Source: Deltaproteobacteria bacterium | Lineage (GTDB): Bacteria > Bdellovibrionota > Bdellovibrionia > Bdellovibrionales > JAMPXM01 | DNA: 64,000 nucleotides | Direction: 5' to 3' | Assembly: GCA_017302795.1 (NCBI GenBank) | Contig: JAFLCB010000002.1 | Span: 124,001-188,000, forward strand | Shown: one piece after another, positions 1-64,000 of the stretch | Layout of the letters: each line of letters begins with the position of its first letter | Numbering within the stretch: the first letter of the stretch is position 1 | Notes under the pieces: generated by a model | Databases searched by the model: none | Seen by the model: only the letters and a program-made list of their open reading frames with translations | What the model was told of the DNA's origin: nothing | Position numbers and translations under genes: made by a program

Positions 1-189
1 TGTCGACTTTAACTAAACAGAACAACGAAACAAATCGCGAGACGTCGATCCAAAGCGATAAGACCGAAAGCGATACGACTCATCCGATGGGCCTTCGGGC
101 AAACTCTCGGGCGGCAGCGGCAGATAAAGTCGCGGGCCAAGATTTCGTTGTTTCCAAAGACGCCCATCCCATTTTTAGCGGAGTCCGCA

Positions 190-1998
190 GTGAAGTTTTC
201 AGAGTTTCATCTCCATCCATCTCTACAAGCCACTCTCGATCAAATTGGTTTTCAAGAGTGCACCCCGGTCCAAGAACATACGATCCCGGCCATTCTCGAC
301 GCTAAAGACGTCGCGGGCCTTGCGCAAACGGGCACCGGTAAAACTGCCGCCTTTTTGTTGCCGCTCATGGAACGTATCCTTCGCGCTCAAGATTTAAAAC
401 GCGAATCAGGAGCCGCACCTGGCACCGCCGACCCAACAGTAGACGGGACAACGCCAGAGTATCGCGAGATGTTGACGGCACGTGCGTTTCCAGACTGGGC
501 GCCAATGAACTTCATTCTTTGCTTAGTTCCAACTCGCGAGTTGGCTGAACAGGTATACGAGAATGCAGTGAAGTTCGGTCAGGGTTCAGGACTTCGCGCG
601 GTTTCAATATACGGTGGTGTCGCCTACGACAAACAAAAGGAAGCTCTGCGCGGCGGCGTCGAGTTCGTCATCGCGACGCCGGGTCGCTTGATCGATCTCT
701 ACAAAGAAAACCTCGTCGACATGAAGCAGGTTCGCGGAATCGTCTTTGACGAGGCTGACCGCATGTTCGACATGGGGTTCAAAGATGACATGAAGTATAT
801 TCTGACGCGCGTTCCGAAAGAGCGTCAGTTTATGGTTTTCTCGGCGACTTTGAACCTCGATGTCATGAACACGGCCTATCAATTTGGCGCGAACCCGGTC
901 GAGTTCAATGTTTCTCGCGATCAAGCCAAAGCTGAAAATGTCGACGACAAGATTTTGCACGTTGGCCAAGACGAAAAAGGTGCCCATCTTTTGGCTCTTT
1001 TAAAACTTCATAGCCCTCGTCAGGCGATTATTTTTTCGAACTTCAAAATGAACGTGCCAAGAATTTCGCAGTTTTTGAACGACAACGGCATGCCGGCGGT
1101 GGCGATTTCCTCGCTACTGACACAGTCTCAAAGAAATCGCGTCATGGAACAGTTCAAAGGCGATAGCGATAAGAACATTCTTGTTGCGACAGATGTTGCG
1201 GCCCGCGGCCTCGACATCAAAGGCGTCGATATGGTTGTTAACTACGAACTTCCAGATGATCCGGAAAACTATGTACATAGAATAGGCCGCACCGGTCGCG
1301 CAGGCGCCAACGGGCTTGCATTTTCACTCGTAAGCGATCGCGATGTCGACGCACTTTCGAGAGTCGAGGGATATTTGAAACACAAAGTGAATGTCGACTT
1401 CGTTGAAGAAGACAAATTGCCAAAAGAATTTAAAGCGATGCAGTCGGATCGTTCGCAAAAAGATTTCTCTCGCGAATTTGAGGGGCGTGGATCGTCAGGT
1501 GGCGATCGTTCATCTGGCGGCGGCCGTTCTTCGGGTGGCCCGGGTGGCGGTAGAGGCGGACGCGATGGTGGACGTGACGGCGGGCGCGATGCCGGACGTG
1601 GCGGTCGACCAGGGCGCGATGGTGGTCGCGGCGAAAGTCGCGATCGTGGCGGAGAGCGCGGCGGTCGACGTGATCAACGTGCGGAAGGTGGACCGCGGCC
1701 GGGTGGGGAAGTGGCTCGTCCACAACCAACGCCAAGTGCGCAACGTGGGCCAAGTCCTATTCAACCGAGAGATCCCAACGCACCAATTCCACAGCAAGCA
1801 AAAGGTGGACGTGGAGCTGATCGTCATGCAGGAAAAGGCGGCGGCAAAGGTCGCGTCGTGAATGGCAAGCAGCACGGCGGTAAAGGTGGCGGTCGCGACC
1901 ATGGCAAAAAAGGCGGAAGTCGTCCGCAGCCAGTTGGATCGCAAGCTTCACTTGGTCAAAAAGTAACAGGGTTTTTCAAGCGACTTTTTGGTCAGTAG
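190..1998 (+). CDS. DEAD-box RNA helicase, RhlE-like, with RG/GD-rich tail
   Basis: ATP-dependent RNA helicase expected to act on structured RNA in the cytoplasm. All core motifs are visible: a Q motif (GFQECTPVQ, about residue 20), Walker A AQTGTGKT (about 45), PTRELA, TPGRL, DEAD in FDEADRMFDMGF (about 187), SAT, ARGLDIKGVD and HRIGRTGR (about 360). An insert of roughly 30 residues precedes PTRELA. From about residue 440 the protein becomes Gly/Arg/Asp-rich and then basic, an RNA-binding tail like those of RhlE/DeaD proteins. I prefer the GTG at 190, giving MKFSEFHLHPSLQ like other RhlE N-termini, with GGAG 6 bases upstream; a TTG at 148 would add 14 residues. The subfamily is less certain than the helicase assignment. 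Confidence 0.93.
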   Translation: MKFSEFHLHPSLQATLDQIGFQECTPVQEHTIPAILDAKDVAGLAQTGTGKTAAFLLPLMERILRAQDLKRESGAAPGTADPTVDGTTPEYREMLTARAFPDWAPMNFILCLVPTRELAEQVYENAVKFGQGSGLRAVSIYGGVAYDKQKEALRGGVEFVIATPGRLIDLYKENLVDMKQVRGIVFDEADRMFDMGFKDDMKYILTRVPKERQFMVFSATLNLDVMNTAYQFGANPVEFNVSRDQAKAENVDDKILHVGQDEKGAHLLALLKLHSPRQAIIFSNFKMNVPRISQFLNDNGMPAVAISSLLTQSQRNRVMEQFKGDSDKNILVATDVAARGLDIKGVDMVVNYELPDDPENYVHRIGRTGRAGANGLAFSLVSDRDVDALSRVEGYLKHKVNVDFVEEDKLPKEFKAMQSDRSQKDFSREFEGRGSSGGDRSSGGGRSSGGPGGGRGGRDGGRDGGRDAGRGGRPGRDGGRGESRDRGGERGGRRDQRAEGGPRPGGEVARPQPTPSAQRGPSPIQPRDPNAPIPQQAKGGRGADRHAGKGGGKGRVVNGKQHGGKGGGRDHGKKGGSRPQPVGSQASLGQKVTGFFKRLFGQ

Positions 1999-2040
1999 CT
2001 TTCCAGCGGCGAAGTTTTTCGCGACTGGTTTTAAAAACTA

Positions 2041-2070
2041 AAAAGGCGACCGAACTGGTCGCCTTTTTTA
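2041..2070 (+). terminator. Rho-independent terminator of the helicase gene
   Basis: A stem AAAAGGCGACC / GGTCGCCTTTT with a 5-base loop is followed directly by a T run. It lies 43 bases after the helicase stop codon. The A-rich left side could also allow it to work for minus-strand transcripts. Confidence 0.85.
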
Positions 2071-2105
2071 CTTTGAAAGCGGTTCGAACTAAAATCGTTG
2101 AATCA

Positions 2106-2234
2106 TCAAGGCGAACAGAACGTTGGTGAGTCGTCGATCTTTGCAAGTTCGATAAATATATGTGAGTTGATCAGCGCTTCCTTGTGATCTTCCGTCGCGT
2201 TGGATTTCAACGCAGTTAGAATTCCTGTCGCCAT
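2106..2234 (-). CDS. possible small or decayed ORF, 42 residues
   Basis: A short minus-strand frame starts at ATG 2234 and reads MATGILTALKSNATEDHKEA, ending in SPTFCSP and TGA. Its composition looks more protein-like than chance and it lies just downstream of a secreted-protein gene. In another frame an upstream ATG at 2271 begins MKLLTLAAVS and then stops, which looks like the start of a signal peptide. One frameshift would join the two into a small secreted protein, so this could be a decayed gene. No ribosome binding site is convincing. Function unknown. Confidence 0.25.
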   Translation of the reverse strand: MATGILTALKSNATEDHKEALINSHIFIELAKIDDSPTFCSP

Positions 2235-2287
2235 GTGCTCAGGAAACAGCGGCCAACGTGAGTAATTTCATGTGAACTTCTATTTTT

Positions 2288-2947
2288 TTATTTCTGGTTT
2301 TTTAGTTTCGCGAGCGCGAGGTTGGTTTGAATCAGTTGATCGACTTGAATGAGGTGATCGACGCCCCGGCGCGCTTGTGGATCGACATCGACGTATTCTT
2401 GGCTTTTGGTGTCGAAGACTCGAAGATTTCCGCTGGATTGTTGGAATCGGTACGTCGAAGTCGGCATGATCAGGACAACGGGATCCGAAGAGTTCCTTGG
2501 AATGACCATGGCGTAAGGTGCATCAAGGGTAAGTCGCCCTTTTACGAACACCATTCCAGCAAAATAAGTGTCCAAAGATTTATCCGACGTAAATGTTTCT
2601 TCAAAACATTTATGTAGTGGATACGTCGAGGATAGTTCTTGGAGAGCTGTCCACGATGCTACAGTGATCATCACGATTTGCGCTTGCGAGGTTCCGGGCA
2701 CATTTGTCATGTCTTTGACAAGTCGCTGGACTCGTAATGCTTTATCCTCGTACTCAACCCATTGCAAAGCGGTGTAAGCCGCGCGTGAAACCGGACTGTT
2801 CTTTGTGCGCTCAATGGAAGAATCGAACTGGCATGAAGTGCGGCGGTTCTCGCTTCCGAGGGCGTGAGACGCAGATGTCGTAACGATCAGGCACAACAAT
2901 GCGCCAATGCGTAAATGGCTTGGGATAAGTCCATAGAAGTTCGTCAT
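2288..2947 (-). CDS. secreted protein of unknown function
   Basis: A 219-residue protein I do not recognise. The N-terminus has a hydrophobic stretch (GALLCLIVTTSASHALG, about residues 16-32) that fits a Sec signal peptide with cleavage near Ala-Leu-Gly. The mature part has two cysteines (in RTSCQFD and HKCFEET) that could pair in the periplasm. The middle holds a segment (AYMVIPRNSSDPVVLIMPTS) that looks like beta structure; the C-terminus is hydrophilic and helical. It stands alone: the helicase is convergent and the next minus-strand gene is 214 bases upstream. AGGAC lies just upstream of the ATG. Confidence 0.75.
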   Translation of the reverse strand: MTNFYGLIPSHLRIGALLCLIVTTSASHALGSENRRTSCQFDSSIERTKNSPVSRAAYTALQWVEYEDKALRVQRLVKDMTNVPGTSQAQIVMITVASWTALQELSSTYPLHKCFEETFTSDKSLDTYFAGMVFVKGRLTLDAPYAMVIPRNSSDPVVLIMPTSTYRFQQSSGNLRVFDTKSQEYVDVDPQARRGVDHLIQVDQLIQTNLALAKLKNQK

Positions 2948-3161
2948 AATAGGTCCTCTTTAGCTTTCTCTGACGGCCTATAAAGCAAGGACCATGGATT
3001 ATCGGCAATGAGGCTGAAAATGCAGGGAATCAGAAGGAATTGACGGTAATTAGTCTTTGGGCCGTCGGCCGGCAAGCGCAACTGCGAGTAGACTTTTTAC
3101 ACGTTTTGAAGGTGTGGCAGTGCGGATATTGTCACTGGCTCGAGGGCGACACGCGACCCAC

Positions 3162-4646
3162 TTAACGACGGCGAAGTTTAGCTCGGGCGGTAATTTCTGA
3201 CCAGTCCGCCATAATTGCTTCGAAGGCATTTTTCGCGATTACTTCGTTACCCTTAAGTTTTGCGTGACCAAAATCCAAGCCCTGATCTCGTCCAAAATAA
3301 TCACTAAAATACTCACTTTGGTTTTCGGCGTTTACGATTTCAACGAAATTGCGATTGCTGATAAAGCGGACGGACTTGAAGGCCGATTCAAATTCCGGGT
3401 CCACTTTCTCAATTTCTTGGGTGTCATAAAATGACGACGCGTAGCTGGCGAAGTCCTTACCATAGGATCGAACGAAAAACCCTTTCAGGCCATTCACCAG
3501 CCCCGTCGGATACTGCATTATGAACCAAAGCGAATTTGATTTTTCGACTAGGTTTAGCATTTTGATGTAAGATATTCGTGTCGATTCGAAACTTCGCCTT
3601 GCTGGATCGAACTCGAACCCCGCTTGTGAGAGAATTTTGTCTATTACCGGATCTTTGAACTTCGGGTTAAGCGTGGCCATGGTCAAAAGCGGTGCTCGAA
3701 TTCTGGCTCCAAGTTTGATTGCTTCCTTTATTTCTTCAAGACAGTTCTTCCCTAGCGCCAAACGAATGTTGCAAAGAGTTTCTAAACCCGCTTCGTCAAG
3801 CAGGAGGACGGGACCATAGTCTTTCGACAATACGCTTTCGGCCACTTCTAGCAGCCTTCTCTTGGCGGTTTCATCACGGCGCCTAGTTGATGGCTCGTGG
3901 GCATACATGAACAGGTCGCCAGCCACCTTAATATTTAGTACATTTTGGTCGTCGCCGAATTCCGCTTGGAGTTTGCTGAGGCTTTCGAGAAATTCGTCGA
4001 TACGGGCTTGGGCTGTATCAGCCTCTGCTTGAAACTGACTAAATAGCTCCGTTCCCTTTCCTACCGCTTTAAGCTGTCGGGCAGTATAGCGATCGACTTT
4101 TGCGAAGTGAGGAGTACTGAGATCGATTTGAAAACAAGCGGGACACGTCCATGCGACCGACGCCCAGTAAAGAAACCGATAGGTGTGGCTCCACTTCGCA
4201 AGAGGGTGACGTTCGCGAAAAAAAATCGACTTGTCGTTGATTCCCATCATTGAGATTACAACGTCGGCGTTGAATTTTTCGAGCCCGTTTTCAACCTCAG
4301 TGACGAGGAAAGGGGTGTTCGATGCTGCTCGTCCGATATTGAAAACCGCGACTCTTTCCTTTGCCCCGATCCTTTTCAGCTGGTTATTCAGCATTTTTTC
4401 AAGAAGAGCCGGCCAGGTGTGCTGGGGCGGTCCTGAGCCAATCGCAGCAGTCGTTGATTCGCCGACTGTCAGTATGCGAATTCGATCGGTGTCTTCCAAC
4501 TGACCAAGATCGAAATTGTCCATTGTGGGTGGAGGATTGACCGCGTGAAAAATTCGAAGCGCGACTTCCGCGAAGCAAAGTGTAAACAGGAGGCCAACTA
4601 CAGAAGCGCCAATTTTTTTTTGATTCAGTTGTAGCATTCTAACCAA
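3162..4646 (-). CDS. membrane-anchored SGNH/GDSL-like hydrolase
   Basis: A 494-residue protein with one N-terminal membrane segment (about residues 12-32) followed by an SGNH-hydrolase-like fold. Block I is ILTVGEST (about residues 58-65) with the presumed nucleophile Ser in GES. The block III Asn is in MMGINDKS, and the block V Asp/His pair is in LDFGHAKLKG near the C-terminus. A long middle insert, rich in charged helices, separates blocks III and V. Such enzymes de-acylate or esterify envelope carbohydrates and lipids; the substrate cannot be read from the sequence. The anchor and lack of a cleavage site suggest a periplasm-facing catalytic domain. No sugar-biosynthesis genes are adjacent. 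Confidence 0.75.
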   Translation of the reverse strand: MVRMLQLNQKKIGASVVGLLFTLCFAEVALRIFHAVNPPPTMDNFDLGQLEDTDRIRILTVGESTTAAIGSGPPQHTWPALLEKMLNNQLKRIGAKERVAVFNIGRAASNTPFLVTEVENGLEKFNADVVISMMGINDKSIFFRERHPLAKWSHTYRFLYWASVAWTCPACFQIDLSTPHFAKVDRYTARQLKAVGKGTELFSQFQAEADTAQARIDEFLESLSKLQAEFGDDQNVLNIKVAGDLFMYAHEPSTRRRDETAKRRLLEVAESVLSKDYGPVLLLDEAGLETLCNIRLALGKNCLEEIKEAIKLGARIRAPLLTMATLNPKFKDPVIDKILSQAGFEFDPARRSFESTRISYIKMLNLVEKSNSLWFIMQYPTGLVNGLKGFFVRSYGKDFASYASSFYDTQEIEKVDPEFESAFKSVRFISNRNFVEIVNAENQSEYFSDYFGRDQGLDFGHAKLKGNEVIAKNAFEAIMADWSEITARAKLRRR

Positions 4647-4670
4647 AATATTCGCGCGAGTTCGTGAAAG

Positions 4671-5261
4671 CTACCACTGAAAAGTTTTGACGATGGAATT
4701 GCATGACTTAAGTGTGCCTGAAAAGTCCGTTGCGTGATCACGACAGGTAAGTATTGCGGCCCGTTTACGTCCTTCGTTAACGAACACCACTTGGCGAAGT
4801 TGCATGCGAGAGTCTCGATTCATCAGATCGATCACGTGTCCGCGCACTCCACTTTGCGAAAACGGTTGCGAGCCGAGGACATCAAAACCAAACCGGGGAT
4901 ATTCTTTGATCCAGCGCCCGATGTAACGATCAGCTGTCGACCCGCGTGCAAGTCGGTCGACTCTAACTGTGAGCGACGCTTTTGAGTCCGTCTGTGGACT
5001 TCGATACACAGTCAAAATAGTTTGATTGCCCTTTGGCGGAGCCGCTTGGAGCCAACCCGAATCACCCGCGTGCAGACGGAACCCATCTGGTGATCGAAAA
5101 AAACCAAGTCGAGGTGCGATGATCCGCGAACTTGATGCAGCTGGGTGGGGAGACGCATGGACTTCGTCGGTGGCACAGACAACGACAAACTGAATCGCAA
5201 GCAGTGCTCCAAATAGAAAGCTCGTCGCCATACTTGGTTTCAGATTTCGGATGTTTCCCAT
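4671..5261 (-). CDS. secreted protein of unknown function
   Basis: The product is 196 residues from ATG 5261, chosen because GGAGG lies 9-10 bases upstream; a longer frame reaches 5324. An N-terminal signal peptide (ATSFLFGALLAIQFVVVCA) ends near HAS. The mature domain has a pattern of alternating beta strands (FRSPDGFRLHAGDSGWLQAA, LTVYRSP, ASLTVRVDRL, VRGHVIDL, RQVVFV, AAILTCRD) and ends CNSIVKTFQW. This layout is reminiscent of small PsbP/DcrB-type envelope proteins, but the resemblance is weak. Two cysteines near the C-terminus may form a disulfide. It lies 24 bases upstream of the SGNH hydrolase gene in the same orientation and may share its transcript. Confidence 0.7.
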   Translation of the reverse strand: MGNIRNLKPSMATSFLFGALLAIQFVVVCATDEVHASPHPAASSSRIIAPRLGFFRSPDGFRLHAGDSGWLQAAPPKGNQTILTVYRSPQTDSKASLTVRVDRLARGSTADRYIGRWIKEYPRFGFDVLGSQPFSQSGVRGHVIDLMNRDSRMQLRQVVFVNEGRKRAAILTCRDHATDFSGTLKSCNSIVKTFQW

Positions 5262-5405
5262 AACGTCGCGCCTCCATGCAGACGTATTGCAAGCCAATCT
5301 GGCTCGCAGTGCAGCACAGTCCATGTGCTCATCGCACCATTTCTTAAACTATCTTAAATGAACCAAAGCGCAAGAGTCTTTCTTCACCGATTGTTTCAAC
5401 TGGGT

Positions 5406-6650
5406 TTACTGACAAGAAGTCGATAGGTTAGAACTGGTAGCAAACGAGACTCGAGCAATCCCCGTTACGCCCGCCTGGCTTTGCGTAAAAAACAGGCTCT
5501 GACTATTCGGCGAGAAACTCGCTTCGTATTCATCTCCGGGAATTTCCGTCAGATTGCGGTAACACTTTCCAGTCCGATGAATAGTTGCCAAATTCAATCC
5601 TCGGTTGGCCGTTGGGGTTGAGAATACAATCCATTGTCCACTCGGGTCGATCGCCAAATCACCTGCAACAACTGCCGTGTCGTCACCGACTCTTTGCGCT
5701 GATTTGCCAGACATATCAGTGGTCCACATCGCAGAACCGTTGGCCCACAATGCCTGTCCCGTATCCGGGAAAATCTGCACGGAAACCAAAGCCGCGTTCT
5801 CGGAAACTCCACTTGGACGTTCCACGATCAGCGGTTGCCAAGAAACTGCGCCAGGATTTTTTAAGTTTTTCGAAAAGCCAAGACGATAGACTTTTTCTCG
5901 CGCGGACTTCCTGCCGGGGAGGGAGAGAGCAAGCAACAGTCCATTGTTTCCTTCACGATCTCGCGCAAAGACAAACTTTCCCGCAAACCCACGATCAGAT
6001 TCGCCCGAAATCGGCTGCCAAACTGTTCCGCGTTTTCCAGCCGCAGGAATTTCGATCAAGAGCTCATGCTCTAGTTCAGGAGTGCCATTTTGCTTTGGCT
6101 TTGCCAGAAACCGACTTTGATATTCCGTTAGCAATCGATGGCTAGAGCGGACAGCGCGCGAAGAACTGGAAATTAAAAGACGAGCTTGGTTACCAAGACC
6201 GATCATTCCGATCGGCTCGACGTCTCCAGCATCGTAAGACACCCTTCGCTCGAGGCCTTTTGTGATATCGGCTTCGAAAATTTGCCAGCGGTCGATGCCG
6301 ATACGACGACTGGTAAAAGCGATTTGATCATCTGTTAAAGCGATGGGGCGCCGGCTTTCGCCTGCCGTTACGATACTTCGTGCAACTGTCGGAACTCCGT
6401 CGAACATGACGGCGGCGCCCTCCAGATCACGTTCAGTAAAAGTTTTTGCATCTGGCGCGACCTCTGGTGCTGAGCCAAGCCCAGCATCAGGGGACGACGC
6501 GGCAACGGGCTCTTTTGCGGGTGCCGCAGTTGGTTTTGATTGGCAAGAAGCGAGCGAGAATAAAAACCACGGTAGCAGCAAAGGCGCACGCAAAGCTGGA
6601 AGCAGAGTCATTGGCAAAAGCATGGATAAATCAATCTTGGGAAAACGCAT
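5406..6650 (-). CDS. putative lipoprotein with TolB-like beta-propeller repeats
   Basis: The product is 414 residues from ATG 6650; a GTG sits one codon earlier. A hydrophobic N-terminus ends in a lipobox-like FSLASC (about residue 37), followed by an Ala/Pro-rich linker, so it is probably an envelope lipoprotein. The body carries repeated blocks typical of TolB/WD40-like blades: IALTDDQIAFTSRR, LAIDPSGQWIVFSTPTANRG, and YEASFSPNSQSLFFTQS. Such propellers usually mediate protein contacts. It begins 12 bases after the mutY stop codon, so the two are probably co-transcribed, although a functional link is not obvious. Confidence 0.72.
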   Translation of the reverse strand: MRFPKIDLSMLLPMTLLPALRAPLLLPWFLFSLASCQSKPTAAPAKEPVAASSPDAGLGSAPEVAPDAKTFTERDLEGAAVMFDGVPTVARSIVTAGESRRPIALTDDQIAFTSRRIGIDRWQIFEADITKGLERRVSYDAGDVEPIGMIGLGNQARLLISSSSRAVRSSHRLLTEYQSRFLAKPKQNGTPELEHELLIEIPAAGKRGTVWQPISGESDRGFAGKFVFARDREGNNGLLLALSLPGRKSAREKVYRLGFSKNLKNPGAVSWQPLIVERPSGVSENAALVSVQIFPDTGQALWANGSAMWTTDMSGKSAQRVGDDTAVVAGDLAIDPSGQWIVFSTPTANRGLNLATIHRTGKCYRNLTEIPGDEYEASFSPNSQSLFFTQSQAGVTGIARVSFATSSNLSTSCQ

Positions 6651-6662
6651 CACAGTCTCAGT

Positions 6663-7664
6663 TTAGCCTAGATGTAATGCTTTGCGCACGAGCGATGATG
6701 GAATCGCAGACTTTAGGTCTTGCGGCAGGACCCAAGTTGCGGCCGCCTCGACCTTTTTCCCAACCTGGTTATTAGTTTGGGAATTAAGACGCACGAAAAT
6801 TTCATGGTGGGTGACTGCTCCTTTAAGAGCGAATTTCTTAGGTCGCGAACTTTCCTTTTTTACTTTTCCCGGGGGAACCAGATGGCCTCGAAGAAAAGGA
6901 GCATAATCGTTCTTTACCAGTAGGAAACCTCGCTTCGGGGATTTAGTGACTTTGATCTCCCAGACCCAGAATTCAGTTTTCCTGCGCGGCTTAGAAACAG
7001 GTCTTTTTAAGACCGTTTCATTTTTTCTTGCATGACAAAGCTTGTTCCAAGGGCAGAGAAGGCAGCTTGGTGCGGAAGATGTGCAGACGGTGGCGCCAAG
7101 TTCCATCAATCCTTGATTCAAATCGCTTGGATTCTGACGAGCAACCATTTCATCGGCGAGTTTCTGAAAGACTTCGCGGCCTGCAGGTTTCCACCATTCA
7201 ACATCGAGATCGTAGAATCTTGATAGAACGCGGATGACGTTGCCGTCGACGACGCCAGTTTTTTCTCCGAAAGCAAGGCTAGCAACGGCGCGCGCAGTGT
7301 AGGGTCCAAAGCCAGGAAGCTGAAGTAGTTCAGTGTGGGACTTCGGAAATGTTGGAAGCGCCGCGATTTTTAAAGCAGAGGCATGAAGTGCGCGGGCGCG
7401 AGAATAGTAGCCGAGGCCAGCCCACATCTCGAGGACGTCTTCAAGTTTTGCAGTCGCCAATTTTTCGATGTTTGGAAATCTCGCTAAGAATTTTTCATAA
7501 TATGGAATGACTGCGGTGACAGTAGTCTGCTGAAGCATCACCTCGGAGATCCAAATTCTGTAAGGATCCGTGGACGCACGCCAAGGAAGCGATCGGCGAT
7601 GAGTGCGATACCAGCTAACAAGAAGGGCCGCTGGTTTCTGGCGAGGGACAGATTTAGTGACCAT
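6663..7664 (-). CDS. mutY: A/G-specific adenine glycosylase MutY
   Basis: Base-excision repair enzyme that removes adenine mispaired with 8-oxoguanine. Catalytic Glu41 lies in SEVMLQQT, the helix-hairpin-helix in LPGFGPYTARAV (about residues 117-127), and catalytic Asp140 in GVVDGNV. The [4Fe-4S] cysteines 194, 201, 204 and 210 have the MutY/EndoIII spacing C-x6-C-x2-C-x5-C. The C-terminal 110 residues form the divergent NUDIX-like 8-oxoG recognition domain. At 333 residues it is slightly shorter than E. coli MutY. It heads a short minus-strand unit with the lipoprotein gene. Confidence 0.95.
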   Translation of the reverse strand: MVTKSVPRQKPAALLVSWYRTHRRSLPWRASTDPYRIWISEVMLQQTTVTAVIPYYEKFLARFPNIEKLATAKLEDVLEMWAGLGYYSRARALHASALKIAALPTFPKSHTELLQLPGFGPYTARAVASLAFGEKTGVVDGNVIRVLSRFYDLDVEWWKPAGREVFQKLADEMVARQNPSDLNQGLMELGATVCTSSAPSCLLCPWNKLCHARKNETVLKRPVSKPRRKTEFWVWEIKVTKSPKRGFLLVKNDYAPFLRGHLVPPGKVKKESSRPKKFALKGAVTHHEIFVRLNSQTNNQVGKKVEAAATWVLPQDLKSAIPSSLVRKALHLG

Positions 7665-7825
7665 AGGTTTGAGCGAGAATAGGTGAAGTTGCCAAATTTT
7701 GTCACGGCTCTGAAAAAGCGCAGGTCATTTCATTCCGCGTGGGGCCCCTAATGCGCAGCTGCGTGTCAAACGCAGATGCCCCGTTTGCGCCTCGAAATTG
7801 CACTCCCAAATGTGCGCAAACCAGT

Positions 7826-7865
7826 CCTTGGCGGCTTAAGTCGCCAAGGCGCTATTCGCTTTTTT
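7826..7865 (+). terminator. stem-loop in the leader of the transglycosylase gene
   Basis: CCTTGGCG (7826-7833) pairs perfectly with CGCCAAGG (7842-7849) around an 8-base loop; a T run follows after 10 bases at 7860. It lies 60 bases before the start of the next gene in an otherwise featureless 240-base divergent gap. It could be an attenuator/terminator or an mRNA leader hairpin. Confidence 0.4.
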
Positions 7866-7908
7866 GCAATGATTTTCCGGCTAAGCGTTTATGGATAGGA
7901 GCCTTACC

Positions 7909-9573
7909 ATGTTGAGTACGTCGAAGAAAATCGCGCCGAAGATGAAGCCAGGAATCAGGAAATTGGGCGCCGTCATTGTATTAGGTTTGGCCGCTGCAGT
8001 GATAGTATTTATCGCATCTGAATCGGCCAAGTCGCGCATTCCATTTGTCCGCGACTGTCCAGGTAAGGATGCGGGCGACTGGAACTGGGGCGAAGCGCCG
8101 TCGGCTTGTGAAGCTTCGCGCTTTGGCGAGGTTTCGCGGATTAAATTTATCTACAGTGATTTTGCGCTCGATCGTACGCGAGGCGAAGATCCAGAACATC
8201 GGAAAGACTATGTCACTAATTTGCATGCGCTTTTGCGCGAGCTTTCGATGGAATATATCAAAGCGAAAAATCCGGGAGTCAGTAAGGCAGAGGCCGATGC
8301 CTTTGCATTGGCGATTGAGGCCGTTGCCCATCAAGAGACCTACTGGTCACACTACCGGGTTGGAAAAGATGGACGCTATAAAATGATGGTCGGCGATTCC
8401 AACGTAAGCCACGGCATCATGCAAATCAATATGAACTATCACGCTTCAAAAGACGATGATCGATCCTTTGATCTTGTGGGAAACATTGGTTTTGGAATCG
8501 AACTATTTTATCGCAAATGGGAATCGGCGTCGAAAGCGCGTTGTGGACAGCGAGCCAAAAAGCAAACTGATGATCAATATTATCAAAACATCACGCGCGC
8601 GGCGTACTCGGCCTACAATGGGGGGTCCGATGCGATTTGCCGCTGGACGAATCCAAAGCACGCGTGGGCTAAAAATGACAAAAATTTCTTTGGGAAATTA
8701 AATGGTCAAGCGTGGAGCGAATGGGTGCGCGTCGAAGATCAGAAGATCCGTATCGACGTCGGTTGCGTTCGGTCTGGTGACGAAATCTGTGCAGTGGCAC
8801 AACCACGTACGACAGAGTCTCTTGAGGACCGTCCCCTAGTTCTGGACGACGGCATGAGCTGCATCATAGGAAAAGGTCAGCTTGAATGCGCGCGCGATTA
8901 CCGAATTGCAAAGTGCCTTGTCGCTCAAAGGCCGGATTTAAATGTCGCTGGTGCACTAAAGCTAAAGGCGACTGACCCGGCGCTTTCAAAATTAAAGCGC
9001 CTGGTACATACAGATCGAATGGCTCTGTGCGGAAAAGCGCATCCCGACGCGGCTTTGATTGGGGACATCGTGAAACTCAATGAAAATGTCGGGATTCGCA
9101 TGAAAGTGGAGGGCGGCGTCACCATCAGTACAGCGAAAAAAGGTCAAATGTTTCAGGTGATCGATGTGGAGCTCCCATTCGATGCCTTGGGAAATCGCCT
9201 TTACAAAGTCATGCTCACCCCATCGCAGACAGGTTGGATCAGCGCAGGCCCGACTTCGAGCGGAGAAAAAACAGTGTCGGTGTATAGTAGATCAACGGCT
9301 CAGCCACCAAAGAGTCTGAAGCTCTGGCTTCCGACAGTCGGCTCGCAGATAGAGATTGCGAAGGCTGACGGTACGAAGCTTCTAGTCAGCCCTGATGGCG
9401 AAGGCAAAACGACTTTGGCCAAGGGTGAAAAAGCAGTTGTTGAGGAAGTGAAAATTCTTGGTGCTGCGAACGAAATATGGCTTCGCGTGAAGACGGCTTC
9501 TGATTCCGGATATATATACTCCGGTAGCACCTACCCCAACATGACAATCGATCAGTGGGTTAAGGTTAAGTGA
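7909..9573 (+). CDS. exported lytic-transglycosylase-like protein with SH3-like C-terminus
   Basis: The product is 554 residues from ATG 7909 (AGGAG 8 bases upstream; an earlier ATG at 7891 has no good site). One hydrophobic N-terminal segment (AVIVLGLAAAVIVFIA) is a signal or anchor. The middle matches the SLT lysozyme-like fold: a presumed catalytic Glu in AHQETYWSHYRVG, then SHGIMQINMNYH, and AYSAYNGGSDAICRW. This points to cleavage of peptidoglycan glycan strands. After about residue 330 there is a Cys-containing linker and then two beta-rich SH3-like segments (about 385-460 and 470-550) likely to bind cell wall. The stop codon overlaps the start of the next gene (TGATG), so they are translationally coupled. 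Confidence 0.8.
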   Translation: MLSTSKKIAPKMKPGIRKLGAVIVLGLAAAVIVFIASESAKSRIPFVRDCPGKDAGDWNWGEAPSACEASRFGEVSRIKFIYSDFALDRTRGEDPEHRKDYVTNLHALLRELSMEYIKAKNPGVSKAEADAFALAIEAVAHQETYWSHYRVGKDGRYKMMVGDSNVSHGIMQINMNYHASKDDDRSFDLVGNIGFGIELFYRKWESASKARCGQRAKKQTDDQYYQNITRAAYSAYNGGSDAICRWTNPKHAWAKNDKNFFGKLNGQAWSEWVRVEDQKIRIDVGCVRSGDEICAVAQPRTTESLEDRPLVLDDGMSCIIGKGQLECARDYRIAKCLVAQRPDLNVAGALKLKATDPALSKLKRLVHTDRMALCGKAHPDAALIGDIVKLNENVGIRMKVEGGVTISTAKKGQMFQVIDVELPFDALGNRLYKVMLTPSQTGWISAGPTSSGEKTVSVYSRSTAQPPKSLKLWLPTVGSQIEIAKADGTKLLVSPDGEGKTTLAKGEKAVVEEVKILGAANEIWLRVKTASDSGYIYSGSTYPNMTIDQWVKVK

Positions 9574-10523
9574 TGAAGGCCCGCTTGCGAAAGCTGCCAA
9601 TAGCAATGGCGATCGGAGCTTTGGTGATCGCTGTGAGCGCGAGCAGAAACCGCGTACGCTCGGCGGCTGATGAATCGACACAGTCGCTAGTTGATTCCCA
9701 ATCTGAGTCGCCATTCGAAGCTATCGAAGCAGACGTTGACGGGATTGCAAAATCGAAAATTGAAATCCTGAAAAATCAGGGCCTAAAAAGTCAGGCCCTT
9801 ATTAAAAAAGCTGCTGCGATCCCTGGAAAAGCTAAGAGCGTCGGATCGGCCAAGACCGTATTCGATGCCCGCGAGGAAGCCGACGCTGCGATATCTCGTT
9901 TGATCGCAACCCGCAAGTGTGAACGGATGGCCGGTTCGATCGTTGCCAGTAAACCGTCGGGAAACCAATCGTCGTGCCCTACTGATCACCCCTTAGCGAC
10001 TTCAACTCCAAGCGGGTACAGCGACTTGTTGACCCAGAAAACTGTGAACGAACTTGCGTTTTTAAAACAGCTAGCGGTTTACGCAAGATCAGAAAGACAG
10101 GCAGATCCCTTTAATTTGCTGCAAGTCGCGAAAGTCTATATCCAACATTCAGATGACAACGTGAAAGAGCAGGCGTTGGAAATTGCGGCCTTGTTCCCGG
10201 CTCGAGATGGGAAAGAAGCGCTTAAGGTCGCAGCGAAAGCAATGGAGTCGACGGTCAGTGGACCTTTGGCGCAACAAGCCTTGTCGCTTCTAAGTATACA
10301 TCGAGATCACGATCCGCAACTCGTAGATAGAACCGTAACTGCAGCTTTAAAAGACGGTGGCTGGAATGTGCGAGACGCGATTGCGAGTCAGCTTTTACTC
10401 TTTATTACGCCTAGCACCAGGGCCGATTTCGCTCAAATTCTTGCAAGCGAGCCGGCGCGTTCAAAAGTGGCGCTTCACATTCGCCTGAACCTAGAAGAGT
10501 TCGACCGAATGGAGCGCCTGTGA
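9573..10523 (+). CDS. secreted alpha-helical repeat protein, unknown
   Basis: A 316-residue protein with an N-terminal signal peptide (PIAMAIGALVIAVSA). The second half contains helical pairs resembling HEAT/ARM repeats (DDNVKEQALEIAALFP, GKEALKVAAKAMES, GPLAQQALSLLSIHRD, NVRDAIASQLLLFI). Two cysteines in the middle (RKCERM, SSCPTD) may be disulfide-bonded. The start ATG overlaps the stop of the transglycosylase gene by one base, so the two are probably made together; an accessory or scaffold role for that enzyme is inference. I do not recognise the family. Confidence 0.7.
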   Translation: MKARLRKLPIAMAIGALVIAVSASRNRVRSAADESTQSLVDSQSESPFEAIEADVDGIAKSKIEILKNQGLKSQALIKKAAAIPGKAKSVGSAKTVFDAREEADAAISRLIATRKCERMAGSIVASKPSGNQSSCPTDHPLATSTPSGYSDLLTQKTVNELAFLKQLAVYARSERQADPFNLLQVAKVYIQHSDDNVKEQALEIAALFPARDGKEALKVAAKAMESTVSGPLAQQALSLLSIHRDHDPQLVDRTVTAALKDGGWNVRDAIASQLLLFITPSTRADFAQILASEPARSKVALHIRLNLEEFDRMERL

Positions 10524-10535
10524 TAGCGTCGAGAC

Positions 10536-11495
10536 ATGTCACATCGATATGTCCCCACATCAGGCCGAGATCTTCCCCGATTCGCTGGAATTAAAACGTT
10601 TTTTCGACTTCCGTATGTCGAAATCACAGAAGATTACGAGCTAGGTATAGTAGGTGTGCCGTTCGATGGCGGTGCAAGTTATCGTCCTGGTCAACGCTTT
10701 GCTCCCGTCAAAGTCCGCGAGGCCTCGTCACTTGGACGAGTCTTCCACATGGGTCGGATGTCCTCCTTTACTGATAAAATAAAAGTTGCAGATGTCGGTG
10801 ATGTACCGACGGTGCCTGTGGACCTTCTTAAGACCTATCAAAGAATTGAAACCTGGTTTGGCCAAGGCTTGAAGCTTGGGAAACGCTTCATCGCTATCGG
10901 CGGAGATCACTCGATCACTCTCCCTATTTTGCGAGAAGTCAGAAAAAGTGTCGGAAAGCCGATTCGCCTGATTCATTTTGACGCCCATCTCGACACTTAC
11001 CCGGCCGCTTGGGACTGTGAATATCATCACGGATCCTTTGCGAGACACGCCGTCGAAGAGGGACTTGTCGACGCGAAGGGTTCGATTCAAATTGGAATCC
11101 GCGGGCCCTTCACGGCGGCAGGTGACCTCGACTTTGTAAACAAGCACGGGATTCGTGTTATCACGGTCGATGAGGTCCGACTTCGCCCAGGCCTTGAGGG
11201 TTTTCTTAAAACACTTCCAGATTTTGGCGATGACCCTGTGTACATTTCGTTTGATGTCGATTGTCTTGATCCCGCGTACGCACCGGGAACGGGAACGCCT
11301 GTACCCGGTGGGCTTACAACATTTGAAACGCAAACGATTTTGCGCGCGCTTAAAATTAGGCGCCTGGTCGGCGCCGACGTTGTGGAAATTAACCCGGCAT
11401 ATGATGTTTCAGACATCACGCAACTGGTTGGACTTGATGTTGCCTTTGAGCTGATCGGCCTGATGGCCGAGTCCAATAAAACTTGGCGTGACTAG
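10536..11495 (+). CDS. speB: ureohydrolase, agmatinase/arginase family
   Basis: Binuclear-manganese enzyme that hydrolyses a guanidino group to urea; agmatine to putrescine is the usual reaction of this clade. Metal ligands are visible: His125 in GGDHS, Asp149/His151/Asp153 in HFDAHLDT, and Asp240/Asp242 in SFDVDCLDP, followed by the signature AYAPGTGTP. The length (319) is normal. It starts 12 bases after the secreted repeat protein. Its last 4 bases overlap the end of the convergent kinase gene. Related enzymes act on other guanidino acids, so the substrate is uncertain, and no other polyamine genes are in the window. Confidence 0.85.
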   Translation: MSHRYVPTSGRDLPRFAGIKTFFRLPYVEITEDYELGIVGVPFDGGASYRPGQRFAPVKVREASSLGRVFHMGRMSSFTDKIKVADVGDVPTVPVDLLKTYQRIETWFGQGLKLGKRFIAIGGDHSITLPILREVRKSVGKPIRLIHFDAHLDTYPAAWDCEYHHGSFARHAVEEGLVDAKGSIQIGIRGPFTAAGDLDFVNKHGIRVITVDEVRLRPGLEGFLKTLPDFGDDPVYISFDVDCLDPAYAPGTGTPVPGGLTTFETQTILRALKIRRLVGADVVEINPAYDVSDITQLVGLDVAFELIGLMAESNKTWRD

Positions 11496-12790
11496 TTTGT
11501 TTCCGCTAAGTTGAAAGGGAGTTCGACGATGAACTGAGTGTTCTTGCTTCTAGAGTTGTAGTAAAGCTCACCTCCGTGGGCATTAATCAGTTTCTTTGAA
11601 ATGCTTAAGCCAAGTCCCGTTCCCTTGCCAACTTGTTTAGTCGTGAAAAATGCATCGAAAAGATGAGGTTCAATATCCGCAGGAACTCCGCTACCGGAAT
11701 CCGTGATCGTGATCTTTATGGCGTCTGTTCGGTCATGTACATCAACGGTTACCCAGGGACTTTCGCTCCCCTCAACGGCGTCGAGGGCGTTATTAACTAG
11801 ATTCATAAGCACCTGAACGATTTCGCCTGGACGGCAGTTAATAACCGTATTCGAAGTGCCTGGCCCTAAGTTGAAGTTTAAATCTGCACGGCAGGTGCGT
11901 GAATGAGATAATTCCATAACGTCATCAATGAGAGCTCCAAGAGTTACAACCGTCTGAGGATCAAAAGTCGAATTTCTGCTATAGTTTTTGAGCGATCGCA
12001 TGATTCTTTGTACGCGGTCTACATTTCTTAAAATCTTTTCGACATAGCGTTGTATTGAAGTCGGATCGATTTCCTTCCCGTTTGCGTTTTGCTCCATAAT
12101 TTCTTTAATCATTTCTGCAGAGCCATTAATTACTGCAAGGGGATTATTGATTTCGTGGGCAATGCCGCTAGCCATCTCGCCAAGTGTTGCCAGTTTGCGA
12201 TTGGTCTCAATAGCCAAACGTTCGCGCTCCAATGATTTTTGTGCCCGACTATTGTGAATCGCCATTCTGATTGGCATAGCCAAGTAGTCTAACAAGTTAA
12301 TTTGAGTTTTTGTCACACTGATTTCTGTAGACGCCAACAACGCAAAGACGGCTTCGATACTATCTGACTCTGTTTTGACAGGTGTTGAATAAATAATTCG
12401 AACCCCTGCCGAAACAATTTTGTGTTCAATTTGGTTTTGATTTGCCCCTAAACCTGAACCAGAGGCCGAAAGAAAAATAGGTTTTCCGAAATAAGCAGTT
12501 CGTCCAACCGGACAAGAATCTGGTCCAACGTGAACTTCGGCAATCATGTCTCGCAAGGTGTCCGAAATGGACGGTGCGGTAACAAGAACTAGCCGTTGTT
12601 TGTCGTCCGACGGCAAGAAAATCGCGCATGTGAAGCCCGGAAACACCAACTCTACGTCTTTGGCAAGTTGGGCCATAGTTGACTCAAAACCAGCGCCCCT
12701 TAGCACTTGGAGCTGGACACGCTTTGCGATTTCTTCCTGAAACCGACTCCGCTCAGTCACACTTGGCTCAAAAAGCAATACTTTCGACAT
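11492..12790 (-). CDS. soluble GAF-domain sensor histidine kinase
   Basis: A 432-residue kinase without membrane segments, so it probably senses a cytoplasmic cue or partner. Residues about 20-190 form a GAF-like sensor with VGPDSCPVGRTAYFGKPIFL. A coiled linker leads to the phospho-acceptor His in MASGIAHEINNPLAVING (about 215). The ATPase domain has LMNLVNNALDAVEG, TDSGSGVP, FDAFFTTKQVGKGTGLGLSIS. It stands alone with no response regulator next to it. GGAGG lies 10 bases before the ATG. Confidence 0.9.
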   Translation of the reverse strand: MSKVLLFEPSVTERSRFQEEIAKRVQLQVLRGAGFESTMAQLAKDVELVFPGFTCAIFLPSDDKQRLVLVTAPSISDTLRDMIAEVHVGPDSCPVGRTAYFGKPIFLSASGSGLGANQNQIEHKIVSAGVRIIYSTPVKTESDSIEAVFALLASTEISVTKTQINLLDYLAMPIRMAIHNSRAQKSLERERLAIETNRKLATLGEMASGIAHEINNPLAVINGSAEMIKEIMEQNANGKEIDPTSIQRYVEKILRNVDRVQRIMRSLKNYSRNSTFDPQTVVTLGALIDDVMELSHSRTCRADLNFNLGPGTSNTVINCRPGEIVQVLMNLVNNALDAVEGSESPWVTVDVHDRTDAIKITITDSGSGVPADIEPHLFDAFFTTKQVGKGTGLGLSISKKLINAHGGELYYNSRSKNTQFIVELPFNLAETN

Positions 12791-12994
12791 ACAGATTGGC
12801 CTCCAACATACGTACTACAAGGAAAGACCTGCTATTAGTTCGAAAGTGTAAACTAGGTTTTCACGCGAGACCAAAAATCTCATTTTGGAATAACTAAAAC
12901 GATACAATTGTAGCGGAACAATCTACGTCCCTATTAGGCGTGTTGAATTCCAGAGAAGGAACGATGCGGTGGCGGCGGTTTTGTTCGGAACGGG

Positions 12995-13546
12995 CTATCG
13001 AATCCGCCGAAGTTCACCGCTGATCGTGACATCGCCATCTTGGAGAGAACATGTCACGTTTAGTCCGCCATCATGACTGGTTAAACTCCAGCGATTGTCC
13101 TTCTGGAGCGTCTCAGTAAGGCGGGATAAAAAATCCGAATTGAAGTGAAAGAAATCGATTCCCGCTAAGTTGTGTACACCTTCTGCTTCGAGGTCCCGCA
13201 TCAAGGTGTCGGCATTTTTATAGGTATAAACTTTTACTTTCTCGCTGGCCTTCGATGCCTTGTGCAGCTTCCTAGCGCTGGGGTTTCCTACTTCTATCCA
13301 TAGCGCTGTTCCACCGCGATTGCCTGGGGCGCACATGCACGGGGTATCAGGATCGCTTAAACCACCAGCCGAAAAAGATAAGTTCTGTCCTGCATTCAGC
13401 GCGAAGGCGAGTACGCGCGTAAGCAGATACGGAAGATTTTCTGACGGATGTTGAGCCACTCGGAAGTCGAGCGACTCGTAAACTCCGCGATCAATGTCGG
13501 CGAGCTCAATTCGAAATCGAAACAAGGACGCGGTTGGTGCAGCCAT
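12995..13546 (-). CDS. yaeQ: YaeQ family protein
   Basis: A 183-residue member of the YaeQ family, a PD-(D/E)XK-nuclease-like fold whose role is poorly known. Recognised by the N-terminus (LFRFRIELADIDRGVYESLDF), HPSENLPYLLTRVLAFALN, LWIEVGNPSARKLHKASK and VKVYTYKN. It starts 9 bases after the alaS stop codon and is the last gene of the pilT-recX-alaS-yaeQ run. A link to alanyl-tRNA synthetase is only by neighbourhood. Confidence 0.9.
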   Translation of the reverse strand: MAAPTASLFRFRIELADIDRGVYESLDFRVAQHPSENLPYLLTRVLAFALNAGQNLSFSAGGLSDPDTPCMCAPGNRGGTALWIEVGNPSARKLHKASKASEKVKVYTYKNADTLMRDLEAEGVHNLAGIDFFHFNSDFLSRLTETLQKDNRWSLTSHDGGLNVTCSLQDGDVTISGELRRIR

Positions 13547-13554
13547 CGTCGTCG

Positions 13555-16308
13555 CTACGAAAGCATGGCCGAGGCTTTGGCGAAGGCCTCGTTGGCTTTC
13601 GTCAAATTCTCGCCAGCACCTTGAGCGAAGTCGGTCCTTCCGCCACCTTTGCCGCCCATTTCCTTCGCCACTTCGGCCAGAATTTTTCCCGCGCTGAGGC
13701 TAGAGATAAGATCTTTAGAAACCGTTACGATGATAGGGTGCTTGCCCCCAGAGGCTCCGTCTGGGCCACGCCCTACAAGGCATACGACTCCCGACCCAAG
13801 CTTGTCGCGCAGCTTATCGCCTAGCTGTGAAAGCACTTCGCGATCGTCGATCTCAACCGATGCTGCAATGAATTTACCGCTGGCACCTTTAACGCTGAAG
13901 TCGCGCGCTTCACGAACTAGTAGGTCGGCATCAATCGACGACCCTTTTAGTTTTTTGAGTTCACGCTCGAGCTCTTTCATTTTTTCGCGCAAAGATTCGA
14001 TGTAGCTTGGCACGGTGCCGGCGCCACCTTGAAGCCCTGCGACTTCGCGGGCGTGCAAGTTTTCTTCGCTATTTGCCAACAAGTATTGCAGAGCTCGATC
14101 GCCTGTCGTCGCTTCGATACGACGAACACCAGCGGAAACTCCGCCCTCGCTTAAGATTTTAAACAATCGAATGTTGGACGTATTAGAAACATGCGTGCCG
14201 CCGCAGAGCTCGGTTGAAAAGGCACTCGCGCCAGAAACGCCCATTGAAACCACACGAACTTGATCGCCGTACTTTTCTCCGAAAAGGGCCATCGCTCCTT
14301 TTTTCATAGCCTCGGCGTGCGACATTTCGGCAGCACTCACTTCGCGGGAAGCAGAAATTTCCCCGTTTACCAGGTCTTCCACTTTTCGCAGTTCTTCGCG
14401 CGATAGGGATTTTGGGTGCGTAAAGTCAAAGCGAAGGCGTTCGCTATCAACCAAACTTCCGGCTTGAGTGACATGAGTGCCTAAGACTTTTCGCAAGGCT
14501 GCATGTAAGAGGTGAGTGGCTGAGTGATTACTTGCTGACGCCCGACGAAGCGGTGCTTCGACCGCCGCTTGCACAGCCGCACCCTCTTCCAAGGTTCCTT
14601 TGGCGACACGAACGTGATGCAAAATCACATCGTCTTGTTTTGTTGTCTCAAAAACTTCGACCGTTGTTTTTGAATCACCATCACCCGCCGTCATTTTTCC
14701 GCGGTCGCCCGCTTGGCCACCGGATTCACCGTAGAAAGGAGTACGGTCAAGAATCAGCAAACCCTCTTCGCCGGTTTTCAGAGTTTTAACGGTAGCTTTG
14801 CCGTTCGACAACAAGAGCACTTTGCCGGTCCCTGTAAGGCCGTCGGAACGCGAACCCTCGTAGCCGAGGAAAATCGAATGACCCGATTTTGATATTACGT
14901 CCTGAGCGATTTTTACGAGATGCGCACCATCGGCCGAAGCTTTGAACTTCGATCCGCTGGCCGCTTTCGCTTTTTCGCGCGCTTCATCCATTTGTTTTTC
15001 AAAGCCTGACTCGTCGACGCCAAAACCTTTTTCCTGCGCCATCAAACGCGTGAGATCTACTGGAAAGCCAAACGTGTCGTAGAGTTTGAAAATCGTTGGG
15101 CCATCCAGAGTCTTCACACCGCGAGAGCCAAGCTTCGACAAAGAATCGTTTAGAATCTCCGTCCCCTGATCGAGCGTGGTGAGGAAGCGTTGAATTTCGT
15201 CTTTGACGGTGCCGAGGATGTGTTCGCGTCCGCGCTTGAGTTCTGGGTAAATGTCGTTCATTTCGTCGATCACGACTTGAATCGTTTGGACAAAGAGCGA
15301 CGAGTCGCCCGACAGTTTTCTGCCGTAGCGAATTGCCCGACGCATGATCCGGCGAAGAACATAGCCGCGGCCTTCGTTCGACGGCAAAACTCCGTCCGCA
15401 AGTAAAAACGCCGTGGCACGAGAATGATCTGCTAGCACACGCATCGCTGCGACTTGTTCGCGGAGACCCGCATTTTTTGCGAGAACCTTATAGTCGCTGA
15501 CATAATCTTTTTTCGACACCAAAGCCGCTTTCGAAATGATCGGCATAAAAAGATCGGTGTCGTAGTTATTGGGGCGCCCTTGCATCATCGCCGTCCAGCG
15601 CTCTAAGCCGCCGCCGGTGTCGACCGAGGGTTTTGGAAGCGTCGTGCGACCCTCAGCACTTTCGTTGAACTGCATGAAGACGTTGTTCCATATTTCAACA
15701 TAGCGATCGCCTTCGCCGCCCATGACCGACGGATTCGCAGGATCGAGATCCGCTTCGGGGCCGTGGTCGTAAAATATTTCCGAGCACGGTCCGCAGGGGC
15801 CAGTGTCTCCCATGCGCCAGAAATTATCCTTTTCACCGAAACGGTAAATACGTTCTTTGGGAACACCTTCTTGCCTGTGCCAAATATCGGCGGCCTCGTC
15901 GTCGTCCTGGAAAACGGTGACGTAGAGACGGTCTTTCGGAATCTGCATTTCTTTGGTCAATAAATCCCAAGCGAAATGAATCGCATCTTTTTTGAAATAG
16001 TCGCCGAAAGAAAAGTTTCCCAGCATTTCAAAAAATGTGTGGTGACGTGCGGTGAAGCCGACGTTTTCTAAGTCGTTGTGCTTCCCGCCGGCGCGCACGC
16101 ACTTTTGCGATGTGATCGCGCGGTTGTAGGAACGCTTTTCAAGACCCAAAAAAAGATTCTTGAATTGGTTCATTCCAGCATTTGCAAAGAGCAACGTCGG
16201 ATCGTTTTCTGGTACCAGAGAACTTGATGAAACAAGTTGGTGACCATTTTTTGTGAAGTAATCAAAAAAGAGCTGACGGACTTCTCGAGATTTCAATGTT
16301 GGGTTCAT
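13555..16308 (-). CDS. alaS: alanine--tRNA ligase
   Basis: Class II synthetase that charges tRNA-Ala, 917 residues against 876 in E. coli. The N-terminus begins with the typical RQLFFDYFTKNGHQLV and continues PTLLFANAGMNQFKN. The editing-site zinc ligands are in HSATHLLHAALR and CGGTHVSNT. A Gly-rich C-terminal DHHA1 part ends GGKGGGRTDFAQGAG. The start overlaps the end of recX by 4 bases (ATGA). The gene order recX-alaS is common in Gram-negative bacteria. Confidence 0.97.
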   Translation of the reverse strand: MNPTLKSREVRQLFFDYFTKNGHQLVSSSSLVPENDPTLLFANAGMNQFKNLFLGLEKRSYNRAITSQKCVRAGGKHNDLENVGFTARHHTFFEMLGNFSFGDYFKKDAIHFAWDLLTKEMQIPKDRLYVTVFQDDDEAADIWHRQEGVPKERIYRFGEKDNFWRMGDTGPCGPCSEIFYDHGPEADLDPANPSVMGGEGDRYVEIWNNVFMQFNESAEGRTTLPKPSVDTGGGLERWTAMMQGRPNNYDTDLFMPIISKAALVSKKDYVSDYKVLAKNAGLREQVAAMRVLADHSRATAFLLADGVLPSNEGRGYVLRRIMRRAIRYGRKLSGDSSLFVQTIQVVIDEMNDIYPELKRGREHILGTVKDEIQRFLTTLDQGTEILNDSLSKLGSRGVKTLDGPTIFKLYDTFGFPVDLTRLMAQEKGFGVDESGFEKQMDEAREKAKAASGSKFKASADGAHLVKIAQDVISKSGHSIFLGYEGSRSDGLTGTGKVLLLSNGKATVKTLKTGEEGLLILDRTPFYGESGGQAGDRGKMTAGDGDSKTTVEVFETTKQDDVILHHVRVAKGTLEEGAAVQAAVEAPLRRASASNHSATHLLHAALRKVLGTHVTQAGSLVDSERLRFDFTHPKSLSREELRKVEDLVNGEISASREVSAAEMSHAEAMKKGAMALFGEKYGDQVRVVSMGVSGASAFSTELCGGTHVSNTSNIRLFKILSEGGVSAGVRRIEATTGDRALQYLLANSEENLHAREVAGLQGGAGTVPSYIESLREKMKELERELKKLKGSSIDADLLVREARDFSVKGASGKFIAASVEIDDREVLSQLGDKLRDKLGSGVVCLVGRGPDGASGGKHPIIVTVSKDLISSLSAGKILAEVAKEMGGKGGGRTDFAQGAGENLTKANEAFAKASAMLS

Positions 16309-16979
16309 TCGCCTAGTTTAAGCGGATTTTCCCTCAAGAGGCGAGCGTAGACAGAGCGCGCCGTCGAGGAAGAAAAGCCCCGGCTTATCAATAGGCGTTG
16401 GACCCGATTTTTTACGAGGTATTCCAATTGCGAGGTCCCGCCATCTGGGTCACTGCCGTCTTCATTGTAGGTTGAACGTCGAGCGGCTTTATTCCCGGCT
16501 CTCTGTAGAGCCTTTTTAGCGTCTTTTTCCAGCTGCCGCTCGGCCATCCGAAGTTGTTTCGACCAGACTTTTACAGCCGTTTTATATGCACTTTCGGCCT
16601 CGTTTTCAGCGAGTTCGGCAGCTATTCCGCCAGTCGGTAGGCCTTTTTTGCTTAGCCAGCTTCGGATCTGTTGGGGCGACTTTCCAATTCGCGCCAAACG
16701 TGCGGCTTCGCGAGTCGCCAATACCGATTCGTCAGGCAGCCACTTCCGGCTGCGTGCGACTTCAATGGCCGCATCTATTTCCTCTTCCGAGTGTTCTGCG
16801 CGAGAAAGTTTAGTGCGAAGTTCGCGCTCGGAATGATCGCGCCGCGACAAAAGTTGAATGAGGCGGTCGTAAGCAGAGATGAGAGAGCGAGACCGGCCCG
16901 GTCGAGCGGCATTTTCGCCTCTCGCTTGTTCCTCGACACTAGTCGTCGTCTTGATTGGTGGCCTGCGTCCATTTGTCAT
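16305..16979 (-). CDS. recX: RecX regulatory protein
   Basis: Inhibitor of RecA filament growth and recombinase activity. The three-helix tandem repeats are seen in LIQLLSRRDHSERELRTKLS, EIDAAIEVARSRKWLPDESV and the C-terminal KNRVQRLLISRGFSSSTARS. At 224 residues it is longer than E. coli RecX (166) because of a basic N-terminal extension and an Ala/Lys-rich middle. Its start lies 41 bases inside the pilT frame and its stop overlaps alaS by 4 bases. Here recX is 2.6 kb from recA and on the opposite strand, so the two are not one operon. Confidence 0.88.
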   Translation of the reverse strand: MTNGRRPPIKTTTSVEEQARGENAARPGRSRSLISAYDRLIQLLSRRDHSERELRTKLSRAEHSEEEIDAAIEVARSRKWLPDESVLATREAARLARIGKSPQQIRSWLSKKGLPTGGIAAELAENEAESAYKTAVKVWSKQLRMAERQLEKDAKKALQRAGNKAARRSTYNEDGSDPDGGTSQLEYLVKNRVQRLLISRGFSSSTARSVYARLLRENPLKLGE

Positions 16980-18168
16980 CCGCTACACCGTCGCTGTTTG
17001 TGTTGTCGATTTCAAGTTCAAAACGGCTTGGCTCCGATTCCCACGCTCCTTTTGACTGCCGTTCGGACTTTCCAAACTGGTCTCCGCCGCCTGCTACGCC
17101 GCTGAACCGCAAGGCAAAGTCGTCGGGACTTGTCGACATGCGCAACGCTTCCTGCATGTCGACGAGTCCTTCCTCAACGAGATCAGCAAGACTTTGATCA
17201 AAGGTTTGCATACCCACGGTGTCGCGACTTTCTTCCATGATTTGACGAAGCGACACGTTTCGCTCGGCCTCTTCAATTGTCTCGCGTGCCCTTTGATTGA
17301 CGATCAGCACTTCGACCGCAGGTACGAATCCGGACTTATCTTTTTTTCGGCAAAGACGCTGCGAAACAACAGCCATTAGAACTCCTGCCAGTTGTCGACG
17401 TACTTGGTCGTGCTGGTAGTGTTCGAACACGCCTAGAATACGATTGATGGTTTCCTGGGCATCGAAAGTGTGCAAAGTGGAGAATACTAGATGGCCAGTT
17501 TCAGCTGCTGTAAGCGCCGTTTCAATCGTGTCCCGGTCGCGCATTTCTCCTATCAAAATGACGTCAGGATCTTGGCGAAGCCCGGACCGCAATGCATGTG
17601 CGAACGTCGTTGTGTCTTGCCCAATTTCACGCTGCGATATGATGCTTTTTTTGTCGCGAATCAAATATTCGATTGGGTCTTCAATGGTCAGAATGTGTTT
17701 ATTTTTTGTGTTGTTGATTTCGTTGATCAACGACGCCAGCGTCGAACTTTTTCCGGACCCAGTGATACCTGTGACAAGAACCAATCCGCGCTCGAACTCG
17801 GCAATTCTCTTTAAGATGGACGGCAAGTGAAGAGAATCGATCGAAGGCACTTGAGAAGAAATGGTGCGGATGACCATTCGAATTGATCCGCGCTGCTTAA
17901 AAATATTGACTCGAAATCGTCCGACGCCTTGCACTCCGTAACCGCAATCGACTTCCTTGAACTTTTGAAACTGGCTTCGCTGCTCGTCATCAAGAATATC
18001 CATCGCCATGGTTTCAACATCCTGCGCACTTAGTTGCACAAGGCCCTGACTTAGCGGACGCAGTTTTCCATGTTTTCGAATAACGGGAACAAGCCCAGCT
18101 TTAAGGTGAACATCGCTCGCCTCTTTGGCCATTGCCATTTCCAGAATTTCTTTTAGCGACAATGACAT
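16939..18168 (-). CDS. pilT: type IV pilus retraction ATPase PilT
   Basis: Hexameric ATPase at the cytoplasmic base of type IV pili that powers pilin retraction. Start chosen at ATG 18168 (CAGGAG about 10 bases upstream), giving MSLSLKEILEMAMAKEASDVHL; a frame from 18237 would add 23 residues. Walker A is GITGSGKS (about 134-141); the acidic box is GEMRDRDTIETAL; the His box follows as STLHTFDAQETINR. The C-terminal 40 residues are acidic and Asn/Asp-rich, which is longer than usual. No other pilus genes are in the window. In predatory relatives type IV pili are needed for prey entry; relevance here is inference. Confidence 0.93.
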   Translation of the reverse strand: MSLSLKEILEMAMAKEASDVHLKAGLVPVIRKHGKLRPLSQGLVQLSAQDVETMAMDILDDEQRSQFQKFKEVDCGYGVQGVGRFRVNIFKQRGSIRMVIRTISSQVPSIDSLHLPSILKRIAEFERGLVLVTGITGSGKSSTLASLINEINNTKNKHILTIEDPIEYLIRDKKSIISQREIGQDTTTFAHALRSGLRQDPDVILIGEMRDRDTIETALTAAETGHLVFSTLHTFDAQETINRILGVFEHYQHDQVRRQLAGVLMAVVSQRLCRKKDKSGFVPAVEVLIVNQRARETIEEAERNVSLRQIMEESRDTVGMQTFDQSLADLVEEGLVDMQEALRMSTSPDDFALRFSGVAGGGDQFGKSERQSKGAWESEPSRFELEIDNTNSDGVADDKWTQATNQDDD

Positions 18169-18333
18169 ACGGTCGACGCTCCTGACTTTGAAATCATAGC
18201 GTGCTTCGCCGCGAAGACGGGAGAATCCTGAAATCAACCCCGACTCTAACTAGTCCCTTTTGACTTCGCTTTCAGATCAGTCCAACGTCAGGCCGAAAGT
18301 CGCGGTAGAGCAGTCGACTTCTAGGAGATAGGC

Positions 18334-18846
18334 ATGGCATTTTCGCCGTTATTTTCGCAGATATTTTCACCAAAAGTGGTTGAGCACTTTGTAACGGTTG
18401 GAGGGGTCGGTCGGCTTCCGAAGGCTCCAGGCACCTTTGGTACTTTGGCGGGAATTCCCCTTGCCTATGGGTTGGCACTTGCGGGGCCAAATATCTATTT
18501 GATCGCCACTCTTTTGATTTTATTGGTTTCGGTTTTCGCCTGTGAAATTCACGAGCGGCATACTTCCAAGCACGATTCTCAAAGCATTGTGATTGATGAA
18601 GTCGTCGGTTATTTGATCGCCTTTGCGTGGCTCCCATTGACGTGGCAGTCGATGCTGGCTGCATTCGCCGTGTTTCGCTTTTTTGATATTCTGAAGCCGT
18701 ATCCGATCTCGGTGCTTGATGCGCGGGTGAAGGGTGGGCTTGGGGTTATGATCGACGATGTGGCCGCGGGACTTGCCGCCAACATTGTGCTGCAAGCATT
18801 AGCCAGTCGCACTGATTTGCTAGGTGGGTTCGGAGTGTTTCGATGA
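18334..18846 (+). CDS. pgpA: phosphatidylglycerophosphatase A
   Basis: Integral inner-membrane enzyme that dephosphorylates phosphatidylglycerol phosphate in phospholipid synthesis. Family signatures are GRLPKAPGTFGTLAGIP near residue 30, VIDEVVGYLIA, and RFFDILKPYPISVLDARVKGG with GVMIDDVAAGL. Four hydrophobic segments are visible. The length (170) matches the family. AGGAGA lies 8 bases before the ATG, and the stop overlaps the next gene by 4 bases. Confidence 0.95.
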   Translation: MAFSPLFSQIFSPKVVEHFVTVGGVGRLPKAPGTFGTLAGIPLAYGLALAGPNIYLIATLLILLVSVFACEIHERHTSKHDSQSIVIDEVVGYLIAFAWLPLTWQSMLAAFAVFRFFDILKPYPISVLDARVKGGLGVMIDDVAAGLAANIVLQALASRTDLLGGFGVFR

Positions 18847-19337
18847 GTGAAACTGTTGGAAAATATTCGGCCGGCGTTGTGAAACTGGCGAGTTTGCTGC
18901 GGGAACGTGGCCAGACTGTGGCGTTTGCAGAAAGCTGCACGGGCGGACTTGTTGCGGCGTCTTTTGCGGCCGAGAGCGGCGTATCGGATGTGTTTCTTGG
19001 CGGCGTTGTTGCGTACGCGAACGGCGTAAAAACAAAAGTTCTCGGTGTTCCCGAATCCGTGATTCGGCAGCTGGGAGCCGTCTCTCCCACAACCGCTTTG
19101 GCGATGGCACGAGGCGTAAGTCGAGTCGTTGACGCGACGTGGGGTGCCAGCATTACTGGCGTCGCTGGTCCGTCCGGCGGCACCGTCCATAAGCCGGTCG
19201 GAACGGTTTGCTTTGCCGTCGTTGGTCCTGGAGTTGAATGGAGCTCCCAGCAGCGGTTTTCTGGTGATCGAAATGCCGTTCAAGCCCAGTCGGCGCGGTT
19301 CTTAATTGATTCGCTGGTTCAGCTTTTTGGCGAATAA
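18843..19337 (+). CDS. pncC: nicotinamide-nucleotide amidohydrolase (CinA C-terminal domain)
   Basis: Stand-alone CinA C-terminal domain (164 residues) that deamidates nicotinamide mononucleotide in pyridine-nucleotide recycling. Recognised by TVAFAESCTGGLVAASFA (catalytic Ser/Thr region), GVVAYANGVKTKVLGVP, and ASITGVAGPSGGT with KPVGTVCFAV. Start overlaps pgpA (ATGA), so both are in one transcript that reads toward recA; pgpA-cinA-recA order is common in proteobacteria. No N-terminal molybdopterin-like CinA domain is present. Confidence 0.93.
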   Translation: MSETVGKYSAGVVKLASLLRERGQTVAFAESCTGGLVAASFAAESGVSDVFLGGVVAYANGVKTKVLGVPESVIRQLGAVSPTTALAMARGVSRVVDATWGASITGVAGPSGGTVHKPVGTVCFAVVGPGVEWSSQQRFSGDRNAVQAQSARFLIDSLVQLFGE

Positions 19338-19507
19338 AAACTCTGAACTTGATTCGAAGATCACAGGGCTGGAAAGATGCGCGGGAGTTAGAGCGGAAAT
19401 GAAACGCGGAAATGGGACGCTGGCCCGAACGTGAGTCGAAAGGCCGAAGTCCGCATTTGACTTTAGTAAAATATGTGTAAGTTTAGTGTAACTTGAAGCA
19501 ATGGGTA

Positions 19508-19521
19508 CGGCCGAACGGCCG
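19508..19521 (+). repeat. inverted repeat in the recA leader
   Basis: CGGCCG-AA-CGGCCG lies about 33 bases before the recA start. It can form a small hairpin and each half is itself palindromic. No LexA-type box is visible between 19338 and 19553, which would fit recA not being in the SOS regulon, as reported for some Bdellovibrio. Confidence 0.3.
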
Positions 19522-19553
19522 ACTACTAATAGAACGAGATTCTAGGGGGAATC

Positions 19554-20876
19554 ATGGCAACTCAGAACAGCACCAATGGCGGCAACGGAGCCGAGCACGC
19601 ATCAAAACTCGACGCGAAAGCACTCGCTGAAAAAGCAAAAGCGCTTGAGCTCGCGGTTGGCGCAATTGAAAAACAATTCGGAAAAGGCTCGATCATGCGC
19701 CTAGGAACGAATGAACCCTTGGTTCGTGATGTTCACGTCATTTCGACGGGCGCATTGTCCTTAGACATCGCTCTGGGAATCGGTGGCTTGCCCAAAGGCC
19801 GAATCGTCGAAATTTACGGACCAGAATCGTCTGGTAAAACGACGCTCGCCCTTTCGACGATCGCACAAGCGCAAAAAGCTGGCGGAGTCGTCGCGTTCGT
19901 CGACGCGGAACATGCTCTCGATATCGGCTACGCTCGTAAACTTGGCGTCCGAACTGAAGATCTTTTGATTTCGCAACCTGACACGGGCGAACAGGCTCTC
20001 GAGATTACGGAAACACTCGTGCGCTCTGGCGCCATTGACGTATTGGTTATCGACTCGGTTGCGGCCCTGGTTCCGCGCGCGGAAATCGAAGGCGATATGG
20101 GCGATAGTCACGTTGGTCTTCAAGCTCGCTTGATGTCGCAAGCCTTACGTAAACTCACATCGGCAATTGCGCGAAGCCAGACGATGGTTATTTTCATCAA
20201 CCAGATCCGAATGAAAATTGGCGTCATGTTCGGAAGCCCCGAAACAACGACGGGTGGAAACGCATTGAAGTTTTATTCATCGGTTCGTCTCGACGTTCGC
20301 CGTATAGGCGCGATCAAGAACGGTGAAGAAGTCACTGGAAACCGAACGGCTGTTAAAGTCGTAAAAAATAAAATGGCGCCGCCGTTCGCAAAAGCAGAAT
20401 TTGATTTGATGTACGGCGAAGGTTTTTCTTTGGAAGGCGACATCGTCGACCTGGGAGCGCAACACGGCATCATTGAAAAGTCGGGCGCATGGTACTCGTA
20501 TAATGGTGAGCGCATGGGCCAGGGACGCGATCAAGCGAAACAGTTCCTGAAGGACAATAAGCCTCTAACAGAAGACCTGCGTAAAAAGATTCTTGAGTTC
20601 CACAAGATCGGATTGATCGCGGCGGAAATCGACACGACTGAAAAAGCGGATGACTCTACCGCGGCATCGGTTGCAGCGCCGATGGCGGCGAAAACTGCTG
20701 ATAAAGCAGTGGAAAAATCGGCCGCTACATCCTCTGTAGCTGGTGTTGCATCGAATGGTTCTGCGGGGCCGGTAAAGACTCCGGCCATTCCGGTCGCTGC
20801 GATGGGTAAAGACTCGCTCAAAAAGGCGGCTGATGAAAAGAAGGCCACAGCTGCGATTCCTGCCAAGAAGCAGTAA
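19554..20876 (+). CDS. recA: recombinase RecA with long Ala/Lys-rich tail
   Basis: DNA strand-exchange ATPase of homologous repair. Walker A is GPESSGKT (89-96); VDAEHALD and the DNA-binding loop around [16 protein letters not shown] follow. The core ends near residue 356. Two extensions make it 440 residues instead of about 350: roughly 25 residues at the N-terminus rich in Asn/Gly/Ala, and about 80 at the C-terminus made largely of Ala, Lys, Ser, Thr and Pro. The usual RecA C-terminus is short and acidic, whereas this one has many lysines. GGGGG lies 5 bases before the ATG, and a terminator follows. Confidence 0.97.
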
Positions 20877-20897
20877 GTAAACCGGCTGGCAGCAATG

Positions 20898-20920
20898 CCG
20901 GCCATAAAACCGGCCATAAA
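20898..20920. repeat. short tandem repeat after recA
   Basis: CCGGCCATAAA occurs twice in tandem just downstream of the recA stop codon. Significance unknown. Confidence 0.35.
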
Positions 20921-20924
20921 GCAA

Positions 20925-20956
20925 AGACGCGAAGAAATACGCGTCTATTGTTTTTC
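20925..20956 (+). terminator. Rho-independent terminator of recA
   Basis: AGACGCG (20925-20931) pairs with CGCGTCT (20940-20946), followed by ATTG and a T5 run. Located 49 bases after the recA stop codon. Confidence 0.75.
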
Positions 20957-21005
20957 GCGGTGGCTGTAAGAGTTTCGATAGCTGATTCCCTAACTGACTG
21001 CTCGG

Positions 21006-21962
21006 TTATTGGAATTCGATCACGCGTTTAAACAGTTTTTTATTCAAACTTCCCGTGAAGGCGCAAACTGCTGGGTGACTGAACTCATAGGCATTTGCGC
21101 TCCAGTATCCGCCAGCCTCATTCGTGTAGACCTTTCCCCAAACCGAGGCAGCGCTTTTCTCTCTCGCGGCGAGGCTGAACGTGACAATGCGTTCGCCGGA
21201 TTTGCCAGCAAATTCGAAACTTAAATTCGCTCCGGCTCCGTAGGCACTCGTTTCTAGCATTAGCGCATTCGGTGCGAGGACTTGTTCAATTTGATTCTTT
21301 CCATTGGTCAATTGGTCGAGATTTTCAAATTTGGAATTCAGCTCTGCCGTTACGCGAACCGGTGTCCCGGTGTACGCGCCCGCTTCTGTATCGATCGAGA
21401 TGGTGAAAAGCTGGACCGGTGACTGTGGGTCAGCGACCGAGCAGCTAAGAACCGCTTTGCCATCAAGTTTAGGCGCGGCTTCGATGGGAAGGGCGGGATC
21501 GCGACCTTGCTCGATGCAGCCGCCGTCGTAGATGGCGATCGGTAAGAGTTCGAAGGTCTCAAACTTATAGACATAACTGATGGAATTTCCCCCGCCGAAC
21601 CCGATGTTTGCCAATGCATAAATCTCTCCGTCTGGAGTCATGACCACATCTGTAAAAGGATCTTCGGCATCGTTAACCAGTTTCTTGTAGTCCATGACGG
21701 CGGTATTCATTCCCCAAAATGCTGCCGCAGATTTTCGAATCAATAGTTCACTGTAGACTTTCGAAATTTGCTTTTTTGTTGTCGGCGCGAAGAACTCGAA
21801 ATCTGGATTCTCGGATTCTTTCTCAAACGCCGCATCGTATTGAGCGCAGGTGATGGCCAATGCTTTAGAAAGACCACCGAGTACTGAGACTAAAACTAAA
21901 ATTGCCAGAACACAGCCCTGAGCCAAGCCTCGTAAAACAACTTTCCCGTCCAGTTTAAGCAC
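21006..21962 (-). CDS. exported protein of unknown function
   Basis: The product is 318 residues from a GTG at 21962 with GGAGGG 4-9 bases upstream. The N-terminal hydrophobic segment (AILVLVSVLGGLSKALA) is a signal peptide. The mature part is beta-rich with four or five cysteines (ITCAQYD, GGCIEQG, VLSCSVAD, AVCAFTG), which fits a disulfide-stabilised periplasmic or surface protein. I do not recognise a family. It faces the recA terminator and is divergent from the alpha/beta hydrolase, with an 88-base gap. Confidence 0.7.
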   Translation of the reverse strand: MLKLDGKVVLRGLAQGCVLAILVLVSVLGGLSKALAITCAQYDAAFEKESENPDFEFFAPTTKKQISKVYSELLIRKSAAAFWGMNTAVMDYKKLVNDAEDPFTDVVMTPDGEIYALANIGFGGGNSISYVYKFETFELLPIAIYDGGCIEQGRDPALPIEAAPKLDGKAVLSCSVADPQSPVQLFTISIDTEAGAYTGTPVRVTAELNSKFENLDQLTNGKNQIEQVLAPNALMLETSAYGAGANLSFEFAGKSGERIVTFSLAAREKSAASVWGKVYTNEAGGYWSANAYEFSHPAVCAFTGSLNKKLFKRVIEFQ

Positions 21963-22050
21963 AGTGCCCTCCCCTGATTCCGCATTGCAGAATACTTTTG
22001 AGGTGTTCTAAAACTAGAGGCTCCTAGGTGGTCAACTAAGCCTGCGGGGG

Positions 22051-23157
22051 GTGAAAATTAAACCGTTAAAACTCGCCGCAATGTTCGTGGCTCTGTTGGC
22101 TGCATTGTATGGGCTTCACGCGTTTAGTTTGAATTACGAAATGAACAAGCGTTTATCGGATTCCATCTGGCAGAGCGCCATCCGAGAAGCTGAGATTGCT
22201 TTTGCGGACGTGGGGCCGGCAACCATCGAGCGGGCGATTGAACACCGTGAAACAGAATTGGAAAATCGATTGTCTTCGTCTGGCACGAGGATTCGGGCAG
22301 GGCACCGAAAAAAGATTCGCTGGATTGATTCTATTCAAGAGCACGGAAAACGAGAAGTACCGAGAAAAAGTCAGTGGTCGATTGTCTACATTCATGGATT
22401 TTCTGCGGGACCATTGGAGCTTGAACCCACGGTTTCAAAGTTGGCCGAAAAATTAAACGCTAATTTATTTCTGACAAGACTTTCTGCACATGGGTTAACT
22501 GACGGTGAATCATTCGCAACGGTGAATGCCAAAGACTGGGTGAAGGATGTAGCGGAAGCGGTCGCGGTTGGTCAGATTCTCGGTGAAAATACCCTGTTGA
22601 TCGGAACCTCAACAGGTGCAGCTCTGGCGCTCCGTTACGCGGCTACTGAATACCCCGGCTCTGCGAAATCTCAAGTGCGCGCCATGATATTATTGTCGCC
22701 CAACTACAAAGTATCTTCGTTCGGAGCTGATGTTCTGGGGAATCGCCTAGGGCCCTTGCTCGCACAATCTTTAATCGGAAAATATCGCGAATTTACTGCA
22801 CAGAATGAACTTCACGGCGGCCGCTGGACGACAAGATATCGTACTGAGGCCTTGCACGAACTGATCTTGGTGACTTTTTCAGCGAGGAACGTCGCACTGG
22901 CGGAACTGAAGGTTCCCGTTTTGACGGTGTACACAGATAAGGACGATGTAGTTTCAATTTCGGAGATAGAAAAACGGGCAGCCGAATTTCAAGACCCTCG
23001 GTCACTTACAATTAACTGGATGGATGGCGAGAGACACGAACTCGCAAGCGAAACTTTTCATTCTGAGAAAGTGGAGAGTCTTGTTGAACTAATGAGAGAT
23101 TGGTTTTTCAAGCTCAAGGTCGGCCCGTGGGAAAACCAAAACGAATCGAGTGACTGA
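22051..23157 (+). CDS. membrane-anchored alpha/beta hydrolase
   Basis: A 368-residue protein from a GTG start that keeps a charged KIKPLK before the hydrophobic anchor (residues 8-25). The catalytic parts of an alpha/beta hydrolase are complete: oxyanion HG in VYIHGFSAG (115-116), nucleophile Ser187 in GTSTG, acid Asp298 in YTDKDDVVS and His329 in DGERHELAS. Substrate unknown: an esterase, lipase or thioesterase is possible. The ribosome site is a G-run directly before the start and is poorly spaced. The last 69 bases overlap the 3' end of the convergent kinase gene. Confidence 0.8.
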   Translation: MKIKPLKLAAMFVALLAALYGLHAFSLNYEMNKRLSDSIWQSAIREAEIAFADVGPATIERAIEHRETELENRLSSSGTRIRAGHRKKIRWIDSIQEHGKREVPRKSQWSIVYIHGFSAGPLELEPTVSKLAEKLNANLFLTRLSAHGLTDGESFATVNAKDWVKDVAEAVAVGQILGENTLLIGTSTGAALALRYAATEYPGSAKSQVRAMILLSPNYKVSSFGADVLGNRLGPLLAQSLIGKYREFTAQNELHGGRWTTRYRTEALHELILVTFSARNVALAELKVPVLTVYTDKDDVVSISEIEKRAAEFQDPRSLTINWMDGERHELASETFHSEKVESLVELMRDWFFKLKVGPWENQNESSD

Positions 23158-24936
23158 GGCAGTCTCGTCAAACTCGATTCGAGCGTTGTTGGCCGTCGCG
23201 AGTCGCTGACTGATAGTAAGCCCGATGCCAGTTCCGGCGCCGATCGGTTTTGTGGTAAAGAACGGTTCAAAAAGTCGGCGAGCGGTCTCAAGTGGAATCA
23301 GCGGTCCGCCGTTTTCTACCGCGATTCGCACTTCTGTTTCGGTTTCACGCGCGTCGATCTTAATCCATCGATTTGATTCGGTATTTTGTTCAGCTGATAG
23401 TGCCACCAAGGCGTCGTGAGCATTGTTGAGTAAGTTCATCAAAATTTGAGAAATTTGAACGGGGCGAGCTAGCACGACTGTGTCAAGTGGCTCGACTTTC
23501 ACCTCCAAGTGAATAGAAGCTAGGCGCAATCGCTCGCTGCAAATATCCAATGTCGAATCGATTATCGACTGCACCGTTTCTGCTCCAATGGGGTCCGAGT
23601 CACCGGATCTCGAGTAAACGCGAAGCGCATGAATCGTCTTCGAGATGCGAGTTACCATTTCAACGATTTTATTTGAGCTTTCTTGAAGTACCGGGAGATT
23701 GGCATCGCGCGCTGTTTTTTCAAGCAGCACGGCTTTCCCGAGAATGACCGTTAAGGGATTGTTGATTTCGTGGGCGATCCCAGCCGCCATTTCGCCGAGC
23801 GCAGCAAACTTTGCCGCAGAACTTGCCTCAGCAAAGTTCGAACGAAGCCGCGTCGTCATTTCGTTGAGACCCCTGGTGAGAACCCCAATTTCGTCTTGGC
23901 CGCCCTTCTCGCCCAGCGTGGGTCTCGTTGGATTGAGGTCTGCCGTCTGCAAAGAAGCCGTCAATGCTTCGATCGGTTGAAAAAGCGAATGGGAAAGCCA
24001 CCGATTTAATGCTAGCGCAACCAGAAGAATTGAAATGAAAAGTGATATCACCATGTATCGGATCAAGGTGATCGGACGTTCAATGTCTTCCTTTAAAACT
24101 CGAGGTGCAAGCCTCCATGATTTCTGCACGTTTTCGCCCGTGCGACGATAAACCGCGGTGAAGGCCGCTCGCGATTCGTAGAGGGTTGCGGCGTCATTAG
24201 ATTCAGAGTTTTTAATGATTCGCGCGAGCGAAGGATTGCGGCTGGCTCCGTCGGCGAGACTATCAATCGATTCGATTAAAAGATCGGGATCCGAAAGTCC
24301 GTGTGATTCGAGCCGAGAGTAGATTCGCGTTCCGTCATCAGCGAAGATTTGAACATCAGATCGAATTTGCGACGAAAGAGGCTGGGCCAAGCCAGCTAGC
24401 GCCTGATGCATGGAGACCAAAGGCACGATGGCCGAGATAAACCCCTTTAGCGGCTCACCTTTTCTTTGAATGCGAGTAACAAACATGACAGCCGGTCTCA
24501 GTGGGTTCGATAAATCGAAATGCATGATGGGTTCTGAGGTTTTCAGGGCCGCATCGAAAACGTGCGCGGGCGCGCCGGTGTTCAGAAGATCGAGGCGATT
24601 GAGATCGATACGCCTGATTCGTTTGGTGTCATAAAAGCTGATCGATTGGTAGGTTTGAAAATAGTTTCTGTAATCCTCAAATCGCCCTTGGATCACGTCA
24701 TATTCAAGTGGGCGGAAAAAAAATGTGCTGCGGGCGAGATTTTTCTGTTCGGCAAGACGAGTTTCAAAAAAGCGCTCGACAACCGAAAGCGCCTGCTGGC
24801 TAGTCGAATTAATTTCGCCAATGGCGAGCTGGTGAAGAAGTTTTTCGCCAAACAAGAAAAAGGTCGCCGCAAGAACTGTCGCAGTAACAGTCAAAATCGC
24901 GGCATTAAAAATCAAAAGCCGAGTCCTGATTTTCAT
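23089..24936 (-). CDS. membrane sensor histidine kinase with HAMP domain
   Basis: A 615-residue kinase. A first membrane helix (about 8-28) and a second (about 290-312) enclose a periplasmic sensor of about 260 residues, reminiscent of Cache-type sensors. A HAMP linker follows (SLQTADLNPTRP). The phospho-acceptor His is in GEMAAGIAHEINNPLTVILG; the ATPase domain has LMNLLNNAHDALVA, FEPFFTTKPIGAGTGIGLTIS. Its ATG overlaps the stop of the substrate-binding protein gene (ATGA), so the two are translationally coupled. No response regulator is adjacent. Its 3' end overlaps the convergent hydrolase gene by 69 bases. Confidence 0.92.
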   Translation of the reverse strand: MKIRTRLLIFNAAILTVTATVLAATFFLFGEKLLHQLAIGEINSTSQQALSVVERFFETRLAEQKNLARSTFFFRPLEYDVIQGRFEDYRNYFQTYQSISFYDTKRIRRIDLNRLDLLNTGAPAHVFDAALKTSEPIMHFDLSNPLRPAVMFVTRIQRKGEPLKGFISAIVPLVSMHQALAGLAQPLSSQIRSDVQIFADDGTRIYSRLESHGLSDPDLLIESIDSLADGASRNPSLARIIKNSESNDAATLYESRAAFTAVYRRTGENVQKSWRLAPRVLKEDIERPITLIRYMVISLFISILLVALALNRWLSHSLFQPIEALTASLQTADLNPTRPTLGEKGGQDEIGVLTRGLNEMTTRLRSNFAEASSAAKFAALGEMAAGIAHEINNPLTVILGKAVLLEKTARDANLPVLQESSNKIVEMVTRISKTIHALRVYSRSGDSDPIGAETVQSIIDSTLDICSERLRLASIHLEVKVEPLDTVVLARPVQISQILMNLLNNAHDALVALSAEQNTESNRWIKIDARETETEVRIAVENGGPLIPLETARRLFEPFFTTKPIGAGTGIGLTISQRLATANNARIEFDETASVTRFVLVFPRADLELEKPISH

Positions 24937-26012
24937 TGTACTTCAGTCCGTTGAATCCGCTCGACTTCACGCAACGGCGCAAGATCCACAAGCTTTGCCA
25001 CTGATTCGTTCGCCTGACGAATGCCTCGTTCACCAAAATATTGATTGATGGCCTGCATTTCTTTGTGAACGATCCCCCCAGTGGCAAAGATTTCGAGATT
25101 CCTTTTTAGGTCAATAAATAGGGAGTCTTCTTTCAAAATTCGAAGGACATCGTCTGGTTGAGTGCCGAAATACTTGGCCACTATTTCACCAGAGTCCTTT
25201 GGGTTTTCTGCTAAATAGGTGAGGCCATCAAAATAAGAGAGAATGACGGCGGCAGCAACTTCGGGATTTACTAAGACCTCGTCGCGAAGAGCAAGACCCG
25301 AGATCACAAGTTCGGGATTGATTTCAGAAGAGAGGACGACGTTCATGTCGTTCGCAATGGCCCGCTGACGAGCCGGTTCCCACGTGTATCCCGCATCAAT
25401 CGTTCCCGCTACAATCGCCTCGGGAACTTGCATGGCAGGAACAGTTCGAAATGAAACGGAATGACGATCGATTCCGGCGCTTTCAAGAATACGGACCAAT
25501 GCATATTCGGCGTAGGAACTTAGCTCGGCAATACCAATACGCTTCCCGCGCAAGTCGAGAGGTTTTTTAATATCCTTTCTCGCGACGACTACATCGGATT
25601 TGGAAAAGTCAGAGACCATTACGAGTCGAATGGGGGTCGCTAAACTTTTCAGGACGACAAAGTCAGCAATCACTCCGAAGCTGCCGTGAACTTTTCCCGT
25701 GCGGATTAAATCATTCATTTCGCCTGTTCCAGAGGGTGCGTTTACAAGCTCAACGTGCACCCCGGTGTTTCTAAGACGTCGATTGATGAATCCTTTTCGA
25801 TCGGCAACGACCATCGGATAATATCCAACCCAGTCGAGGATTGCGATTTTAAGTTCGCCAGTGAAGGGAGGAGCTGTTCGCTCGCCACGGCCAAACTTTA
25901 TAAGTTCCAAGCCAAAGTAAATTGAGAAACCAATAGAAATCAGGAGCGCGGCTAGCCAAGAGGCGGCTAGTGCAAAACTGTAAGATGTTTTTTGTTTAAA
26001 ACTGGCCGCCAT
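24933..26012 (-). CDS. membrane-anchored periplasmic substrate-binding protein (NMT1/SsuA-like)
   Basis: A 359-residue protein with one N-terminal membrane segment (about 12-38) that lacks a clear cleavage site or lipobox, followed by a type II periplasmic-binding fold. Signature parts are LKIAILDWVGYYPMVVADRK, GEMNDLIRTGKVHGSFGVIAD, LDLRGKRIGIAELSSYAEYA, and EAIVAGTIDAGYTWEP, which place it with nitrate/sulfonate/taurine/thiamin-precursor binding proteins. There is no ABC permease or ATPase gene nearby. Its stop overlaps the start of the histidine kinase gene, so I infer a ligand-sensing partner of that kinase rather than a transporter component. Confidence 0.85.
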   Translation of the reverse strand: MAASFKQKTSYSFALAASWLAALLISIGFSIYFGLELIKFGRGERTAPPFTGELKIAILDWVGYYPMVVADRKGFINRRLRNTGVHVELVNAPSGTGEMNDLIRTGKVHGSFGVIADFVVLKSLATPIRLVMVSDFSKSDVVVARKDIKKPLDLRGKRIGIAELSSYAEYALVRILESAGIDRHSVSFRTVPAMQVPEAIVAGTIDAGYTWEPARQRAIANDMNVVLSSEINPELVISGLALRDEVLVNPEVAAAVILSYFDGLTYLAENPKDSGEIVAKYFGTQPDDVLRILKEDSLFIDLKRNLEIFATGGIVHKEMQAINQYFGERGIRQANESVAKLVDLAPLREVERIQRTEVQ

Positions 26013-26057
26013 CCCCTTTGTTATGAACGAGGATCAAGGCGTTGTTAAACTTAATTT

Positions 26058-27332
26058 TTAGAAAGTAAGATTGCCGTGGAGAATCCGAACAGACTCCACG
26101 CGTTGAGATTGACTTACCAAATAAGTCAAACTCATTGGGCTCATGAAGATCGAGTGGACCTCGATCGCAGATTTTTTAAGTAGATCCACTTGGCGCTTAG
26201 CGAGGTCCGATGTGTAGGTGCCCTGGCAAGTGACTGTGACAGTGGACAGGGCCTCAGTGGCAACTTGCACCTTTTTGGGGCTCGCAAAACTAATTGCAGA
26301 GAGCGCACGTGCCTGTGCCTCGAGGGATTCAGTCGGCGACGTGAAAAGCACGGATGTAGCGGAATTTGATTCTTGCGTGACATTCAATATTTGCGGAAGG
26401 GGAAGCCCTTGAGATGTTAAGGTACTGTTGATTGCGCCTAGGGCTTCTGGCACCGACGTCGAAAGAAATGTGATCCGCCGAACGTCAGCGTGAGAATTAA
26501 CGGAAATCGTGCGGTCATTTTCGAATGAACTATTTTGCATAATAAACTCCGTCGGATTGTCACCGGTTACAAGGGTGCCGCGATCTAACTTCGCGTCATC
26601 GAAATGGGCAAGTCCCACCCGCAGTGGAACTTTGTGGGTCAATGCGAGTTCGACGCTGCGGTAGTGAAGCACTTTGGCACCCCAAAATGTCATGTCCAGC
26701 AGTTGGCGATGGTTGAGATTTTCTAGAAGTCTTGCATGGTCTGTTGGCCCCAAGGCCTTCGGATCGGCGGACATCACGCCGGGTACTTCTTTGAGAATGT
26801 CGCAACGTGTGGCATTAAATGCCGCAGCCATGGCGACGGCCGTTACATCAGTTCCTCCGCGTCCAAGCGTAGTGATCTCCTTCGTAATTGGAGACACTCC
26901 CTGAAACCCGGCCAAAATAACTACGTTCCCCTTGTTGAGTTCTTCCTGCACACGAATGGATTTAATATCGATGATTCGCGCGTTCGAGTGAGTTTCGTCC
27001 GTAAATAGACCAGCTTGCGAGCCTGTGAAGCTGATCGCTTTCGCTTCTTTCAGAGTCGAGTTGAGTGCGTCGGTCAGCGCCATTGAAAATAGCGACATCG
27101 AGACACGTTCGCCAGTCGACAGAAGCATGTCCAATTCTCGACGATTGGGTTGATGACTGACGGAATAAGCAAGCTTGAGCAAGGCATCAGTTGCAGAGCC
27201 CATTGCGCTGACAACAGCGATCACATTAGTACCCGAGGCACGGAGTCTCGCGACTCGACCCGCAGCCGCGCGAATATGTTCGGGCGTCGCGAGGCTCATG
27301 CCGCCAAATTTTAATACAATGAGAGGGCGCAT
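26058..27332 (-). CDS. lysC: aspartate kinase
   Basis: Phosphorylates aspartate in the first step of lysine, threonine, methionine and diaminopimelate synthesis. The N-terminal LKFGGMSLATPE carries the nucleotide-binding KFGG motif, with Met where KFGGTS usually has Thr. GRGGTDVTAVAMA and CDILKEVPGVMSADPK form the catalytic core. The C-terminal 150 residues are a divergent ACT-domain pair (about 280-424) that normally binds lysine or threonine as feedback inhibitor. Length 424 is normal. It stands 45 bases upstream of the binding-protein gene. Confidence 0.93.
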   Translation of the reverse strand: MRPLIVLKFGGMSLATPEHIRAAAGRVARLRASGTNVIAVVSAMGSATDALLKLAYSVSHQPNRRELDMLLSTGERVSMSLFSMALTDALNSTLKEAKAISFTGSQAGLFTDETHSNARIIDIKSIRVQEELNKGNVVILAGFQGVSPITKEITTLGRGGTDVTAVAMAAAFNATRCDILKEVPGVMSADPKALGPTDHARLLENLNHRQLLDMTFWGAKVLHYRSVELALTHKVPLRVGLAHFDDAKLDRGTLVTGDNPTEFIMQNSSFENDRTISVNSHADVRRITFLSTSVPEALGAINSTLTSQGLPLPQILNVTQESNSATSVLFTSPTESLEAQARALSAISFASPKKVQVATEALSTVTVTCQGTYTSDLAKRQVDLLKKSAIEVHSIFMSPMSLTYLVSQSQRVESVRILHGNLTF

Positions 27333-27365
27333 AGACTTGTTTTACCTGGTCTGATTCTGGCCTGC

Positions 27366-28673
27366 TTACTGAGTCACAGTTTCGCTTTGGTTCAAGAACA
27401 TTGCTACCGCAGAACGCGACCCTTTGGGTATTCGAATTCGATGGGACTTTACATCTCTTGGTATGAAGCCCTTTAAAAGCTCGGGATTAAGTTCGGTCAG
27501 CGATCGCTCGCTGACCCCAAGGTGGTTGGCAAGATTGATGAGGTCTGTACCGCCTGGAGCATTATAAAACTCGAAGGCAAACGGTACGTGAAATTCGAGA
27601 TCTCTGAACCCGTACAATGCAGGGGCCTTGGCAATTAACATCGCAGCCAACATTTTGGGGACATAGTTTCTAGTTTCTTCGGGAAGTGCGCCGCGGTCAG
27701 CAAGGTCCCAAAAGCTATTGGTTTTATGACGTTTGATAAGGCGGCGAACACCGCCCTCTCCCATGTTATAGCTTGCTGCCACCAGGTACCATGATCCGAA
27801 CTGCTCAAAAAGGTCCGCCATGTACCCAATAGCTGCTTTCGTCGCCTTTTCGTAATCGCGGCGCTCGTCAATCCACCAGTCGACATTAAGTCCATAACGT
27901 TCGCCTGTTGGAGCGATGAATTGCCACATTCCCATGGCGTTAGCGTGACTAACAGCGCTTGAAGAAAAACCGCTTTCAATCATTGCAACGTAGGCGATGT
28001 CAGTCGGAAGGCCCTCGCGTTTGAGCTCCGATTGGATATAGGGAATGTAACGCGTTGAACGTTCTAGCCAGCGCCGAAAAGAGGATCTGCCAGTCGTCTG
28101 AAAGTACCGAATCCATTTTCGTACCCGGGCGTTGTAGGTAACTGGAAAATCAAAAATGAGATGAGCCTCGTTGAGCTTATCTTTCTTTGATTTCCCGCTG
28201 GGGTTTTCTGCGACCGTCACGGTTTCGTCGGCAGCTTTTATTCCAGTCGAGAAAGCGGGAACCTCAGGGCTAAGGGTTCTGAAGCGACCGCTGCCCTTCG
28301 GTTCAAAGGCCGCGGTAGCCCGGTTGGGTGCTGATCCACTTTCTTCGGGCGGAGCTTGTTGAACAGTTTCGGCGAGCGATATGGCCGTCGATTCTGAGCC
28401 AGCGGGTGCGGAAGCATTCGGCGCAATAGCATCTGACGCCGATTCGCTTTTCACGTCAGCGGGTTTCAGGTTTTTAACAGGACCGCGCTTCAAGTCCGTT
28501 TTTTTTGTTTTGCCAGGGCGAAAAGAAGATTCTCGCTGATGAGTAGTTGCACAGCCATTGATGAGGACGAAAGTCAGGATCAGGCAAGCAACCGAAAAAA
28601 CGCGACGGAATGGGAACGACAGCCGGTCGATCCAAGCAGAGTAGACGGACGTTTCGAATTCGTTGTGGGTCAT
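27366..28673 (-). CDS. membrane-bound lytic transglycosylase, MltD-like lipoprotein
   Basis: The product is 435 residues from ATG 28673, chosen because AGGGG lies about 6 bases upstream; a longer frame reaches 28730. The signal peptide ends in a lipobox LINGCATT. A low-complexity linker leads to an SLT domain with catalytic Glu in AMIESGFSSSAVSHANAMG, then MWQFIAPTGERYGL and AASYNMGEGGVRRLI. A single LysM-like module follows (DLINLANHLGVSERSLTELN to HRIRIPKGS). It probably cuts peptidoglycan at the outer-membrane face. It is divergent from the flagellar operon; a role in opening the wall for the flagellum is possible but unproven. Confidence 0.9.
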   Translation of the reverse strand: MTHNEFETSVYSAWIDRLSFPFRRVFSVACLILTFVLINGCATTHQRESSFRPGKTKKTDLKRGPVKNLKPADVKSESASDAIAPNASAPAGSESTAISLAETVQQAPPEESGSAPNRATAAFEPKGSGRFRTLSPEVPAFSTGIKAADETVTVAENPSGKSKKDKLNEAHLIFDFPVTYNARVRKWIRYFQTTGRSSFRRWLERSTRYIPYIQSELKREGLPTDIAYVAMIESGFSSSAVSHANAMGMWQFIAPTGERYGLNVDWWIDERRDYEKATKAAIGYMADLFEQFGSWYLVAASYNMGEGGVRRLIKRHKTNSFWDLADRGALPEETRNYVPKMLAAMLIAKAPALYGFRDLEFHVPFAFEFYNAPGGTDLINLANHLGVSERSLTELNPELLKGFIPRDVKSHRIRIPKGSRSAVAMFLNQSETVTQ

Positions 28674-28876
28674 CCTGACCCCTTTCTTCGCTGGACTGTC
28701 TAGGTAGTCTAGCGGGGCTTCGGTAAGCAAGTCTACCTACAAGTCCAGCCAAAGTTTGATTTCGGCGTTTCGCCAATGATGTGTTCTTGGCGCTGCTTTC
28801 GTCTAGCGGAAATGGCGAAAACAAATTTATCGCTCGCGGAAACCTTGAGTCGAGGAAAGGTCTAGGAAGTTTCCAG

Positions 28877-28892
28877 TGGCACCACGCTTGCT
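28877..28892 (+). promoter_or_regulatory. sigma-54 type promoter of the flgF operon
   Basis: TGGCAC-N5-TTGCT matches the -24/-12 consensus in sequence and spacing. It sits 63 bases before the flgF start in the divergent gap, so it probably drives flgF and the rod/ring genes after it. An enhancer-binding activator (FlgR/FleQ type) would be needed, but none is in the window. Confidence 0.75.
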
Positions 28893-28954
28893 TTTCTAAA
28901 TGGTTGTGATCGGCCGATTTGTGTTCGGTAACTCGACCAACGTCAGGAGGACGA

Positions 28955-29749
28955 ATGAGCAAAGGAATTTTCACGGCCGTTAGCGGGGCCATCGCTCAAT
29001 CAGCAAAACTGGATACGGTTGCCAACAACCTCGCTAACGTCAACACGACGGGCTTCAAACGGGATGGTCAACTGTTCCGCGAATACCTGACCTCCTACAA
29101 CAAGGAACCGGGTGCGATCGAAGCACCACGGGTGCCTGCTTCGATTGAATCTTTCTACGCGCACAATGGTGGCGATAAGTCTTACGTCGATCTCGACGGA
29201 ACGTTCTCTGATTTTTCTCAAGGTGCCGTTCGTCCGACTGGAAACAACCTAGATTTCGCTATTGAAGGTGATGGTTTTTTTGAAGTCGCAACTCCGGATG
29301 GCGCACGGTACACGCGAGCGGGAAATTTTTCGATTGATGGCGACGGGCGACTTATCACCAAACAGGGGTATCCGGTTCAACGTCAAGGCGGCGGAGAGTT
29401 TCGCCTTTCGGGCGGTGATCTGACGATTTCGACGACCGGCGAAGTTTTCGATCGCGGACAAAGTCTAGGTCAGATCTCTCTTGTGAACATCGCCAACAAA
29501 GATGCCCTGATGAAACAAGGAGCTAACCTGTTTGCATTTCGTGAGGGTCTTGATCCGCAAATGGCTCCATCCACCGAAGCCAAAGTTAGCCAAGGATTTT
29601 TGGAAGGTAGTAACGTGAATGTCATTCGCGAAATGACAGACATGATCGCTGCCACCAGGACGTTTGAAAGCACGCAAAAAGCAATTCAGGCCTACGATCA
29701 AATGAACGGCAAAGTCGTGAACGAAGTTTCGAAACTGAACCAAGGGTAA
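28955..29749 (+). CDS. flgF: flagellar proximal rod protein FlgF
   Basis: The product is 264 residues from ATG 28955 with AGGAGG 6 bases upstream. It has the rod-protein N-terminal heptad region AKLDTVANNLANVNTTGFKR, a central beta part (VDLDGTFSDFSQGAVRPTGN, IEGDGFFEV, GARYTRAGNFSIDGDGR) and the C-terminal EGSNVNVIREMTDMIAATR with RTFESTQKAIQAYDQMN. Together with the position before flgG this marks FlgF rather than FlgG or FlgE. It is the first gene of the rod/ring operon behind the sigma-54 type promoter. Confidence 0.93.
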   Translation: MSKGIFTAVSGAIAQSAKLDTVANNLANVNTTGFKRDGQLFREYLTSYNKEPGAIEAPRVPASIESFYAHNGGDKSYVDLDGTFSDFSQGAVRPTGNNLDFAIEGDGFFEVATPDGARYTRAGNFSIDGDGRLITKQGYPVQRQGGGEFRLSGGDLTISTTGEVFDRGQSLGQISLVNIANKDALMKQGANLFAFREGLDPQMAPSTEAKVSQGFLEGSNVNVIREMTDMIAATRTFESTQKAIQAYDQMNGKVVNEVSKLNQG

Positions 29750-29766
29750 GGCAAAGGTTAACCTAA

Positions 29767-30552
29767 ATGATTAAGTCACTTACAACCGCAGCAACCGGCA
29801 TGCAGGCGCAGCAAACTAACATGGATGTGATTGCCAACAACTTGGCAAACGTATCTACCACTGGCTTTAAAAAGTCGCGCGCTGAATTCGAAGACTTAAT
29901 GTATCAGACGCTGAAGGAACCCGGCGCCGTTTCCGGTCTCAACTCGATTTCTCCTACTGGCGTCCAAACTGGTCTTGGCGTTCGAACGGCTGCTATTCAA
30001 AAAGATTTTGATGTTGGCGCCGGGAAAATTACTAAAAATGCCTTAGACGTTCAAATTGAAGGGCCAGGCTTCTTTCCGATTCAAACTCCAGATGGACAGA
30101 TCGGCTATACGCGTGACGGTCAGTTCAAAAAAGATCCACAGGGTCGAATTGTCGACAAAAACGGAAATCCACTTCAACCCGAAATAGTCATCCCGCCGAA
30201 TGCGCAAGGCGTGGACATTTCCCCCAATGGCCAAGTCTCGGTCACAGTTGGAACATCGATGGTTCCACAGCCGATTGGTCAAATTCAGGTCGTCAACTTC
30301 GTAAATCCAGCTGGCTTGCGGGCGATGGGCAAAAACATCTTCATGCCAAGCGGTTCTAGCGGTCTTCCTGTGCAGGGCACGCCAGGCCTAAATGGAATGG
30401 GCGAACTTGCGCAAGGGCAGGTTGAAGCATCGAACGTCAATATTGTCGACGAGATGGTGAACATGATCACCGCTCAGCGAGCTTATGAGACCAATTCCAA
30501 AGTGATCCAGGCCTCCGATCAAATGCTTCAATCGGTAAACTCACTTCGTTAA
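29767..30552 (+). CDS. flgG: flagellar distal rod protein FlgG
   Basis: A 261-residue axial protein of the distal rod. N-terminus MIKSLTTAATGMQAQQTNMD is typical, followed by VIANNLANVSTTGFKKSRAE, FEDLMYQTLKEPGA (the FlgG-specific rod segment), and the C-terminal EASNVNIVDEMVNMITAQRA with YETNSKVIQASDQML. The length is the standard one for FlgG. It starts 17 bases after flgF. Confidence 0.97.
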   Translation: MIKSLTTAATGMQAQQTNMDVIANNLANVSTTGFKKSRAEFEDLMYQTLKEPGAVSGLNSISPTGVQTGLGVRTAAIQKDFDVGAGKITKNALDVQIEGPGFFPIQTPDGQIGYTRDGQFKKDPQGRIVDKNGNPLQPEIVIPPNAQGVDISPNGQVSVTVGTSMVPQPIGQIQVVNFVNPAGLRAMGKNIFMPSGSSGLPVQGTPGLNGMGELAQGQVEASNVNIVDEMVNMITAQRAYETNSKVIQASDQMLQSVNSLR

Positions 30553-30559
30553 AGGATAT

Positions 30560-31555
30560 ATGACCGTCATTGCGCAGGCTTTTTTCCTTATCGTAACTCT
30601 TCTAGCGGCGGCACAAGCGCGAGCTGCTGAAGTCGATCTCGTCATGGTTGTAAGGCCGGCGGTTCGCCTGGACTTCTTAAACGCTGAGCACGATCTTACA
30701 CTTGTTGAAATCGTCGATCTTGCTACCGTGCCGATCAGTCATCGCACGGAGGTCGAACGGCATTTGAAATCGGTCATTCTAACTGACCGACCTGCGATAG
30801 GAGAAGAACGTGCATTTTCTCAAGAGGGACTGGAGTCGGTGGTCGCCGAAGCGACACGGCGTCTCGAGGCGGCGGGCTACGCCGTCACCTGGCGCCTGCC
30901 GCGAAGAAGTCATATCTTCCGAATTTTAGAGTTCAATGCCATGACGGTTTTGAAGAAACTTGAAGACGAGCTTCGCTCGAAGTGCAATGGTTGCGACCTG
31001 CAGCTTCGCGGTTACGACTTTCCTCGCGAACTTACAAAGCTCGATGCAAAAGGTCTTCGGTCTTGGACCACAATGGCAAGATCCGAGCGCCCACGAGGCA
31101 GTTTTGCTGTTCCGCTACAGCTAGAATTTCACAACGGAAAAAGACAAACAGTCATGCTTTCGGGAATGGTGGATTACTGGCGTACATTGCCGGTTACTAC
31201 GCGAAGCCTAAACGCGGGCGAAAAAATTCGTGATTCTGACTTTAAGCTCGAGCGAAGAAATGTCAGTTATTCGTACGATGAGCCACCGACATTGAGTGAA
31301 ATCGAAGGATCGGTCGCTGCGCGAGGCATGCAGGCTGGAGAACCATTGATGCGCGGAATATTACGTCGCGAACAATTGGTAAAATTTGGTGACGTGGTTC
31401 GAGTTCAAGTCGGTGGCGATACGTATTCGATATCTGCAGAAGGTGTTGCACAGACCGCGGCTGCTATCGGGGAAACCGTGCAAGTTCGAGTTGGAAAAAA
31501 TAAAAAGATGATTTCTGGCATTCTCAAGGAGAAGGGTCTTGTTGAAATTCAATAG
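30560..31555 (+). CDS. flgA: flagellar P-ring chaperone FlgA
   Basis: Periplasmic chaperone that assists P-ring assembly. The 331-residue product begins with a signal peptide (FFLIVTLLAAAQARAA). The C-terminal SAF-like domain is clear: TRSLNAGEKIRDSDFKLERR, GSVAARGMQAGEPLMRGIL, and GDTYSISAEGVAQTAAAIGE with VQVRVGKNKKMISGIL. It is longer than E. coli FlgA (219). AAGGATAT precedes the ATG, 8 bases after flgG. Confidence 0.9.
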   Translation: MTVIAQAFFLIVTLLAAAQARAAEVDLVMVVRPAVRLDFLNAEHDLTLVEIVDLATVPISHRTEVERHLKSVILTDRPAIGEERAFSQEGLESVVAEATRRLEAAGYAVTWRLPRRSHIFRILEFNAMTVLKKLEDELRSKCNGCDLQLRGYDFPRELTKLDAKGLRSWTTMARSERPRGSFAVPLQLEFHNGKRQTVMLSGMVDYWRTLPVTTRSLNAGEKIRDSDFKLERRNVSYSYDEPPTLSEIEGSVAARGMQAGEPLMRGILRREQLVKFGDVVRVQVGGDTYSISAEGVAQTAAAIGETVQVRVGKNKKMISGILKEKGLVEIQ

Positions 31556-32354
31556 TTTGAAACAGCAAATAAAGCACTTGAGCATGTTCGCGTTCATGGC
31601 GATTGTCGCAACAGGTTGTGCATCGTTCAATCGCGGTGTTAAAAACCTCGTCGGCGACGATAAGCCAAAACTTGCGAAGTATTCTGATCAAGAAAATTTA
31701 AAGTTTCAGAGTGACCGTAAATATCGCCGCATGAACCGAAATAGATTTGAAGACGAAGCTGATGTCAATGCACAGGCCGGCTCGCTATGGGTCATGGAAG
31801 GCCAAGGGGCCTATCTTTTTGCACAAAATCAAACGCGTATGATGGGCGATCTTCTGAACGTGCGTGTCGAGGGAAACCCAAGACAACAACTGAGCAGTAA
31901 AGTGAAGGTCATCTCAAAGTTGTTAGATCGTCTTGAAGCTCCCCAGCGTGGTCTTGCCGGAACGCCCGTTCAGGCGGCTAAGGCTGGTGGCGCCCAGGGA
32001 GCAAATCCACCGGCGCCGCAAGCGGGCGCCGCGGGAGCGGCCGACGGTCAAGCGGCTGATCCAAATGCGACAGCTGCGGCTAGTCAGGCAGCGACTGAGA
32101 AGGCGGGGACTTTTGATCCGCGTGATCCAATTTCGACAATTCAAACAGTGCCGACGAGAATCGTTGAACAGCTGAAAGATGGAAGCTATCGCGTAAAAGG
32201 TGCTCAACCATTTATGATCGGAAAGCGTGAGTACAAAGTGATTGTCACTGGTGTGGTTCGCCCAGAGGACTTTGACGATAGCGGAATAGAGTCTTCTAAA
32301 CTTCTCGATTCGCAATTCGACATTGTCAGCTCGCGGAAGGGTTCTGCGCTATGA
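31539..32354 (+). CDS. flgH: flagellar L-ring lipoprotein FlgH
   Basis: Outer-membrane L-ring subunit, 271 residues. I take the TTG at 31539 (or the next TTG at 31542) as start with AAGGAGAAGGG just upstream; it overlaps flgA by 17 bases. The lipobox is VATGCASF. The ring domain shows GSLWVMEGQGAYLFAQNQTR, MMGDLLNVRVEGN, and the C-terminal GVVRPEDFDDSGIESSKLLD. An Ala/Gly/Gln-rich low-complexity insert of about 60 residues (about 130-190) interrupts the domain and is unusual. Confidence 0.92.
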   Translation: MLKFNSLKQQIKHLSMFAFMAIVATGCASFNRGVKNLVGDDKPKLAKYSDQENLKFQSDRKYRRMNRNRFEDEADVNAQAGSLWVMEGQGAYLFAQNQTRMMGDLLNVRVEGNPRQQLSSKVKVISKLLDRLEAPQRGLAGTPVQAAKAGGAQGANPPAPQAGAAGAADGQAADPNATAAASQAATEKAGTFDPRDPISTIQTVPTRIVEQLKDGSYRVKGAQPFMIGKREYKVIVTGVVRPEDFDDSGIESSKLLDSQFDIVSSRKGSAL

Positions 32355-33388
32355 AACAAACAGCAATAAGATTTTTTGTATTACAGCTCGGACTTCTATT
32401 CGCAGCGGCACTGCTTTCGATTTTTATCGTCCAGCCCGACGCAGAAGCGGCACGCATCAAAGATATCGCGAATGTCCGCGGTGTTCGCGATAACCAGCTT
32501 CTTGGTTATGGCGTGGTTGTTGGACTGAAGGGCACGGGCGATTCGAAAGCGGAGTTTACCAATAAGTCTATCCTCCGCATGCTCGATAAGCTTGGAATGA
32601 AAGTTGAAGACAAAGAGGTTGCTTCAAAAAATGTCGCAGCCGTGATCATCACAGCTTCACTGCCGGCGTTTGCTCGTGCGGGGAACAAGCTGGACGTCAG
32701 CGTCAACTCGATTGGCGATGCGACTTCACTAGCTGGCGGCACTTTGATCCAGTCTCCTCTTCGAGCTGCTGATCAAAATATTTATGCGGTCGCGCAAGGC
32801 GCACTTCTTGTGGGAACTGGTGCTGATATGCATCCGACTGTTGGTCGACTTCCGAACGGAGCCATCATCGAACGCGATGTCGCCGAGGACTTCACTGCTA
32901 GAAAGATGTTTCGCCTAACACTTCACAATCCCGATTTCACAACTGCCGCGCGACTTTCAAAGCGAATTAACATGGATCTTTCGGGAAAGTATGCTTCGGC
33001 CAAGGATGCTGGGACTGTGGACATCATTGTCCCCTTTTCCTACGAGGGGCGCGCAGTCGAACTTTTGGCGACGATCGAGTCGCTAGAAGTCACCCCTGAC
33101 ACGCGCGCGAAAGTGATAGTAAATGAAAAAACCGGAACCGTCGTAATCGGCGATACAGTTCGAATTTCAAAAGTTGCGATCAGCCATGGCGATCTGGCAG
33201 TCAAAGTAGATGGCTCTAAAGGAAAATCGAAAGACGGCGACCGAGTTGCAGTTTTCGATTCCGGCACAAGTGTCGGGGACTTGGTGAAGTCATTGAACCA
33301 GTTGGGCGTAAGCCCACGTGATTTGATTACGGTTTTACAGAACATAAAGGCAGCGGGTGCGCTGCAAGGTGAGCTCGAAATACTTTAA
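32351..33388 (+). CDS. flgI: flagellar P-ring protein FlgI
   Basis: A 345-residue P-ring subunit in the periplasm. After a signal peptide the mature part begins ARIKDIANVRGVRDNQLLGY, then GLKGTGDSKAEFTNKSILRM and GNKLDVSVNSIGDATSLAGG, as in all FlgI. The C-terminus has VISGDTVRISKVAISHGDLA-like motifs and LGVSPRDLITVLQNIKAAGA. Start overlaps flgH (ATGA). Confidence 0.97.
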   Translation: MKQTAIRFFVLQLGLLFAAALLSIFIVQPDAEAARIKDIANVRGVRDNQLLGYGVVVGLKGTGDSKAEFTNKSILRMLDKLGMKVEDKEVASKNVAAVIITASLPAFARAGNKLDVSVNSIGDATSLAGGTLIQSPLRAADQNIYAVAQGALLVGTGADMHPTVGRLPNGAIIERDVAEDFTARKMFRLTLHNPDFTTAARLSKRINMDLSGKYASAKDAGTVDIIVPFSYEGRAVELLATIESLEVTPDTRAKVIVNEKTGTVVIGDTVRISKVAISHGDLAVKVDGSKGKSKDGDRVAVFDSGTSVGDLVKSLNQLGVSPRDLITVLQNIKAAGALQGELEIL

Positions 33389-33703
33389 CCGCGGAGCAGG
33401 ACTTACGTGTCGGAGATTCAAGGGGGCGGGAAAGCAGCCAGAGTAAAGGCCAGCGGAAATGCCGGCGCAATGCAAAAGACCGGACTGGCCTCGACCGCGA
33501 AAGTGTTTCGATTTGAAGCAGAGGATCATAAAATAGAGAAACGGGACGCAACATGGATGTCGCGTCTCAGGGGTACGGTGGGTTGGAGTTCGTTCAACCA
33601 AGGATGGTTTAAGAGCAGAGCCGTTTCGAGCAGGAAACAGGGGCATAGAGTCAGTACGCTAGGAAAGGCGACTTCTTTAGGCTTTATCTGTGAAAGGCGC
33701 AGG

Positions 33704-34669
33704 ATGCGCATCGCTCTCCGATCCACCTACCCATTTTTTTGCGATCCGTTTTTGTTCGGCCCTTGGCCGACGTTAATACTGTGTTTGTGCTTGGCGCAGT
33801 TTTCTTTTGCCGAAGGCAATCCCTACACAAATAAACGCGACGGTCTGGCGGAAGTTGATCCAGGAGCAAAGGCTGTTTCTAGCGAAGTGGTTCGCAAGGC
33901 TCCACCTACCGAGCGCGATCCGCGAGTGATGGACGCTGCGCGAATGTACGAAAAATATTTTCTCAATCAAATGGTCAAAGCCATGCGTTCGACAGTGAAG
34001 TATTCGGATTTGCAGAAGCCAACGATGGGCGAGGAAATCTATCGCGACCAATTGGACGATCAGTATGTAGATTCATGGACCAACACTGGAGGAATCGGTT
34101 TGGCCGACATGATTCACGATGAACTTCTAGGCAAAGCGCAAATGAACAAACTGCGCCGAGAAGCGATGAAGGCTTCCAAAGGAAAAACCAGAACACCGAT
34201 GGCTCTCACGGACCGAGATGTTTTGGCTGTTCGTCGTCTTCCGACCAGTGCGGCTAACAACGGAGCCGGTCAAAACGGAGCCGGTCAAAACGGAACTTAC
34301 AGCGAAACTGTATTGGTCAGTCTCGGAAAAACAACAGTGACAAGAGCAGACGCACCGGAAACAGTCCGAAGCCCCTGGGAAGGGGAAATCGTCCAAATTC
34401 AAGTCAACCATGGAAAAGTTCTTATCGACCTTCACGTCGGCTCTAAAAAATCGGAAGGGCGCGCTGTTCAGATCGCGTTTGATGGAGTGCCATTTCACGG
34501 CACCGGCGGCGAATCTGGATCGTTGCGCGTTGGGAATCAAATTAAAGCGGGTCAGGTGATCGGTCATTTGGCGCCTCAAGCGAGAGGTATTTTGATTCGC
34601 CAGGAAGTTCCCGGGACCAAGGTCCAGGCCGAGGTAAAACCCTCGACCACAGCGGATTCTGGTCTTTAG
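33704..34669 (+). CDS. FlgJ-like rod-assembly protein with degenerate LytM-like C-terminus
   Basis: From ATG 33704 the product has 321 residues and a Sec signal peptide (PTLILCLCLAQFSFAEG). Residues about 65-140 match the FlgJ N-terminal rod-cap domain (ARMYEKYFLNQMVKAMRSTV, GEEIYRDQLDDQYVDSW, GGIGLADMIHDELL). The C-terminal 110 residues look like an M23/LytM beta fold (SPWEGEIVQIQVNHGKVLID, NQIKAGQVIGHLAPQARG) without the zinc-binding HxxxD and HxH motifs, so probably inactive. A longer frame opens at GTG 33407 (99 extra residues with unusual AGA/AGG use) that I consider less likely. It contains two copies of a 15-base tandem repeat at 34261-34290. Confidence 0.75.
   Translation: MRIALRSTYPFFCDPFLFGPWPTLILCLCLAQFSFAEGNPYTNKRDGLAEVDPGAKAVSSEVVRKAPPTERDPRVMDAARMYEKYFLNQMVKAMRSTVKYSDLQKPTMGEEIYRDQLDDQYVDSWTNTGGIGLADMIHDELLGKAQMNKLRREAMKASKGKTRTPMALTDRDVLAVRRLPTSAANNGAGQNGAGQNGTYSETVLVSLGKTTVTRADAPETVRSPWEGEIVQIQVNHGKVLIDLHVGSKKSEGRAVQIAFDGVPFHGTGGESGSLRVGNQIKAGQVIGHLAPQARGILIRQEVPGTKVQAEVKPSTTADSGL
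34261..34290 (+). repeat. tandem 15-base repeat inside the FlgJ-like gene
   Basis: CGGAGCCGGTCAAAA is present twice in direct succession and encodes repeated Asn-Gly-Ala-Gly-Gln in the linker between the two domains. In-frame copy-number change would alter only linker length. Confidence 0.8.
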
Positions 34670-34721
34670 GTCTCGTGGATTTCTGTCTCATTGTGATACA
34701 CTGTTTCTAGCGGAGGTTTCT

Positions 34722-35045
34722 ATGAAAGTCGCAAATACAGGCCCGGGAAATATCACTTCAGGTGTTGCAGGAACTCAAGCCTCGGGTGCAAAAGAAACCA
34801 CGTCAAAGAATTCCCGCTCAGCCGCAGCAGAAGCGCTCGGCGCGTCAGTTGGCAATTCGACAAAAGTAGATCTTTCGCCGCGTGCGCAAGAAATGAAACG
34901 TGTGAAAGAGATGGCGACTCCGGGCGGAGTGGATGATGCGAAAGTCGCACGTTTGCAAGCGTTGATCGACAGTGGTCAATACAAAGTTGACGCTCGGGCC
35001 GTGGCGGATAAGCTCGTCGATGAACAAATGAAAATGAACGAATAA
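34722..35045 (+). CDS. flgM: anti-sigma-28 factor FlgM
   Basis: Small protein that holds FliA (sigma-28) inactive until the hook-basal body is finished and FlgM is exported. The 107 residues end with the family signature: DLSPRAQEMKRVKEMATPGG, VARLQALIDSGQYKVDARAV, ADKLVDEQM. The N-terminal half is Ser/Gly/Ala-rich and presumably disordered. GGAGG lies 7 bases before the ATG. Its partner sigma factor is not in the window, but sigma-28 type promoters precede all three flagellins. Confidence 0.93.
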   Translation: MKVANTGPGNITSGVAGTQASGAKETTSKNSRSAAAEALGASVGNSTKVDLSPRAQEMKRVKEMATPGGVDDAKVARLQALIDSGQYKVDARAVADKLVDEQMKMNE

Positions 35046-35091
35046 GCAAACGCAGTAAAGTTAGTAGCCTCTCAAGGAAGAAAGGCGAGGA

Positions 35092-35610
35092 ATGAACTCT
35101 CAGCAAACAGATGCCGTATACCGTGAACTTCTGTCGTGTCTCGATGATTTGGTAAAAATCTATCGTTCACTTCTTGAAGTCGTTCGGCGTGAAAAAGAAA
35201 TTCTCGTTGAAAGCCGTCTGGATGAACTTAACGAGAACAATAAAACCAAGGACGCACTTCTTGTGCGAATTCGAACCTTGGAAAACAGTCGCACGAAGTA
35301 CGCTCGCGATCTTGCGGTACTGACTTCTTCCGACGTCGATCAACCTCGCTTACTTGAAATCGCTGCGAATTTGCCAGCAGATCGTGGCGATCGTCTGCGC
35401 AATATGCACTCTGTGCTTGAGCTTCTGGTTCGTCGGGTTTCAGAAGTAAATAAGACAAATGAAGAGTTGGTGCAGTCGGCACTTCGTTCGATCACCGGTG
35501 CCATGGAAGCGATCAAAGACGGGCTCGCTCCAGCGAATACTTATGAAAGAAAAGGTTCTTTAGCGACCTCAAAAACAGAGGGCGGAGCGTTGGTCAGTCG
35601 AGAGGCTTAA
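35092..35610 (+). CDS. flgN: FlgN-like flagellar export chaperone
   Basis: A 172-residue, almost entirely helical protein with FlgN-like heptads (YRELLSCLDDLVKIYRSLLE, VVRREKEILVESRLDELNEN, NKTKDALLVRIRTLENSR). FlgN binds the C-termini of FlgK and FlgL before export; both genes follow directly. AAGGCGAGG precedes the ATG. Sequence conservation in this family is low, so the call relies partly on position. Confidence 0.8.
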   Translation: MNSQQTDAVYRELLSCLDDLVKIYRSLLEVVRREKEILVESRLDELNENNKTKDALLVRIRTLENSRTKYARDLAVLTSSDVDQPRLLEIAANLPADRGDRLRNMHSVLELLVRRVSEVNKTNEELVQSALRSITGAMEAIKDGLAPANTYERKGSLATSKTEGGALVSREA

Positions 35611-35683
35611 GCCGGCTTCGAAGCAGTCGTGGAGCGCAGGATGCGATCCACAAACAGGTTTGTTGAGAGACAAGGATGTCGTG

Positions 35684-35704
35684 ATGTCGGTGCAAAATGT
35701 CTAA
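35684..35704 (+). promoter_or_regulatory. possible coupling mini-ORF overlapping the flgK start
   Basis: AAGGA at 35672-35676 is well placed for an ATG at 35684 that encodes only MSVQNV before TAA at 35702. The flgK ATG at 35697 lies inside this mini-ORF and lacks its own ribosome binding site at the normal distance. Translation of the mini-ORF could feed ribosomes to flgK by re-initiation. Confidence 0.35.
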
Positions 35705-37121
35705 AATCCATTCGATGATGGATATTGGAAAGCGGTCAATGATGAATAGTCAGACTGCTCTTCAGACGTCGGGTCACAACATCTCGAATAAAAGCACCGA
35801 GGGATTCTCCCGCCAACGAGTTGAAATTCAAACGAATGTTCCGATCGGTTCCGGAAAAACTCGCTATGGCATGGGGTCTAAGACTGCGGCCGTCACACGC
35901 GTCAACAATTCTTTCTTAGAGAGACAAATCGGAAACGAAAGATCGCTTTCTGGGTTTTACGACGGGAAAGCCGAAGCGATGGCTCGTGTTGAGCAAGTTT
36001 ACAACGAGCAGCAGAACAAGGGTTTGAACCAGTTCGTCGCAGACTTCTTTAGTTCGGTGCAGGAAATGGCGAACAATCCAGAAAGTTTAGCGACCAGAAC
36101 TCAAGTTCGCGAAACCGCAGATTTTTTGACGAAAGATTTTAAGCGTGTGCATTCGCAGTTGACCGACATCACCAGAGATCTCGATCAGCAGATCGGCAGT
36201 CAGCTAGAAGAAGTGAACTCAATGGCCAAAGAAGTGGCCAACTTGAACGAGAAAATTCAACAAGTCGAACTTTCCGGCGGTTATGCCAATGACGAGCGTG
36301 ATCGTCGCGAATTATTGGTGAAGCAGATCGGCGACCGGATCAATATTCGCTGGGCAGAGGGCAAGGACTCGACGGTTACCATTACCGCTGGCAATTCGGC
36401 GGTCTTAGTAGCGGGATACGATGCGAAGCGCTTGGAAGCTAAAGGCACTCCGGAAACGGACACAAAGGGCGAAGGCAACGTCGACATTTTTTATATTAAT
36501 AACGAGCGTGCAACGCCAGTTGAGGTCACAAGTCAGTTCGTCGGAGGTAAAGTCGGCGGCCTTTTGGACGTGCGTGATAAAGTAGTCACCGAGCTTTTGA
36601 CCGACCTCGATAAAATGGCCTATTCGTTTGCAGCCAATCTCAATGAAGTACATCGACAAGGGTTTGACGTTTACAACCGTACCAATCTTGATTTCTTCGA
36701 GCTTCCTCAGAATCTTCGGCATGCGTCTGCGAACATGAAAGTTTCGAATTCAATTTTGGAAGATGTTGGGCGCATCGCCACGGGCGGTCAGATGGCGTCT
36801 CCGGGCGATAACCGCGTAGCGCTAAAGATGGCACGTCTGCAGCAAGATAAAGTCATGGGCGGAGAAAGCACCTTAGATGAATTTTATAATAGCGTTGTTG
36901 GAAAAGTGGGCATTCAGGCTAAGCGCGCTGAAACGTCCAGCGATTCACAACGAGATATCGTGAAACAGCTAGGGAAAATTCGGGAAAGTATAAGTGGCGT
37001 GAGTTTAGATGAAGAAGCGACGAAGCTAATTGAGTATCAGAAGTCTTTCGACGCAAGTGCGCGATTGATACGAACAGCTGATGAAATGTTTGATACGGTA
37101 TTGAACTTGAAACGAATGTAA
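35697..37121 (+). CDS. flgK: hook-filament junction protein FlgK
   Basis: First hook-associated protein (474 residues). N-terminus SKIHSMMDIGKRSMMNSQTA, then TSGHNISNKSTEGFSRQRVE, is the axial-family start; GQMASPGDNRVALKMARLQQ and the C-terminal SGVSLDEEATKLIEYQKSFD with ASARLIRTADEMFDTVLNL are diagnostic of FlgK. It is shorter than E. coli FlgK (547). It has no good ribosome binding site of its own. Confidence 0.95.
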   Translation: MSKIHSMMDIGKRSMMNSQTALQTSGHNISNKSTEGFSRQRVEIQTNVPIGSGKTRYGMGSKTAAVTRVNNSFLERQIGNERSLSGFYDGKAEAMARVEQVYNEQQNKGLNQFVADFFSSVQEMANNPESLATRTQVRETADFLTKDFKRVHSQLTDITRDLDQQIGSQLEEVNSMAKEVANLNEKIQQVELSGGYANDERDRRELLVKQIGDRINIRWAEGKDSTVTITAGNSAVLVAGYDAKRLEAKGTPETDTKGEGNVDIFYINNERATPVEVTSQFVGGKVGGLLDVRDKVVTELLTDLDKMAYSFAANLNEVHRQGFDVYNRTNLDFFELPQNLRHASANMKVSNSILEDVGRIATGGQMASPGDNRVALKMARLQQDKVMGGESTLDEFYNSVVGKVGIQAKRAETSSDSQRDIVKQLGKIRESISGVSLDEEATKLIEYQKSFDASARLIRTADEMFDTVLNLKRM

Positions 37122-37135
37122 TAGGGTAAGCGGCT

Positions 37136-38209
37136 ATGCGGATCGCAGATAAAATGAACTACGATCAAGTGAATTCCGGTTTGCAAAAAAACCGGAGTGA
37201 GCTTTCTGAGCTGCAAAACCAAGCGGCAACGCAGAAGCGTGTCAACAAGCCTAGCGACGATCCGTTGGCAACTACGCGGGTTCTGTCTGCGCGAACGAAC
37301 GTAAATGCCAGTCAGCAGTACATTAAAAACATCAATCAAGCGAAAACGTTTTTGGAATATTCTGACCAGTCGTTAGGTGAACTGACGGAAATTCTTGTTC
37401 GTGCGAAAGAACTTGCGATCGGTCAGGCAACGGACGGTGGAGCTAATGCAGCGTCAAGGGCTGTAACCGCAACTGAAGTCGAGCAGCTGATCGGACAATC
37501 AGTACAGGTCGGCAACCGCAAACTTGCAGATCGCTTTCTGTTTGGCGGGTACAAGACGACAGATGCCCCGTTTGATCCCAAGGGTCAGTACCGTGGGGAT
37601 AGCGGTGAAATCCGGGTTGCCATCAACAAAGAAGCAGACGTTTCGATTAATGTTCCAGGAAGTCGTGTTTTTCTGGGTCAGGGAATTCGTGGTTCTCGAG
37701 GTTCAGCGCCGGCCGGGAGCGGGATTTCACCCGGTGTGTCACCAAACTCGATAGAAGGGACGTCGCCTAAAAACGAAGCTCCTTTGCGCGGCCCTGCTCA
37801 AGCAACGACGACAGATTCCGCGCCCCCTGTTTCGGCGACTCAGAGTCAACTTTCGGCAACGTGGCGCAACGACGGGACCAATGTTTTTGCGGTCCTTCAG
37901 GATCTCGAAGTCAGTCTGCGGACCAACTCGAAAGAGGGAGTTCAGGACTCGCTTGACCGTCTAGACGAGGCTTTGGCGCAAGTCGTACTCGCCCGTTCAG
38001 AGGTTGGGTCTCGCCTTGCGACGCTTAACAGCGGAACTGAGGCTCTGACGAAAGGCGTGATCGATTCGAAGTCGCTCGCCTCGAGCATGGAAGACGTCGA
38101 CACCTTCGAGCTTGTGTCGAATCTTACTAAATCTGAAAGTACCTTAAAAGCTTCGCTCGAATCCTCGGGCAAATTGATTCAACCTAGCCTTCTTGACTTC
38201 CTTCGGTAG
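37136..38209 (+). CDS. flgL: hook-filament junction protein FlgL
   Basis: Second hook-associated protein, 357 residues. The N-terminal flagellin-like D0/D1 part reads MRIADKMNYDQVNSGLQKNR, QNQAATQKRVNKPSDDPLAT, and LLVRAKELAIGQATDGGANA-like text with DRFLFGGYKTTDAPFD, typical of FlgL. A Pro/Ser/Thr-rich insert (about 190-235) separates it from the C-terminal helix pair (SRLATLNSGTEALTKGV, LVSNLTKSESTLKASLE). It starts 14 bases after flgK. Confidence 0.93.
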   Translation: MRIADKMNYDQVNSGLQKNRSELSELQNQAATQKRVNKPSDDPLATTRVLSARTNVNASQQYIKNINQAKTFLEYSDQSLGELTEILVRAKELAIGQATDGGANAASRAVTATEVEQLIGQSVQVGNRKLADRFLFGGYKTTDAPFDPKGQYRGDSGEIRVAINKEADVSINVPGSRVFLGQGIRGSRGSAPAGSGISPGVSPNSIEGTSPKNEAPLRGPAQATTTDSAPPVSATQSQLSATWRNDGTNVFAVLQDLEVSLRTNSKEGVQDSLDRLDEALAQVVLARSEVGSRLATLNSGTEALTKGVIDSKSLASSMEDVDTFELVSNLTKSESTLKASLESSGKLIQPSLLDFLR

Positions 38210-38429
38210 CAAAAGTAGCTAAAGCGTCGCTTCATTTCATCCGTTAAGAGAAATGTAGTTCTTATTTCGATGAGTGTTCACGGATCGAAACTCTTCTGCA
38301 GTCATGATTTTCAAATCACTGATTTCAATTGAGGTTCTGACGAGACTCCGCCGAGGTGAGGGATCGTTGTTTAGTTAGACGTTATTTAACTATACGGACA
38401 CTTTGACCAGGACGTTGAAGGAGACCCGA

Positions 38430-38657
38430 ATGCTGGTTCTAACCAGAAAACTCGGCGAATCGATTGCAATTGATGACCACATCAAAATCCGCGTTGTTCA
38501 AATCAAGGGCAAGCAGGTGCGATTGGGAATCGAAGCGCCGAAAGATACTAAAATTCATCGCGAGGAAGTTTACCTAGCGATTCAAAGCCAGAACACAGAG
38601 TCTGTAAACACGACGAGTGAGTCTACACGTGCTGTTGCTAAGCTATTAAAGCCTTAG
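38430..38657 (+). CDS. csrA: carbon storage regulator CsrA
   Basis: RNA-binding dimer that blocks or stabilises target mRNAs at GGA motifs in hairpin loops. The 75 residues start [20 protein letters not shown] and include [19 protein letters not shown]; Leu4, Arg6 and Arg44-region residues used for RNA binding are present. A 15-residue Thr/Ser-rich tail extends beyond the usual 61. AAGGAG lies 8 bases before the ATG. In Gram-positive flagellar systems CsrA represses flagellin translation and FliW relieves it; fliW is the next gene here. Confidence 0.95.
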
Positions 38658-38681
38658 GTCATTTCAAATACGTGGTTGAGT

Positions 38682-38702
38682 GCGGCGCTTATTACGCGCC
38701 GC
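38682..38702. other. GC-rich hairpin after csrA
   Basis: GCGGCGC and GCGCCGC pair around TTATTAC. The right side contains ACGCG-C-CGCG, a motif also found near two flagellin promoters. With no strong T run it is a weak terminator candidate for the flgK-csrA transcript. Confidence 0.4.
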
Positions 38703-38755
38703 GCGTTTCTACACGCCCTTCGAACAGCCTTATCCAGGGCTTTTCCGTTAGTTTT

Positions 38756-38777
38756 CCAGTGTTTTTTCACTGGTTTT
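38756..38777 (+). terminator. possible terminator between csrA and fliW
   Basis: CCAGTG and CACTGG pair around a T6 loop and are followed by TTTT. The remainder of the 347-base gap (38658-39004) shows only a further T-rich stretch and no clear promoter, though fliW presumably has one here. Confidence 0.4.
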
Positions 38778-39004
38778 ACACAGACTGTTCCACTTTCACC
38801 TTCTTTTTACTTGCCGCCGTTTAAAACACCTAACTACGCTAAGAAATAAGGGTCGGGTCCTAGGTCGAGTCATTGATTTTAGTCAGGTCAATTCACCGAA
38901 CACAGGCTCCGAGGTGTCATTGTAGTAAGAAGCGTCGTCTAGACGAGGTCGATTGCAAAGCACTGAAGAAGTGGGAGCCCAAGGTTTGGGCGTGAAGGGG
39001 TAGT

Positions 39005-39550
39005 ATGGCGGCAATGCAAATTCAAACGTCGCGATTCGGAATCGTTCAGTGTCTGGAAGAGGATATGATTCTTTTTCCAGAAGGGATTCTTGGATTCGCC
39101 GATCTTCGTAGGTTTGTACTTGTAGACGATCCCTCAGACGAAATTTTCGCTTGGCTACAGAGCTGCGAAATTCCCCAAATTGCATTCCCCGTGCTTGAAC
39201 CAGAGCTTTTCACTGCTAACTATCAATTAAATTTGACCAAACATGATCTCGAGAGCCTCGATATGAAATCGTCGGCTGGAACAAGAACTTTTGCGATCAT
39301 CACTGTTCCAGAAGATCCCACCCAGATGACCGCTAACGTGAAGGCGCCGATCGTCATTAACGTTGCTAAACGCATGGCTCGTCAGATTGTGCTTCAGGAT
39401 AACAACTTGGCAATTCGCGAACCGATTTTTGCGAAGTTACAAAGTCGCGTCGTTCAAAGTCCGCAACTGGCAATCAAGACTCAGGCTTCTGATTGGGGAG
39501 TTGCAGTTCGGCTTCCTTCTCGCAGCGGCGAACCGGAAGCATCGATTTAG
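39005..39550 (+). CDS. fliW: flagellar assembly factor FliW
   Basis: A 181-residue FliW protein that binds flagellin and CsrA in turn, so that flagellin is translated only when it is being exported. Signature segments are EEDMILFPEGILGFADLRRF, VLVDDPSDEIFAWLQS, IAFPVLEPELF, and NVKAPIVINVAKRMARQIVL. AAGGGG lies 5 bases before ATG 39005. The C-terminal 30 residues after VVQ are extra compared with the usual length of about 150. Confidence 0.95.
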   Translation: MAAMQIQTSRFGIVQCLEEDMILFPEGILGFADLRRFVLVDDPSDEIFAWLQSCEIPQIAFPVLEPELFTANYQLNLTKHDLESLDMKSSAGTRTFAIITVPEDPTQMTANVKAPIVINVAKRMARQIVLQDNNLAIREPIFAKLQSRVVQSPQLAIKTQASDWGVAVRLPSRSGEPEASI

Positions 39551-39556
39551 TTCGGA

Positions 39557-40159
39557 TTACATTTCAAAGGTCAAATTCCAAAATAACGTGGCACCAAAAG
39601 TCGTGACGGGTCCGATCACCGAGGGCCAGACCGCGTTTGGAATATGAGATCCAAAGACGCGAAGCCCGTAACTCTGATCAAATTCAAATTGAGCAGCTGC
39701 TTTGATTGTCGGTGAGACCGGCGGAATTGTGTCGTCAAAAGGACATGTTTGAATACCGCAGGTTCGCCCCACCGGCCAGGCTCCGCCAGCGCCGACCGTC
39801 AAACGAGAATTGAAAGATTCTGAATCGAACACTTTTAATTGGGCGTTCAGCAACACGTCGATAAGCGAGTAGGTGAATTTAGTTGCGCTCGCTTCTGTTA
39901 CTTCGGCTGTGAATCCTCGGCCAGATATATCAATTCCAAAACCAAAGCTTCCAGACTCCGCCATCGTTCCAAACAGTTCAACGATTGGGCTTCCGCCGGC
40001 TTTCACGGTTGTCCCGTCGCGGATGCTTTGAAGCGAGTCTTGAACATATCCAAGGCCAAGAAAAAGATCGCCCGCCGTCGACGACTGGGCCTCTGCAAAT
40101 TGAGGAAGCATCAGGCAGCTGAGAAAAGCTGCCGCAAAGTTGATTTTTAACTGGATCAT
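39557..40159 (-). CDS. probable outer-membrane beta-barrel protein
   Basis: A 200-residue protein with a signal peptide (AAFLSCLMLPQFAEAQS) and alternating strands throughout (GDLFLGLGYVQDS, FGFGIDISGRGFTA, LLNAQLKVFDS, LTVGAGGAWPVG, IKAAAQFEFDQSYGLRVFGS, FGATLFWNLTFEM). The last residues alternate aromatic and polar as in a barrel C-terminal strand, though it ends FEM rather than in Phe. A CGIQTC pair may form a small disulfide loop. Function unknown. Confidence 0.7.
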   Translation of the reverse strand: MIQLKINFAAAFLSCLMLPQFAEAQSSTAGDLFLGLGYVQDSLQSIRDGTTVKAGGSPIVELFGTMAESGSFGFGIDISGRGFTAEVTEASATKFTYSLIDVLLNAQLKVFDSESFNSRLTVGAGGAWPVGRTCGIQTCPFDDTIPPVSPTIKAAAQFEFDQSYGLRVFGSHIPNAVWPSVIGPVTTFGATLFWNLTFEM

Positions 40160-40343
40160 TTAAAGGGTCTTAGGCCAATGACGATACAAAGTCTATTTCA
40201 CGCGAAAAAATCAGTGTGACGAACGTCTAGACTAACATCCTCAAGACTCAATTTGAGATCGAAGACACCCGATAGATAGTCAAGCCAGTAAGGCTTTTCC
40301 TAGGGAGGCCAGGACGGTGCCCGCCAAGGAAGGGTTTTGAGAG

Positions 40344-41129
40344 ATGTTTCAAAAGGCAAACTTAGGCGCGACCGAATCACGGTTAGCGTTCTGGCTTACG
40401 CTATTCGCGGTCCTCGTTTTTTCCATTGCCGATTTGAGGCAGGCTGTCGCGCAAGAAGACGGCGCGACAAGGTCGCGAGAGATCGCACAAGAGGTTCCGA
40501 CGATTTTCGATGTTCGAAAATCTTTACCTATGGAACCTACCGAACCTGCTTATCACGACTTTTATATCAACGCCGGTTCTGAGGCGGGGTTCAAGCGCGG
40601 ACAGTATTTGCCGATCAGCCGCGCGCTTCCCGTACATGATCCCATTCAAAATAAACAGCAGGCGATTCTGACAGTGCCAGTTGGAAAAGTGTTAGTTATT
40701 CACGTGGACCGTGGCCTAACTGTCGCTCGACTTGTTCAAGAACTCTCTGGCGCCGAGCGACCCACGTTGGATTATGAAGCGATCATGATCGGCGACCGTG
40801 TCGACATGAAAGGCATCACAACTGTTGCACCGAAACCGACTGGTAAAAAACGTACCGACACTAAATCAGACACGCAATCTGATTCATCGGGAGAGAAGCC
40901 GGTCATCGAAGCGACCGATGTGGCTCGGGCAGCTGATGGAGTGAAACCGAACCCAGTGGCCGCGGCATCTGCGACGATCCCGCAAAATGTGCAAATTCTA
41001 CCTGCAAATCCAGCGGCAAATCCTACGTCAAATTCGAATCCCCAGCCGTCCACAGTAAAATCTGGCGCAACGGACGCTGCCAACCCGCCGCAACGAGTGA
41101 CACAGCCGGTTCCTCCGCCTACAGCTTAA
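40344..41129 (+). CDS. exported protein, unknown, Pro/Ala-rich C-terminus
   Basis: A 261-residue protein with a signal peptide (LTLFAVLVFSIADLRQAVAQ). Residues about 65-155 form a beta domain (FYINAGSEAGFKRGQYLPIS, VGKVLVIHVDRGLTVARLVQ, YEAIMIGDRVDM) that resembles the C-terminal domain of the flagellar protein FlgT, a weak similarity. After about residue 160 it is a low-complexity Thr/Ser/Asp then Pro/Ala/Asn tail. AGGAAGGG precedes the ATG. It is 4 bases upstream of prmA and probably heads that operon. Confidence 0.7.
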   Translation: MFQKANLGATESRLAFWLTLFAVLVFSIADLRQAVAQEDGATRSREIAQEVPTIFDVRKSLPMEPTEPAYHDFYINAGSEAGFKRGQYLPISRALPVHDPIQNKQQAILTVPVGKVLVIHVDRGLTVARLVQELSGAERPTLDYEAIMIGDRVDMKGITTVAPKPTGKKRTDTKSDTQSDSSGEKPVIEATDVARAADGVKPNPVAAASATIPQNVQILPANPAANPTSNSNPQPSTVKSGATDAANPPQRVTQPVPPPTA

Positions 41130-41133
41130 GGGC

Positions 41134-42072
41134 ATGAGCCCAGAACAAAATTCTCCGTATGCGGTCGCAGTTGTCAAAAACTTGGATCGAAGCCAAGAAG
41201 ATGAAGCAACGGCCATTCTCTTTGAGTTTGGCGCAGAGGGCGTAGCCGAGGACCTGCCATTTATTCAGCGCGATCTTCGGTATGATCCCGAGTTAGTTGC
41301 GGCGAAAGAAATGATTCTCAAGGCGTATTATTCCAACCCGCCAAGCGAGGAACTTCGATTTGCTTTGGAGGCAGAGCTTCGCCGATTAAATTCCTCCGTC
41401 GTGTTTTCGATGACTTTAGAGGCGCATCGAGACTGGTTAGAAGAATGGAAAAAAGGATTTGTTCCGTTTAAATTTGCCGAACCGTTCTGGGTTGTGCCGA
41501 AGTGGTGCAACCCACCCGAGGGTCTTGCTGACGTTCACACTTTGTGGATGGATCCTGGTATGGCGTTTGGCACCGGCACACATGAAACAACACAGCTAGC
41601 TGCAGCGTTGACTGTCGAGTGGATGGCCAAGCGCACGAGTGCGAAAGTTTTAGACGTCGGGACAGGCACGGGAATTTTAGCTCTGATCACAGAACGAATG
41701 GGCGCTGAGGTGGCGGTTGGTCTCGATATCGATCCCGAAGCACGCCGCACGGCTCGAGAGAATCTCGAGCTAAATAAATCTAAAAAAACTTTAATCGATG
41801 ATCGCGATATTTCTGAAATCGCCCAAGAGTGTGTTCAGAAAAAAAACTTTTACGATCTTACGATCGCGAATATTATTGATGGCGTTTTGCTGGTCTTGGC
41901 GGTGGATCTTGCCGCGACAGTGCGTCCGCGCGGCACGATGATTTTGTCTGGAATTTTGACCGATCGCGAAGAAGAGTTTCATCGCGAGTTCGCGTTGAAG
42001 ACGGGACTCGAAGAACAGCGGCGCATTCGTCAGGGTGAGTGGTGCGCTTCGGTTTGGTATAAGCCTGTATGA
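41134..42072 (+). CDS. prmA: ribosomal protein L11 methyltransferase
   Basis: SAM-dependent trimethylation of ribosomal protein L11. Recognised by LWMDPGMAFGTGTHETTQLA (family signature), the SAM motif VLDVGTGTGILAL, and YDLTIANIIDGVL where PrmA has the NPPY-like AN-I. Length 312 is normal. It overlaps rsmE by 4 bases. Confidence 0.95.
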   Translation: MSPEQNSPYAVAVVKNLDRSQEDEATAILFEFGAEGVAEDLPFIQRDLRYDPELVAAKEMILKAYYSNPPSEELRFALEAELRRLNSSVVFSMTLEAHRDWLEEWKKGFVPFKFAEPFWVVPKWCNPPEGLADVHTLWMDPGMAFGTGTHETTQLAAALTVEWMAKRTSAKVLDVGTGTGILALITERMGAEVAVGLDIDPEARRTARENLELNKSKKTLIDDRDISEIAQECVQKKNFYDLTIANIIDGVLLVLAVDLAATVRPRGTMILSGILTDREEEFHREFALKTGLEEQRRIRQGEWCASVWYKPV

Positions 42073-42866
42073 GGCGCTACTGGGTTGAAGAGGAAAGCTT
42101 TCAAGGGTTTCATATCGGTGCCGAGGTTCGCCTGTCTGGGGACACGCTTCATCACGTGCGCGACGTCTGCAGGCAAACAGTGGGTGATAAATTTGAGGTG
42201 CTAGTAAATGGCGCTGCGTATTTAGTTGAGGTCACCAGCGACTCGAAACGCGAAATGGATGCCGTCATTCTTGAATGTCGCGAAATAGAACAACTGCCGT
42301 TCCCGCGGCTGAAGCTGGCGCTTGCGATCCCGCGCTTCAATGTATTTGAAAGTGTCCTAGAAAAGATGGTCGAAATGGGTGTCGAGGCCGTTCAGCCGCT
42401 TTACAGCGATAACAGTTTCCTGCGTACCGATACCGAGGCATGGAAAGGCAAAGAGTCGCGTTTCCAAAAGATCATTCAGGGCGCCACTCAGCAGACTGGC
42501 CGTGGCGAGAAGATGCAACTACCAGCGGCAATGAAGCTGACTGATTTTGTGCAAGAACTGCGTTCCCAAATTAACCGAGGGGAAAGTGTAGCGGGTCTCT
42601 TTGCTTATGAGATTGGCACATTGCCGGTCCGCCAAGCTCTGCAAGCATTCGTGTCAGTACCAGGGCAGAACAGTGGGCTTAAATCGCCCCCTAAGGCCAT
42701 ATGGATCTTCGTGGGTGGTGAAGGTGGATTTTCGCAGGCTGAGGTAGCTTTATTTGCAAACTTAGGGTTTCCAGCGGTCACCTTGGGGCGCCAAGTATTG
42801 CGAGTTGAAACGGCTTGCGTGACGCTGGCCAGCGTCCTAAAGTACGAGCTGGATCTGATGCGTTAA
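42069..42866 (+). CDS. rsmE: 16S rRNA (uracil-1498-N3)-methyltransferase RsmE
   Basis: SPOUT-class enzyme that methylates U1498 of 16S rRNA. The 265 residues show RYWVEEESFQGFHIGAEVRL and LHHVRDVCRQTVGD at the N-terminal PUA-like part, then the trefoil-knot motifs WIFVGGEGGFSQAEVALF and LGRQVLRVETACVTLASVL. prmA-rsmE pairing is a common arrangement. Start overlaps prmA (ATGA). Confidence 0.95.
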   Translation: MRRYWVEEESFQGFHIGAEVRLSGDTLHHVRDVCRQTVGDKFEVLVNGAAYLVEVTSDSKREMDAVILECREIEQLPFPRLKLALAIPRFNVFESVLEKMVEMGVEAVQPLYSDNSFLRTDTEAWKGKESRFQKIIQGATQQTGRGEKMQLPAAMKLTDFVQELRSQINRGESVAGLFAYEIGTLPVRQALQAFVSVPGQNSGLKSPPKAIWIFVGGEGGFSQAEVALFANLGFPAVTLGRQVLRVETACVTLASVLKYELDLMR

Positions 42867-42881
42867 GCTAGGAGCGTGCAC

Positions 42882-44135
42882 ATGGATTTGGAAGCTCGCG
42901 AAAACGAAAACTTTAATTTCGATTTTAAGCCGCTCAATGAGGGCCTCGGATTTCATCGCAAGGTGAAGCCTTTAGAGGCAGAAACCGACCCCGAGGATTC
43001 ATTTTCGTTTTCTGCTATTGGCGCCGGAACTTTGGATGTCACCTCCCGCGAGCAATCAAAGGGACTCTTAACTTCGGGCACTCCAAGCGCGTCGCCAAGT
43101 AATTCTTCTGGTTCGAACACAGCGAGTGTCAGCGCGGCGAGGACCAAGCACAACGCAAAAAGCGTTTCCGATCTCATTGCAGCGTTGCCTCCCTCGCTTG
43201 ATTTACTCTTGGACGAAAGAGCCGCAGCAGCGGCCTCCAGCTCTAGCTCGCCATCTGCAACTCCTGCCGGTTCCCGAAGTCGACGTTCGCCATTGTTCGG
43301 TCCTCCGAGCGACGAGTTTGCGAAACCGGGGTCTCCTGCTGCCGCCTCAATGAACGCCGGTTTGAACGTGACGGCAACGGAAGAAAAAGCTTCTGGAAAA
43401 CGCGGCTTCTTGAAACTTCCGCTCGGCCGCAATGACTATGGAATAAAATCGAAGGCAACGGGAGCGCCGTCCGTTCCATCATCGGTTCCATCATCGTTGG
43501 ACGAGAACGTGGCAAAAACCTTTCCGTCCGTTTTTCCGCACTTGGGAAGTCTCGCTGGTCAGCCAGCAGCCGCGGGAATGAAGGCCACGCTAAAGTCCGG
43601 CACTACCACGACGGCTACGAAAACTGCCCCTGCTGCCGAGCTTCGGCAAGAGGTTGCGAAAGAGTATGCGATCTCCGCTCACTTTGGATCGGCTATTTTG
43701 GATACGCTTGTCAGTATCGGTATCGCCTGTCTGCTACTCGCAATCGCACTTTCGATCACTGGCGCAAATCTTTTAGCGCTCTTAGAAAACAGCGGAACCG
43801 ATGAAGCGATGATGACGTCACTTGTCGCGTTCTTTGTAGGCAGCGGCTTACTTTACGTACTGGCCGCGCGAACTTGGGTCGGAGCAACGCTTGGCGAGTG
43901 GTCCTATGAAGTGCGTGTCGGAACGGAAAGCAGCCGAGCGCGTTGGTTCTATCCGGTGCTCGTCTTATGGCGTGGACTCTTAGTAGCGGCCACGGGTTTT
44001 GTGGTTTTGCCATTGATCTCGATGATCTTCGGAAAAGATCTGCTGAAGTACCTTACGGGCCTTCAGCTTGTATCTATGAACGCGTCGCCGGACATTTCGA
44101 TTGAAGGTTCGCTTGTCGCCGAAAATCCAGCTTAG
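42882..44135 (+). CDS. RDD-family membrane protein with long disordered N-terminus
   Basis: The product is 417 residues from ATG 42882 with AGGAG 8 bases upstream. The first 260 residues are Ser/Ala/Pro-rich and look disordered; they contain short repeats (SVPSSVPSS, encoded by a duplicated 12-base unit near 43472-43496). The C-terminal 150 residues carry an RDD-like domain with three or four membrane segments ([54 protein letters not shown]); [16 protein letters not shown] matches the conserved helix after the second segment. The function of RDD proteins is mostly unknown. Its last 35 bases overlap the next gene. Confidence 0.8.
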
Positions 44136-44583
44136 TCATCCAGATCTTAAGGCCCAGCTCGCACGAGATCGGGTTGGGAAAAAAGTTGTTTTCACCAACG
44201 GTTGCTTCGATCTCTTGCACGTTGGACACGTACGATATCTCCAGGAGGCCAGCCGCCAGGGAGATTTGCTGGTTGTAGCATTGAATACCGATGCCAGCGT
44301 TCAAAAGCTGAAAGGCCCCACTCGTCCCGTACAGCATGAATTGGATCGGGCGGAAATCATGGCGGCTCTTGAATGCGTCAGTCACGTGACATTGTTCGGT
44401 GACGAAACGCCGTTAACTTTGATCGAGCTTTTACAGCCAGATGTTTTGGTCAAAGGGGGCGATTGGGCGCCAGAAAAAATAGTAGGCGCGAAATCAGTGC
44501 TCGATCGAGGTGGTACAGTGAAGTCCCTGACCTTTCAGCCTGGCCGCTCGACCTCAAGTATCATCGAGAAAATTAAATCTTAG
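44101..44583 (+). CDS. rfaE2: D-glycero-beta-D-manno-heptose 1-phosphate adenylyltransferase
   Basis: Activates heptose-1-phosphate with ATP to ADP-heptose for the LPS core. This is the C-terminal HldE domain as a separate 160-residue protein. The nucleotidyltransferase motif is [20 protein letters not shown] (HxGH inside), followed by [25 protein letters not shown] and [11 protein letters not shown]. The most likely start is TTG 44101, inside the end of the RDD gene; no ATG is present before the catalytic motif. The kinase half (RfaE1) must be elsewhere. Confidence 0.93.
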
Positions 44584-44597
44584 ATTTCATTTCTGGT

Positions 44598-45089
44598 TTA
44601 TTCGCCGGCAGTTCCTGGCGTATCGGCGACGACGACGGTTACTTCAATTGTTTTCGAAAGCTTGGGTCCGTAGGAACGGTGGGCCCCATCCGCAAACTGT
44701 AAAGTCAGTTTATGTTTCCCCGGTGCAAGCGTCAGTTCGGTTTCAGTTTGGCCTTTACCGAAATGAATGTGTTGCGCGTCCACCGGAACAACTTTGCCTT
44801 CTTCGACAGGACCGCCGTTGATGACGAGGTGGTGATGACCTTTCCCCTTTTCCAATTCGCCAAGTGGCCCGATCTTATAGCCCACAACATTCATCCGAAC
44901 TTTGAATTTCTCAGAAACGACTGCCCCGTTTGTGGGCTCAAGAAATTCGACTCGCGCGGTTACGGCTTTAGGCGCCGGAGCGGTGTTTTGTTTTACAGAT
45001 CGCGCATGGCTGATCTCCGCCATTGGCGATATTAGCAGAGAAACCGAGCAAGCTAAAAATGCAGCACTAACAATTCGGTTTTTAATCAT
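44598..45089 (-). CDS. DUF4399 periplasmic protein
   Basis: A 163-residue exported protein with a signal peptide followed by a DUF4399 domain: VEFLEPTNGAVVSEKFKVRM, GKGHHHLVINGGPVEEGKVV, QHIHFGKGQTETELTLAPGK and LTLQFADGAHRSYGP. The His-rich GHHHL and HIHFG segments are typical of the family and could bind metal. Role unknown. It is convergent with rfaE2. Confidence 0.88.
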   Translation of the reverse strand: MIKNRIVSAAFLACSVSLLISPMAEISHARSVKQNTAPAPKAVTARVEFLEPTNGAVVSEKFKVRMNVVGYKIGPLGELEKGKGHHHLVINGGPVEEGKVVPVDAQHIHFGKGQTETELTLAPGKHKLTLQFADGAHRSYGPKLSKTIEVTVVVADTPGTAGE

Positions 45090-45100
45090 GGAAATTCCTC

Positions 45101-45847
45101 CTAAAATCGAAGCCCAAGTTTACCACTTAAAACGCTTTGAGTGTATCGATCTAGTTGGATTGCAATAAACACTGAACCGACGCGAATCGTGCCGCCCGCG
45201 AGAGTGTGAAGCGTGCTGACGGTCTCGTACTCAAGAAGCTGGGTGTCTGTAACACCTGAGGCGCCGCCTACAAAACTGCCGACAGATTGTATGGCGCCAA
45301 CGCCAGCGTAAAGCGCCACTTCGTTCACATTGATTCCGCCCATCAAATCGACGCCGTAGGTCCGGGTCGCCATTTGATTGCTGATATTTCCGGTATTGAT
45401 GTGCGCGACGACGCTTGCAGAAAGCGGTAGTGAGGAGGCTTCAAAAAAGCTCCACCGTAATATCCCACCAAATTGCGAGAGTTCATTGCGTTGATTGTAG
45501 GGAATAAAGTGAATAAAAAAATCGAGATTCGAGTAAAGGCCTTTTCCCACAGAAAATTTCGGCACTGTCACATCTGACTGGGCCGCGACAAGCCGGTTAC
45601 CCAGCCGAGCGAGGTCCTCAGTGGGTATAGTTTCAAGGGAAAGGCCAAACTCGAGGCCGTTATAACCGCCCAGAGCATAGGGATCGGAAAGAGTTTTTGC
45701 AGCCGTTCCGAACCCGATCAATCGAAGCGCCTCTTTGCGATCCGATGAGGATAAATTCTGAGGCAATAGCAGAGAGGCCGTCGCCGCGGAGGCGAAAAAA
45801 AACGAGATGGCAAAGAGGGCCAGAGTTTTGGAAACGGCGCTAAGCAT
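45101..45847 (-). CDS. probable outer-membrane beta-barrel protein
   Basis: A 248-residue protein with a signal peptide (LALFAISFFFASAATAS). Repeated amphipathic strands (GLYSNLDFFIHFIP, GGILRWSFFEASSLPLSASV, LMGGINVNEVALYAGVGA, GTIRVGSVFIAIQLDRYT) end in SGKLGLRF, with a terminal Phe as required by the barrel-assembly machinery. I do not recognise its family. It lies 11 bases upstream of the DUF4399 gene in the same direction. Confidence 0.75.
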   Translation of the reverse strand: MLSAVSKTLALFAISFFFASAATASLLLPQNLSSSDRKEALRLIGFGTAAKTLSDPYALGGYNGLEFGLSLETIPTEDLARLGNRLVAAQSDVTVPKFSVGKGLYSNLDFFIHFIPYNQRNELSQFGGILRWSFFEASSLPLSASVVAHINTGNISNQMATRTYGVDLMGGINVNEVALYAGVGAIQSVGSFVGGASGVTDTQLLEYETVSTLHTLAGGTIRVGSVFIAIQLDRYTQSVLSGKLGLRF

Positions 45848-45904
45848 CTTTGAAGTTTGAGCGGCTTGTCGGATTTTGTCGACCGCCCGAGCATACCTCC
45901 TGCA

Positions 45905-45931
45905 TTATTGAAACGCGCCGCGTTTCAATAA
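45905..45931. repeat. perfect 13-base-arm palindrome
   Basis: Arms TTATTGAAACGCG and CGCGTTTCAATAA flank a single C. It lies between the barrel gene (its promoter side) and the end of the next minus-strand gene, 21 bases from that stop codon. Neither side is followed by a clean T run, so it could be an operator or a weak bidirectional terminator. Its core ACGCG-C-CGCGT recurs elsewhere in the window. Confidence 0.7.
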
Positions 45932-45952
45932 AGTAAGAGGGTCATCCTGGTT

Positions 45953-47158
45953 TTAGGTGCCGGTGATGACTTGAACTTGGCGCAGAGCCTGGGAAGCTTC
46001 CTGACGAATGTTGGAATCGTCTGAGGTCTGTGCAATGCGGTTGAGCGCGGGGACGAGTGGATTGAACTGACGCACAACACTCGGCGGAGTCGCCGCCGGT
46101 TTGGGAGGCGTTGGTGAACCACTGCCTCCGCTTGACGAAACGTTTCCGGAATAAAAATCAGCCGATAAATGAATCAGTCGTAGGGCTTCGAAGAGAACGT
46201 TAGTATCAACGCTCGAGGAATTTCCTGAACCCGCACTTGAGATCAGGCTTGCCAAATAGCGCAAGTTTTCCAGTCGAGAATAATTTTTAAGATGGTTCCG
46301 CGATTGAATCTTCAAAGGAGAAGTTTCGGAGATCGAGAAGTTAGTCGATTGAAGCATCAGAAAGCTTTTAAGACTTGGATATGAGCCCAGTGCTAAAACC
46401 GCATGCTCTTGCATCTTGCCGCGCGAATCCGCGAGCATTTCCGCAATCACATCATGGAAAATAGACGGATCCATTCGACGTTGCTGAACAGCTTCGACCA
46501 TTTTCATTGTGCGCTCGTAACTTGGTTCAGGCATGATGTAGGCAATCCAGTCCTCGAGGGTCTCTGGATCGTTGGACTCGTCAACTTGTTTGGCGCCGGG
46601 TCCTGTCGATCGAACAATTGATCGGACACTTGAGGGGCCCATGCCTCCCGGGGAAATATCGTTATCTTTTTCAGAGTCATCGTCTGAATCGCCTGTCACT
46701 GTGACGTCGGAGCCATTTTGTTTTTCTGCTGTTTTTTTCTTTTTCTTCTTTTTCTTCTTTTTTGCGTCCTCAGCTTTTTTCTTTTCTGCTTCAGCCGTGT
46801 TTATTTTCAACGGGTTCGCCAAGTTAGCGGCTGCTGGAGTTGCAGCCGGTAAAGGTGCGGCGTCGATATCAGCGTCCAAGCCGGCAATGCGATCGTTTGC
46901 AAGTCGGCCGCCCGAAAGGCGACCCTGAAGCCGCGCGCGGGCTCGATCGGCCGCCAGCATTTGCGAAATCCCTCGGCGATTGCGACTGCCAAGTTCTGGA
47001 GAGCTTTCGTCTTCGAGAGACGCGAAGCCAAAGAGACCTGAGCGATGGCGTGCACCGGCAGCTGTCGTGCTGCGCGACGTTTTCATCGCTTCGATCATCA
47101 GGCCAAGACTGATCACGATGATCGCGGCTAGCCACAATGTTCGGTTTCGGTTGCTCAT
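45953..47158 (-). CDS. membrane-anchored protein with poly-lysine tract and helical repeats, unknown
   Basis: A 401-residue protein with one N-terminal membrane segment (WLAAIIVISLGLMIEAM). Residues about 120-145 are a lysine block (ten consecutive Lys preceded by AEKKKAEDA), then an acidic SDDDSEKDND stretch, making a strongly charged linker. The C-terminal half contains HEAT-like helices (FHDVIAEMLADSRGKMQEHA, VLALGSYPSLKSFLML, LVPALNRIAQTSDDSNIRQE). Function unknown. The A-rich lysine codons include a run of seven A. It is monocistronic with a 359-base upstream gap. Confidence 0.7.
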   Translation of the reverse strand: MSNRNRTLWLAAIIVISLGLMIEAMKTSRSTTAAGARHRSGLFGFASLEDESSPELGSRNRRGISQMLAADRARARLQGRLSGGRLANDRIAGLDADIDAAPLPAATPAAANLANPLKINTAEAEKKKAEDAKKKKKKKKKKTAEKQNGSDVTVTGDSDDDSEKDNDISPGGMGPSSVRSIVRSTGPGAKQVDESNDPETLEDWIAYIMPEPSYERTMKMVEAVQQRRMDPSIFHDVIAEMLADSRGKMQEHAVLALGSYPSLKSFLMLQSTNFSISETSPLKIQSRNHLKNYSRLENLRYLASLISSAGSGNSSSVDTNVLFEALRLIHLSADFYSGNVSSSGGSGSPTPPKPAATPPSVVRQFNPLVPALNRIAQTSDDSNIRQEASQALRQVQVITGT

Positions 47159-47517
47159 CGGAATCCTCCAACTTGCTAGTAATGCAAGAACCTATAGCGT
47201 GACGAAACCCTCCCTGAATCCCGAATTTCGACCCACGGTCATCATCGCAAGAGATAGTAATTATTGAATAAATCGGAATAAGGCGGTTGGGGTCAGGGCG
47301 CCATGAATAATCAACTCGAGTGAAAAACATTTCGACAGGAGCGCCAAAGCGCGCCTCGCTCACTAGGTCAAAAATGTGCAACGCATTTGCCGCGGCCCGA
47401 TTCTTTGCTCGACTGGTCCACGAGCGCTTAATATGCTTTTGGAATGAAGCTCTTTCTTGCGCCGATCTTCGGTGGTAGCCGAACGATTGAGTTATGCAAA
47501 TCACTCGAGGATATTTG
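47159..47517. other. divergent intergenic region upstream of meaB
   Basis: Divergent gap between the poly-lysine protein and the MeaB gene. It must hold both promoters, but I see no clear sigma-28, sigma-54 or strong sigma-70 site and no riboswitch. If the ATG at 47494 is the true MeaB start the gap is 24 bases shorter. Confidence 0.4.
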
Positions 47518-48435
47518 ATGAAGGATTTGCGTGAGCTCATCGAAAATACAGCAGCAGGTGATCGAATGGCGCTGGCGAGATTGCTCACGCAGCTCGAGCG
47601 GCGCGGTCCTCGTATTGTGGGCGAAGCGACAGAACTTCTCGTGCCGGCCGAGTCGGCATTTCGAATTGGAATTACGGGGCCGCCAGGCGCGGGGAAATCC
47701 ACTTTAATTTCGAAACTGATTGGCGAATGGCGCAGCCGTGGAAAAACCGTCGCGGTTCTTGCGGTGGATCCTTCGAGTCCCTTTACTCAGGGGGCGATCT
47801 TGGGCGACCGAATTCGCTACTCCGATCACGTTTTGGATCGAGGCGTTTTTATTCGGTCGCTCGGTTCCCGCGGCTCATTGGGGGGGTTAAGTGCTTCCGC
47901 CTGGCTGATGGTCCGCGCTTTTGATTTGGCGAAGTTCGATATCGTTTTGATGGAAACGGTTGGTGTCGGGCAGACGGAGCTTGAAATCATGAATGTCGCC
48001 GATCACGTTTCCGTTGTTTTGACCCCCGAGTCGGGCGACGGAATTCAAGGCATGAAGGCCGGCCTCATGGAAATCGCGAACCTTTTTGTCGTGAACAAAT
48101 CCGATCGCCCGGGTGCGGATGTTTTTGCTAGAGAGATTGAAGCGGCTGTCGAACTCGATCCACGCTCTATGGGACCAGATGCTCCGCGGGTTTTAAAAAT
48201 TTCCGCGTTGAATGGTTCTGGTGTGAGCGAATTGGTTGAATTGATCGAGGGCAAACGCACCGCAGTGAGTGCCGCCGGGGGATGGCGCAGCGATCGACAA
48301 TCTGCGGGACGCTTAAAGGCTGAAGCAAAGGCCATGCTGATGATTGACGCCGAACGAGCAGCGGAACTTCGCGCATCTCAAATTCATACACCTTGCGACC
48401 TCGGGAATTTGTTCCGAACATTTTCTGAATCATAA
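47518..48435 (+). CDS. meaB: MeaB/ArgK family G-protein chaperone
   Basis: P-loop GTPase that protects and reactivates methylmalonyl-CoA mutase, a B12 enzyme. Start chosen at ATG 47518 with GAGGA 8 bases upstream; ATG 47494 would add 8 residues. Motifs: GITGPPGAGKSTLISKL (Walker A), VDPSSPFTQGAILGDRIR, METVGVGQTELEIM (Walker B/switch), and NKSDRPGAD (guanine specificity). The mutase itself is not in the window. Confidence 0.93.
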   Translation: MKDLRELIENTAAGDRMALARLLTQLERRGPRIVGEATELLVPAESAFRIGITGPPGAGKSTLISKLIGEWRSRGKTVAVLAVDPSSPFTQGAILGDRIRYSDHVLDRGVFIRSLGSRGSLGGLSASAWLMVRAFDLAKFDIVLMETVGVGQTELEIMNVADHVSVVLTPESGDGIQGMKAGLMEIANLFVVNKSDRPGADVFAREIEAAVELDPRSMGPDAPRVLKISALNGSGVSELVELIEGKRTAVSAAGGWRSDRQSAGRLKAEAKAMLMIDAERAAELRASQIHTPCDLGNLFRTFSES

Positions 48436-48468
48436 GATCTTTTGTTCCGGTAGACTTGAATCCGAATT

Positions 48469-49059
48469 ATGAAAGTTTCTCCGGCTCCTTTTGAGGCACC
48501 CATCGGATCATCAGCGAGAGGCAGCGCCTCCGATGGTTTAACACGCCCAGCTTCAGAAAAAGCTTCTCTACATTTAGTTTCAGCCCCGGCGGGCAATTCC
48601 AGCGTTAAGGCGGGATTGGATGCTGCGACGAGGGATGCGCTGTTGCGTTTGGCTAACCTCGCGAAAGAAAAAGACGGCGAAAGAGAAAAAGAAAAGGAAA
48701 AATCGAGCGAGCGACCGGGGAAAAAGGTCATTTCAGCCAATGATGTCATTGCGAATGATGTCATCGCGATCGAGGCCATCAAAGATTTCCAGACGGCACC
48801 GATCGCTATGGCCGCCAACGAATCGGCGTTAGCAGTCTTGGAACGCGTGCGAATGAAATTTGAAGCTGCGCGCAAACAATTTGGGCGACAGGTTTACCGC
48901 GAGGCTGTGAAGCGGCAAGCGTTGGTTGAGCTTGAGAAAGAATTTAATCTGGATTTGAATGTAGAGGAGCTTGAGAATTTTTCGAATGCGCAAGATCGGT
49001 CGGCGAGCACGGAAGACGCATTTGGCTTTTATAGCGTTGGGCTAAAGCGAGTTGCCTAA
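48469..49059 (+). CDS. unrecognised cytoplasmic protein
   Basis: A 196-residue protein without signal peptide or membrane segment. The first 95 residues are Ser/Ala/Lys/Glu-rich and probably disordered, with a charged block (EKDGEREKEKEKSSERPG). The C-terminal part is helical (AVLERVRMKFEAARKQFGRQ, REAVKRQALVELEKEFNLDL). Its stop overlaps or nearly abuts the PilZ gene, 28 bases before the preferred start there, so the two may be co-expressed. Function unknown. Confidence 0.65.
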   Translation: MKVSPAPFEAPIGSSARGSASDGLTRPASEKASLHLVSAPAGNSSVKAGLDAATRDALLRLANLAKEKDGEREKEKEKSSERPGKKVISANDVIANDVIAIEAIKDFQTAPIAMAANESALAVLERVRMKFEAARKQFGRQVYREAVKRQALVELEKEFNLDLNVEELENFSNAQDRSASTEDAFGFYSVGLKRVA

Positions 49060-49087
49060 GCAACTATTAAGGATGAGGGAGCGAGTA

Positions 49088-49819
49088 ATGAGTGATTTCG
49101 CGGCGGTCACTTCGCCAGACGAAATTTCCCGTATTCTAAAAATCGCACAAGCCGATCAGGCCGAAATTCACTGCGAAGTTTCGCGCGGGAAAAGCATTGC
49201 TTTAGAAATTCGTGGGCTTCACGACTCCAATCTCGTTTTAGGGCTGAAGAAGCAAGCCGGAACCGTTGCTCCACTTTTGAATGCAGTGTTTTCCGGAGGC
49301 CTTAAGGCCGGTGTCCCAATGGAGATCGTGATTAGCTTGGTCGATGGACAATATGCCATTCGCGATGTTGTTACAGATGTTTCGATGACGACGTTCACTT
49401 TGAATGCTGGCCAATCGCTCTTGAAGCTGCAGCGACGCAGTGATTTTCGTGTCGGTGTTCGCCCTGACGATTTACGGTTTAAGACGAAGATAAATGGCGT
49501 AGACGCGAGCCTATTGCTGTTAGATCTCTCGGCTGGAGGTATGCGGGTTCTTTGGCCACTGCCGTTCGGCCCTGCCACAGAGGGAGCTGTTTTGGCTGGC
49601 AGGCTTTATCTTTCTCCTCCTTCCGAACGCGGTTCCGAATCTGAAAAGTCGGCCGACGTATCGGCGGTGATTATTCGCGATCACGGAGCCGAAAGTCAGA
49701 CTCGCCCCCAGGACGGACGTGCAGTCAGTTTTAAGTTTCAAAATCTGGGGCTCGATGACGCTCGAACCGTTTTGTTCGCGTGCCTTTCTGTGCATCGATC
49801 TCGCTACGGCTCAAGATGA
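49088..49819 (+). CDS. PilZ-domain c-di-GMP-binding protein
   Basis: The product is 243 residues from ATG 49088 with GAGGGAG about 7 bases upstream. The N-terminal half (about 1-105) resembles the YcgR flagellar-brake beta domain. The PilZ domain begins with the c-di-GMP-binding Arg motif LQRRSDFRV and contains DLSAGGMRV, the second conserved motif (D-x-S-x-x-G). It lies just upstream of the first flagellin, so a role in coupling c-di-GMP to flagellar motility is plausible. The C-terminal 40 residues are variable. Confidence 0.85.
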   Translation: MSDFAAVTSPDEISRILKIAQADQAEIHCEVSRGKSIALEIRGLHDSNLVLGLKKQAGTVAPLLNAVFSGGLKAGVPMEIVISLVDGQYAIRDVVTDVSMTTFTLNAGQSLLKLQRRSDFRVGVRPDDLRFKTKINGVDASLLLLDLSAGGMRVLWPLPFGPATEGAVLAGRLYLSPPSERGSESEKSADVSAVIIRDHGAESQTRPQDGRAVSFKFQNLGLDDARTVLFACLSVHRSRYGSR

Positions 49820-49852
49820 GACTGTTTCATAAAAGATGAGTATTTTCATAAA

Positions 49853-49871
49853 TATTACGCGGCGCGTAATA
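49853..49871. repeat. perfect palindrome upstream of flagellin 1 promoter
   Basis: Arms TATTACGCG and CGCGTAATA around a single G, immediately upstream (7 bases) of the sigma-28 -35 element of flagellin 1. A regulator-binding site is the simplest reading. It shares the ACGCG-n-CGCG core with several other intergenic sites. Confidence 0.7.
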
Positions 49872-49877
49872 AATACC

Positions 49878-49904
49878 TAAAGTTATGACGCGTCGCGCCG
49901 AAAA
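49878..49904 (+). promoter_or_regulatory. sigma-28 type promoter of flagellin 1
   Basis: TAAAGTTA-N11-GCCGAAAA differs from the enterobacterial FliA consensus (TAAAGTTT-N11-GCCGATAA) at two positions, with exact spacing. The spacer contains ACGCG-T-CGCG. Transcription would start near 49911, giving a leader of about 215 bases. Confidence 0.85.
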
Positions 49905-49971
49905 CGTATATGACTGCTGAAGCGTTGGCTTCATACGAGTGCGACGGACCCCAAGGGTCCTGTTTGCGCCG

Positions 49972-49989
49972 GACTCCACGGATGGAGTC
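49972..49989 (+). promoter_or_regulatory. hairpin with ACGGAT hexaloop, probable CsrA site
   Basis: GACTCC (49972-49977) pairs with GGAGTC (49984-49989) and presents the hexaloop ACGGAT, the A-N-G-G-A-N loop preferred by CsrA/RsmE. It lies in the predicted leader of flagellin 1. A second hairpin, GGACCC/GGGTCC (49946-49960), precedes it, and the ribosome binding site (TTGGAGG, about 50110-50116) contains another GGA. A T6 run at 49996 could alternatively make this hairpin a leader terminator. Confidence 0.55.
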
Positions 49990-50124
49990 TTCGATTTTTT
50001 CGGACCTAAATGAGGGGGCGGGGGGTACCGCCTTCTAACAACGGTCTGCTTGAGAGTCGTGACAAACGGGATCTACCCCGTGAGATGTGGGTCGCGTCTT
50101 CCAACAATTTTGGAGGGGGCGAGT

Positions 50125-50955
50125 ATGGGACTGCGGATTGGGACGAACGTGGCTGCAATTGCGGCCGCCCGCAATCTTGAAAAAAACAGTGGTCGCTTAG
50201 AGCGATCGTACCAGCGGCTGGCATCGGGCAATCGTATTGTCCGTCCTGGGGATGATGCCGCCGGTTATGCGATTTCTGAACAGCTTCGCGGGCAAGAGCG
50301 GGGGCTCTTGCAGGCGAGGCGCAATGCTGACAACGCGATTGGCCTCATTCAAGTCGCCGAAGGCGGCCTTTCCGAACAAAACAACATTGTCGTTAGACTT
50401 CGCGAAATCGCCGTTCAGGCGGCGAGCGATACCGTAGGCGATAGCGAGCGTGAATTCCTCGATGTTGAATTCCAACAACTCGTTCAAGAAGCAGATCGAA
50501 TTGCGCAAGCGACGCGCTTTGGACAAAAGCAATTGTTAGTTGGAACCAACGAAGAATTTGAATTTTTCCTAGGGACAAGTGGTGATCCAAAGACCGATGT
50601 CATCAGTTACAAATTAGATACTGACACGCGGGCGGATTCTTTGGGTTTAAGTGGGCTGGCAGTCAGCGACCAAGATGAAGCGCAAACAGTGCTCGAGAAT
50701 CTTGATGAATCACTAGTGACTCTAGCGAACGCGCGCGCAGGTTTCGGATCTATTCAGGGCCGCTTGGAAATCGCTGGCAATAACTTGGATGTGCAAAGGG
50801 AAAACGTTTTGTCCGCGCGGTCTCGAATTGCCGATACAGATGTCGCAAGCGAGTCAGCCGAACTGGCCCAGGCCCAAGTGCTGCAGGAATTCGGCGTTGC
50901 GGTATTGGCGCAGGCCAACCAGAATCCTGGCCGCGCTATGAAACTCTTGCTTTGA
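50125..50955 (+). CDS. fliC: flagellin 1
   Basis: Filament subunit, 276 residues from ATG 50125 (MGLRIGTNVAAIAAARNLEK) with GGAGGGGG 8 bases upstream. It has the D0/D1 signatures RLASGNRIVRPGDDAAGYAI, LIQVAEGGLSEQNNIVVRLR, and the C-terminal RSRIADTDVASESAELAQAQ. There is almost no D2/D3 region, giving a thin, smooth filament subunit. It differs from the other two flagellins here in an Ala-rich N-terminus and in ending MKLLL. Confidence 0.96.
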   Translation: MGLRIGTNVAAIAAARNLEKNSGRLERSYQRLASGNRIVRPGDDAAGYAISEQLRGQERGLLQARRNADNAIGLIQVAEGGLSEQNNIVVRLREIAVQAASDTVGDSEREFLDVEFQQLVQEADRIAQATRFGQKQLLVGTNEEFEFFLGTSGDPKTDVISYKLDTDTRADSLGLSGLAVSDQDEAQTVLENLDESLVTLANARAGFGSIQGRLEIAGNNLDVQRENVLSARSRIADTDVASESAELAQAQVLQEFGVAVLAQANQNPGRAMKLLL

Positions 50956-50974
50956 TTCCTCCTGTCTGTCTGAC

Positions 50975-50997
50975 AAAGGTCCAGTACCTAGACCTTT
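50975..50997 (+). terminator. possible terminator of flagellin 1
   Basis: AAAGGTC (50975-50981) and GACCTTT (50991-50997) form a stem 20 bases after the stop codon. A T6 run follows only 16 bases later (51014-51020), so termination may be partial. Confidence 0.4.
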
Positions 50998-51052
50998 AGC
51001 GGGGTTCAAAAATATTTTTTCTCTTACCTTCCCATGTGTTTTCCAGCACAAG

Positions 51053-51063
51053 ACGCGTCGCGT
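51053..51063. repeat. ACGCG-T-CGCGT palindrome upstream of flagellin 2 promoter
   Basis: The 11-base palindromic core sits 24 bases before the -35 element of the flagellin 2 promoter. It matches the core found twice at the flagellin 1 promoter. Confidence 0.5.
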
Positions 51064-51087
51064 TGCGATCTGGACTCGACCAAGGTC

Positions 51088-51114
51088 TCAAGTCTGCTGG
51101 ACCAAAGCCGAGAA
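51088..51114 (+). promoter_or_regulatory. sigma-28 type promoter of flagellin 2
   Basis: TCAAGTCT-N11-GCCGAGAA matches the FliA consensus with exact spacing and three mismatches. It would give a leader of about 245 bases. That leader contains a long-range stem (GCCCGAG around 51208 with CTCGGGC around 51243) and several GGA triplets. Confidence 0.75.
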
Positions 51115-51364
51115 GTAGTACGTACGGAAAACACATTGGGGCAGTCGTAAGAAGAGCGTTTCAGCAGTCACTGTAAACACACTCCTTCGATAGTCCCGCG
51201 GGCCCGAGAGAAGCGGACAGTCACCCGCAACTTTCGGTCGCCCTCGGGCGTCCCACAAAAAATTTTGGAACTAAAGCAACGCGAGGGGGCTCGCATTGCT
51301 ACCCGCTTGTGATGGTCACATGCGGCTGTGGGATTGTCCGTCTGGACAAGAAAGAGTGGTACGT

Positions 51365-52192
51365 ATGGGCTTGAGAATTTCTACCAACGTTGCAGCGATT
51401 AATGCTCAACGACAGTTGGGAACACAACAGACACGCGGCGCACATGCTTTAGCAGCATTGTCGTCAGGTAGCCGGATTGTGAGCGCAGCAGACGATGCTG
51501 CCGGTCTCGCGATTTCGGAAAACATCAAAGGGCAGACTCGCGGTCTTGCGATGGCAAGGCAGAACGCCTTCAACGCTGTTTCCTTGGTGCAGGTGTCTGA
51601 AGGTGGTCTAAGTGAGATCAACAATATTTTGATTCGTCTTCGAGAGTTAGGTGTTCAAGCCGCTTCTGACAACATCGGTGACGAGGAACGTTCGTTCCTC
51701 GATCAAGAGGTTCAGCAGCTGGTTCTTGAGAGCGACCGAATTGCGAAGACGACCCGTTTTGGATCGAAGACGCTTCTTGATGGCACTGGCGAAGAACTAG
51801 AATTTCACGTCGGTCCTTTTGGTGGCGATGAAAACATCATCAACTACAAAATGACAGCCGATGCGACGACGGGGCGACTAGGTATCGACGGAGTTTCGGT
51901 CGCGGAAAAAACCGATGCCCGAAGTTTGTTGGGCTCGGTGGATGAAGCGTTAGTTGAGATCGGAAAGATGCGCGCCGACTTCGGTGCGGTCCAAAGTCGA
52001 TTGAATACAACGACGTCCAACCTCGACATTCAATACGAAAACTTATCGTCTGCTTATTCGCGGATCCGCGATGCTGACGTCGCGAAAGAAAGTGCTGAGC
52101 TCGCGTCGGCCCAAGTTCTTCAGCAAGCAGCGGTTTCGGTTATGGCGCAAGCCAACCAAATGCCGTCACAAGCTTTGCGTCTGATTTCATAA
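51365..52192 (+). CDS. fliC: flagellin 2
   Basis: Filament subunit, 275 residues from ATG 51365 (MGLRISTNVAAINAQRQLGT). Signatures: ALSSGSRIVSAADDAAGLAI, VQVSEGGLSEINNILIRLRE, and C-terminal SRIRDADVAKESAELASAQV with LQQAAVSVMAQANQMPSQAL. D2/D3 are absent. The ribosome binding site is weak (AGAAAGAG 7 or more bases upstream). It lies 409 bases after flagellin 1 and has its own promoter. Confidence 0.96.
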   Translation: MGLRISTNVAAINAQRQLGTQQTRGAHALAALSSGSRIVSAADDAAGLAISENIKGQTRGLAMARQNAFNAVSLVQVSEGGLSEINNILIRLRELGVQAASDNIGDEERSFLDQEVQQLVLESDRIAKTTRFGSKTLLDGTGEELEFHVGPFGGDENIINYKMTADATTGRLGIDGVSVAEKTDARSLLGSVDEALVEIGKMRADFGAVQSRLNTTTSNLDIQYENLSSAYSRIRDADVAKESAELASAQVLQQAAVSVMAQANQMPSQALRLIS

Positions 52193-52564
52193 AATAAACT
52201 GTGTGATAACTTTAGCCGGCGCACGTAAGAGCGCCGGTGAAAAGAAAAACACAAGGGAGGCCGGATGCAGGTGTCTCCCTTGGTCCCGAGCCCTTGTAAG
52301 CGGATAAAAGTCTTCATGAATGAGGCTTTTCTCCCGGGGCCCTGCGACCGTGTCACACAAAACAAAGCGTGTGTCGTCATCACGAAGTGACGCGACCGAC
52401 GAAAGTTTGGATGGTTTTGAAAACGCGGAATTAAAGAGGGAAAAATGACCGCAACTTCGAAGCGCGGGGCAGAAGTTTCGAAGTTAAGCGGAGAAGTTTA
52501 GAAATTAAAAAGTGAAATGCGATATTAGTGAGTCGTGGCCCACAGACGACGACTCTCAAGCCCA
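52193..52564 (+). other. structured non-coding stretch after flagellin 2
   Basis: No supported gene. Two hairpins are clear: CCGGCGC/GCGCCGG (52216-52237) and AAGGGAG/CTCCCTT (about 52252-52280), the latter with GGATG in its loop region. About seven GGA triplets occur in 370 bases, and a strong terminator closes the stretch. It could be a long 3' UTR or a separate small RNA. Confidence 0.4.
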
Positions 52565-52595
52565 CCCCAGGGAGATCTCCTCCCTGGGGTTTTTT
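52565..52595 (+). terminator. strong Rho-independent terminator
   Basis: CCCCAGGGAG (52565-52574) pairs perfectly with CTCCCTGGGG (52580-52589) and is followed by T6. It is 373 bases past the flagellin 2 stop codon, further than normal for that gene alone. Confidence 0.9.
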
Positions 52596-52701
52596 ATTGC
52601 ATAGTCTGAAAGTGAGAATTTGCGGCTGCACATTCAAGATGGGTCAATAGTTCTGCAACCTGCCGACAAAAATATCTACGTCGTCTGTCTCCGGGGAAGG
52701 T

Positions 52702-54309
52702 TTATAGGTTTTCGCGCTCGATTCGTTCGAGGGTTTTCTCGAGCTGCTGTTGGAAGACTTTCCCCGAGTGCGGAAAGGTCTCGGTGATCAGGTGCATCCA
52801 GTCGCGCTGGTCAAAAAGGGAATAGAATTCCGCGTTCCTTCCAAACACAAAGCGGCGGTTGTCGAGTTCGGCTTCCAAAAAGTTCTTCAGGAGGCGTGTC
52901 GTTTCTGGCGAATGGCTTTCTTCGACAAACCGGTCGAGCACTGTGTCCAGGTGTCGCAAGCTGAAGTGGGTATCCCAGCGGTCGAGCACGTCGCGAAGGT
53001 GATTCAGGGTACTGAGATCCTGATTCTTAAGCAGGGCCGCCGTTACGCAGTAGACCACGGACGGCATCAGCGGCTCGTCTCCAGCTTTATAGGCAATGCG
53101 AAGATCAAAGTAGTCGCTTCGTCCGACAACAGCGCTTCGCAGGAAACTGAGCGCCACCTCTGAACCAATCTGACCGAGAGCTTTCGCAGCCTCGCACCGA
53201 ACCTGGCCAGGAGGCTCGGTTTCCATATAGCGCACGCGGTCCGGGAATGTGGTCGCAGTGGCAAAGGCACCCAGGTCAGGGTCGGAGTGCAATGCCTTGG
53301 CAAGAGCCGGCACCGCAGCGACCACTCTTCTTTCTCCCAGATTCATGGCAGATAGCTCACGCAGCCTTTGCGATGTACTGGTCGCGAGGGTTTCAAGGAA
53401 GAGAGTATCCACATCCCGACTTTTTATCATAGCAAGGGATGTGGCAGCCGTTTCGGCAAAGAATAGGTGTAAACGGAAGCCGGGCTTATTGAGGAAGTGG
53501 TCGCGGAGGATTGGGAAGACAAGTGCTGCCGGCCATTCACCAGTTTTGGCCCGAACTCCCGCCGTGGCAAGTAGCCGCTGGCGGAGGTTATAAAGACCAC
53601 TGATGAGATTGTCTTCATCAATAGTCTCCATGGTCTTGAGGCAGTTCAGGGCCGAGATGGGGAGCGAGTTTTCCCCAACGATGTGAAGCGTTTCTACCAT
53701 ATGCATCGCGTTTTCGAGCACGTGTCCCTTGTCGTCACACTTTTCAAAGTGAACAAGTTCTTCTGGCGTCGCGTAGTTCTGCCAGCGCGGGTAGAGCGGC
53801 AAGTCCAACGCCTTACAGCTTTCGGGTGGAAGCAGCAGCTTGTTAGAGCGCTTGTACTGTTGATCATCAATGCCTGCGGCCCGCAGGTACTCATGAAAAA
53901 CGATGACGAGGGTGTCCTTGTGACCAGCGCAGGTTCGGGCTTTGTCAAACGTGGACTCGATTTTTTTGCGATCGAGCTCGATCTGATTCATTCCATCGCG
54001 GATGACCATTCGTGCTTCGACCTCGTTGCCCGCGGCACTCAGAAATGGCTCGTTTGTTATGACAGCACTCACGATTGTCGAGTCGATGGCTTTTTGCAGC
54101 TCGATTTTTTCTCGTGGCTGCAAGAGACCCGAGTTTTCTGGAAGATTCAGCATCGGGAGCAAATGGCTTGTTCCGTAAAGAACGAACCTCGCTGCAACAG
54201 CATCCCCGCCATTGTCCACGCCGTTTCCGCCGGCCTTAACCGCAAATGGCAGCAGGCTAATTAGTCCGGCAAGTGCGTAGCCCGATAGATTCCAAGTTGT
54301 TCCTCTCAT
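52702..54309 (-). CDS. secreted HEAT-like repeat protein, unknown
   Basis: The product is 535 residues from ATG 54309 with GGAGGAGA 7 bases upstream; a longer frame reaches 54471 but overlaps the regulator gene. The signal peptide (YALAGLISLLPFAVKA) is followed by GGNGVDNGGDAV, a Gly/Asn/Asp motif that I associate with secreted proteins of this bacterial group. The first half has cysteines and an HEYLRAAGIDD segment; the second half has HEAT-like helices (RRVVAAVPALAKALHSDPDL, VRCEAAKALGQIGSEVALSF). It follows the TIGR02147-type regulator by 73 bases, a pairing common in such genomes. Function unknown. Confidence 0.78.
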   Translation of the reverse strand: MRGTTWNLSGYALAGLISLLPFAVKAGGNGVDNGGDAVAARFVLYGTSHLLPMLNLPENSGLLQPREKIELQKAIDSTIVSAVITNEPFLSAAGNEVEARMVIRDGMNQIELDRKKIESTFDKARTCAGHKDTLVIVFHEYLRAAGIDDQQYKRSNKLLLPPESCKALDLPLYPRWQNYATPEELVHFEKCDDKGHVLENAMHMVETLHIVGENSLPISALNCLKTMETIDEDNLISGLYNLRQRLLATAGVRAKTGEWPAALVFPILRDHFLNKPGFRLHLFFAETAATSLAMIKSRDVDTLFLETLATSTSQRLRELSAMNLGERRVVAAVPALAKALHSDPDLGAFATATTFPDRVRYMETEPPGQVRCEAAKALGQIGSEVALSFLRSAVVGRSDYFDLRIAYKAGDEPLMPSVVYCVTAALLKNQDLSTLNHLRDVLDRWDTHFSLRHLDTVLDRFVEESHSPETTRLLKNFLEAELDNRRFVFGRNAEFYSLFDQRDWMHLITETFPHSGKVFQQQLEKTLERIERENL

Positions 54310-54382
54310 ACAGTTCTCCTCCCCTTTATTTGATTTTGCTTTTGTAGTTTTATTGCGCTTTTCAAATGCCGTTTTTTTCTGG

Positions 54383-55183
54383 TCAAATCTCGCCTTGGTC
54401 GACCGGGAAAAGTTGGAAGGCGACCGTATGCACCTTTCGGCTACCTTTGCCCTGTTCGCAGATCTCAGCAATCTTCAGGCGTAGCGCACGAATTTCCTCA
54501 ACGATTTTTAGATAACTTTCGTTGTCAACAGCTACGGTCGTTGAGCTTAGATGTCGTTCATTGACCGGCATCCTATCGATCGCATCCATAGCCTTCTGAA
54601 GGTTCTGTTTGTGGTAGAACTTAACAGCTGTCGAAGGAACGTCCTTAGGTGTTGATAAGGGCGCGGTGGTTTGACGAAATCCGCCTTCAGAATTCTCTTC
54701 GATAAGGCCAAACTTCTTTAGGCGGGCGAAGGATGAATTGGCGAGGGTGCGGCTGATTCCCAAACGTCTTGAGATCCATTCAGGCGCGCTCTTGTTGCCT
54801 TGCACGTCAGCCAAAGCGAGAATGGCATAATGTTGCCATTCAGAGATGGATTTAAATCGCTCGGCTTCAAGCAAATAATAGTGCGAGTCTGAACCGCCCT
54901 CCGTATTGATGCCTCCGGATGGCCCGAGTCCCATCGCTGTCAAAACAAGGGTTCGCTTCTGCTTGGGGGAAAGGCTCAGTCGATCTGCGATCACTTCGGC
55001 GCTTTTCCGAGTGAGCGAACTCTTGCCAGAAAGAATTTGCGAGGTCAGTGCGGGAGAAAGACCTATTGAGCGTGCAAATGCACGCATCGAATAGGCTTCA
55101 TTACGCGCCTTTCGCCGGCGGTAAAGCTCATAAAGCCAGGTTCGGGGGAGCTGATTCTGCTTGGGTACGTCGATATCTTGCAT
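54383..55183 (-). CDS. TIGR02147-family regulatory protein
   Basis: The product is 266 residues from ATG 55183, with GGGGAG 6 bases upstream; an ATG at 55189 abuts that site too closely. The N-terminus has a helix-turn-helix like that of phage repressors (YSMRAFARSIGLSPALTSQI, LSGKSSLTRKSAEVIADRLS). The middle has a winged-helix part (WISRRLGISRTLANSSFARL, KKFGLIEE). The C-terminus matches the family block SSTTVAVDNESYLKIVEEIR. This family is expanded in Bdellovibrio and Fibrobacter-type genomes and often precedes a secreted-protein gene. It probably controls the next gene. Confidence 0.88.
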   Translation of the reverse strand: MQDIDVPKQNQLPRTWLYELYRRRKARNEAYSMRAFARSIGLSPALTSQILSGKSSLTRKSAEVIADRLSLSPKQKRTLVLTAMGLGPSGGINTEGGSDSHYYLLEAERFKSISEWQHYAILALADVQGNKSAPEWISRRLGISRTLANSSFARLKKFGLIEENSEGGFRQTTAPLSTPKDVPSTAVKFYHKQNLQKAMDAIDRMPVNERHLSSTTVAVDNESYLKIVEEIRALRLKIAEICEQGKGSRKVHTVAFQLFPVDQGEI

Positions 55184-55535
55184 GTTCATCTCCCCTGCGA
55201 TTGAGGTTGTTTGTTGGCGGAAAACAACAGCCTATTGCAGGCATGTCAACGATGGCGTGATCAATTTGTTCACAAAACCTGAACACCAGGCGGCTGCTGT
55301 AAAAGTTATGGCTCGGCTTGGCGTGAACTTCTTGGGGGGACTTTGGGATTAGGGTATTGGCGAAACTGCGGCCCTTATGGCGCCGCTTCTGTAGAACTGA
55401 CCTGTTTCAACAGAGATTGAACAGGGATTGACCTTCAACGTCGACAGTTATCGACGCTTATTTGCGTCGAACATCAAATACCTTTTGGAACTCCATAAAC
55501 TCAAGTAAGAAGTTGGTGTTTTGGAGGAAACACAA
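55184..55535. other. divergent intergenic region
   Basis: Divergent gap between the TIGR02147 regulator and the VWA protein. It holds promoters for both. A frame between 55250 and 55352 on the plus strand ends in protein-like text (FTKPEHQAAAVKVMARLG) but has no start signal; possibly a gene remnant. A short inverted repeat (TTGTTT and AAAACAA) lies at about 55208-55227 near the regulator start and could be an operator. Confidence 0.35.
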
Positions 55536-56615
55536 ATGAAATTTCGACTTTTTGATAAGCAAAGTTCTAATGGTTTTGTCGCAACAGCGGCTCGAGCAGT
55601 TTTGGTCGGCGCATCGGTTCTTTCGGTTGCGGCACCGGCAATGGCATTGAACGTAAAGTCCCACAACGTGCGCTACAGCGGCGGGTTGACGCAAATTCGT
55701 ATGGAAGTCGATGTCTATCAAGGGACGGCACCGTCGGCCCTCGACATTCTTTTTGTCATTGATGATTCGGCATCGATGGGAACCCATCAAAAGAATTTAT
55801 TGAACAACGTTTCGAATCTCGTTAACGCTTCGTTGAAGTCAGGTGTTGATCTTCATGCGGCAGTCATCACGACGACCGTCGATTCAGAACCATACAAGCC
55901 GCTTCCCGGCTATGTTCATGGCGGACGACTGATCGGAGTCACGAACAAAGTCGCGAAAACAAGCGACGGAAATTTTGAACAAGTATTGACGGAAAACTTG
56001 AAAATCGGAATGCAGCTTAATGGTTCAGGAAATGAACAGCCATTTCAAGCCGTTCGTTTGGCACTTTCCGAACCGCTTCTTTCGAACGAGAACGCTGGCT
56101 TCTTGCGTCCGAACGCAGCTCTTGCCGTGTTTCTTTTGACGGACGCTGACGATCAATCACTAGATCCGGTTGCGACCTACGTTGATTTTCTTCGGCAGCT
56201 GAAGCAAAACGCGGTGACAATGCATGCGGCCTTTATTCCGACTACACACGTTGTCGTACCGGGTGCGACTTGTGATCGAAGTGGTGAACCGGCTCCAGCT
56301 CGGATCGAAGAAGCACTCACTGCTTTAGGAACACTGGCAGAATCTGTGAATCTTTGCGAAACTGATTACAGCAGCCGTTTGAGCACTATTGGTTCGAAGT
56401 ACGAAATGATCGGCGTTCGCTCAGTGCAGTTTAAATTGCCAGCAATTATTTCCTCGATCAAAGTGACCTACGGGTCCACAGTGTTAGTGGCAGGCGATGT
56501 GCTGAAGGGCTGGGTTTATGACTCGTCCAAGCTTCAATTGCAGCTTGGGCAATTCATCAATTGGCGTTCACAGCCTGCAGGAACGAAACTTGTCGTCGAG
56601 TATACTGTAGACTGA
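55536..56615 (+). CDS. exported von Willebrand factor A domain protein
   Basis: The product is 359 residues from ATG 55536 with GGAGG 8 bases upstream. A signal peptide (AVLVGASVLSVAAPAMA) is followed by a beta segment and then a VWA domain. The MIDAS metal site is visible: D-x-S-x-S in LFVIDDSASMG (about residue 78) and the Asp in FLLTDADDQS. The C-terminal 70 residues are a beta domain (VQFKLPAIISSIKVTYGSTV). VWA proteins bind other proteins through a divalent metal; an extracellular adhesion role is plausible. A strong terminator follows. Confidence 0.82.
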   Translation: MKFRLFDKQSSNGFVATAARAVLVGASVLSVAAPAMALNVKSHNVRYSGGLTQIRMEVDVYQGTAPSALDILFVIDDSASMGTHQKNLLNNVSNLVNASLKSGVDLHAAVITTTVDSEPYKPLPGYVHGGRLIGVTNKVAKTSDGNFEQVLTENLKIGMQLNGSGNEQPFQAVRLALSEPLLSNENAGFLRPNAALAVFLLTDADDQSLDPVATYVDFLRQLKQNAVTMHAAFIPTTHVVVPGATCDRSGEPAPARIEEALTALGTLAESVNLCETDYSSRLSTIGSKYEMIGVRSVQFKLPAIISSIKVTYGSTVLVAGDVLKGWVYDSSKLQLQLGQFINWRSQPAGTKLVVEYTVD

Positions 56616-56663
56616 TAACTTTGCAGACTGGCCTTTTGAAAAGGCGAAAGTTTGTATAGCGAG

Positions 56664-56697
56664 AAGACCCATGGCATCAGTCATGGGTCTTTTTTTT
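56664..56697 (+). terminator. Rho-independent terminator of the VWA gene
   Basis: AAGACCCATG (56664-56673) pairs with CATGGGTCTT (56682-56691) and is followed by a further run of T. It is 49 bases after the stop codon. Confidence 0.9.
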
Positions 56698-56733
56698 GGC
56701 GAAACACATCCGATGTGCTAGAGCCCTAAGTAT

Positions 56734-57408
56734 ATGAGCGCTCAACGACCTCAGGTCTTATCGACCAACACCGGCGGCCCCAAAGAATACAGGCTTAACG
56801 GCACGACGATCCGGTCGTCTATGCGTCGGTTGCCTCAGGAATCTGGTATTGACGTTACTTTTCTCCGGGTTCTTGGTGACGAATTTGATGCCGCCAAGAT
56901 TCATGGGGTGCGTGAGGCTGTTGTGTATGCTTTAGCTTCGGATTTCTACGCAGATTTCGCCAAAGCAATAGACCGACCCGTTGAGATCGGTTCGTTTGGT
57001 GAAAATCTCACGATGAGTGCTCTTAACGAAAGAAAGGTGATGCTTGGTGATGAGTATGAAGTGGGTACGGTTCGATTAAAAGTTTCCGCGCCTAGAATAC
57101 CGTGCAATCGTCTCAACTTCGTTTTTCAAAATCAGTCCACTCAGGAAACATTCGTCGCTTTCGGGCGTCCCGGCGTTTACTTCGAAGTTTTAGCCGAAGG
57201 AAAAATCAGTGCTGGCGACGTTTTGCATTTGTCGAAATCGCATCATTGCGAATACTCGATTGCCGACATTTTTCGTCTGTGGAGGCTTCAGCGGGAAGTC
57301 AGCCTAGGGAAAATAGACATTGGTACCGTTAGGCATGAATTCAAAAAACTAGTGGATGACGAATCTGTTTCCGAATTTGTTCGTTCCCGATTTCGAAAAT
57401 CTCTTTAG
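56734..57408 (+). CDS. MOSC-domain protein, YiiM-like
   Basis: A 224-residue MOSC protein; these bind molybdenum cofactor or transfer sulfur and in YiiM reduce N-hydroxylated compounds. Recognised by KIHGVREAVVYALASDFYAD, GSFGENLTMS, LGDEYEVGTVRLKVSAPRIP followed by CNRLN with the conserved Cys. The C-terminal 60 residues are helical as in YiiM. It is a single gene between two terminators/promoters, and I see no link to flagella. Confidence 0.88.
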   Translation: MSAQRPQVLSTNTGGPKEYRLNGTTIRSSMRRLPQESGIDVTFLRVLGDEFDAAKIHGVREAVVYALASDFYADFAKAIDRPVEIGSFGENLTMSALNERKVMLGDEYEVGTVRLKVSAPRIPCNRLNFVFQNQSTQETFVAFGRPGVYFEVLAEGKISAGDVLHLSKSHHCEYSIADIFRLWRLQREVSLGKIDIGTVRHEFKKLVDDESVSEFVRSRFRKSL

Positions 57409-57889
57409 TTAGTCGGCCTAGCGACTAGACGTAGGACGGCCAAGACCTTTGCCTACCAAGACATATAGATAGTCGTGGAATGCACACGGCAGTTCGTCTG
57501 GCTTTTCTCGATCAAAGTCCTGACGACGCTCGGCTTTGGTCGAGGTTTTCAAGACGATGGTCGAGGCAAAATCTCTGTCAATCAAGACTGAAGTCTAGTT
57601 CTACTCGACCCGACTAAGGTTCACCCCGACCTGGCCGAAAAGCTTGTTGTAAGGCTCGACGAAACTAAAGTCGAGTGGACGAGCGAAGCTAAAAAGTGTG
57701 ACTGCTTTCTAGCTGCTGCGATGACTCCACTGTGATTTTGGAATTCGAAAAAGACTTGCACCAATGTGTTTAACCAAAGGGCGCCATTTGGACGGTGCCA
57801 CCGGATTTCACTCGAAGTAGGTTTCGAGCCGGTCACAGACGGAACTGCCGTACAGGTGCTCTAAAGAAAAGAGCATGAAGGAGAGTCTC
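57409..57889 (+). other. long leader/intergenic region of flagellin 3
   Basis: No gene. The first half is rich in repeated short words (CAAGAC four times; TCGAC/GTCGAG several times). CTCGAC and GTCGAG around 57656-57675 can form a hairpin just after the predicted transcription start. TGCTCT and AGAGCA (about 57858-57876) form another directly before the ribosome binding site. Confidence 0.45.
57615..57641 (+). promoter_or_regulatory. sigma-28 type promoter of flagellin 3
   Basis: TAAGGTTC-N11-GCCGAAAA fits the FliA consensus with exact spacing and three mismatches. The leader would be about 240 bases. Confidence 0.78.
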
Positions 57890-58723
57890 ATGGGTATGCG
57901 GATCGCAACGAACGTTTCCTCGATCACAGCACAACGTCAACTTGCAGGCAGCTCGCGCGAAATGCAAAAGTCGTTTGCGCAGTTGTCTTCTGGATCACGG
58001 ATCACAAAGTCAGCAGATGATGCTGCAGGTCTCGCGGTCAGTGAAAACTTGAAATCGCAAATTCGCGGTTTTGCGCAAGCGGGACGTAACGCCCTTGACG
58101 GTGTCTCTTTAATTCAAACGGCAGAAGGTGGATTGAACGAAATTTCGAACATCATGACTCGCCTTCGTGAACTTGGTGTTCAAGCAGCCTCCGATACGGT
58201 CAGTGACCGTGAAAGAGGTTTCCTTGATAAGGAAGTTCAACAGTTAAAAAATGAAGCAGATCGTATTGCGAAGTCCACGCGCTTCGGTGACACGAAGCTC
58301 TTGGATGGCAGTGGTGGTCGCTTCGACTTCCAAGTTGGTATCGACAACGACGATTTCAACGACCGAATTGGTTTTGAGGCGTCAGAACAGAACGCCACGG
58401 TTGCTGAGTTGGGTGTCGACAGCTTAGATTTCACGACTCGAGAAGGTGCGCGGGAATCCTTGGCAGTTCTCGATGAGGCGCAGCTTCAAGTGAACGGCTT
58501 CCGTGCAAACTTGGGTGCTCTTCAGAACCGATTGGTATCGACTCAAGACAACATCAGCGTTGCACACGAAAACTTGTCAGCTGCTAACTCTCGAATTCGC
58601 GACACAGATATCGCTATGGCGACTTCTGAAGTGACGCGAAACCAGATCATGCAGAACGCGACAGTGTCGGTCCTTGCAAGTGCGAATGCATCCCAGCAGT
58701 CAGCACTGAAGTTGATCGGCTAA
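57890..58723 (+). CDS. fliC: flagellin 3
   Basis: Filament subunit, 277 residues from ATG 57890 (MGMRIATNVSSITAQRQLAG); AAGGAGAG lies 5 bases upstream, which argues against the ATG at 57875. Signatures: QLSSGSRITKSADDAAGLAV, LIQTAEGGLNEISNIMTRLR, and C-terminal NSRIRDTDIAMATSEVTRNQ ending ALKLIG. D2/D3 are absent. Of the three flagellins this one has the most canonical C-terminus. Confidence 0.97.
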   Translation: MGMRIATNVSSITAQRQLAGSSREMQKSFAQLSSGSRITKSADDAAGLAVSENLKSQIRGFAQAGRNALDGVSLIQTAEGGLNEISNIMTRLRELGVQAASDTVSDRERGFLDKEVQQLKNEADRIAKSTRFGDTKLLDGSGGRFDFQVGIDNDDFNDRIGFEASEQNATVAELGVDSLDFTTREGARESLAVLDEAQLQVNGFRANLGALQNRLVSTQDNISVAHENLSAANSRIRDTDIAMATSEVTRNQIMQNATVSVLASANASQQSALKLIG

Positions 58724-58774
58724 TGATAGTGGAATGAGGGAGGGGATCTCCTTCCTTCCCGGGCCGCACCTACC

Positions 58775-58811
58775 CGAGGGATGTTTAATCGTCCCTCGGC
58801 GGTCTTTTAAG
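58775..58811 (+). terminator. terminator after flagellin 3
   Basis: CCGAGGGA and TCCCTCGG pair around a 10-base loop and are followed by CGGTCTTTT. A second overlapping stem (GGTCTT/AAGACC) follows directly. Confidence 0.55.
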
Positions 58812-58888
58812 AAGACCTCGGTCGTGCTTCGGTCCAGCTAGAGTCCAGTCCTGCTGATCAAATGTAAAGATCGTCCGAAGAGACTATT

Positions 58889-59281
58889 ATGGATGTCAAA
58901 AATGTAATTCGTAACATCCTTCCGTTTAGCAAGAATCCCGTTTCGGAAGCGAAGCGAAGGGAACTAGTACAAGGTGAGGCTAAAGCGTCACCTGATCGCG
59001 ATTCTAATCCGCAAGATCCCAACCATCATGAAGAAGCTCCAAAGCGCGGGCTATCGGAAGAAGAAATTCAAGCCGCGATTGCGCATCTCGAGGCTCTTCC
59101 GGGCGTCAAAGACAACGGACTTCGAATTCGACTTGAGAAAAAAGATGGAATTCCCGTCGTTTACGTCGAAGATCCCTCCGGCCGAGTTGTGCGACGGATT
59201 CCCGAATCAGAGCTAAGCCTAATGAAAGGCCGTTCTTCCGACGCCAAATCCACGGGTCAGCTCTTAAACAAAGCCATGTAA
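58889..59281 (+). CDS. flaG: FlaG-family protein
   Basis: A 130-residue FlaG protein; these affect filament length and usually sit beside flagellin genes. The C-terminal domain reads LRIRLEKKDGIPVVYVEDPS then GRVVRRIPESELSLMK, which is diagnostic. The N-terminal half is charged and disordered. Unlike many genomes, no fliD or fliS follows. Confidence 0.9.
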   Translation: MDVKNVIRNILPFSKNPVSEAKRRELVQGEAKASPDRDSNPQDPNHHEEAPKRGLSEEEIQAAIAHLEALPGVKDNGLRIRLEKKDGIPVVYVEDPSGRVVRRIPESELSLMKGRSSDAKSTGQLLNKAM

Positions 59282-59335
59282 ACAAAAAACAGTTCGTGAC
59301 AGATTCCCTCGCCTGAGACAAGACTCCGGCGGCTT

Positions 59336-60652
59336 ATGGGAAATCGGTTTTGGTCAGCTCTCAAACTAGTTGTTGCGGCAGCGCTATCGGTCACGTTGAC
59401 TGGTTTGTTGATTGGCGCGTTAGGCAACTACGCCTTTGGCAACGTCTCCGCTCCAATAGGTTCTTCAACTATGGTCGTAAAGGCCATGAGTCTTACAACT
59501 TATCAATCGTGGGGTTACACAGTTGATAGCACACCTCAAGGCGCACGCGTTCGCGGGTTAATTTTGCGCCTTAAAGCGCTCGGCTTCAATCATTTGACGT
59601 TCAATGTGCGAGCGAAAATGGTCACGGGGACAACTGACACCATTATCTCGTTTGTACCACCGCATCAGCAACCGACAGAAGAAAGATTGCTCGAGGAAAC
59701 CATCGAGTTCGCCCACTCTTACGGGATGACAACCGGGCTACGGCCCATTTTGTTGGTGGTGGGTCCGCGCGGTGAGTTTCCATATTCAAAGAGCGGGGTC
59801 ACTTGGTGGCACGGCAACATCGCACCAGGAAATCCTTCGCTTTGGTTTCAATCGCTTCGTTCCTTTCACGAACGCTATTTAAATTTGGCAAAACGCAAAG
59901 GGGTCGCGCAGTATACGATTGGAGCGGAACTACATTCGATGGTCACGGGACTCGGCGAGCGCCGTCCGAAAGTACCTCGCGGACATCCGCACCTATGGAC
60001 GGATTTTGCTCGATACGCTAAATCCGTTGTCGGTTCAACGACTCAGATTGCGTATGACATCAATTATACAGATCAGTACGTACTAGAGGATGGCGTAAAA
60101 AAACTCGGTGGAGAGTTTGAACAGTTTCGCTATGAGATGACCAAGCCTGTCCGGTCGGCCGAAGATACCGAGTTTCAAAATCAGCTGATCGGATTTTGGA
60201 AACAGCTAGATATCATAGGTGTTGATATGTATCGCGCGCTCGCAAGTCGGAGCTCCGGACACTCCAGCGATCTCACGAAACTATCTCAGAGTTTAAAGAC
60301 CAGAGCCGACTCGCACGCCACGCAAATCGATACTTCCCTTCTAGAAATCGAATCAGTAACTGGAGTTTTTAAAAAACTTGAATTGAAAGAAATTGGTTAT
60401 CGATCGACGGTAGCAAGTTTCGTTAACCCAGCTGCTTACGAATCTTCGGGAGGTACACTTTCTGTACTTCATCAAGCGGCTGCATGGCAGGCCCTGCTTG
60501 CCGCATTTTTAGTACCCCAGTGGCCCTGGTTTAGTGGCGTTCACGTCTGGGAAACGAATGTCGACCGCGACCATTTGAATCCAAAAGACCTAGGTTTCTC
60601 TCCACTTGGCAAGCCGCTCTCGGAAGACGTCTTTCGCGAACTTTTTAAATAG
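59336..60652 (+). CDS. exported TIM-barrel glycoside hydrolase, GH113-like
   Basis: A 438-residue protein with an N-terminal signal/anchor (LVVAAALSVTLTGLLIGALG). The body resembles the GH113-type (beta-mannanase-like) TIM barrel: LKALGFNHLTFNVRAKM on an early strand, presumed acid/base Glu in YTIGAELHSMV (about residue 200), and presumed nucleophile Glu in ELKEIGYRST (about 343). WPWFSGVHVWETNVDRDH near the end is also typical of this fold. The substrate is not known. It is convergent with wecB with 2 bases between stop codons, and close to an NfrB-like synthase, suggesting it trims or releases a glycan. Confidence 0.78.
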   Translation: MGNRFWSALKLVVAAALSVTLTGLLIGALGNYAFGNVSAPIGSSTMVVKAMSLTTYQSWGYTVDSTPQGARVRGLILRLKALGFNHLTFNVRAKMVTGTTDTIISFVPPHQQPTEERLLEETIEFAHSYGMTTGLRPILLVVGPRGEFPYSKSGVTWWHGNIAPGNPSLWFQSLRSFHERYLNLAKRKGVAQYTIGAELHSMVTGLGERRPKVPRGHPHLWTDFARYAKSVVGSTTQIAYDINYTDQYVLEDGVKKLGGEFEQFRYEMTKPVRSAEDTEFQNQLIGFWKQLDIIGVDMYRALASRSSGHSSDLTKLSQSLKTRADSHATQIDTSLLEIESVTGVFKKLELKEIGYRSTVASFVNPAAYESSGGTLSVLHQAAAWQALLAAFLVPQWPWFSGVHVWETNVDRDHLNPKDLGFSPLGKPLSEDVFRELFK

Positions 60653-60654
60653 CC

Positions 60655-61833
60655 TTAAACGTTACCGGCGAGTGAATCCAAAATTCGACCGGTAGCTTTG
60701 CCGTCGCCGAAAGGATTTTTCTTCGCGGCCATTTCTGCGAGCGCCTGAGGATTGTCGAGCAGGTGGCTTGCGTGTTTCAAGATCATGTTCGAATTCGTTC
60801 CGACGAGAAGCGCAGTTCCTGCGTCAACCGCCTCTTGGCGCTCGGTTTTGTCGCGCAGAACTAACACTGGCTTGCCGAGCGATGGAGCCTCCTCTTGGAC
60901 CCCCCCAGAGTCGGTTAGAAGAATCGTCGCCTGATTCATCATCCAAACGAAAGGGACGTAATCCAGGGGCTCAAGAAGTTCGATATTTGAATCGCTTCCC
61001 AAAACTTCGTCGACCGCCTGAAGAACAATCGGATTCCGGTGAACCGGAAGAAATATTTTTACGTCCGGTCGTTTGGACAAAGTTAGTAGCGAGCGAAGTG
61101 TTTCCCGAAGCGGTTCGCCAAAACTTTCTCGCCGATGTGTTGTTACAAGAACGATTTTTCTTTTCTCACGCAGGGCTTTTGAAACGGCAGGATATTTTTC
61201 GTGAAATCGAATTTCACTTGCGGGATCTTGAGTCAGACGTTCACGAACTGAGAAAAGCGCGTCGATACCAGTGTTGCCAGTCACGATGATTTTTTCAGCG
61301 CCGATTCCCTCGTTCAATAGATTTAACTCCGCTTGCTTGGTCGGAGCGAAGTTCCACGCAGCAGTCATTGCCACTGTTTTACGATTATACTCTTCCGGAA
61401 ATGGCGACATGAGGTCATGAGTTCGAAGTCCGGCCTCGATATGAGCGAGCGGGATCTTTTCGAAAAATGCTGCGATCGCAGCGGCGGCACAGGTAGCAGT
61501 GTCGCCCTGAATGCAGACGATATCGGGGCGGTGAACGTGCCAAGCCTCGCGAAGACGAATCATCGCGCTAGCGACAAACTCGGTAAGGCTTTGCCCCGGT
61601 TTCATCAACTGCAGGTCAACATCGGGTACAATTCCGAAAAAATTCAAAATCGGCTGCATCATTTCGCGATGTTGCCCAGTTGAAATCACGATCGGCTGAA
61701 ATCGCCCGTCGTACTTCGCTCGCAAAATCGGAACTGCCATTTTAACGGCCTCGGGGCGAGTCCCGAAGACAAAGGCGATTCGTAGGGGGGTTCCAGTTTG
61801 ATGAGTTCGGCCAGGAGCTTGAAGGTTCTTCAT
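60655..61833 (-). CDS. wecB: UDP-N-acetylglucosamine 2-epimerase (non-hydrolysing)
   Basis: Interconverts UDP-GlcNAc and UDP-ManNAc. The 392 residues contain VFGTRPEAVKMAVPILRA, STGQHREMMQPIL, IEAGLRTHDLMSPFPEEYNR, VTTHRRESFGEPL, PVHRNP and TDSGGVQEEAPSLGKPVLVL, all conserved in WecB/MnaA. It is divergent from the barrel protein and NfrB-like gene, with a 160-base gap that must contain both promoters. No other teichuronic or ECA-type synthesis genes are here. Confidence 0.95.
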   Translation of the reverse strand: MKNLQAPGRTHQTGTPLRIAFVFGTRPEAVKMAVPILRAKYDGRFQPIVISTGQHREMMQPILNFFGIVPDVDLQLMKPGQSLTEFVASAMIRLREAWHVHRPDIVCIQGDTATCAAAAIAAFFEKIPLAHIEAGLRTHDLMSPFPEEYNRKTVAMTAAWNFAPTKQAELNLLNEGIGAEKIIVTGNTGIDALFSVRERLTQDPASEIRFHEKYPAVSKALREKRKIVLVTTHRRESFGEPLRETLRSLLTLSKRPDVKIFLPVHRNPIVLQAVDEVLGSDSNIELLEPLDYVPFVWMMNQATILLTDSGGVQEEAPSLGKPVLVLRDKTERQEAVDAGTALLVGTNSNMILKHASHLLDNPQALAEMAAKKNPFGDGKATGRILDSLAGNV

Positions 61834-61993
61834 ATTTATCTAGCCGTTCGACAGTTTTAAACGCATTGGTTTGATTTGGGCTGCTGTTTCGAATGTCGAT
61901 GATCTTTCAGCGGTTCGGCTATCGGGATTGTGGCAAAGCTGCTATAAAAACGCACGGGCTTTCCTTCGCCTTGCGTTATTTTCGTATTAGGCT

Positions 61994-62968
61994 TTGAAAA
62001 TACCCGTGATTACAAGCTTAGGACTTAACGCTACGGATGGCGGAACGAATCGGCGAACCTTGAACGCAACATGCTTAAAACTAAATACTGATTCACAGCA
62101 GGCTGTCTCAAAGCATCACGGCAGATTTGCGGGTGACGCACGCGTTGGCGCTCTGATCGCGCTGACTTTCATGGTCATCTTAGTATCGGTTGCACCGAAT
62201 GCGCGCGCGGCCGATGAATTTGAATTTAGCGCGGAAATCTACACTCAAACTATGTATCGCCCAGAAGAGCGTCTTGATCGTCCACATGGAGTTTTTCACG
62301 AAACACGTTTGCGATCGTCCTTGGCTTTGAATGCTGATTCTAAGATAAAATTTGATTTCGGCTCTTACCTCTTGGCTGAGTGGAGCGAAGCCAGCCAGGC
62401 TTCTTCTAGCTTTACGAATACCTCACTATCGCCTTTCGTAGGATCCCACTGGAGAAATTCTTGGAACCTGCAATCCACTTTAGGTTCGTCAACGGCGTCT
62501 TTAACCCTTCAATTCGAGGGACGCTATCGAGAACCGGTCAGTGACTTCAGTCGGTCGACAGGCGTTAAAGGGTGGGATCCACGCACGGGTGCAGCGGTTG
62601 GCGTTTGGCATCAGTTCAATTCAAACTTCTTCTTAGATATCTACGCGGATCTTTTTTACGCTCCGAAATATTCGGCTGCGCCGATGTCGACGGCGATTGC
62701 GCGCGTCGGAAACCGACATACTTTTTCGGCAACGTCTGAGACCTCGTGGAAACCGTTTGGCGATCTTTACTTCGAGCTTTTCCAGCAGAATGCAATGAAC
62801 ATTGAACTGGGAACGAAACGGTCTGAAGGTCGCGCAGGTGTTGCCATTGGTGCTTCCCGCGAATCGGGTACCGTGCAGCTTCGGGTCTACAATGGTTGGC
62901 CGCTGGAATCCGATCGCGATTCGCGGTCTCGCCTAGAGGCGTTGCTAGTCGGAGGTTTCTCGCTATGA
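61994..62968 (+). CDS. exported beta-rich protein, probable outer-membrane barrel
   Basis: The product is up to 324 residues from TTG 61994; the start is uncertain (GTG 62006 and a later TTG are alternatives) because the signal peptide (VGALIALTFMVILVSVAPNA) begins only near residue 51. The mature part is made of alternating strands (FEFSAEIYTQTMYRP, IKFDFGSYLLAEWSEA, FFLDIYADLFYAP, GDLYFELFQQNAM, GTVQLRVYNGWPLESDRDSR) and ends in LLVGGFSL, which fits a barrel. Its stop overlaps the glycosyltransferase start (ATGA), so both are translated together. It may be the export or surface partner, in the position NfrA holds in enterobacteria, but it is far smaller than NfrA. Confidence 0.72.
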   Translation: MKIPVITSLGLNATDGGTNRRTLNATCLKLNTDSQQAVSKHHGRFAGDARVGALIALTFMVILVSVAPNARAADEFEFSAEIYTQTMYRPEERLDRPHGVFHETRLRSSLALNADSKIKFDFGSYLLAEWSEASQASSSFTNTSLSPFVGSHWRNSWNLQSTLGSSTASLTLQFEGRYREPVSDFSRSTGVKGWDPRTGAAVGVWHQFNSNFFLDIYADLFYAPKYSAAPMSTAIARVGNRHTFSATSETSWKPFGDLYFELFQQNAMNIELGTKRSEGRAGVAIGASRESGTVQLRVYNGWPLESDRDSRSRLEALLVGGFSL

Positions 62969-64000
62969 GTTTACCTCTATCCGGCGAGTTTTTTGCCGTC
63001 GAGTTTTTTCCAGTAGTCGGACTACTTTTGTTGGCCGCACTGTTAGCAGTGGACGATTTGTTTATTGATCTCATGTCGGCGATCAAACGACTGCGTCCGA
63101 AGGCAGTAGGCAAAGATGAACTGAGGTCATGGAGGCAGCAATCACAGAAAAACATAGCAGTCGTGGTTGCCAATTGGCATGAAGAAGATGTCATCGAGAG
63201 AATGCTCAGAGGTAATCTTTCCCGCCTCGAATATGCGCGCGTTTGGTTTTTTGTTGGTGTCTATCCGAATGACGAAGCGACTGTCGAAGCGGCACGGCGC
63301 GCGGCTAGAAATGATTCTCGAGTCGTCGTTGTTGAGAACCCGGTTCCGGGTCCGACCACAAAAGGTCAGATGTTAAATGTGATTTTCCGCCGCACTTTTG
63401 AAGTAGAATCTCGAATTGGCAGTCAGTTTGATATTTTTCTCATGCATGACTCGGAGGACGTCCTCCATCCGCAGTCGTTGTTAATGATTAACGCCGAAAT
63501 GACGAGCGGCTTCGATTTCGTCCAAATTCCTGTTTTCTCGTTCGCGCGCAAGGCATCTATGATTGTTGGTTCTACCTACATCGATGAATTTGCCGAAATA
63601 CACACGAAGGACCTTCTCGTACGAGACTACCTGAAAGCCGGAATACCGTCGGCCGGAGTTGGAACAGCGATCTCGCGCCGACTTGTTCAAAACCTTATGT
63701 CGACTCAGCACGGATCAGTGCTCAATGAAACTTCTTTGACGGAAGACTATATTCTCGGTCTTACGACTGCTCACTTAGGGTATCGATCGAAGTTTGTCTC
63801 ACGTTACATTCCGCATTATGATCGCAATGGTAAACTGGTACGCCGCGAATTCATCGCCACGCGAGAATATTTTCCGAGCGAGTGGGGCCGTGCAGTTCGT
63901 CAAAAAGGACGCTGGATTCACGGTATCGTTTTGCAGGGTCGTCGACTGTTGAAGTTCGAGGGATCACCGGCGCGACGCTATTTTCTGATGCGTGACCGAA
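62965..64000 (+). CDS. NfrB-like glycosyltransferase, truncated by the window end
   Basis: The frame opens at ATG 62965 and is still open at the last base (345 codons). A hydrophobic N-terminal segment (VVGLLLLAALLAVDDLFIDL) is followed by a GT2-type domain: VVVANWHEEDVIERMLRGNL, NPVPGPTTKGQMLN, FLMHDSEDVLHPQSL (the acidic metal motif), ETSLTEDYILGLTTAHLGYR (catalytic TED) and AVRQKGRWIHGIVLQGRR, where QxxRW of processive enzymes reads QKGRW. These match NfrB, the phage N4 adsorption protein B, which builds a ManNAc-containing glycan in E. coli. The C-terminal membrane segments and any c-di-GMP-binding MshEN domain lie outside. Confidence 0.85.
   Translation, partial: MSLPLSGEFFAVEFFPVVGLLLLAALLAVDDLFIDLMSAIKRLRPKAVGKDELRSWRQQSQKNIAVVVANWHEEDVIERMLRGNLSRLEYARVWFFVGVYPNDEATVEAARRAARNDSRVVVVENPVPGPTTKGQMLNVIFRRTFEVESRIGSQFDIFLMHDSEDVLHPQSLLMINAEMTSGFDFVQIPVFSFARKASMIVGSTYIDEFAEIHTKDLLVRDYLKAGIPSAGVGTAISRRLVQNLMSTQHGSVLNETSLTEDYILGLTTAHLGYRSKFVSRYIPHYDRNGKLVRREFIATREYFPSEWGRAVRQKGRWIHGIVLQGRRLLKFEGSPARRYFLMRDR

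Follow-up and report, generated by a model that had tools for sequence, protein, structure and literature searches.

The flagellin locus and its leaders

The window analyzed here, a stretch of 64,000 nucleotides from the genome of a member of the Bdellovibrionales, encodes three flagellins (F1, F2, and F3) together with csrA and fliW, both of which had been placed in the window by an initial annotation of the sequence. The features discussed below are listed with their coordinates in Table 1. The CsrA of this genome contains L4, R6, R44, and N55, as read from an alignment with a 74-residue sequence that we entered as B. subtilis CsrA. These four are RNA-binding residues.

Table 1. Features of the flagellin leaders and associated genes (F1 to F3, flagellins 1 to 3; positions are those of the window unless otherwise indicated).
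Feature	Position	Strand	Basis or remark
csrA, 75 aa; L4, R6, R44, N55 present	38430-38657	+	sequence, alignment
fliW	39005-39550	+	profile match
Sigma-28 promoter of F1: TAAAGTT (49878-49884), N12, GCCGAAAA (49897-49904)	49878-49904	+	sequence inspection; block conserved in relatives
S1, 5'-terminal element of F1 mRNA, complementary to AS1	49911-49926	+	cross-genome helix tests
GGACCCCAAGGGTCC hairpin, GGA within stem, just 5' of CsrA-type hairpin	49946-49960	+	sequence, folding
CsrA-type hairpin GGACTCC-ACGGAT-GGAGTCT, loop 49978-49983	49971-49990	+	folding, relatives, shuffles
Shine-Dalgarno GGAGG of F1	50112-50116	+	predicted inside CUUCC/GGAGG hairpin
F1	50125-50955	+	Pfam Flagellin_N and Flagellin_C
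Sigma-28-type promoter of F2 (TCAAGTCT-N11-GCCGAGAA)	51088-51114	+	sequence
S2, 5' element of F2 leader, complementary to AS2; core 51129-51139	51129-51144	+	helix tests
AS1, F2 leader element pairing with S1	51155-51170	+	cross-genome helix tests
L2 hairpin of F2 leader; loop CAGUCAC 51218-51224, complementary to K3	51213-51228	+	
F2; by position, the counterpart of B. bacteriovorus fliC1	51365-52192	+	
Sigma-28-type promoter of F3	57614-57641	+	
K3, GUGACUG in F3 leader, complementary to L2	57698-57704	+	
AS2, F3 leader element pairing with S2	57756-57771	+	cross-genome helix tests
F3; by position, the counterpart of B. bacteriovorus fliC2	57890-58723	+	profile match
L002 and L003 (F4, F5)	contig C3 of the same genome		paired CsrA sites in the textbook layout

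The sigma-28 promoter and the leader of about 215 bases proposed initially for F1 were both borne out. From the position of the promoter, transcription is predicted to start at about 49910-49911, which leaves a leader of about 214 nt before the ATG at 50125. Its predicted fold is more stable than those of shuffled sequences (z = -4.4), and it contains ten GGA triplets where dinucleotide shuffles give 5.2, in agreement with the additional GGAs that had been noticed along it.

Directly 5' of the F1 promoter lies a gene (49052-49819) with a weak match to PilZ, under the Pfam cut-off. In F1 and F2 leaders, a (C)TGTGGG motif recurs a short distance 5' of the ribosome site, often with a small hairpin after it; examples in the window are found at 50086-50091 (F1 leader) and 51325-51330 (F2 leader).

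A CsrA-type hairpin in the flagellin-1 leader

The GACTCC/GGAGTC stem exposing ACGGAT, which was the centerpiece of the initial annotation, is present in the sequence and in the minimum-energy fold of the leader. Its arms (49972-49977 and 49984-49989) are extended by one outer pair, and the first and last loop bases, A and U, pair with each other in this fold, exposing CGGA. Such structures are rare by chance: an ANGGAN hexaloop capping at least seven pairs is found in 0.32% of dinucleotide shuffles of the leader, and one capping at least four pairs in 5.2%. A second GGA does occur at the Shine-Dalgarno sequence, where it is predicted to be in a stem and not in a loop, and the distance between the two is 131 nt rather than the approximately 125 bases first given.

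We inspected the F1 leaders of the genus's remaining four genomes. Three possess the hairpin, as CGACTCC-ACGGAA-GGAGTCG, CGGATTCC-ACGGAC-GGAGTTCG, and GGACCTC-ATGGAG-GGGGTCC, and one (G001) does not. The hairpin is therefore kept in four of the five genomes of the genus, at -147 from the start codon in the window and at -58, -71, and -40, respectively, in the relatives, its position not being fixed between species. Across these four sequences ANGGA is invariant and every stem pair is preserved, with double (compensatory) changes at two of them, a result equaled by 27 of 500 shuffles. The F1 leaders of the family's other genera lack the hairpin, as G001 does, and elsewhere in the order a comparable one was found in a single genome, G052; in total, such hairpins are present in 5 of 30 F1 leaders (0.3 expected). 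The conservation in relatives that had been named as a check on the hairpin is thus seen within the genus and is missing from nearly all other genera. Because the hairpin is rare by chance and is conserved in the genus with compensatory changes, control of F1 by CsrA is likely. Within the genus its identification as a CsrA site is well supported by sequence comparison, and F1 is probably one CsrA target, although not the clearest.

CsrA sites in other flagellin leaders

The clearest candidates are F4 and F5. Their leaders contain ANGGA at -35 and -14 (F4) and at -33 and -12 (F5), 21 nt apart, with the second copy at the Shine-Dalgarno sequence, and most other genomes inspected retain this double motif, slightly shifted. 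Hairpins of the CsrA type were detected in three of six F4 leaders and three of six F5 leaders (0.06 and 0.04 expected), and in 7 of 33 F3 leaders (0.34 expected). A family-conserved ANGGAN-type loop on a GCAxGTG-like stem is found next to the Shine-Dalgarno sequence, at about -32, in the F3 leaders of G005, G006, G009, and G011, and it is likely a further CsrA site.

Bacillus subtilis hag is a flagellin gene controlled by CsrA and FliW, with an ANGGA hairpin in its leader and a GGA at the Shine-Dalgarno sequence. FliW is nearly universal in the order, being encoded in 53 of 59 genomes. In Campylobacter jejuni, flaA is under FliW-CsrA control through CsrA sites 21 nt apart (PMC4894983). Because F4 and F5 match this flaA layout and FliW is nearly universal, CsrA control of flagellins in this group is likely. 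The FliW-CsrA-flagellin switching proposed initially gains support from the genus hairpin and the distribution of FliW; its claim to novelty among Gram-negative bacteria has to be given up, since C. jejuni is itself Gram-negative.

The F1 leader could be simply a target of the Hag/FlaA type, in which CsrA bridges the hexaloop and the Shine-Dalgarno sequence and represses until it is sequestered by FliW, and we consider the odds of this to be about even. The hexaloop and the Shine-Dalgarno GGA are both there, the hairpin is conserved in the genus, csrA and fliW lie close together in the window, FliW is widespread in the order, and C. jejuni provides a precedent. However, the two-site layout of Hag that the initial annotation had in mind is not reproduced: the sites in hag and flaA are about 18-21 nt apart, as are those of F4 and F5 (21 nt), and those of F1 are 131 nt apart, with a hairpin that shifts its position between species. 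Moreover, most other genera have no hairpin in their F1 leaders, and this explanation leaves unaccounted for the pairing of S1 with AS1 described below.

It is unlikely that the ACGGAT hairpin is not a CsrA site but a transcription attenuator or processing stem that, together with S1, would give a regulatory RNA of about 90 nt. A terminator scan scores it as terminator-like, with TCGATTTTTT after the stem, a T run also follows the stem in G002, and the corresponding domain of the F2 leader is a separate 128-nt RNA in HD100 (PMC3627812). Nevertheless, some five bases separate the stem from the T run, unlike in a canonical terminator, the run is merely TTTT in G003 and G004, and the GGA of the loop is invariant while the stem varies.

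Complementarity between the flagellin-1 5' end and the flagellin-2 leader

The most conserved part of the F1 leader among relatives is its very 5' end, TGACTGCTGAARCGTT, directly 3' of the -10 box, and the reverse complement of this element is found in the F2 leader as AS1. When the two upstream regions are scanned without bias for the best ungapped helix that they can form, S1/AS1 ranks first in most genomes. It remains the top helix even where the sequence is wholly changed, as in G013 (TGACTATAAACGACC with GGTCGTTTATAGTCA), G024, and G048. Helices were first picked by a score that favors pairing, and covariation was then tested in a fixed register. Over 27 genomes and 13 positions, 98.0% of the cells are standard pairs, and 11 of the 13 pairs are changed on both sides; there are 24 further pair types. 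Doubly changed cells number 39, compared to 7.5 in shuffles, and none of 500 shuffles reaches the observed values. When the partner is slid by one to three bases, only 23-46% remains paired. The departures consist of 13 G.U, three A.C, and four others, so that G.U makes up 13 of the 16 core departures that are either G.U or A.C; the A.C cells are confined to two genomes whose helix is broken in its far half. Part of the S1 helix has been lost in G014 and G052.

S1/AS1 could not be recognized in 3 of the 30 genomes bearing F1 (G021, G022, and G058), in all of which both genes are present. Among nine cases with both genes in separately fetched genomes, it is the best helix in six (L159, L161, L167, L169, L176, and L177) and not in L157, L168, and L172; in L161 and L167 its score alone is not above that of shuffles. 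Several single-genome helices are likewise no better than shuffles when taken alone, and the strength of the pattern lies in the comparison across genomes. A third exact copy of the S1 pattern, on contig C9, was taken as a chance occurrence because it falls inside open reading frames.

The pattern is repeated between flagellin 2 and flagellin 3

A second element, S2, is located directly 3' of the sigma-28-type promoter of F2 in most genomes (consensus TGAACACGTTGGAGC; AAACACATTGG in the window, at its core) and is complementary to AS2 in the F3 leader. Across 26 genomes 99.7% of the S2/AS2 cells are paired, 8 of 11 pairs show double changes, and no shuffle out of 500 does as well; the departures are ten G.U, no A.C, and one other. 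The same two leaders share a third complementarity, between the loop of the L2 hairpin and K3, which HD100 and 26 of 29 genomes possess. It also covaries, as CAATCAC/GTGATTG or TAGTCAC/GTGACTA, and G021 keeps six bases of it (CGTCAC/GTGACG). Among the F1 to F6 leaders, CAGTCAC occurs exclusively in those of F2 (29 of 40), and GTGACTG is present in 25 of 33 F3 leaders and none of the 40 F2 leaders. We found no recurrent helix linking F3 to F4, F5, or F6, or among F4-F6, and an Rfam 15 covariance-model search of positions 48000-59500 returned a chance match only.

In the F2 leader of the window (51190-51262) and in those of relatives, a CUCCAAC-type element 3' of the L2 hairpin is able to form a cis helix with S2; many genomes also allow it to pair with UUGGAGG at the ribosome site of F2. 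We considered whether CUCCAACA of the F2 leader might alternate between S2 and the Shine-Dalgarno sequence as pairing partners. About half of the genomes have the complementarity, but blocking S2 or AS1 in folding did not consistently alter the accessibility of the ribosome site, and the idea was not adopted.

The flagellin-2 leader in Bdellovibrio bacteriovorus

In genome G038, which we take to be B. bacteriovorus HD100, the F2 gene starts at 562,130. Its leader comprises a FliA-type promoter, S2, the L2 hairpin with the loop CAATCAC, CTCCAAC, and a U-run end. The coordinates of APsRNA3, an attack-phase-specific RNA of 128 nt with a FliA promoter (561,854-561,981, plus strand; Karunker et al., PMC3627812, Table 2), fall exactly on this leader, i.e., on the 5' domain of the fliC1 leader. 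We equated F2 with fliC1 and F3 with fliC2 by gene order and by these coordinates. Because the reported 5' end lies 4 nt inside S2, which starts at 561,850, the first bases of S2 may not be transcribed in HD100. In the fliC2 leader, S2 finds its partner in CAACGTGTACAA, near 564,150, with GTGATTG upstream. APsRNA3 was reported as an orphan sRNA with no relatives outside B. bacteriovorus (PMC3627812); judging from the leaders compared here, and contrary to that account, the element is conserved in the order. The start of APsRNA4 (PMC3627812) lies some 30 nt 3' of the stop codon of fliC1 (about 1585-1682 of L233; 562,984-563,081 of contig C1 in G038), and this RNA is possibly 3'UTR-derived.

The leader partners are most likely separate RNAs

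F1 and F2 adjoin in the window, 409 bp apart, which would allow the two genes to be co-transcribed and S1/AS1 to be a long-range helix within one mRNA, enclosing the F1 gene. This is improbable, as F2 has its own sigma-28-type promoter 5' of AS1 and the helix is intact in G005, G012, and G031, where the two genes are 3-7 kb apart (4.7 kb in G012). In L169, the S1-like partner precedes a weak flagellin match, the only other one there, on the opposite strand from F2. Moreover, S2/AS2 joins genes that in the window are 5.7 kb apart, with opposite-strand open reading frames between them. Because the pairing persists over kilobases, in L169, and across opposite-strand reading frames, the partners are most likely separate RNAs. 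A sigma-28-type promoter lies 5' of each of these elements, so that both partners may be present as sense RNA; for F2, an RNA has been published in HD100 (PMC3627812).

Very improbable, finally, is a reading of S1/AS1 and S2/AS2 as oppositely oriented DNA sites bound by a transcription regulator. The S elements do lie just 3' of sigma-28 promoters, and a regulator of shifting specificity would likewise make its sites co-vary. However, the departures are mostly G.U, a preference that would be invisible to a DNA-binding protein, and complementarity between leaders is shared by three pairs of unrelated sequence. In addition, the distances from AS to promoter vary, and genome-wide copies with one mismatch are not enriched over a reversed-pattern control. 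It is this tolerance of G.U that favors RNA pairing over a DNA-binding protein. On sequence evidence, pairing in trans between consecutive flagellin mRNAs is strongly supported as an RNA-level feature.

Proposed working of the leaders

Taken together, we propose that the F1 leader combines two layers of RNA control, a trans pairing of leaders that is repeated from F2 to F3 and a CsrA hairpin, a reading to which we give a probability of roughly 80% on the strength of sequence comparison. In the first layer, which is shown by the covariation, approximately the first 16 nt of the F1 mRNA (S1) pair in trans with AS1 of the F2 leader, and in the next step the 5' end of F2 (S2) pairs with AS2 of the F3 leader, assisted by the L2/K3 loop contact. 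The RNAs would anneal in the cell, and the leader of each flagellin would act on that of the following one. In Bdellovibrio, the domain of the F2 leader also accumulates as the separate APsRNA3, which could act as an sRNA. In the second layer, the GGA hairpin of the genus would bind CsrA, whose activity would be set by FliW and unexported flagellin.

The consequences of this pairing can be suggested more tentatively. Annealing of one leader to the next might couple, delay, or restrain the production of the next flagellin and so yield a fixed order or ratio; this is the working that we prefer, although we consider it somewhat less likely than not. More speculative still is an RNA relay, in which each leader, or an sRNA released from it, anneals to the next and holds or releases its translation, the order of subunits being set by mRNA complementarity. 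Blocking S1, AS1, S2, or AS2 in thermodynamic folding produced no consistent change in the accessibility of the ribosome site, and for this reason a simple masking or unmasking is unsupported. Other possible routes include RNase III or RNase E, protection of the 5' end, an F2-leader sRNA, and co-localization of flagellin mRNAs; in C. jejuni, the flaA mRNA is polar (PMC4894983).

The filament of B. bacteriovorus contains FliC1 and then FliC2 consecutively (PMC2791853). For the question of how bacteria with several flagellins arrange them in a set order within a single filament, Bdellovibrio offers a known protein order and not its control, and the conserved, covarying pairing of flagellin leaders provides a concrete hypothesis for such ordering.

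Comparison with known systems

With respect to CsrA, C. jejuni flaA (PMC4894983) is like the system described here in having an ANGGA leader hairpin, a GGA at the Shine-Dalgarno sequence, and both csrA and fliW. Unlike hag and flaA, this genome has an F1 hairpin restricted to its genus, six flagellins, and a second layer of mRNA-mRNA pairing. Our analysis extends FliW-CsrA control of flagellins, as a likely mechanism, to this group, with F4 and F5 as the best targets.

To our knowledge, the leader-leader pairing network is undescribed in the literature that we searched, and it would add to the few examples of pairing between mRNAs that is conserved throughout an order of bacteria. APsRNA3, made from a FliA promoter (PMC3627812), coincides with the 5' domain of the fliC1 (F2) leader. 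This published orphan gains a partner, the fliC2 leader, and would become the hub of a conserved pairing network. The sRNAs MotR and FliX of E. coli are also sigma-28-dependent and act by pairing on flagellin mRNA; in contrast to the leaders considered here, these UTR-derived RNAs are Hfq-bound, pair inside coding regions, and do not form a leader-leader chain (PMC10578931). In Listeria monocytogenes, the hly and prsA2 mRNAs, whose protein products are functionally linked, interact in trans via untranslated regions (reviewed in PMC8406224), as proposed here for the flagellins. Whereas hly-prsA2 is one pair of a 3'UTR with a 5'UTR, the flagellin chain would join three paralogous mRNAs through their 5' leaders alone and is conserved across the order.

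Follow-up and report, generated by a model that had tools for sequence, protein, structure and literature searches.

At the right-hand end of the window, as the whole analysed stretch of 64,000 nucleotides from a Bdellovibrionota bacterium is called here, lie genes for an exported hydrolase, a WecB epimerase, a predicted outer-membrane barrel protein and a processive glycosyltransferase. The initial annotation had described these four features, and all of them are real, coordinates included. Its picture of a compact and minimal locus does not hold, as the window halves the locus: its edge falls inside the synthase gene, whose stop codon lies 419 bases beyond it, and about 6.05 kb more extends up to fliD, with genes for a deacetylase-like DUF2334 protein, an exported solenoid protein of 576 aa, another hydrolase and a lipoprotein. 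The genes are as follows, with those outside the window given in L003 coordinates (window position = L003 position + 58999).

59336 to 60652, plus strand: GHa, 438-aa exported TIM-barrel hydrolase of family GH113 (Pfam GH113)
60655 to 61833, minus strand: wecB, non-hydrolysing UDP-GlcNAc 2-epimerase, 392 aa (TIGR00236 equivalog)
61994 to 62968, plus strand: small exported protein, predicted outer-membrane barrel, ORF of 324 aa starting at TTG (AlphaFold, structural matches)
62965 to 64000, running off the window end (whole gene L003:3966-5420), plus strand: NfrB-like processive GT2 synthase, 484 aa when whole (NCBIfam, alignment)
L003:5417-7285, same strand as the synthase, outside the window: DUF2334 protein, 622 aa
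L003:7289-9019, same strand as the synthase, outside the window: orf576, exported 576-aa protein
L003:9020-10318, same strand as the synthase, outside the window: GHb, second GH113 protein
L003:10186-11052, same strand as the synthase, outside the window: lipoprotein

The identification of the synthase as an NfrB-like processive glycosyltransferase is upheld by 34% identity to the GT region of E. coli NfrB over 475 positions (BLASTP), with which it is collinear in an alignment of 12 sequences. The catalytic signatures HDSEDV, TEDY and QKGRW are all present, core residues are invariant across relatives, and the NCBIfam matches are to NfrB-related families only (PRK14716/NfrB). Three hydrophobic helices are found in the complete protein, and no homologues were found in phage records. 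The synthase ATG at 62965 overlaps the stop codon of the barrel gene (ATGA) and stands just behind a GGAGG, which bears out the translational coupling of the two genes that had been proposed; wecB, as also described, is divergent from this pair.

In E. coli, NfrB is under c-di-GMP control, and most NfrB homologues carry an MshEN domain (PMC8669469, PMC8669472). The initial annotation had extended this switch to the present locus and expected MshEN (GSPII_E_N) at the synthase C-terminus once the sequence was extended to the right. In the completed 484-aa sequence, however, a Pfam scan detected no MshEN, the C-terminus corresponding to the start of the NfrB linker in the alignment, and the domain was likewise found in none of the 53 relatives of the synthase that were examined in the phylum. 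An NfrB-type switch is therefore not supported. A conventional Nfr system under c-di-GMP control, with its sensor on a separate protein (PilZ or another) instead of a fused MshEN, would agree with the E. coli precedent and with the 15 PilZ matches and two MshEN proteins (both on other contigs) elsewhere in the genome, but is rather unlikely given that neither domain has a match inside the locus and that MshEN was detected in none of the phylum's examined synthases. The lack of a c-di-GMP sensor on the synthase suggests instead that it would be controlled by other means.

The exported protein encoded upstream of the synthase had been proposed to be a small barrel that substitutes for the large NfrA, and modelling of the 324-residue protein agrees, as AlphaFold predicts a 12-stranded outer-membrane barrel (pLDDT 83.2). 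In a structure search the model resembles barrels of 12–14 strands with Z up to 13.7, the value obtained with the EspP β-domain (rmsd 4.0, 210 aligned). The core of the signal peptide is at residues 49–67 of the TTG-started ORF, which makes a true start downstream of 61994 probable; the mature protein has about 250 aa. The barrel family was aligned from 10 sequences. Of 53 synthase loci, 45 have a member of it no more than 8 kb from the synthase, and in 37 this gene is directly upstream and translationally abutting; at three further loci an exported protein of 247–276 aa occupies this position. The reading as a shortened NfrA was rejected, because no sequence relation to E. coli NfrA is detectable (hhalign 0.3%) and Pfam finds neither TPR nor NfrA_C in the barrel protein, while NfrA_C does match the E. 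coli and Comamonadaceae counterparts. The barrel would be the outer-membrane exit for the polymer.

That wecB accompanies the synthase as a dedicated gene is supported: the protein matches the TIGR00236 equivalog with 415 bits (cut-off 210) and retains, at the five matching positions, the active-site residues K15, D95, E117, E131 and H213 of the E. coli enzyme, and in 34 of 53 loci its gene is no more than 8 kb away from that of the synthase. The conserved synteny across Bdellovibrionota that had been sought is present. The linkage is not new in itself, the frequent adjacency of wecB and nfrB having been published by Junkermeier and Hengge in 2021 (PMC8669469). Judged by its sequence, the locus wecB probably supplies UDP-ManNAc, and it is not the sole source, since the genome has a second WecB that scores higher. 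It is unlikely that the polymer made by the synthase is based on GlcNAc, glucose or mannose and that wecB belongs to another pathway and is merely next door. The sequence of a GT2 does not reveal its substrate, and the opposite strand of wecB, its absence from some loci and the second WecB would all fit such a case; against it, wecB recurs beside the synthase in many lineages on either strand and stands beside a different GT2 in Streptomyces, mannanase-family hydrolases accompany the synthase, and in E. coli genetics ties NfrB to WecB (PMC8669469, PMC8669472).

The locus also has its own exported GH113-like hydrolase, as claimed, with GHa scoring 44.8 bits and the second enzyme, GHb, 56.5 bits against Pfam GH113 (cut-off 27). 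The PDB GH113 mannanases 4cd6 and 3civ are structural-database matches for GHa, whose candidate catalytic glutamates, E198 and E352, are invariant in 23 homologues; in an alignment with PDB β-mannanases, the equivalent glutamates of GHb fall opposite glutamates. At one locus (L024), a protein of GH26, another family with β-mannanases, lies between the synthase and the DUF2334 protein. In the DUF2334 protein the motifs R-I/L-E-D, HGxxH and PHY are conserved, to be set beside the metal-binding Asp, the HxxxH and the further His of CE4-like polysaccharide deacetylases, and by these motifs it is a putative deacetylase; no solved structural relative was found. Eight loci encode a fusion of DUF2334 with a degenerate GH113-like barrel (hhalign 97.8%), a link between the two functions. 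The fused TIM barrel of these long DUF2334 proteins was rejected as an active hydrolase and is considered degenerate because both equivalents of the catalytic glutamates are missing. The product of orf576 is a periplasmic α-solenoid/β protein without a Pfam family; as its structural matches are only to generic α-solenoids and designed repeats, it is not claimed to be a TPR protein.

Among 369 Bdellovibrionota genomes, the synthase is also present in 44 of the 48 that bear DUF2334 (p 1.8e-42), in 39 of 56 with GH113 (p 4.8e-27) and in 18 of 19 with orf576 (p 1.0e-15), all three p values being too small because the genomes are related. Some loci lack orf576, GH113 or DUF2334, which means that the parts are not all essential. 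A Streptomyces plasmid carries wecB next to a GT2, DUF2334, an unmistakable GH113 (197.5 bits) and a homologue of the lipoprotein. These data bear on whether a foreign polymer, such as prey or environmental mannan, is the substrate of the exported GH113 and DUF2334 proteins, which would then merely be co-located with the synthase. The GH113 enzymes characterised so far are β-1,4-mannanases (PMC9032380), and GH113 occurs in 17 genomes that lack the synthase. Nevertheless, a foreign substrate is improbable, as the locus-type GH113 sequences are alike among themselves and recur adjoining the synthase, GH113-like domains are fused to DUF2334, and the module recurs in Streptomyces.

The closest comparison is the E. 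coli Nfr/NGR system of NfrA, NfrB, YbcH and WecB (PMC8669469; Sellner et al. 2021, PMC8669472), which, like the locus, has a processive GT2 of the same family, an outer-membrane partner tightly coupled to the synthase, a WecB for the precursor and one more exported protein, namely YbcH (DUF4434) there and GH113 here; DUF4434 has no Pfam match in the proteins of the locus, whereas it does match YbcH and a Comamonadaceae protein. The present system differs in its synthase without MshEN, its small 12-stranded barrel without TPR or NfrA_C, its deacetylase-like protein, solenoid, two GH113 proteins and lipoprotein, and its gene order, the outer-membrane gene preceding the synthase here and following it in E. 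coli. In the Comamonadaceae plasmid cluster CP099603, a synthase without detectable MshEN (38% identity), wecB and DUF2334 (30%) are found together, but the exit is a 1034-aa TPR protein with an NfrA_C barrel and a YbcH-type DUF4434 protein is present. By analogy, Pga/PNAG and Pel (PgaB, PelA) may be likened to the locus, in that a deacetylase and a hydrolase act there, and would act here, on a synthase-made hexosamine polymer before export; some relatives also have the deacetylase-like protein and a hydrolase-like domain in a single chain. They differ in their synthase family, their TPR porin, and their deacetylase and hydrolase families, in place of which DUF2334 and GH113 are found here, and in the WecB-made precursor expected here; neither a PgaC-type synthase nor PgaB was found at the locus. 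Listeria makes a deacetylated β-1,4-ManNAc exopolysaccharide (PMC6307706) with the deacetylase PssB (PMC6307706, PMC4125290), and the Pss system would thus be similar in its expected polymer, a partly deacetylated ManNAc chain, but is Gram-positive and has PssE as a c-di-GMP receptor.

Most likely, the locus makes, trims and exports a polymer of N-acetylmannosamine. We infer the substrate, linkage, deacetylation, trimming and route through the barrel from the observed gene content, synteny, domain composition, predicted folds and conserved catalytic residues, and a synthase-dependent system in which a WecB-derived ManNAc polymer is deacetylated, trimmed by GH113 and exported via a TPR-less barrel is the probable arrangement. 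WecB would convert UDP-GlcNAc to UDP-ManNAc, and the membrane GT2 synthase would polymerise ManNAc and thread the chain into the periplasm, where the DUF2334 protein would strip some acetyl groups and one or both GH113 enzymes would cut or trim it. The α-solenoid of orf576 may serve as a scaffold, like the TPR region of NfrA or PgaA, and the small 12-stranded barrel, co-made with the synthase through translational coupling, would be the exit. The polymer would most likely be β-linked and manno-configured, probably β-1,4-ManNAc in partly deacetylated form.

The literature searched does not settle the chemical nature of what E. coli NfrB makes, the phage N4 glycan receptor; lineages with a deacetylase-like protein and mannanase-family hydrolases by the synthase predict a β-linked, manno-configured polymer, and these proteins are candidate enzymes with which to cut and identify it. 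Moreover, the locus suggests that a synthase-dependent polymer can exit via a small barrel to which no TPR scaffold is fused, and provides a first functional hypothesis for DUF2334. More tentatively, and with slightly less than even confidence, a cross-phylum ManNAc module of WecB, GT2, DUF2334, GH113 and lipoprotein may be envisaged whose outer-membrane exit is exchanged from lineage to lineage: Bdellovibrionota would use a small 12-stranded barrel lacking TPR together with a separate solenoid, Burkholderiales a TPR porin, and Streptomyces no such exit; DUF2334 would then be a poly-ManNAc deacetylase and the GH113 proteins poly-ManN(Ac) hydrolases, both new activities, and the reach of GH113 would widen beyond mannans. 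For enzymes of the large GH113 clade 5, no activity was detectable (PMC9032380). The literature searched contained no report of GH113 activity on ManNAc polymers, nothing relevant on DUF2334 or GH113 in exopolysaccharide systems, and neither the processing module nor the small-barrel export design.

The locus is flanked directly by fliC-flaG upstream and fliD-fliS downstream, here and in the relative KLAP46, and in E. coli nfr and the flagella are regulated together (PMC8669469), which might indicate a flagellum-linked glycan locus with a product that would cover or modify the filament, or be expressed along with it. Such a role is very improbable. No fliC, fliD or fliS homologue was found near the other synthase loci examined, and a flagellar sigma-28 promoter was rejected, as a pattern scan gave 26 matches in 78 kb against 14–25 in shuffles, no clear excess, and no site in the wecB-barrel gap. 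The enzymes are of the exported polymer-processing kind and not cytoplasmic flagellin glycosyltransferases. In the relatives G006 and G007, fliC-flaG-fliD-fliS is contiguous, and in G004 and G003 the space between flaG and fliD, or immediately ahead of fliD, is taken by unrelated genes, so that this is a site of variable insertion.

The GH113-like hydrolase, wecB, barrel-like reading frame and synthase described in the initial annotation all lie where it had placed them, in a draft genome of 4.23 Mb whose contig C2 supplies the window as bases 124001-188000, and the rest of the operon is carried by the adjoining stretch, L003, where adding 58999 to a coordinate gives the window position:

Synthase, completed by L003: 484 aa, three hydrophobic helices
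L003:5417-7285: DUF2334 protein, 622 aa
L003:7289-9019: orf576, exported protein of 576 aa without any Pfam family
L003:9020-10318: second GH113 protein, 432 aa
L003:10186-11052: lipoprotein, start uncertain

The operon junctions are tight: the stop codon of the barrel gene runs into the start codon of the synthase gene (ATGA), the synthase and DUF2334 genes overlap by 4 bases, and the DUF2334/orf576 and orf576/second GH113 spacings are 3 and 0 bases, respectively. The lipoprotein gene is followed by fliD and then fliS. The nearest named relative having the locus is Bdellovibrionota bacterium KLAP46.

The synthase is indeed NfrB-like, with 34% identity to residues 14-482 of E. coli NfrB and the catalytic signatures kept when it is aligned with NfrB and 10 relatives from the phylum. 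The MshEN domain predicted at its C-terminus is absent from the completed 484-aa protein, and all phylum synthases in this alignment end where the NfrB linker to MshEN starts. A synthase homologue is present in 54 of 369 phylum genomes; among the 53 loci examined, 52 synthases are 442-557 aa, too short to hold both glycosyltransferase and MshEN, and the remaining one (855 aa) has a different extension without MshEN. NfrB homologues without MshEN, a minority, have been published, as has wecB-nfrB linkage (PMC8669469). Phylum synthases stand apart from Pseudomonadota NfrB across one branch (85/97), and the tree, lacking a reliable root, fits a loss of MshEN as well as its later gain. No c-di-GMP sensor domain was identified within the locus. 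Control by c-di-GMP in trans is possible, since the genome gives 15 matches to PilZ and encodes two proteins with MshEN, all of them outside the locus. In the stretch L022, a small protein that is PilZ-like by eye (8528-9007) is encoded directly upstream of the barrel-synthase pair, possibly as a c-di-GMP input in trans.

The exported protein taken to be barrel-like is modelled by AlphaFold as a 12-stranded barrel (mean pLDDT 83.2), with VIA-align matches to autotransporter β-domains, OmpG, CymA, KdgM and NanC (Z 13.7 to 10.5, rmsd 4.0-6.0, 160-224 residues aligned); the predicted likeness is one of fold, which does not imply function. Although highly diverged (18-45% identity), the exported proteins encoded ahead of the synthase can be aligned along their length and have the motif YSES-Y...TDTRLR in common. 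The family is represented near the synthase in 45 of 53 loci, and in 37 its member abuts the synthase directly upstream on the same strand (gap ≤3 bases or overlap up to 109 bases, mostly 1-4, with mechanically chosen starts), and three further loci hold in this position a same-size exported protein missed by the barrel profile. The proposal of a small barrel in place of NfrA is supported; the barrel has no detectable similarity to NfrA.

The locus WecB scores 415 bits (cut-off 210) and, in alignment, keeps all five E. coli WecB active-site residues; another WecB is encoded elsewhere in the genome. Both GH113 proteins exceed the Pfam cut-off and match GH113 β-mannanases in the PDB, and two glutamates are invariant across them and 21 homologues. 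DUF2334 relatives share the motifs R-I/L-E-D, HGxxHQ and PHY, which resemble CE4-type deacetylase metal-binding motifs and suggest a deacetylase role; no solved structure related to DUF2334 was found. In 8 loci, the DUF2334 protein carries an extra N-terminal domain matching GH113 (hhalign, 97.8%) without the catalytic glutamates; these proteins with a degenerate TIM barrel (L084, L097, L101, L103, L105, L107, L108, L109) are 840-1000 aa. In several Bdellovibrio-type loci (L020 8095-8778; L070 9647-10333; L072; L074; L076; L079; L081), DUF2334 is reduced to its N-terminal domain (227-238 aa), which is retained beside the synthase despite loss of the deacetylase-like domain and seems to have a role by itself.

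Across the 369 genomes, the synthase accompanies DUF2334 in 44 of 48 (Fisher p 1.8e-42), GH113 in 39 of 56 (p 4.8e-27) and orf576 in 18 of 19 (p 1.0e-15), values that ignore phylogeny and are too optimistic, the labels nonetheless being spread across several families. The single orf576 genome without a counted synthase has a broken synthase fragment. Synteny within Bdellovibrionota, as proposed, is conserved: among the 32 loci flanked on both sides by 5.5 kb or more, 29 have the barrel, 28 DUF2334, 24 wecB, 16 GH113 and 10 orf576. In two Bdellovibrio-type genomes (L017 12096-13250; L018 6076-7230), an exported GHL6-family protein adjoins wecB, and the locus has no DUF2334 or orf576.

A Streptomyces plasmid carries wecB, a different GT2, DUF2334 (28.5% over 564 positions), GH113 (197.5 bits) and a lipoprotein homologue within ~7 kb. 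As the same set occurs there with another synthase and no outer membrane, this one plasmid provides the strongest indication that wecB, DUF2334 and GH113 serve one polymer. In the open-access literature searched, no paper was found that ties either DUF2334 or GH113 to an exopolysaccharide system of the kind described here. A Comamonadaceae plasmid encodes WecB and DUF2334 together with a synthase in which no MshEN is detectable; it also encodes a TPR protein that bears NfrA_C, and a homologue of E. coli YbcH that belongs to DUF4434. At the other NfrB loci inspected in Pseudomonadota, the synthase has an MshEN-like tail and the outer-membrane partner is large; several of these loci include wecB and BcsB-like genes. 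YbcH (E. coli stretch, L027:3092-3982), for which a role as periplasmic scaffold has been suggested, is itself a DUF4434 protein; since exported GH113, GH26 and GHL6 proteins hold a similar place in phylum loci, it may be hydrolase-derived.

Judging by published E. coli genetics, NfrB probably uses UDP-ManNAc (PMC8669469, PMC8669472). β-1,4-Mannans are the substrates of the GH113 enzymes that have been characterised (PMC9032380), the operon of one lineage includes a GH26-family protein, and Listeria has a deacetylated β-1,4-ManNAc polymer (PMC6307706). The product is therefore most likely a partly deacetylated β-1,4-linked ManNAc chain, the β-1,4 linkage taken singly being perhaps just short of an even chance.

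The AlphaFold model of orf576 (pLDDT 88.3, 18 homologues) comprises an alpha-solenoid (~residues 32-360) matching generic repeat proteins only, followed by beta-rich domains matching small β-barrels (474-576, Z 11.0 over 100 residues; 361-461, Z 8.0 over 88 residues). By analogy with the TPR regions of PgaA or PelB, a scaffold might be guessed. L113 (G047:C1:3174000-3192000), where orf576 is retained beside truncated synthase and DUF2334 frames, is a decaying copy of the locus.

Among the loci examined, the flagellar setting is found again in KLAP46 alone. Since the flaG-fliD junction in close relatives is intact or occupied by unrelated genes, it seems to be a place of variable insertion, not a functional linkage:

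flaG (window 58889-59281) to fliD (L003:11165): junction in this genome
L131 641-9064; L132 2160-8783; L133; L134: junction in other genomes

Two genera of the family have flaG and fliD side by side; an exopolysaccharide locus occupies this site in two genomes of the genus, and in two others a cluster of unrelated exported proteins lies at the site or, where the contig is short, immediately before fliD.
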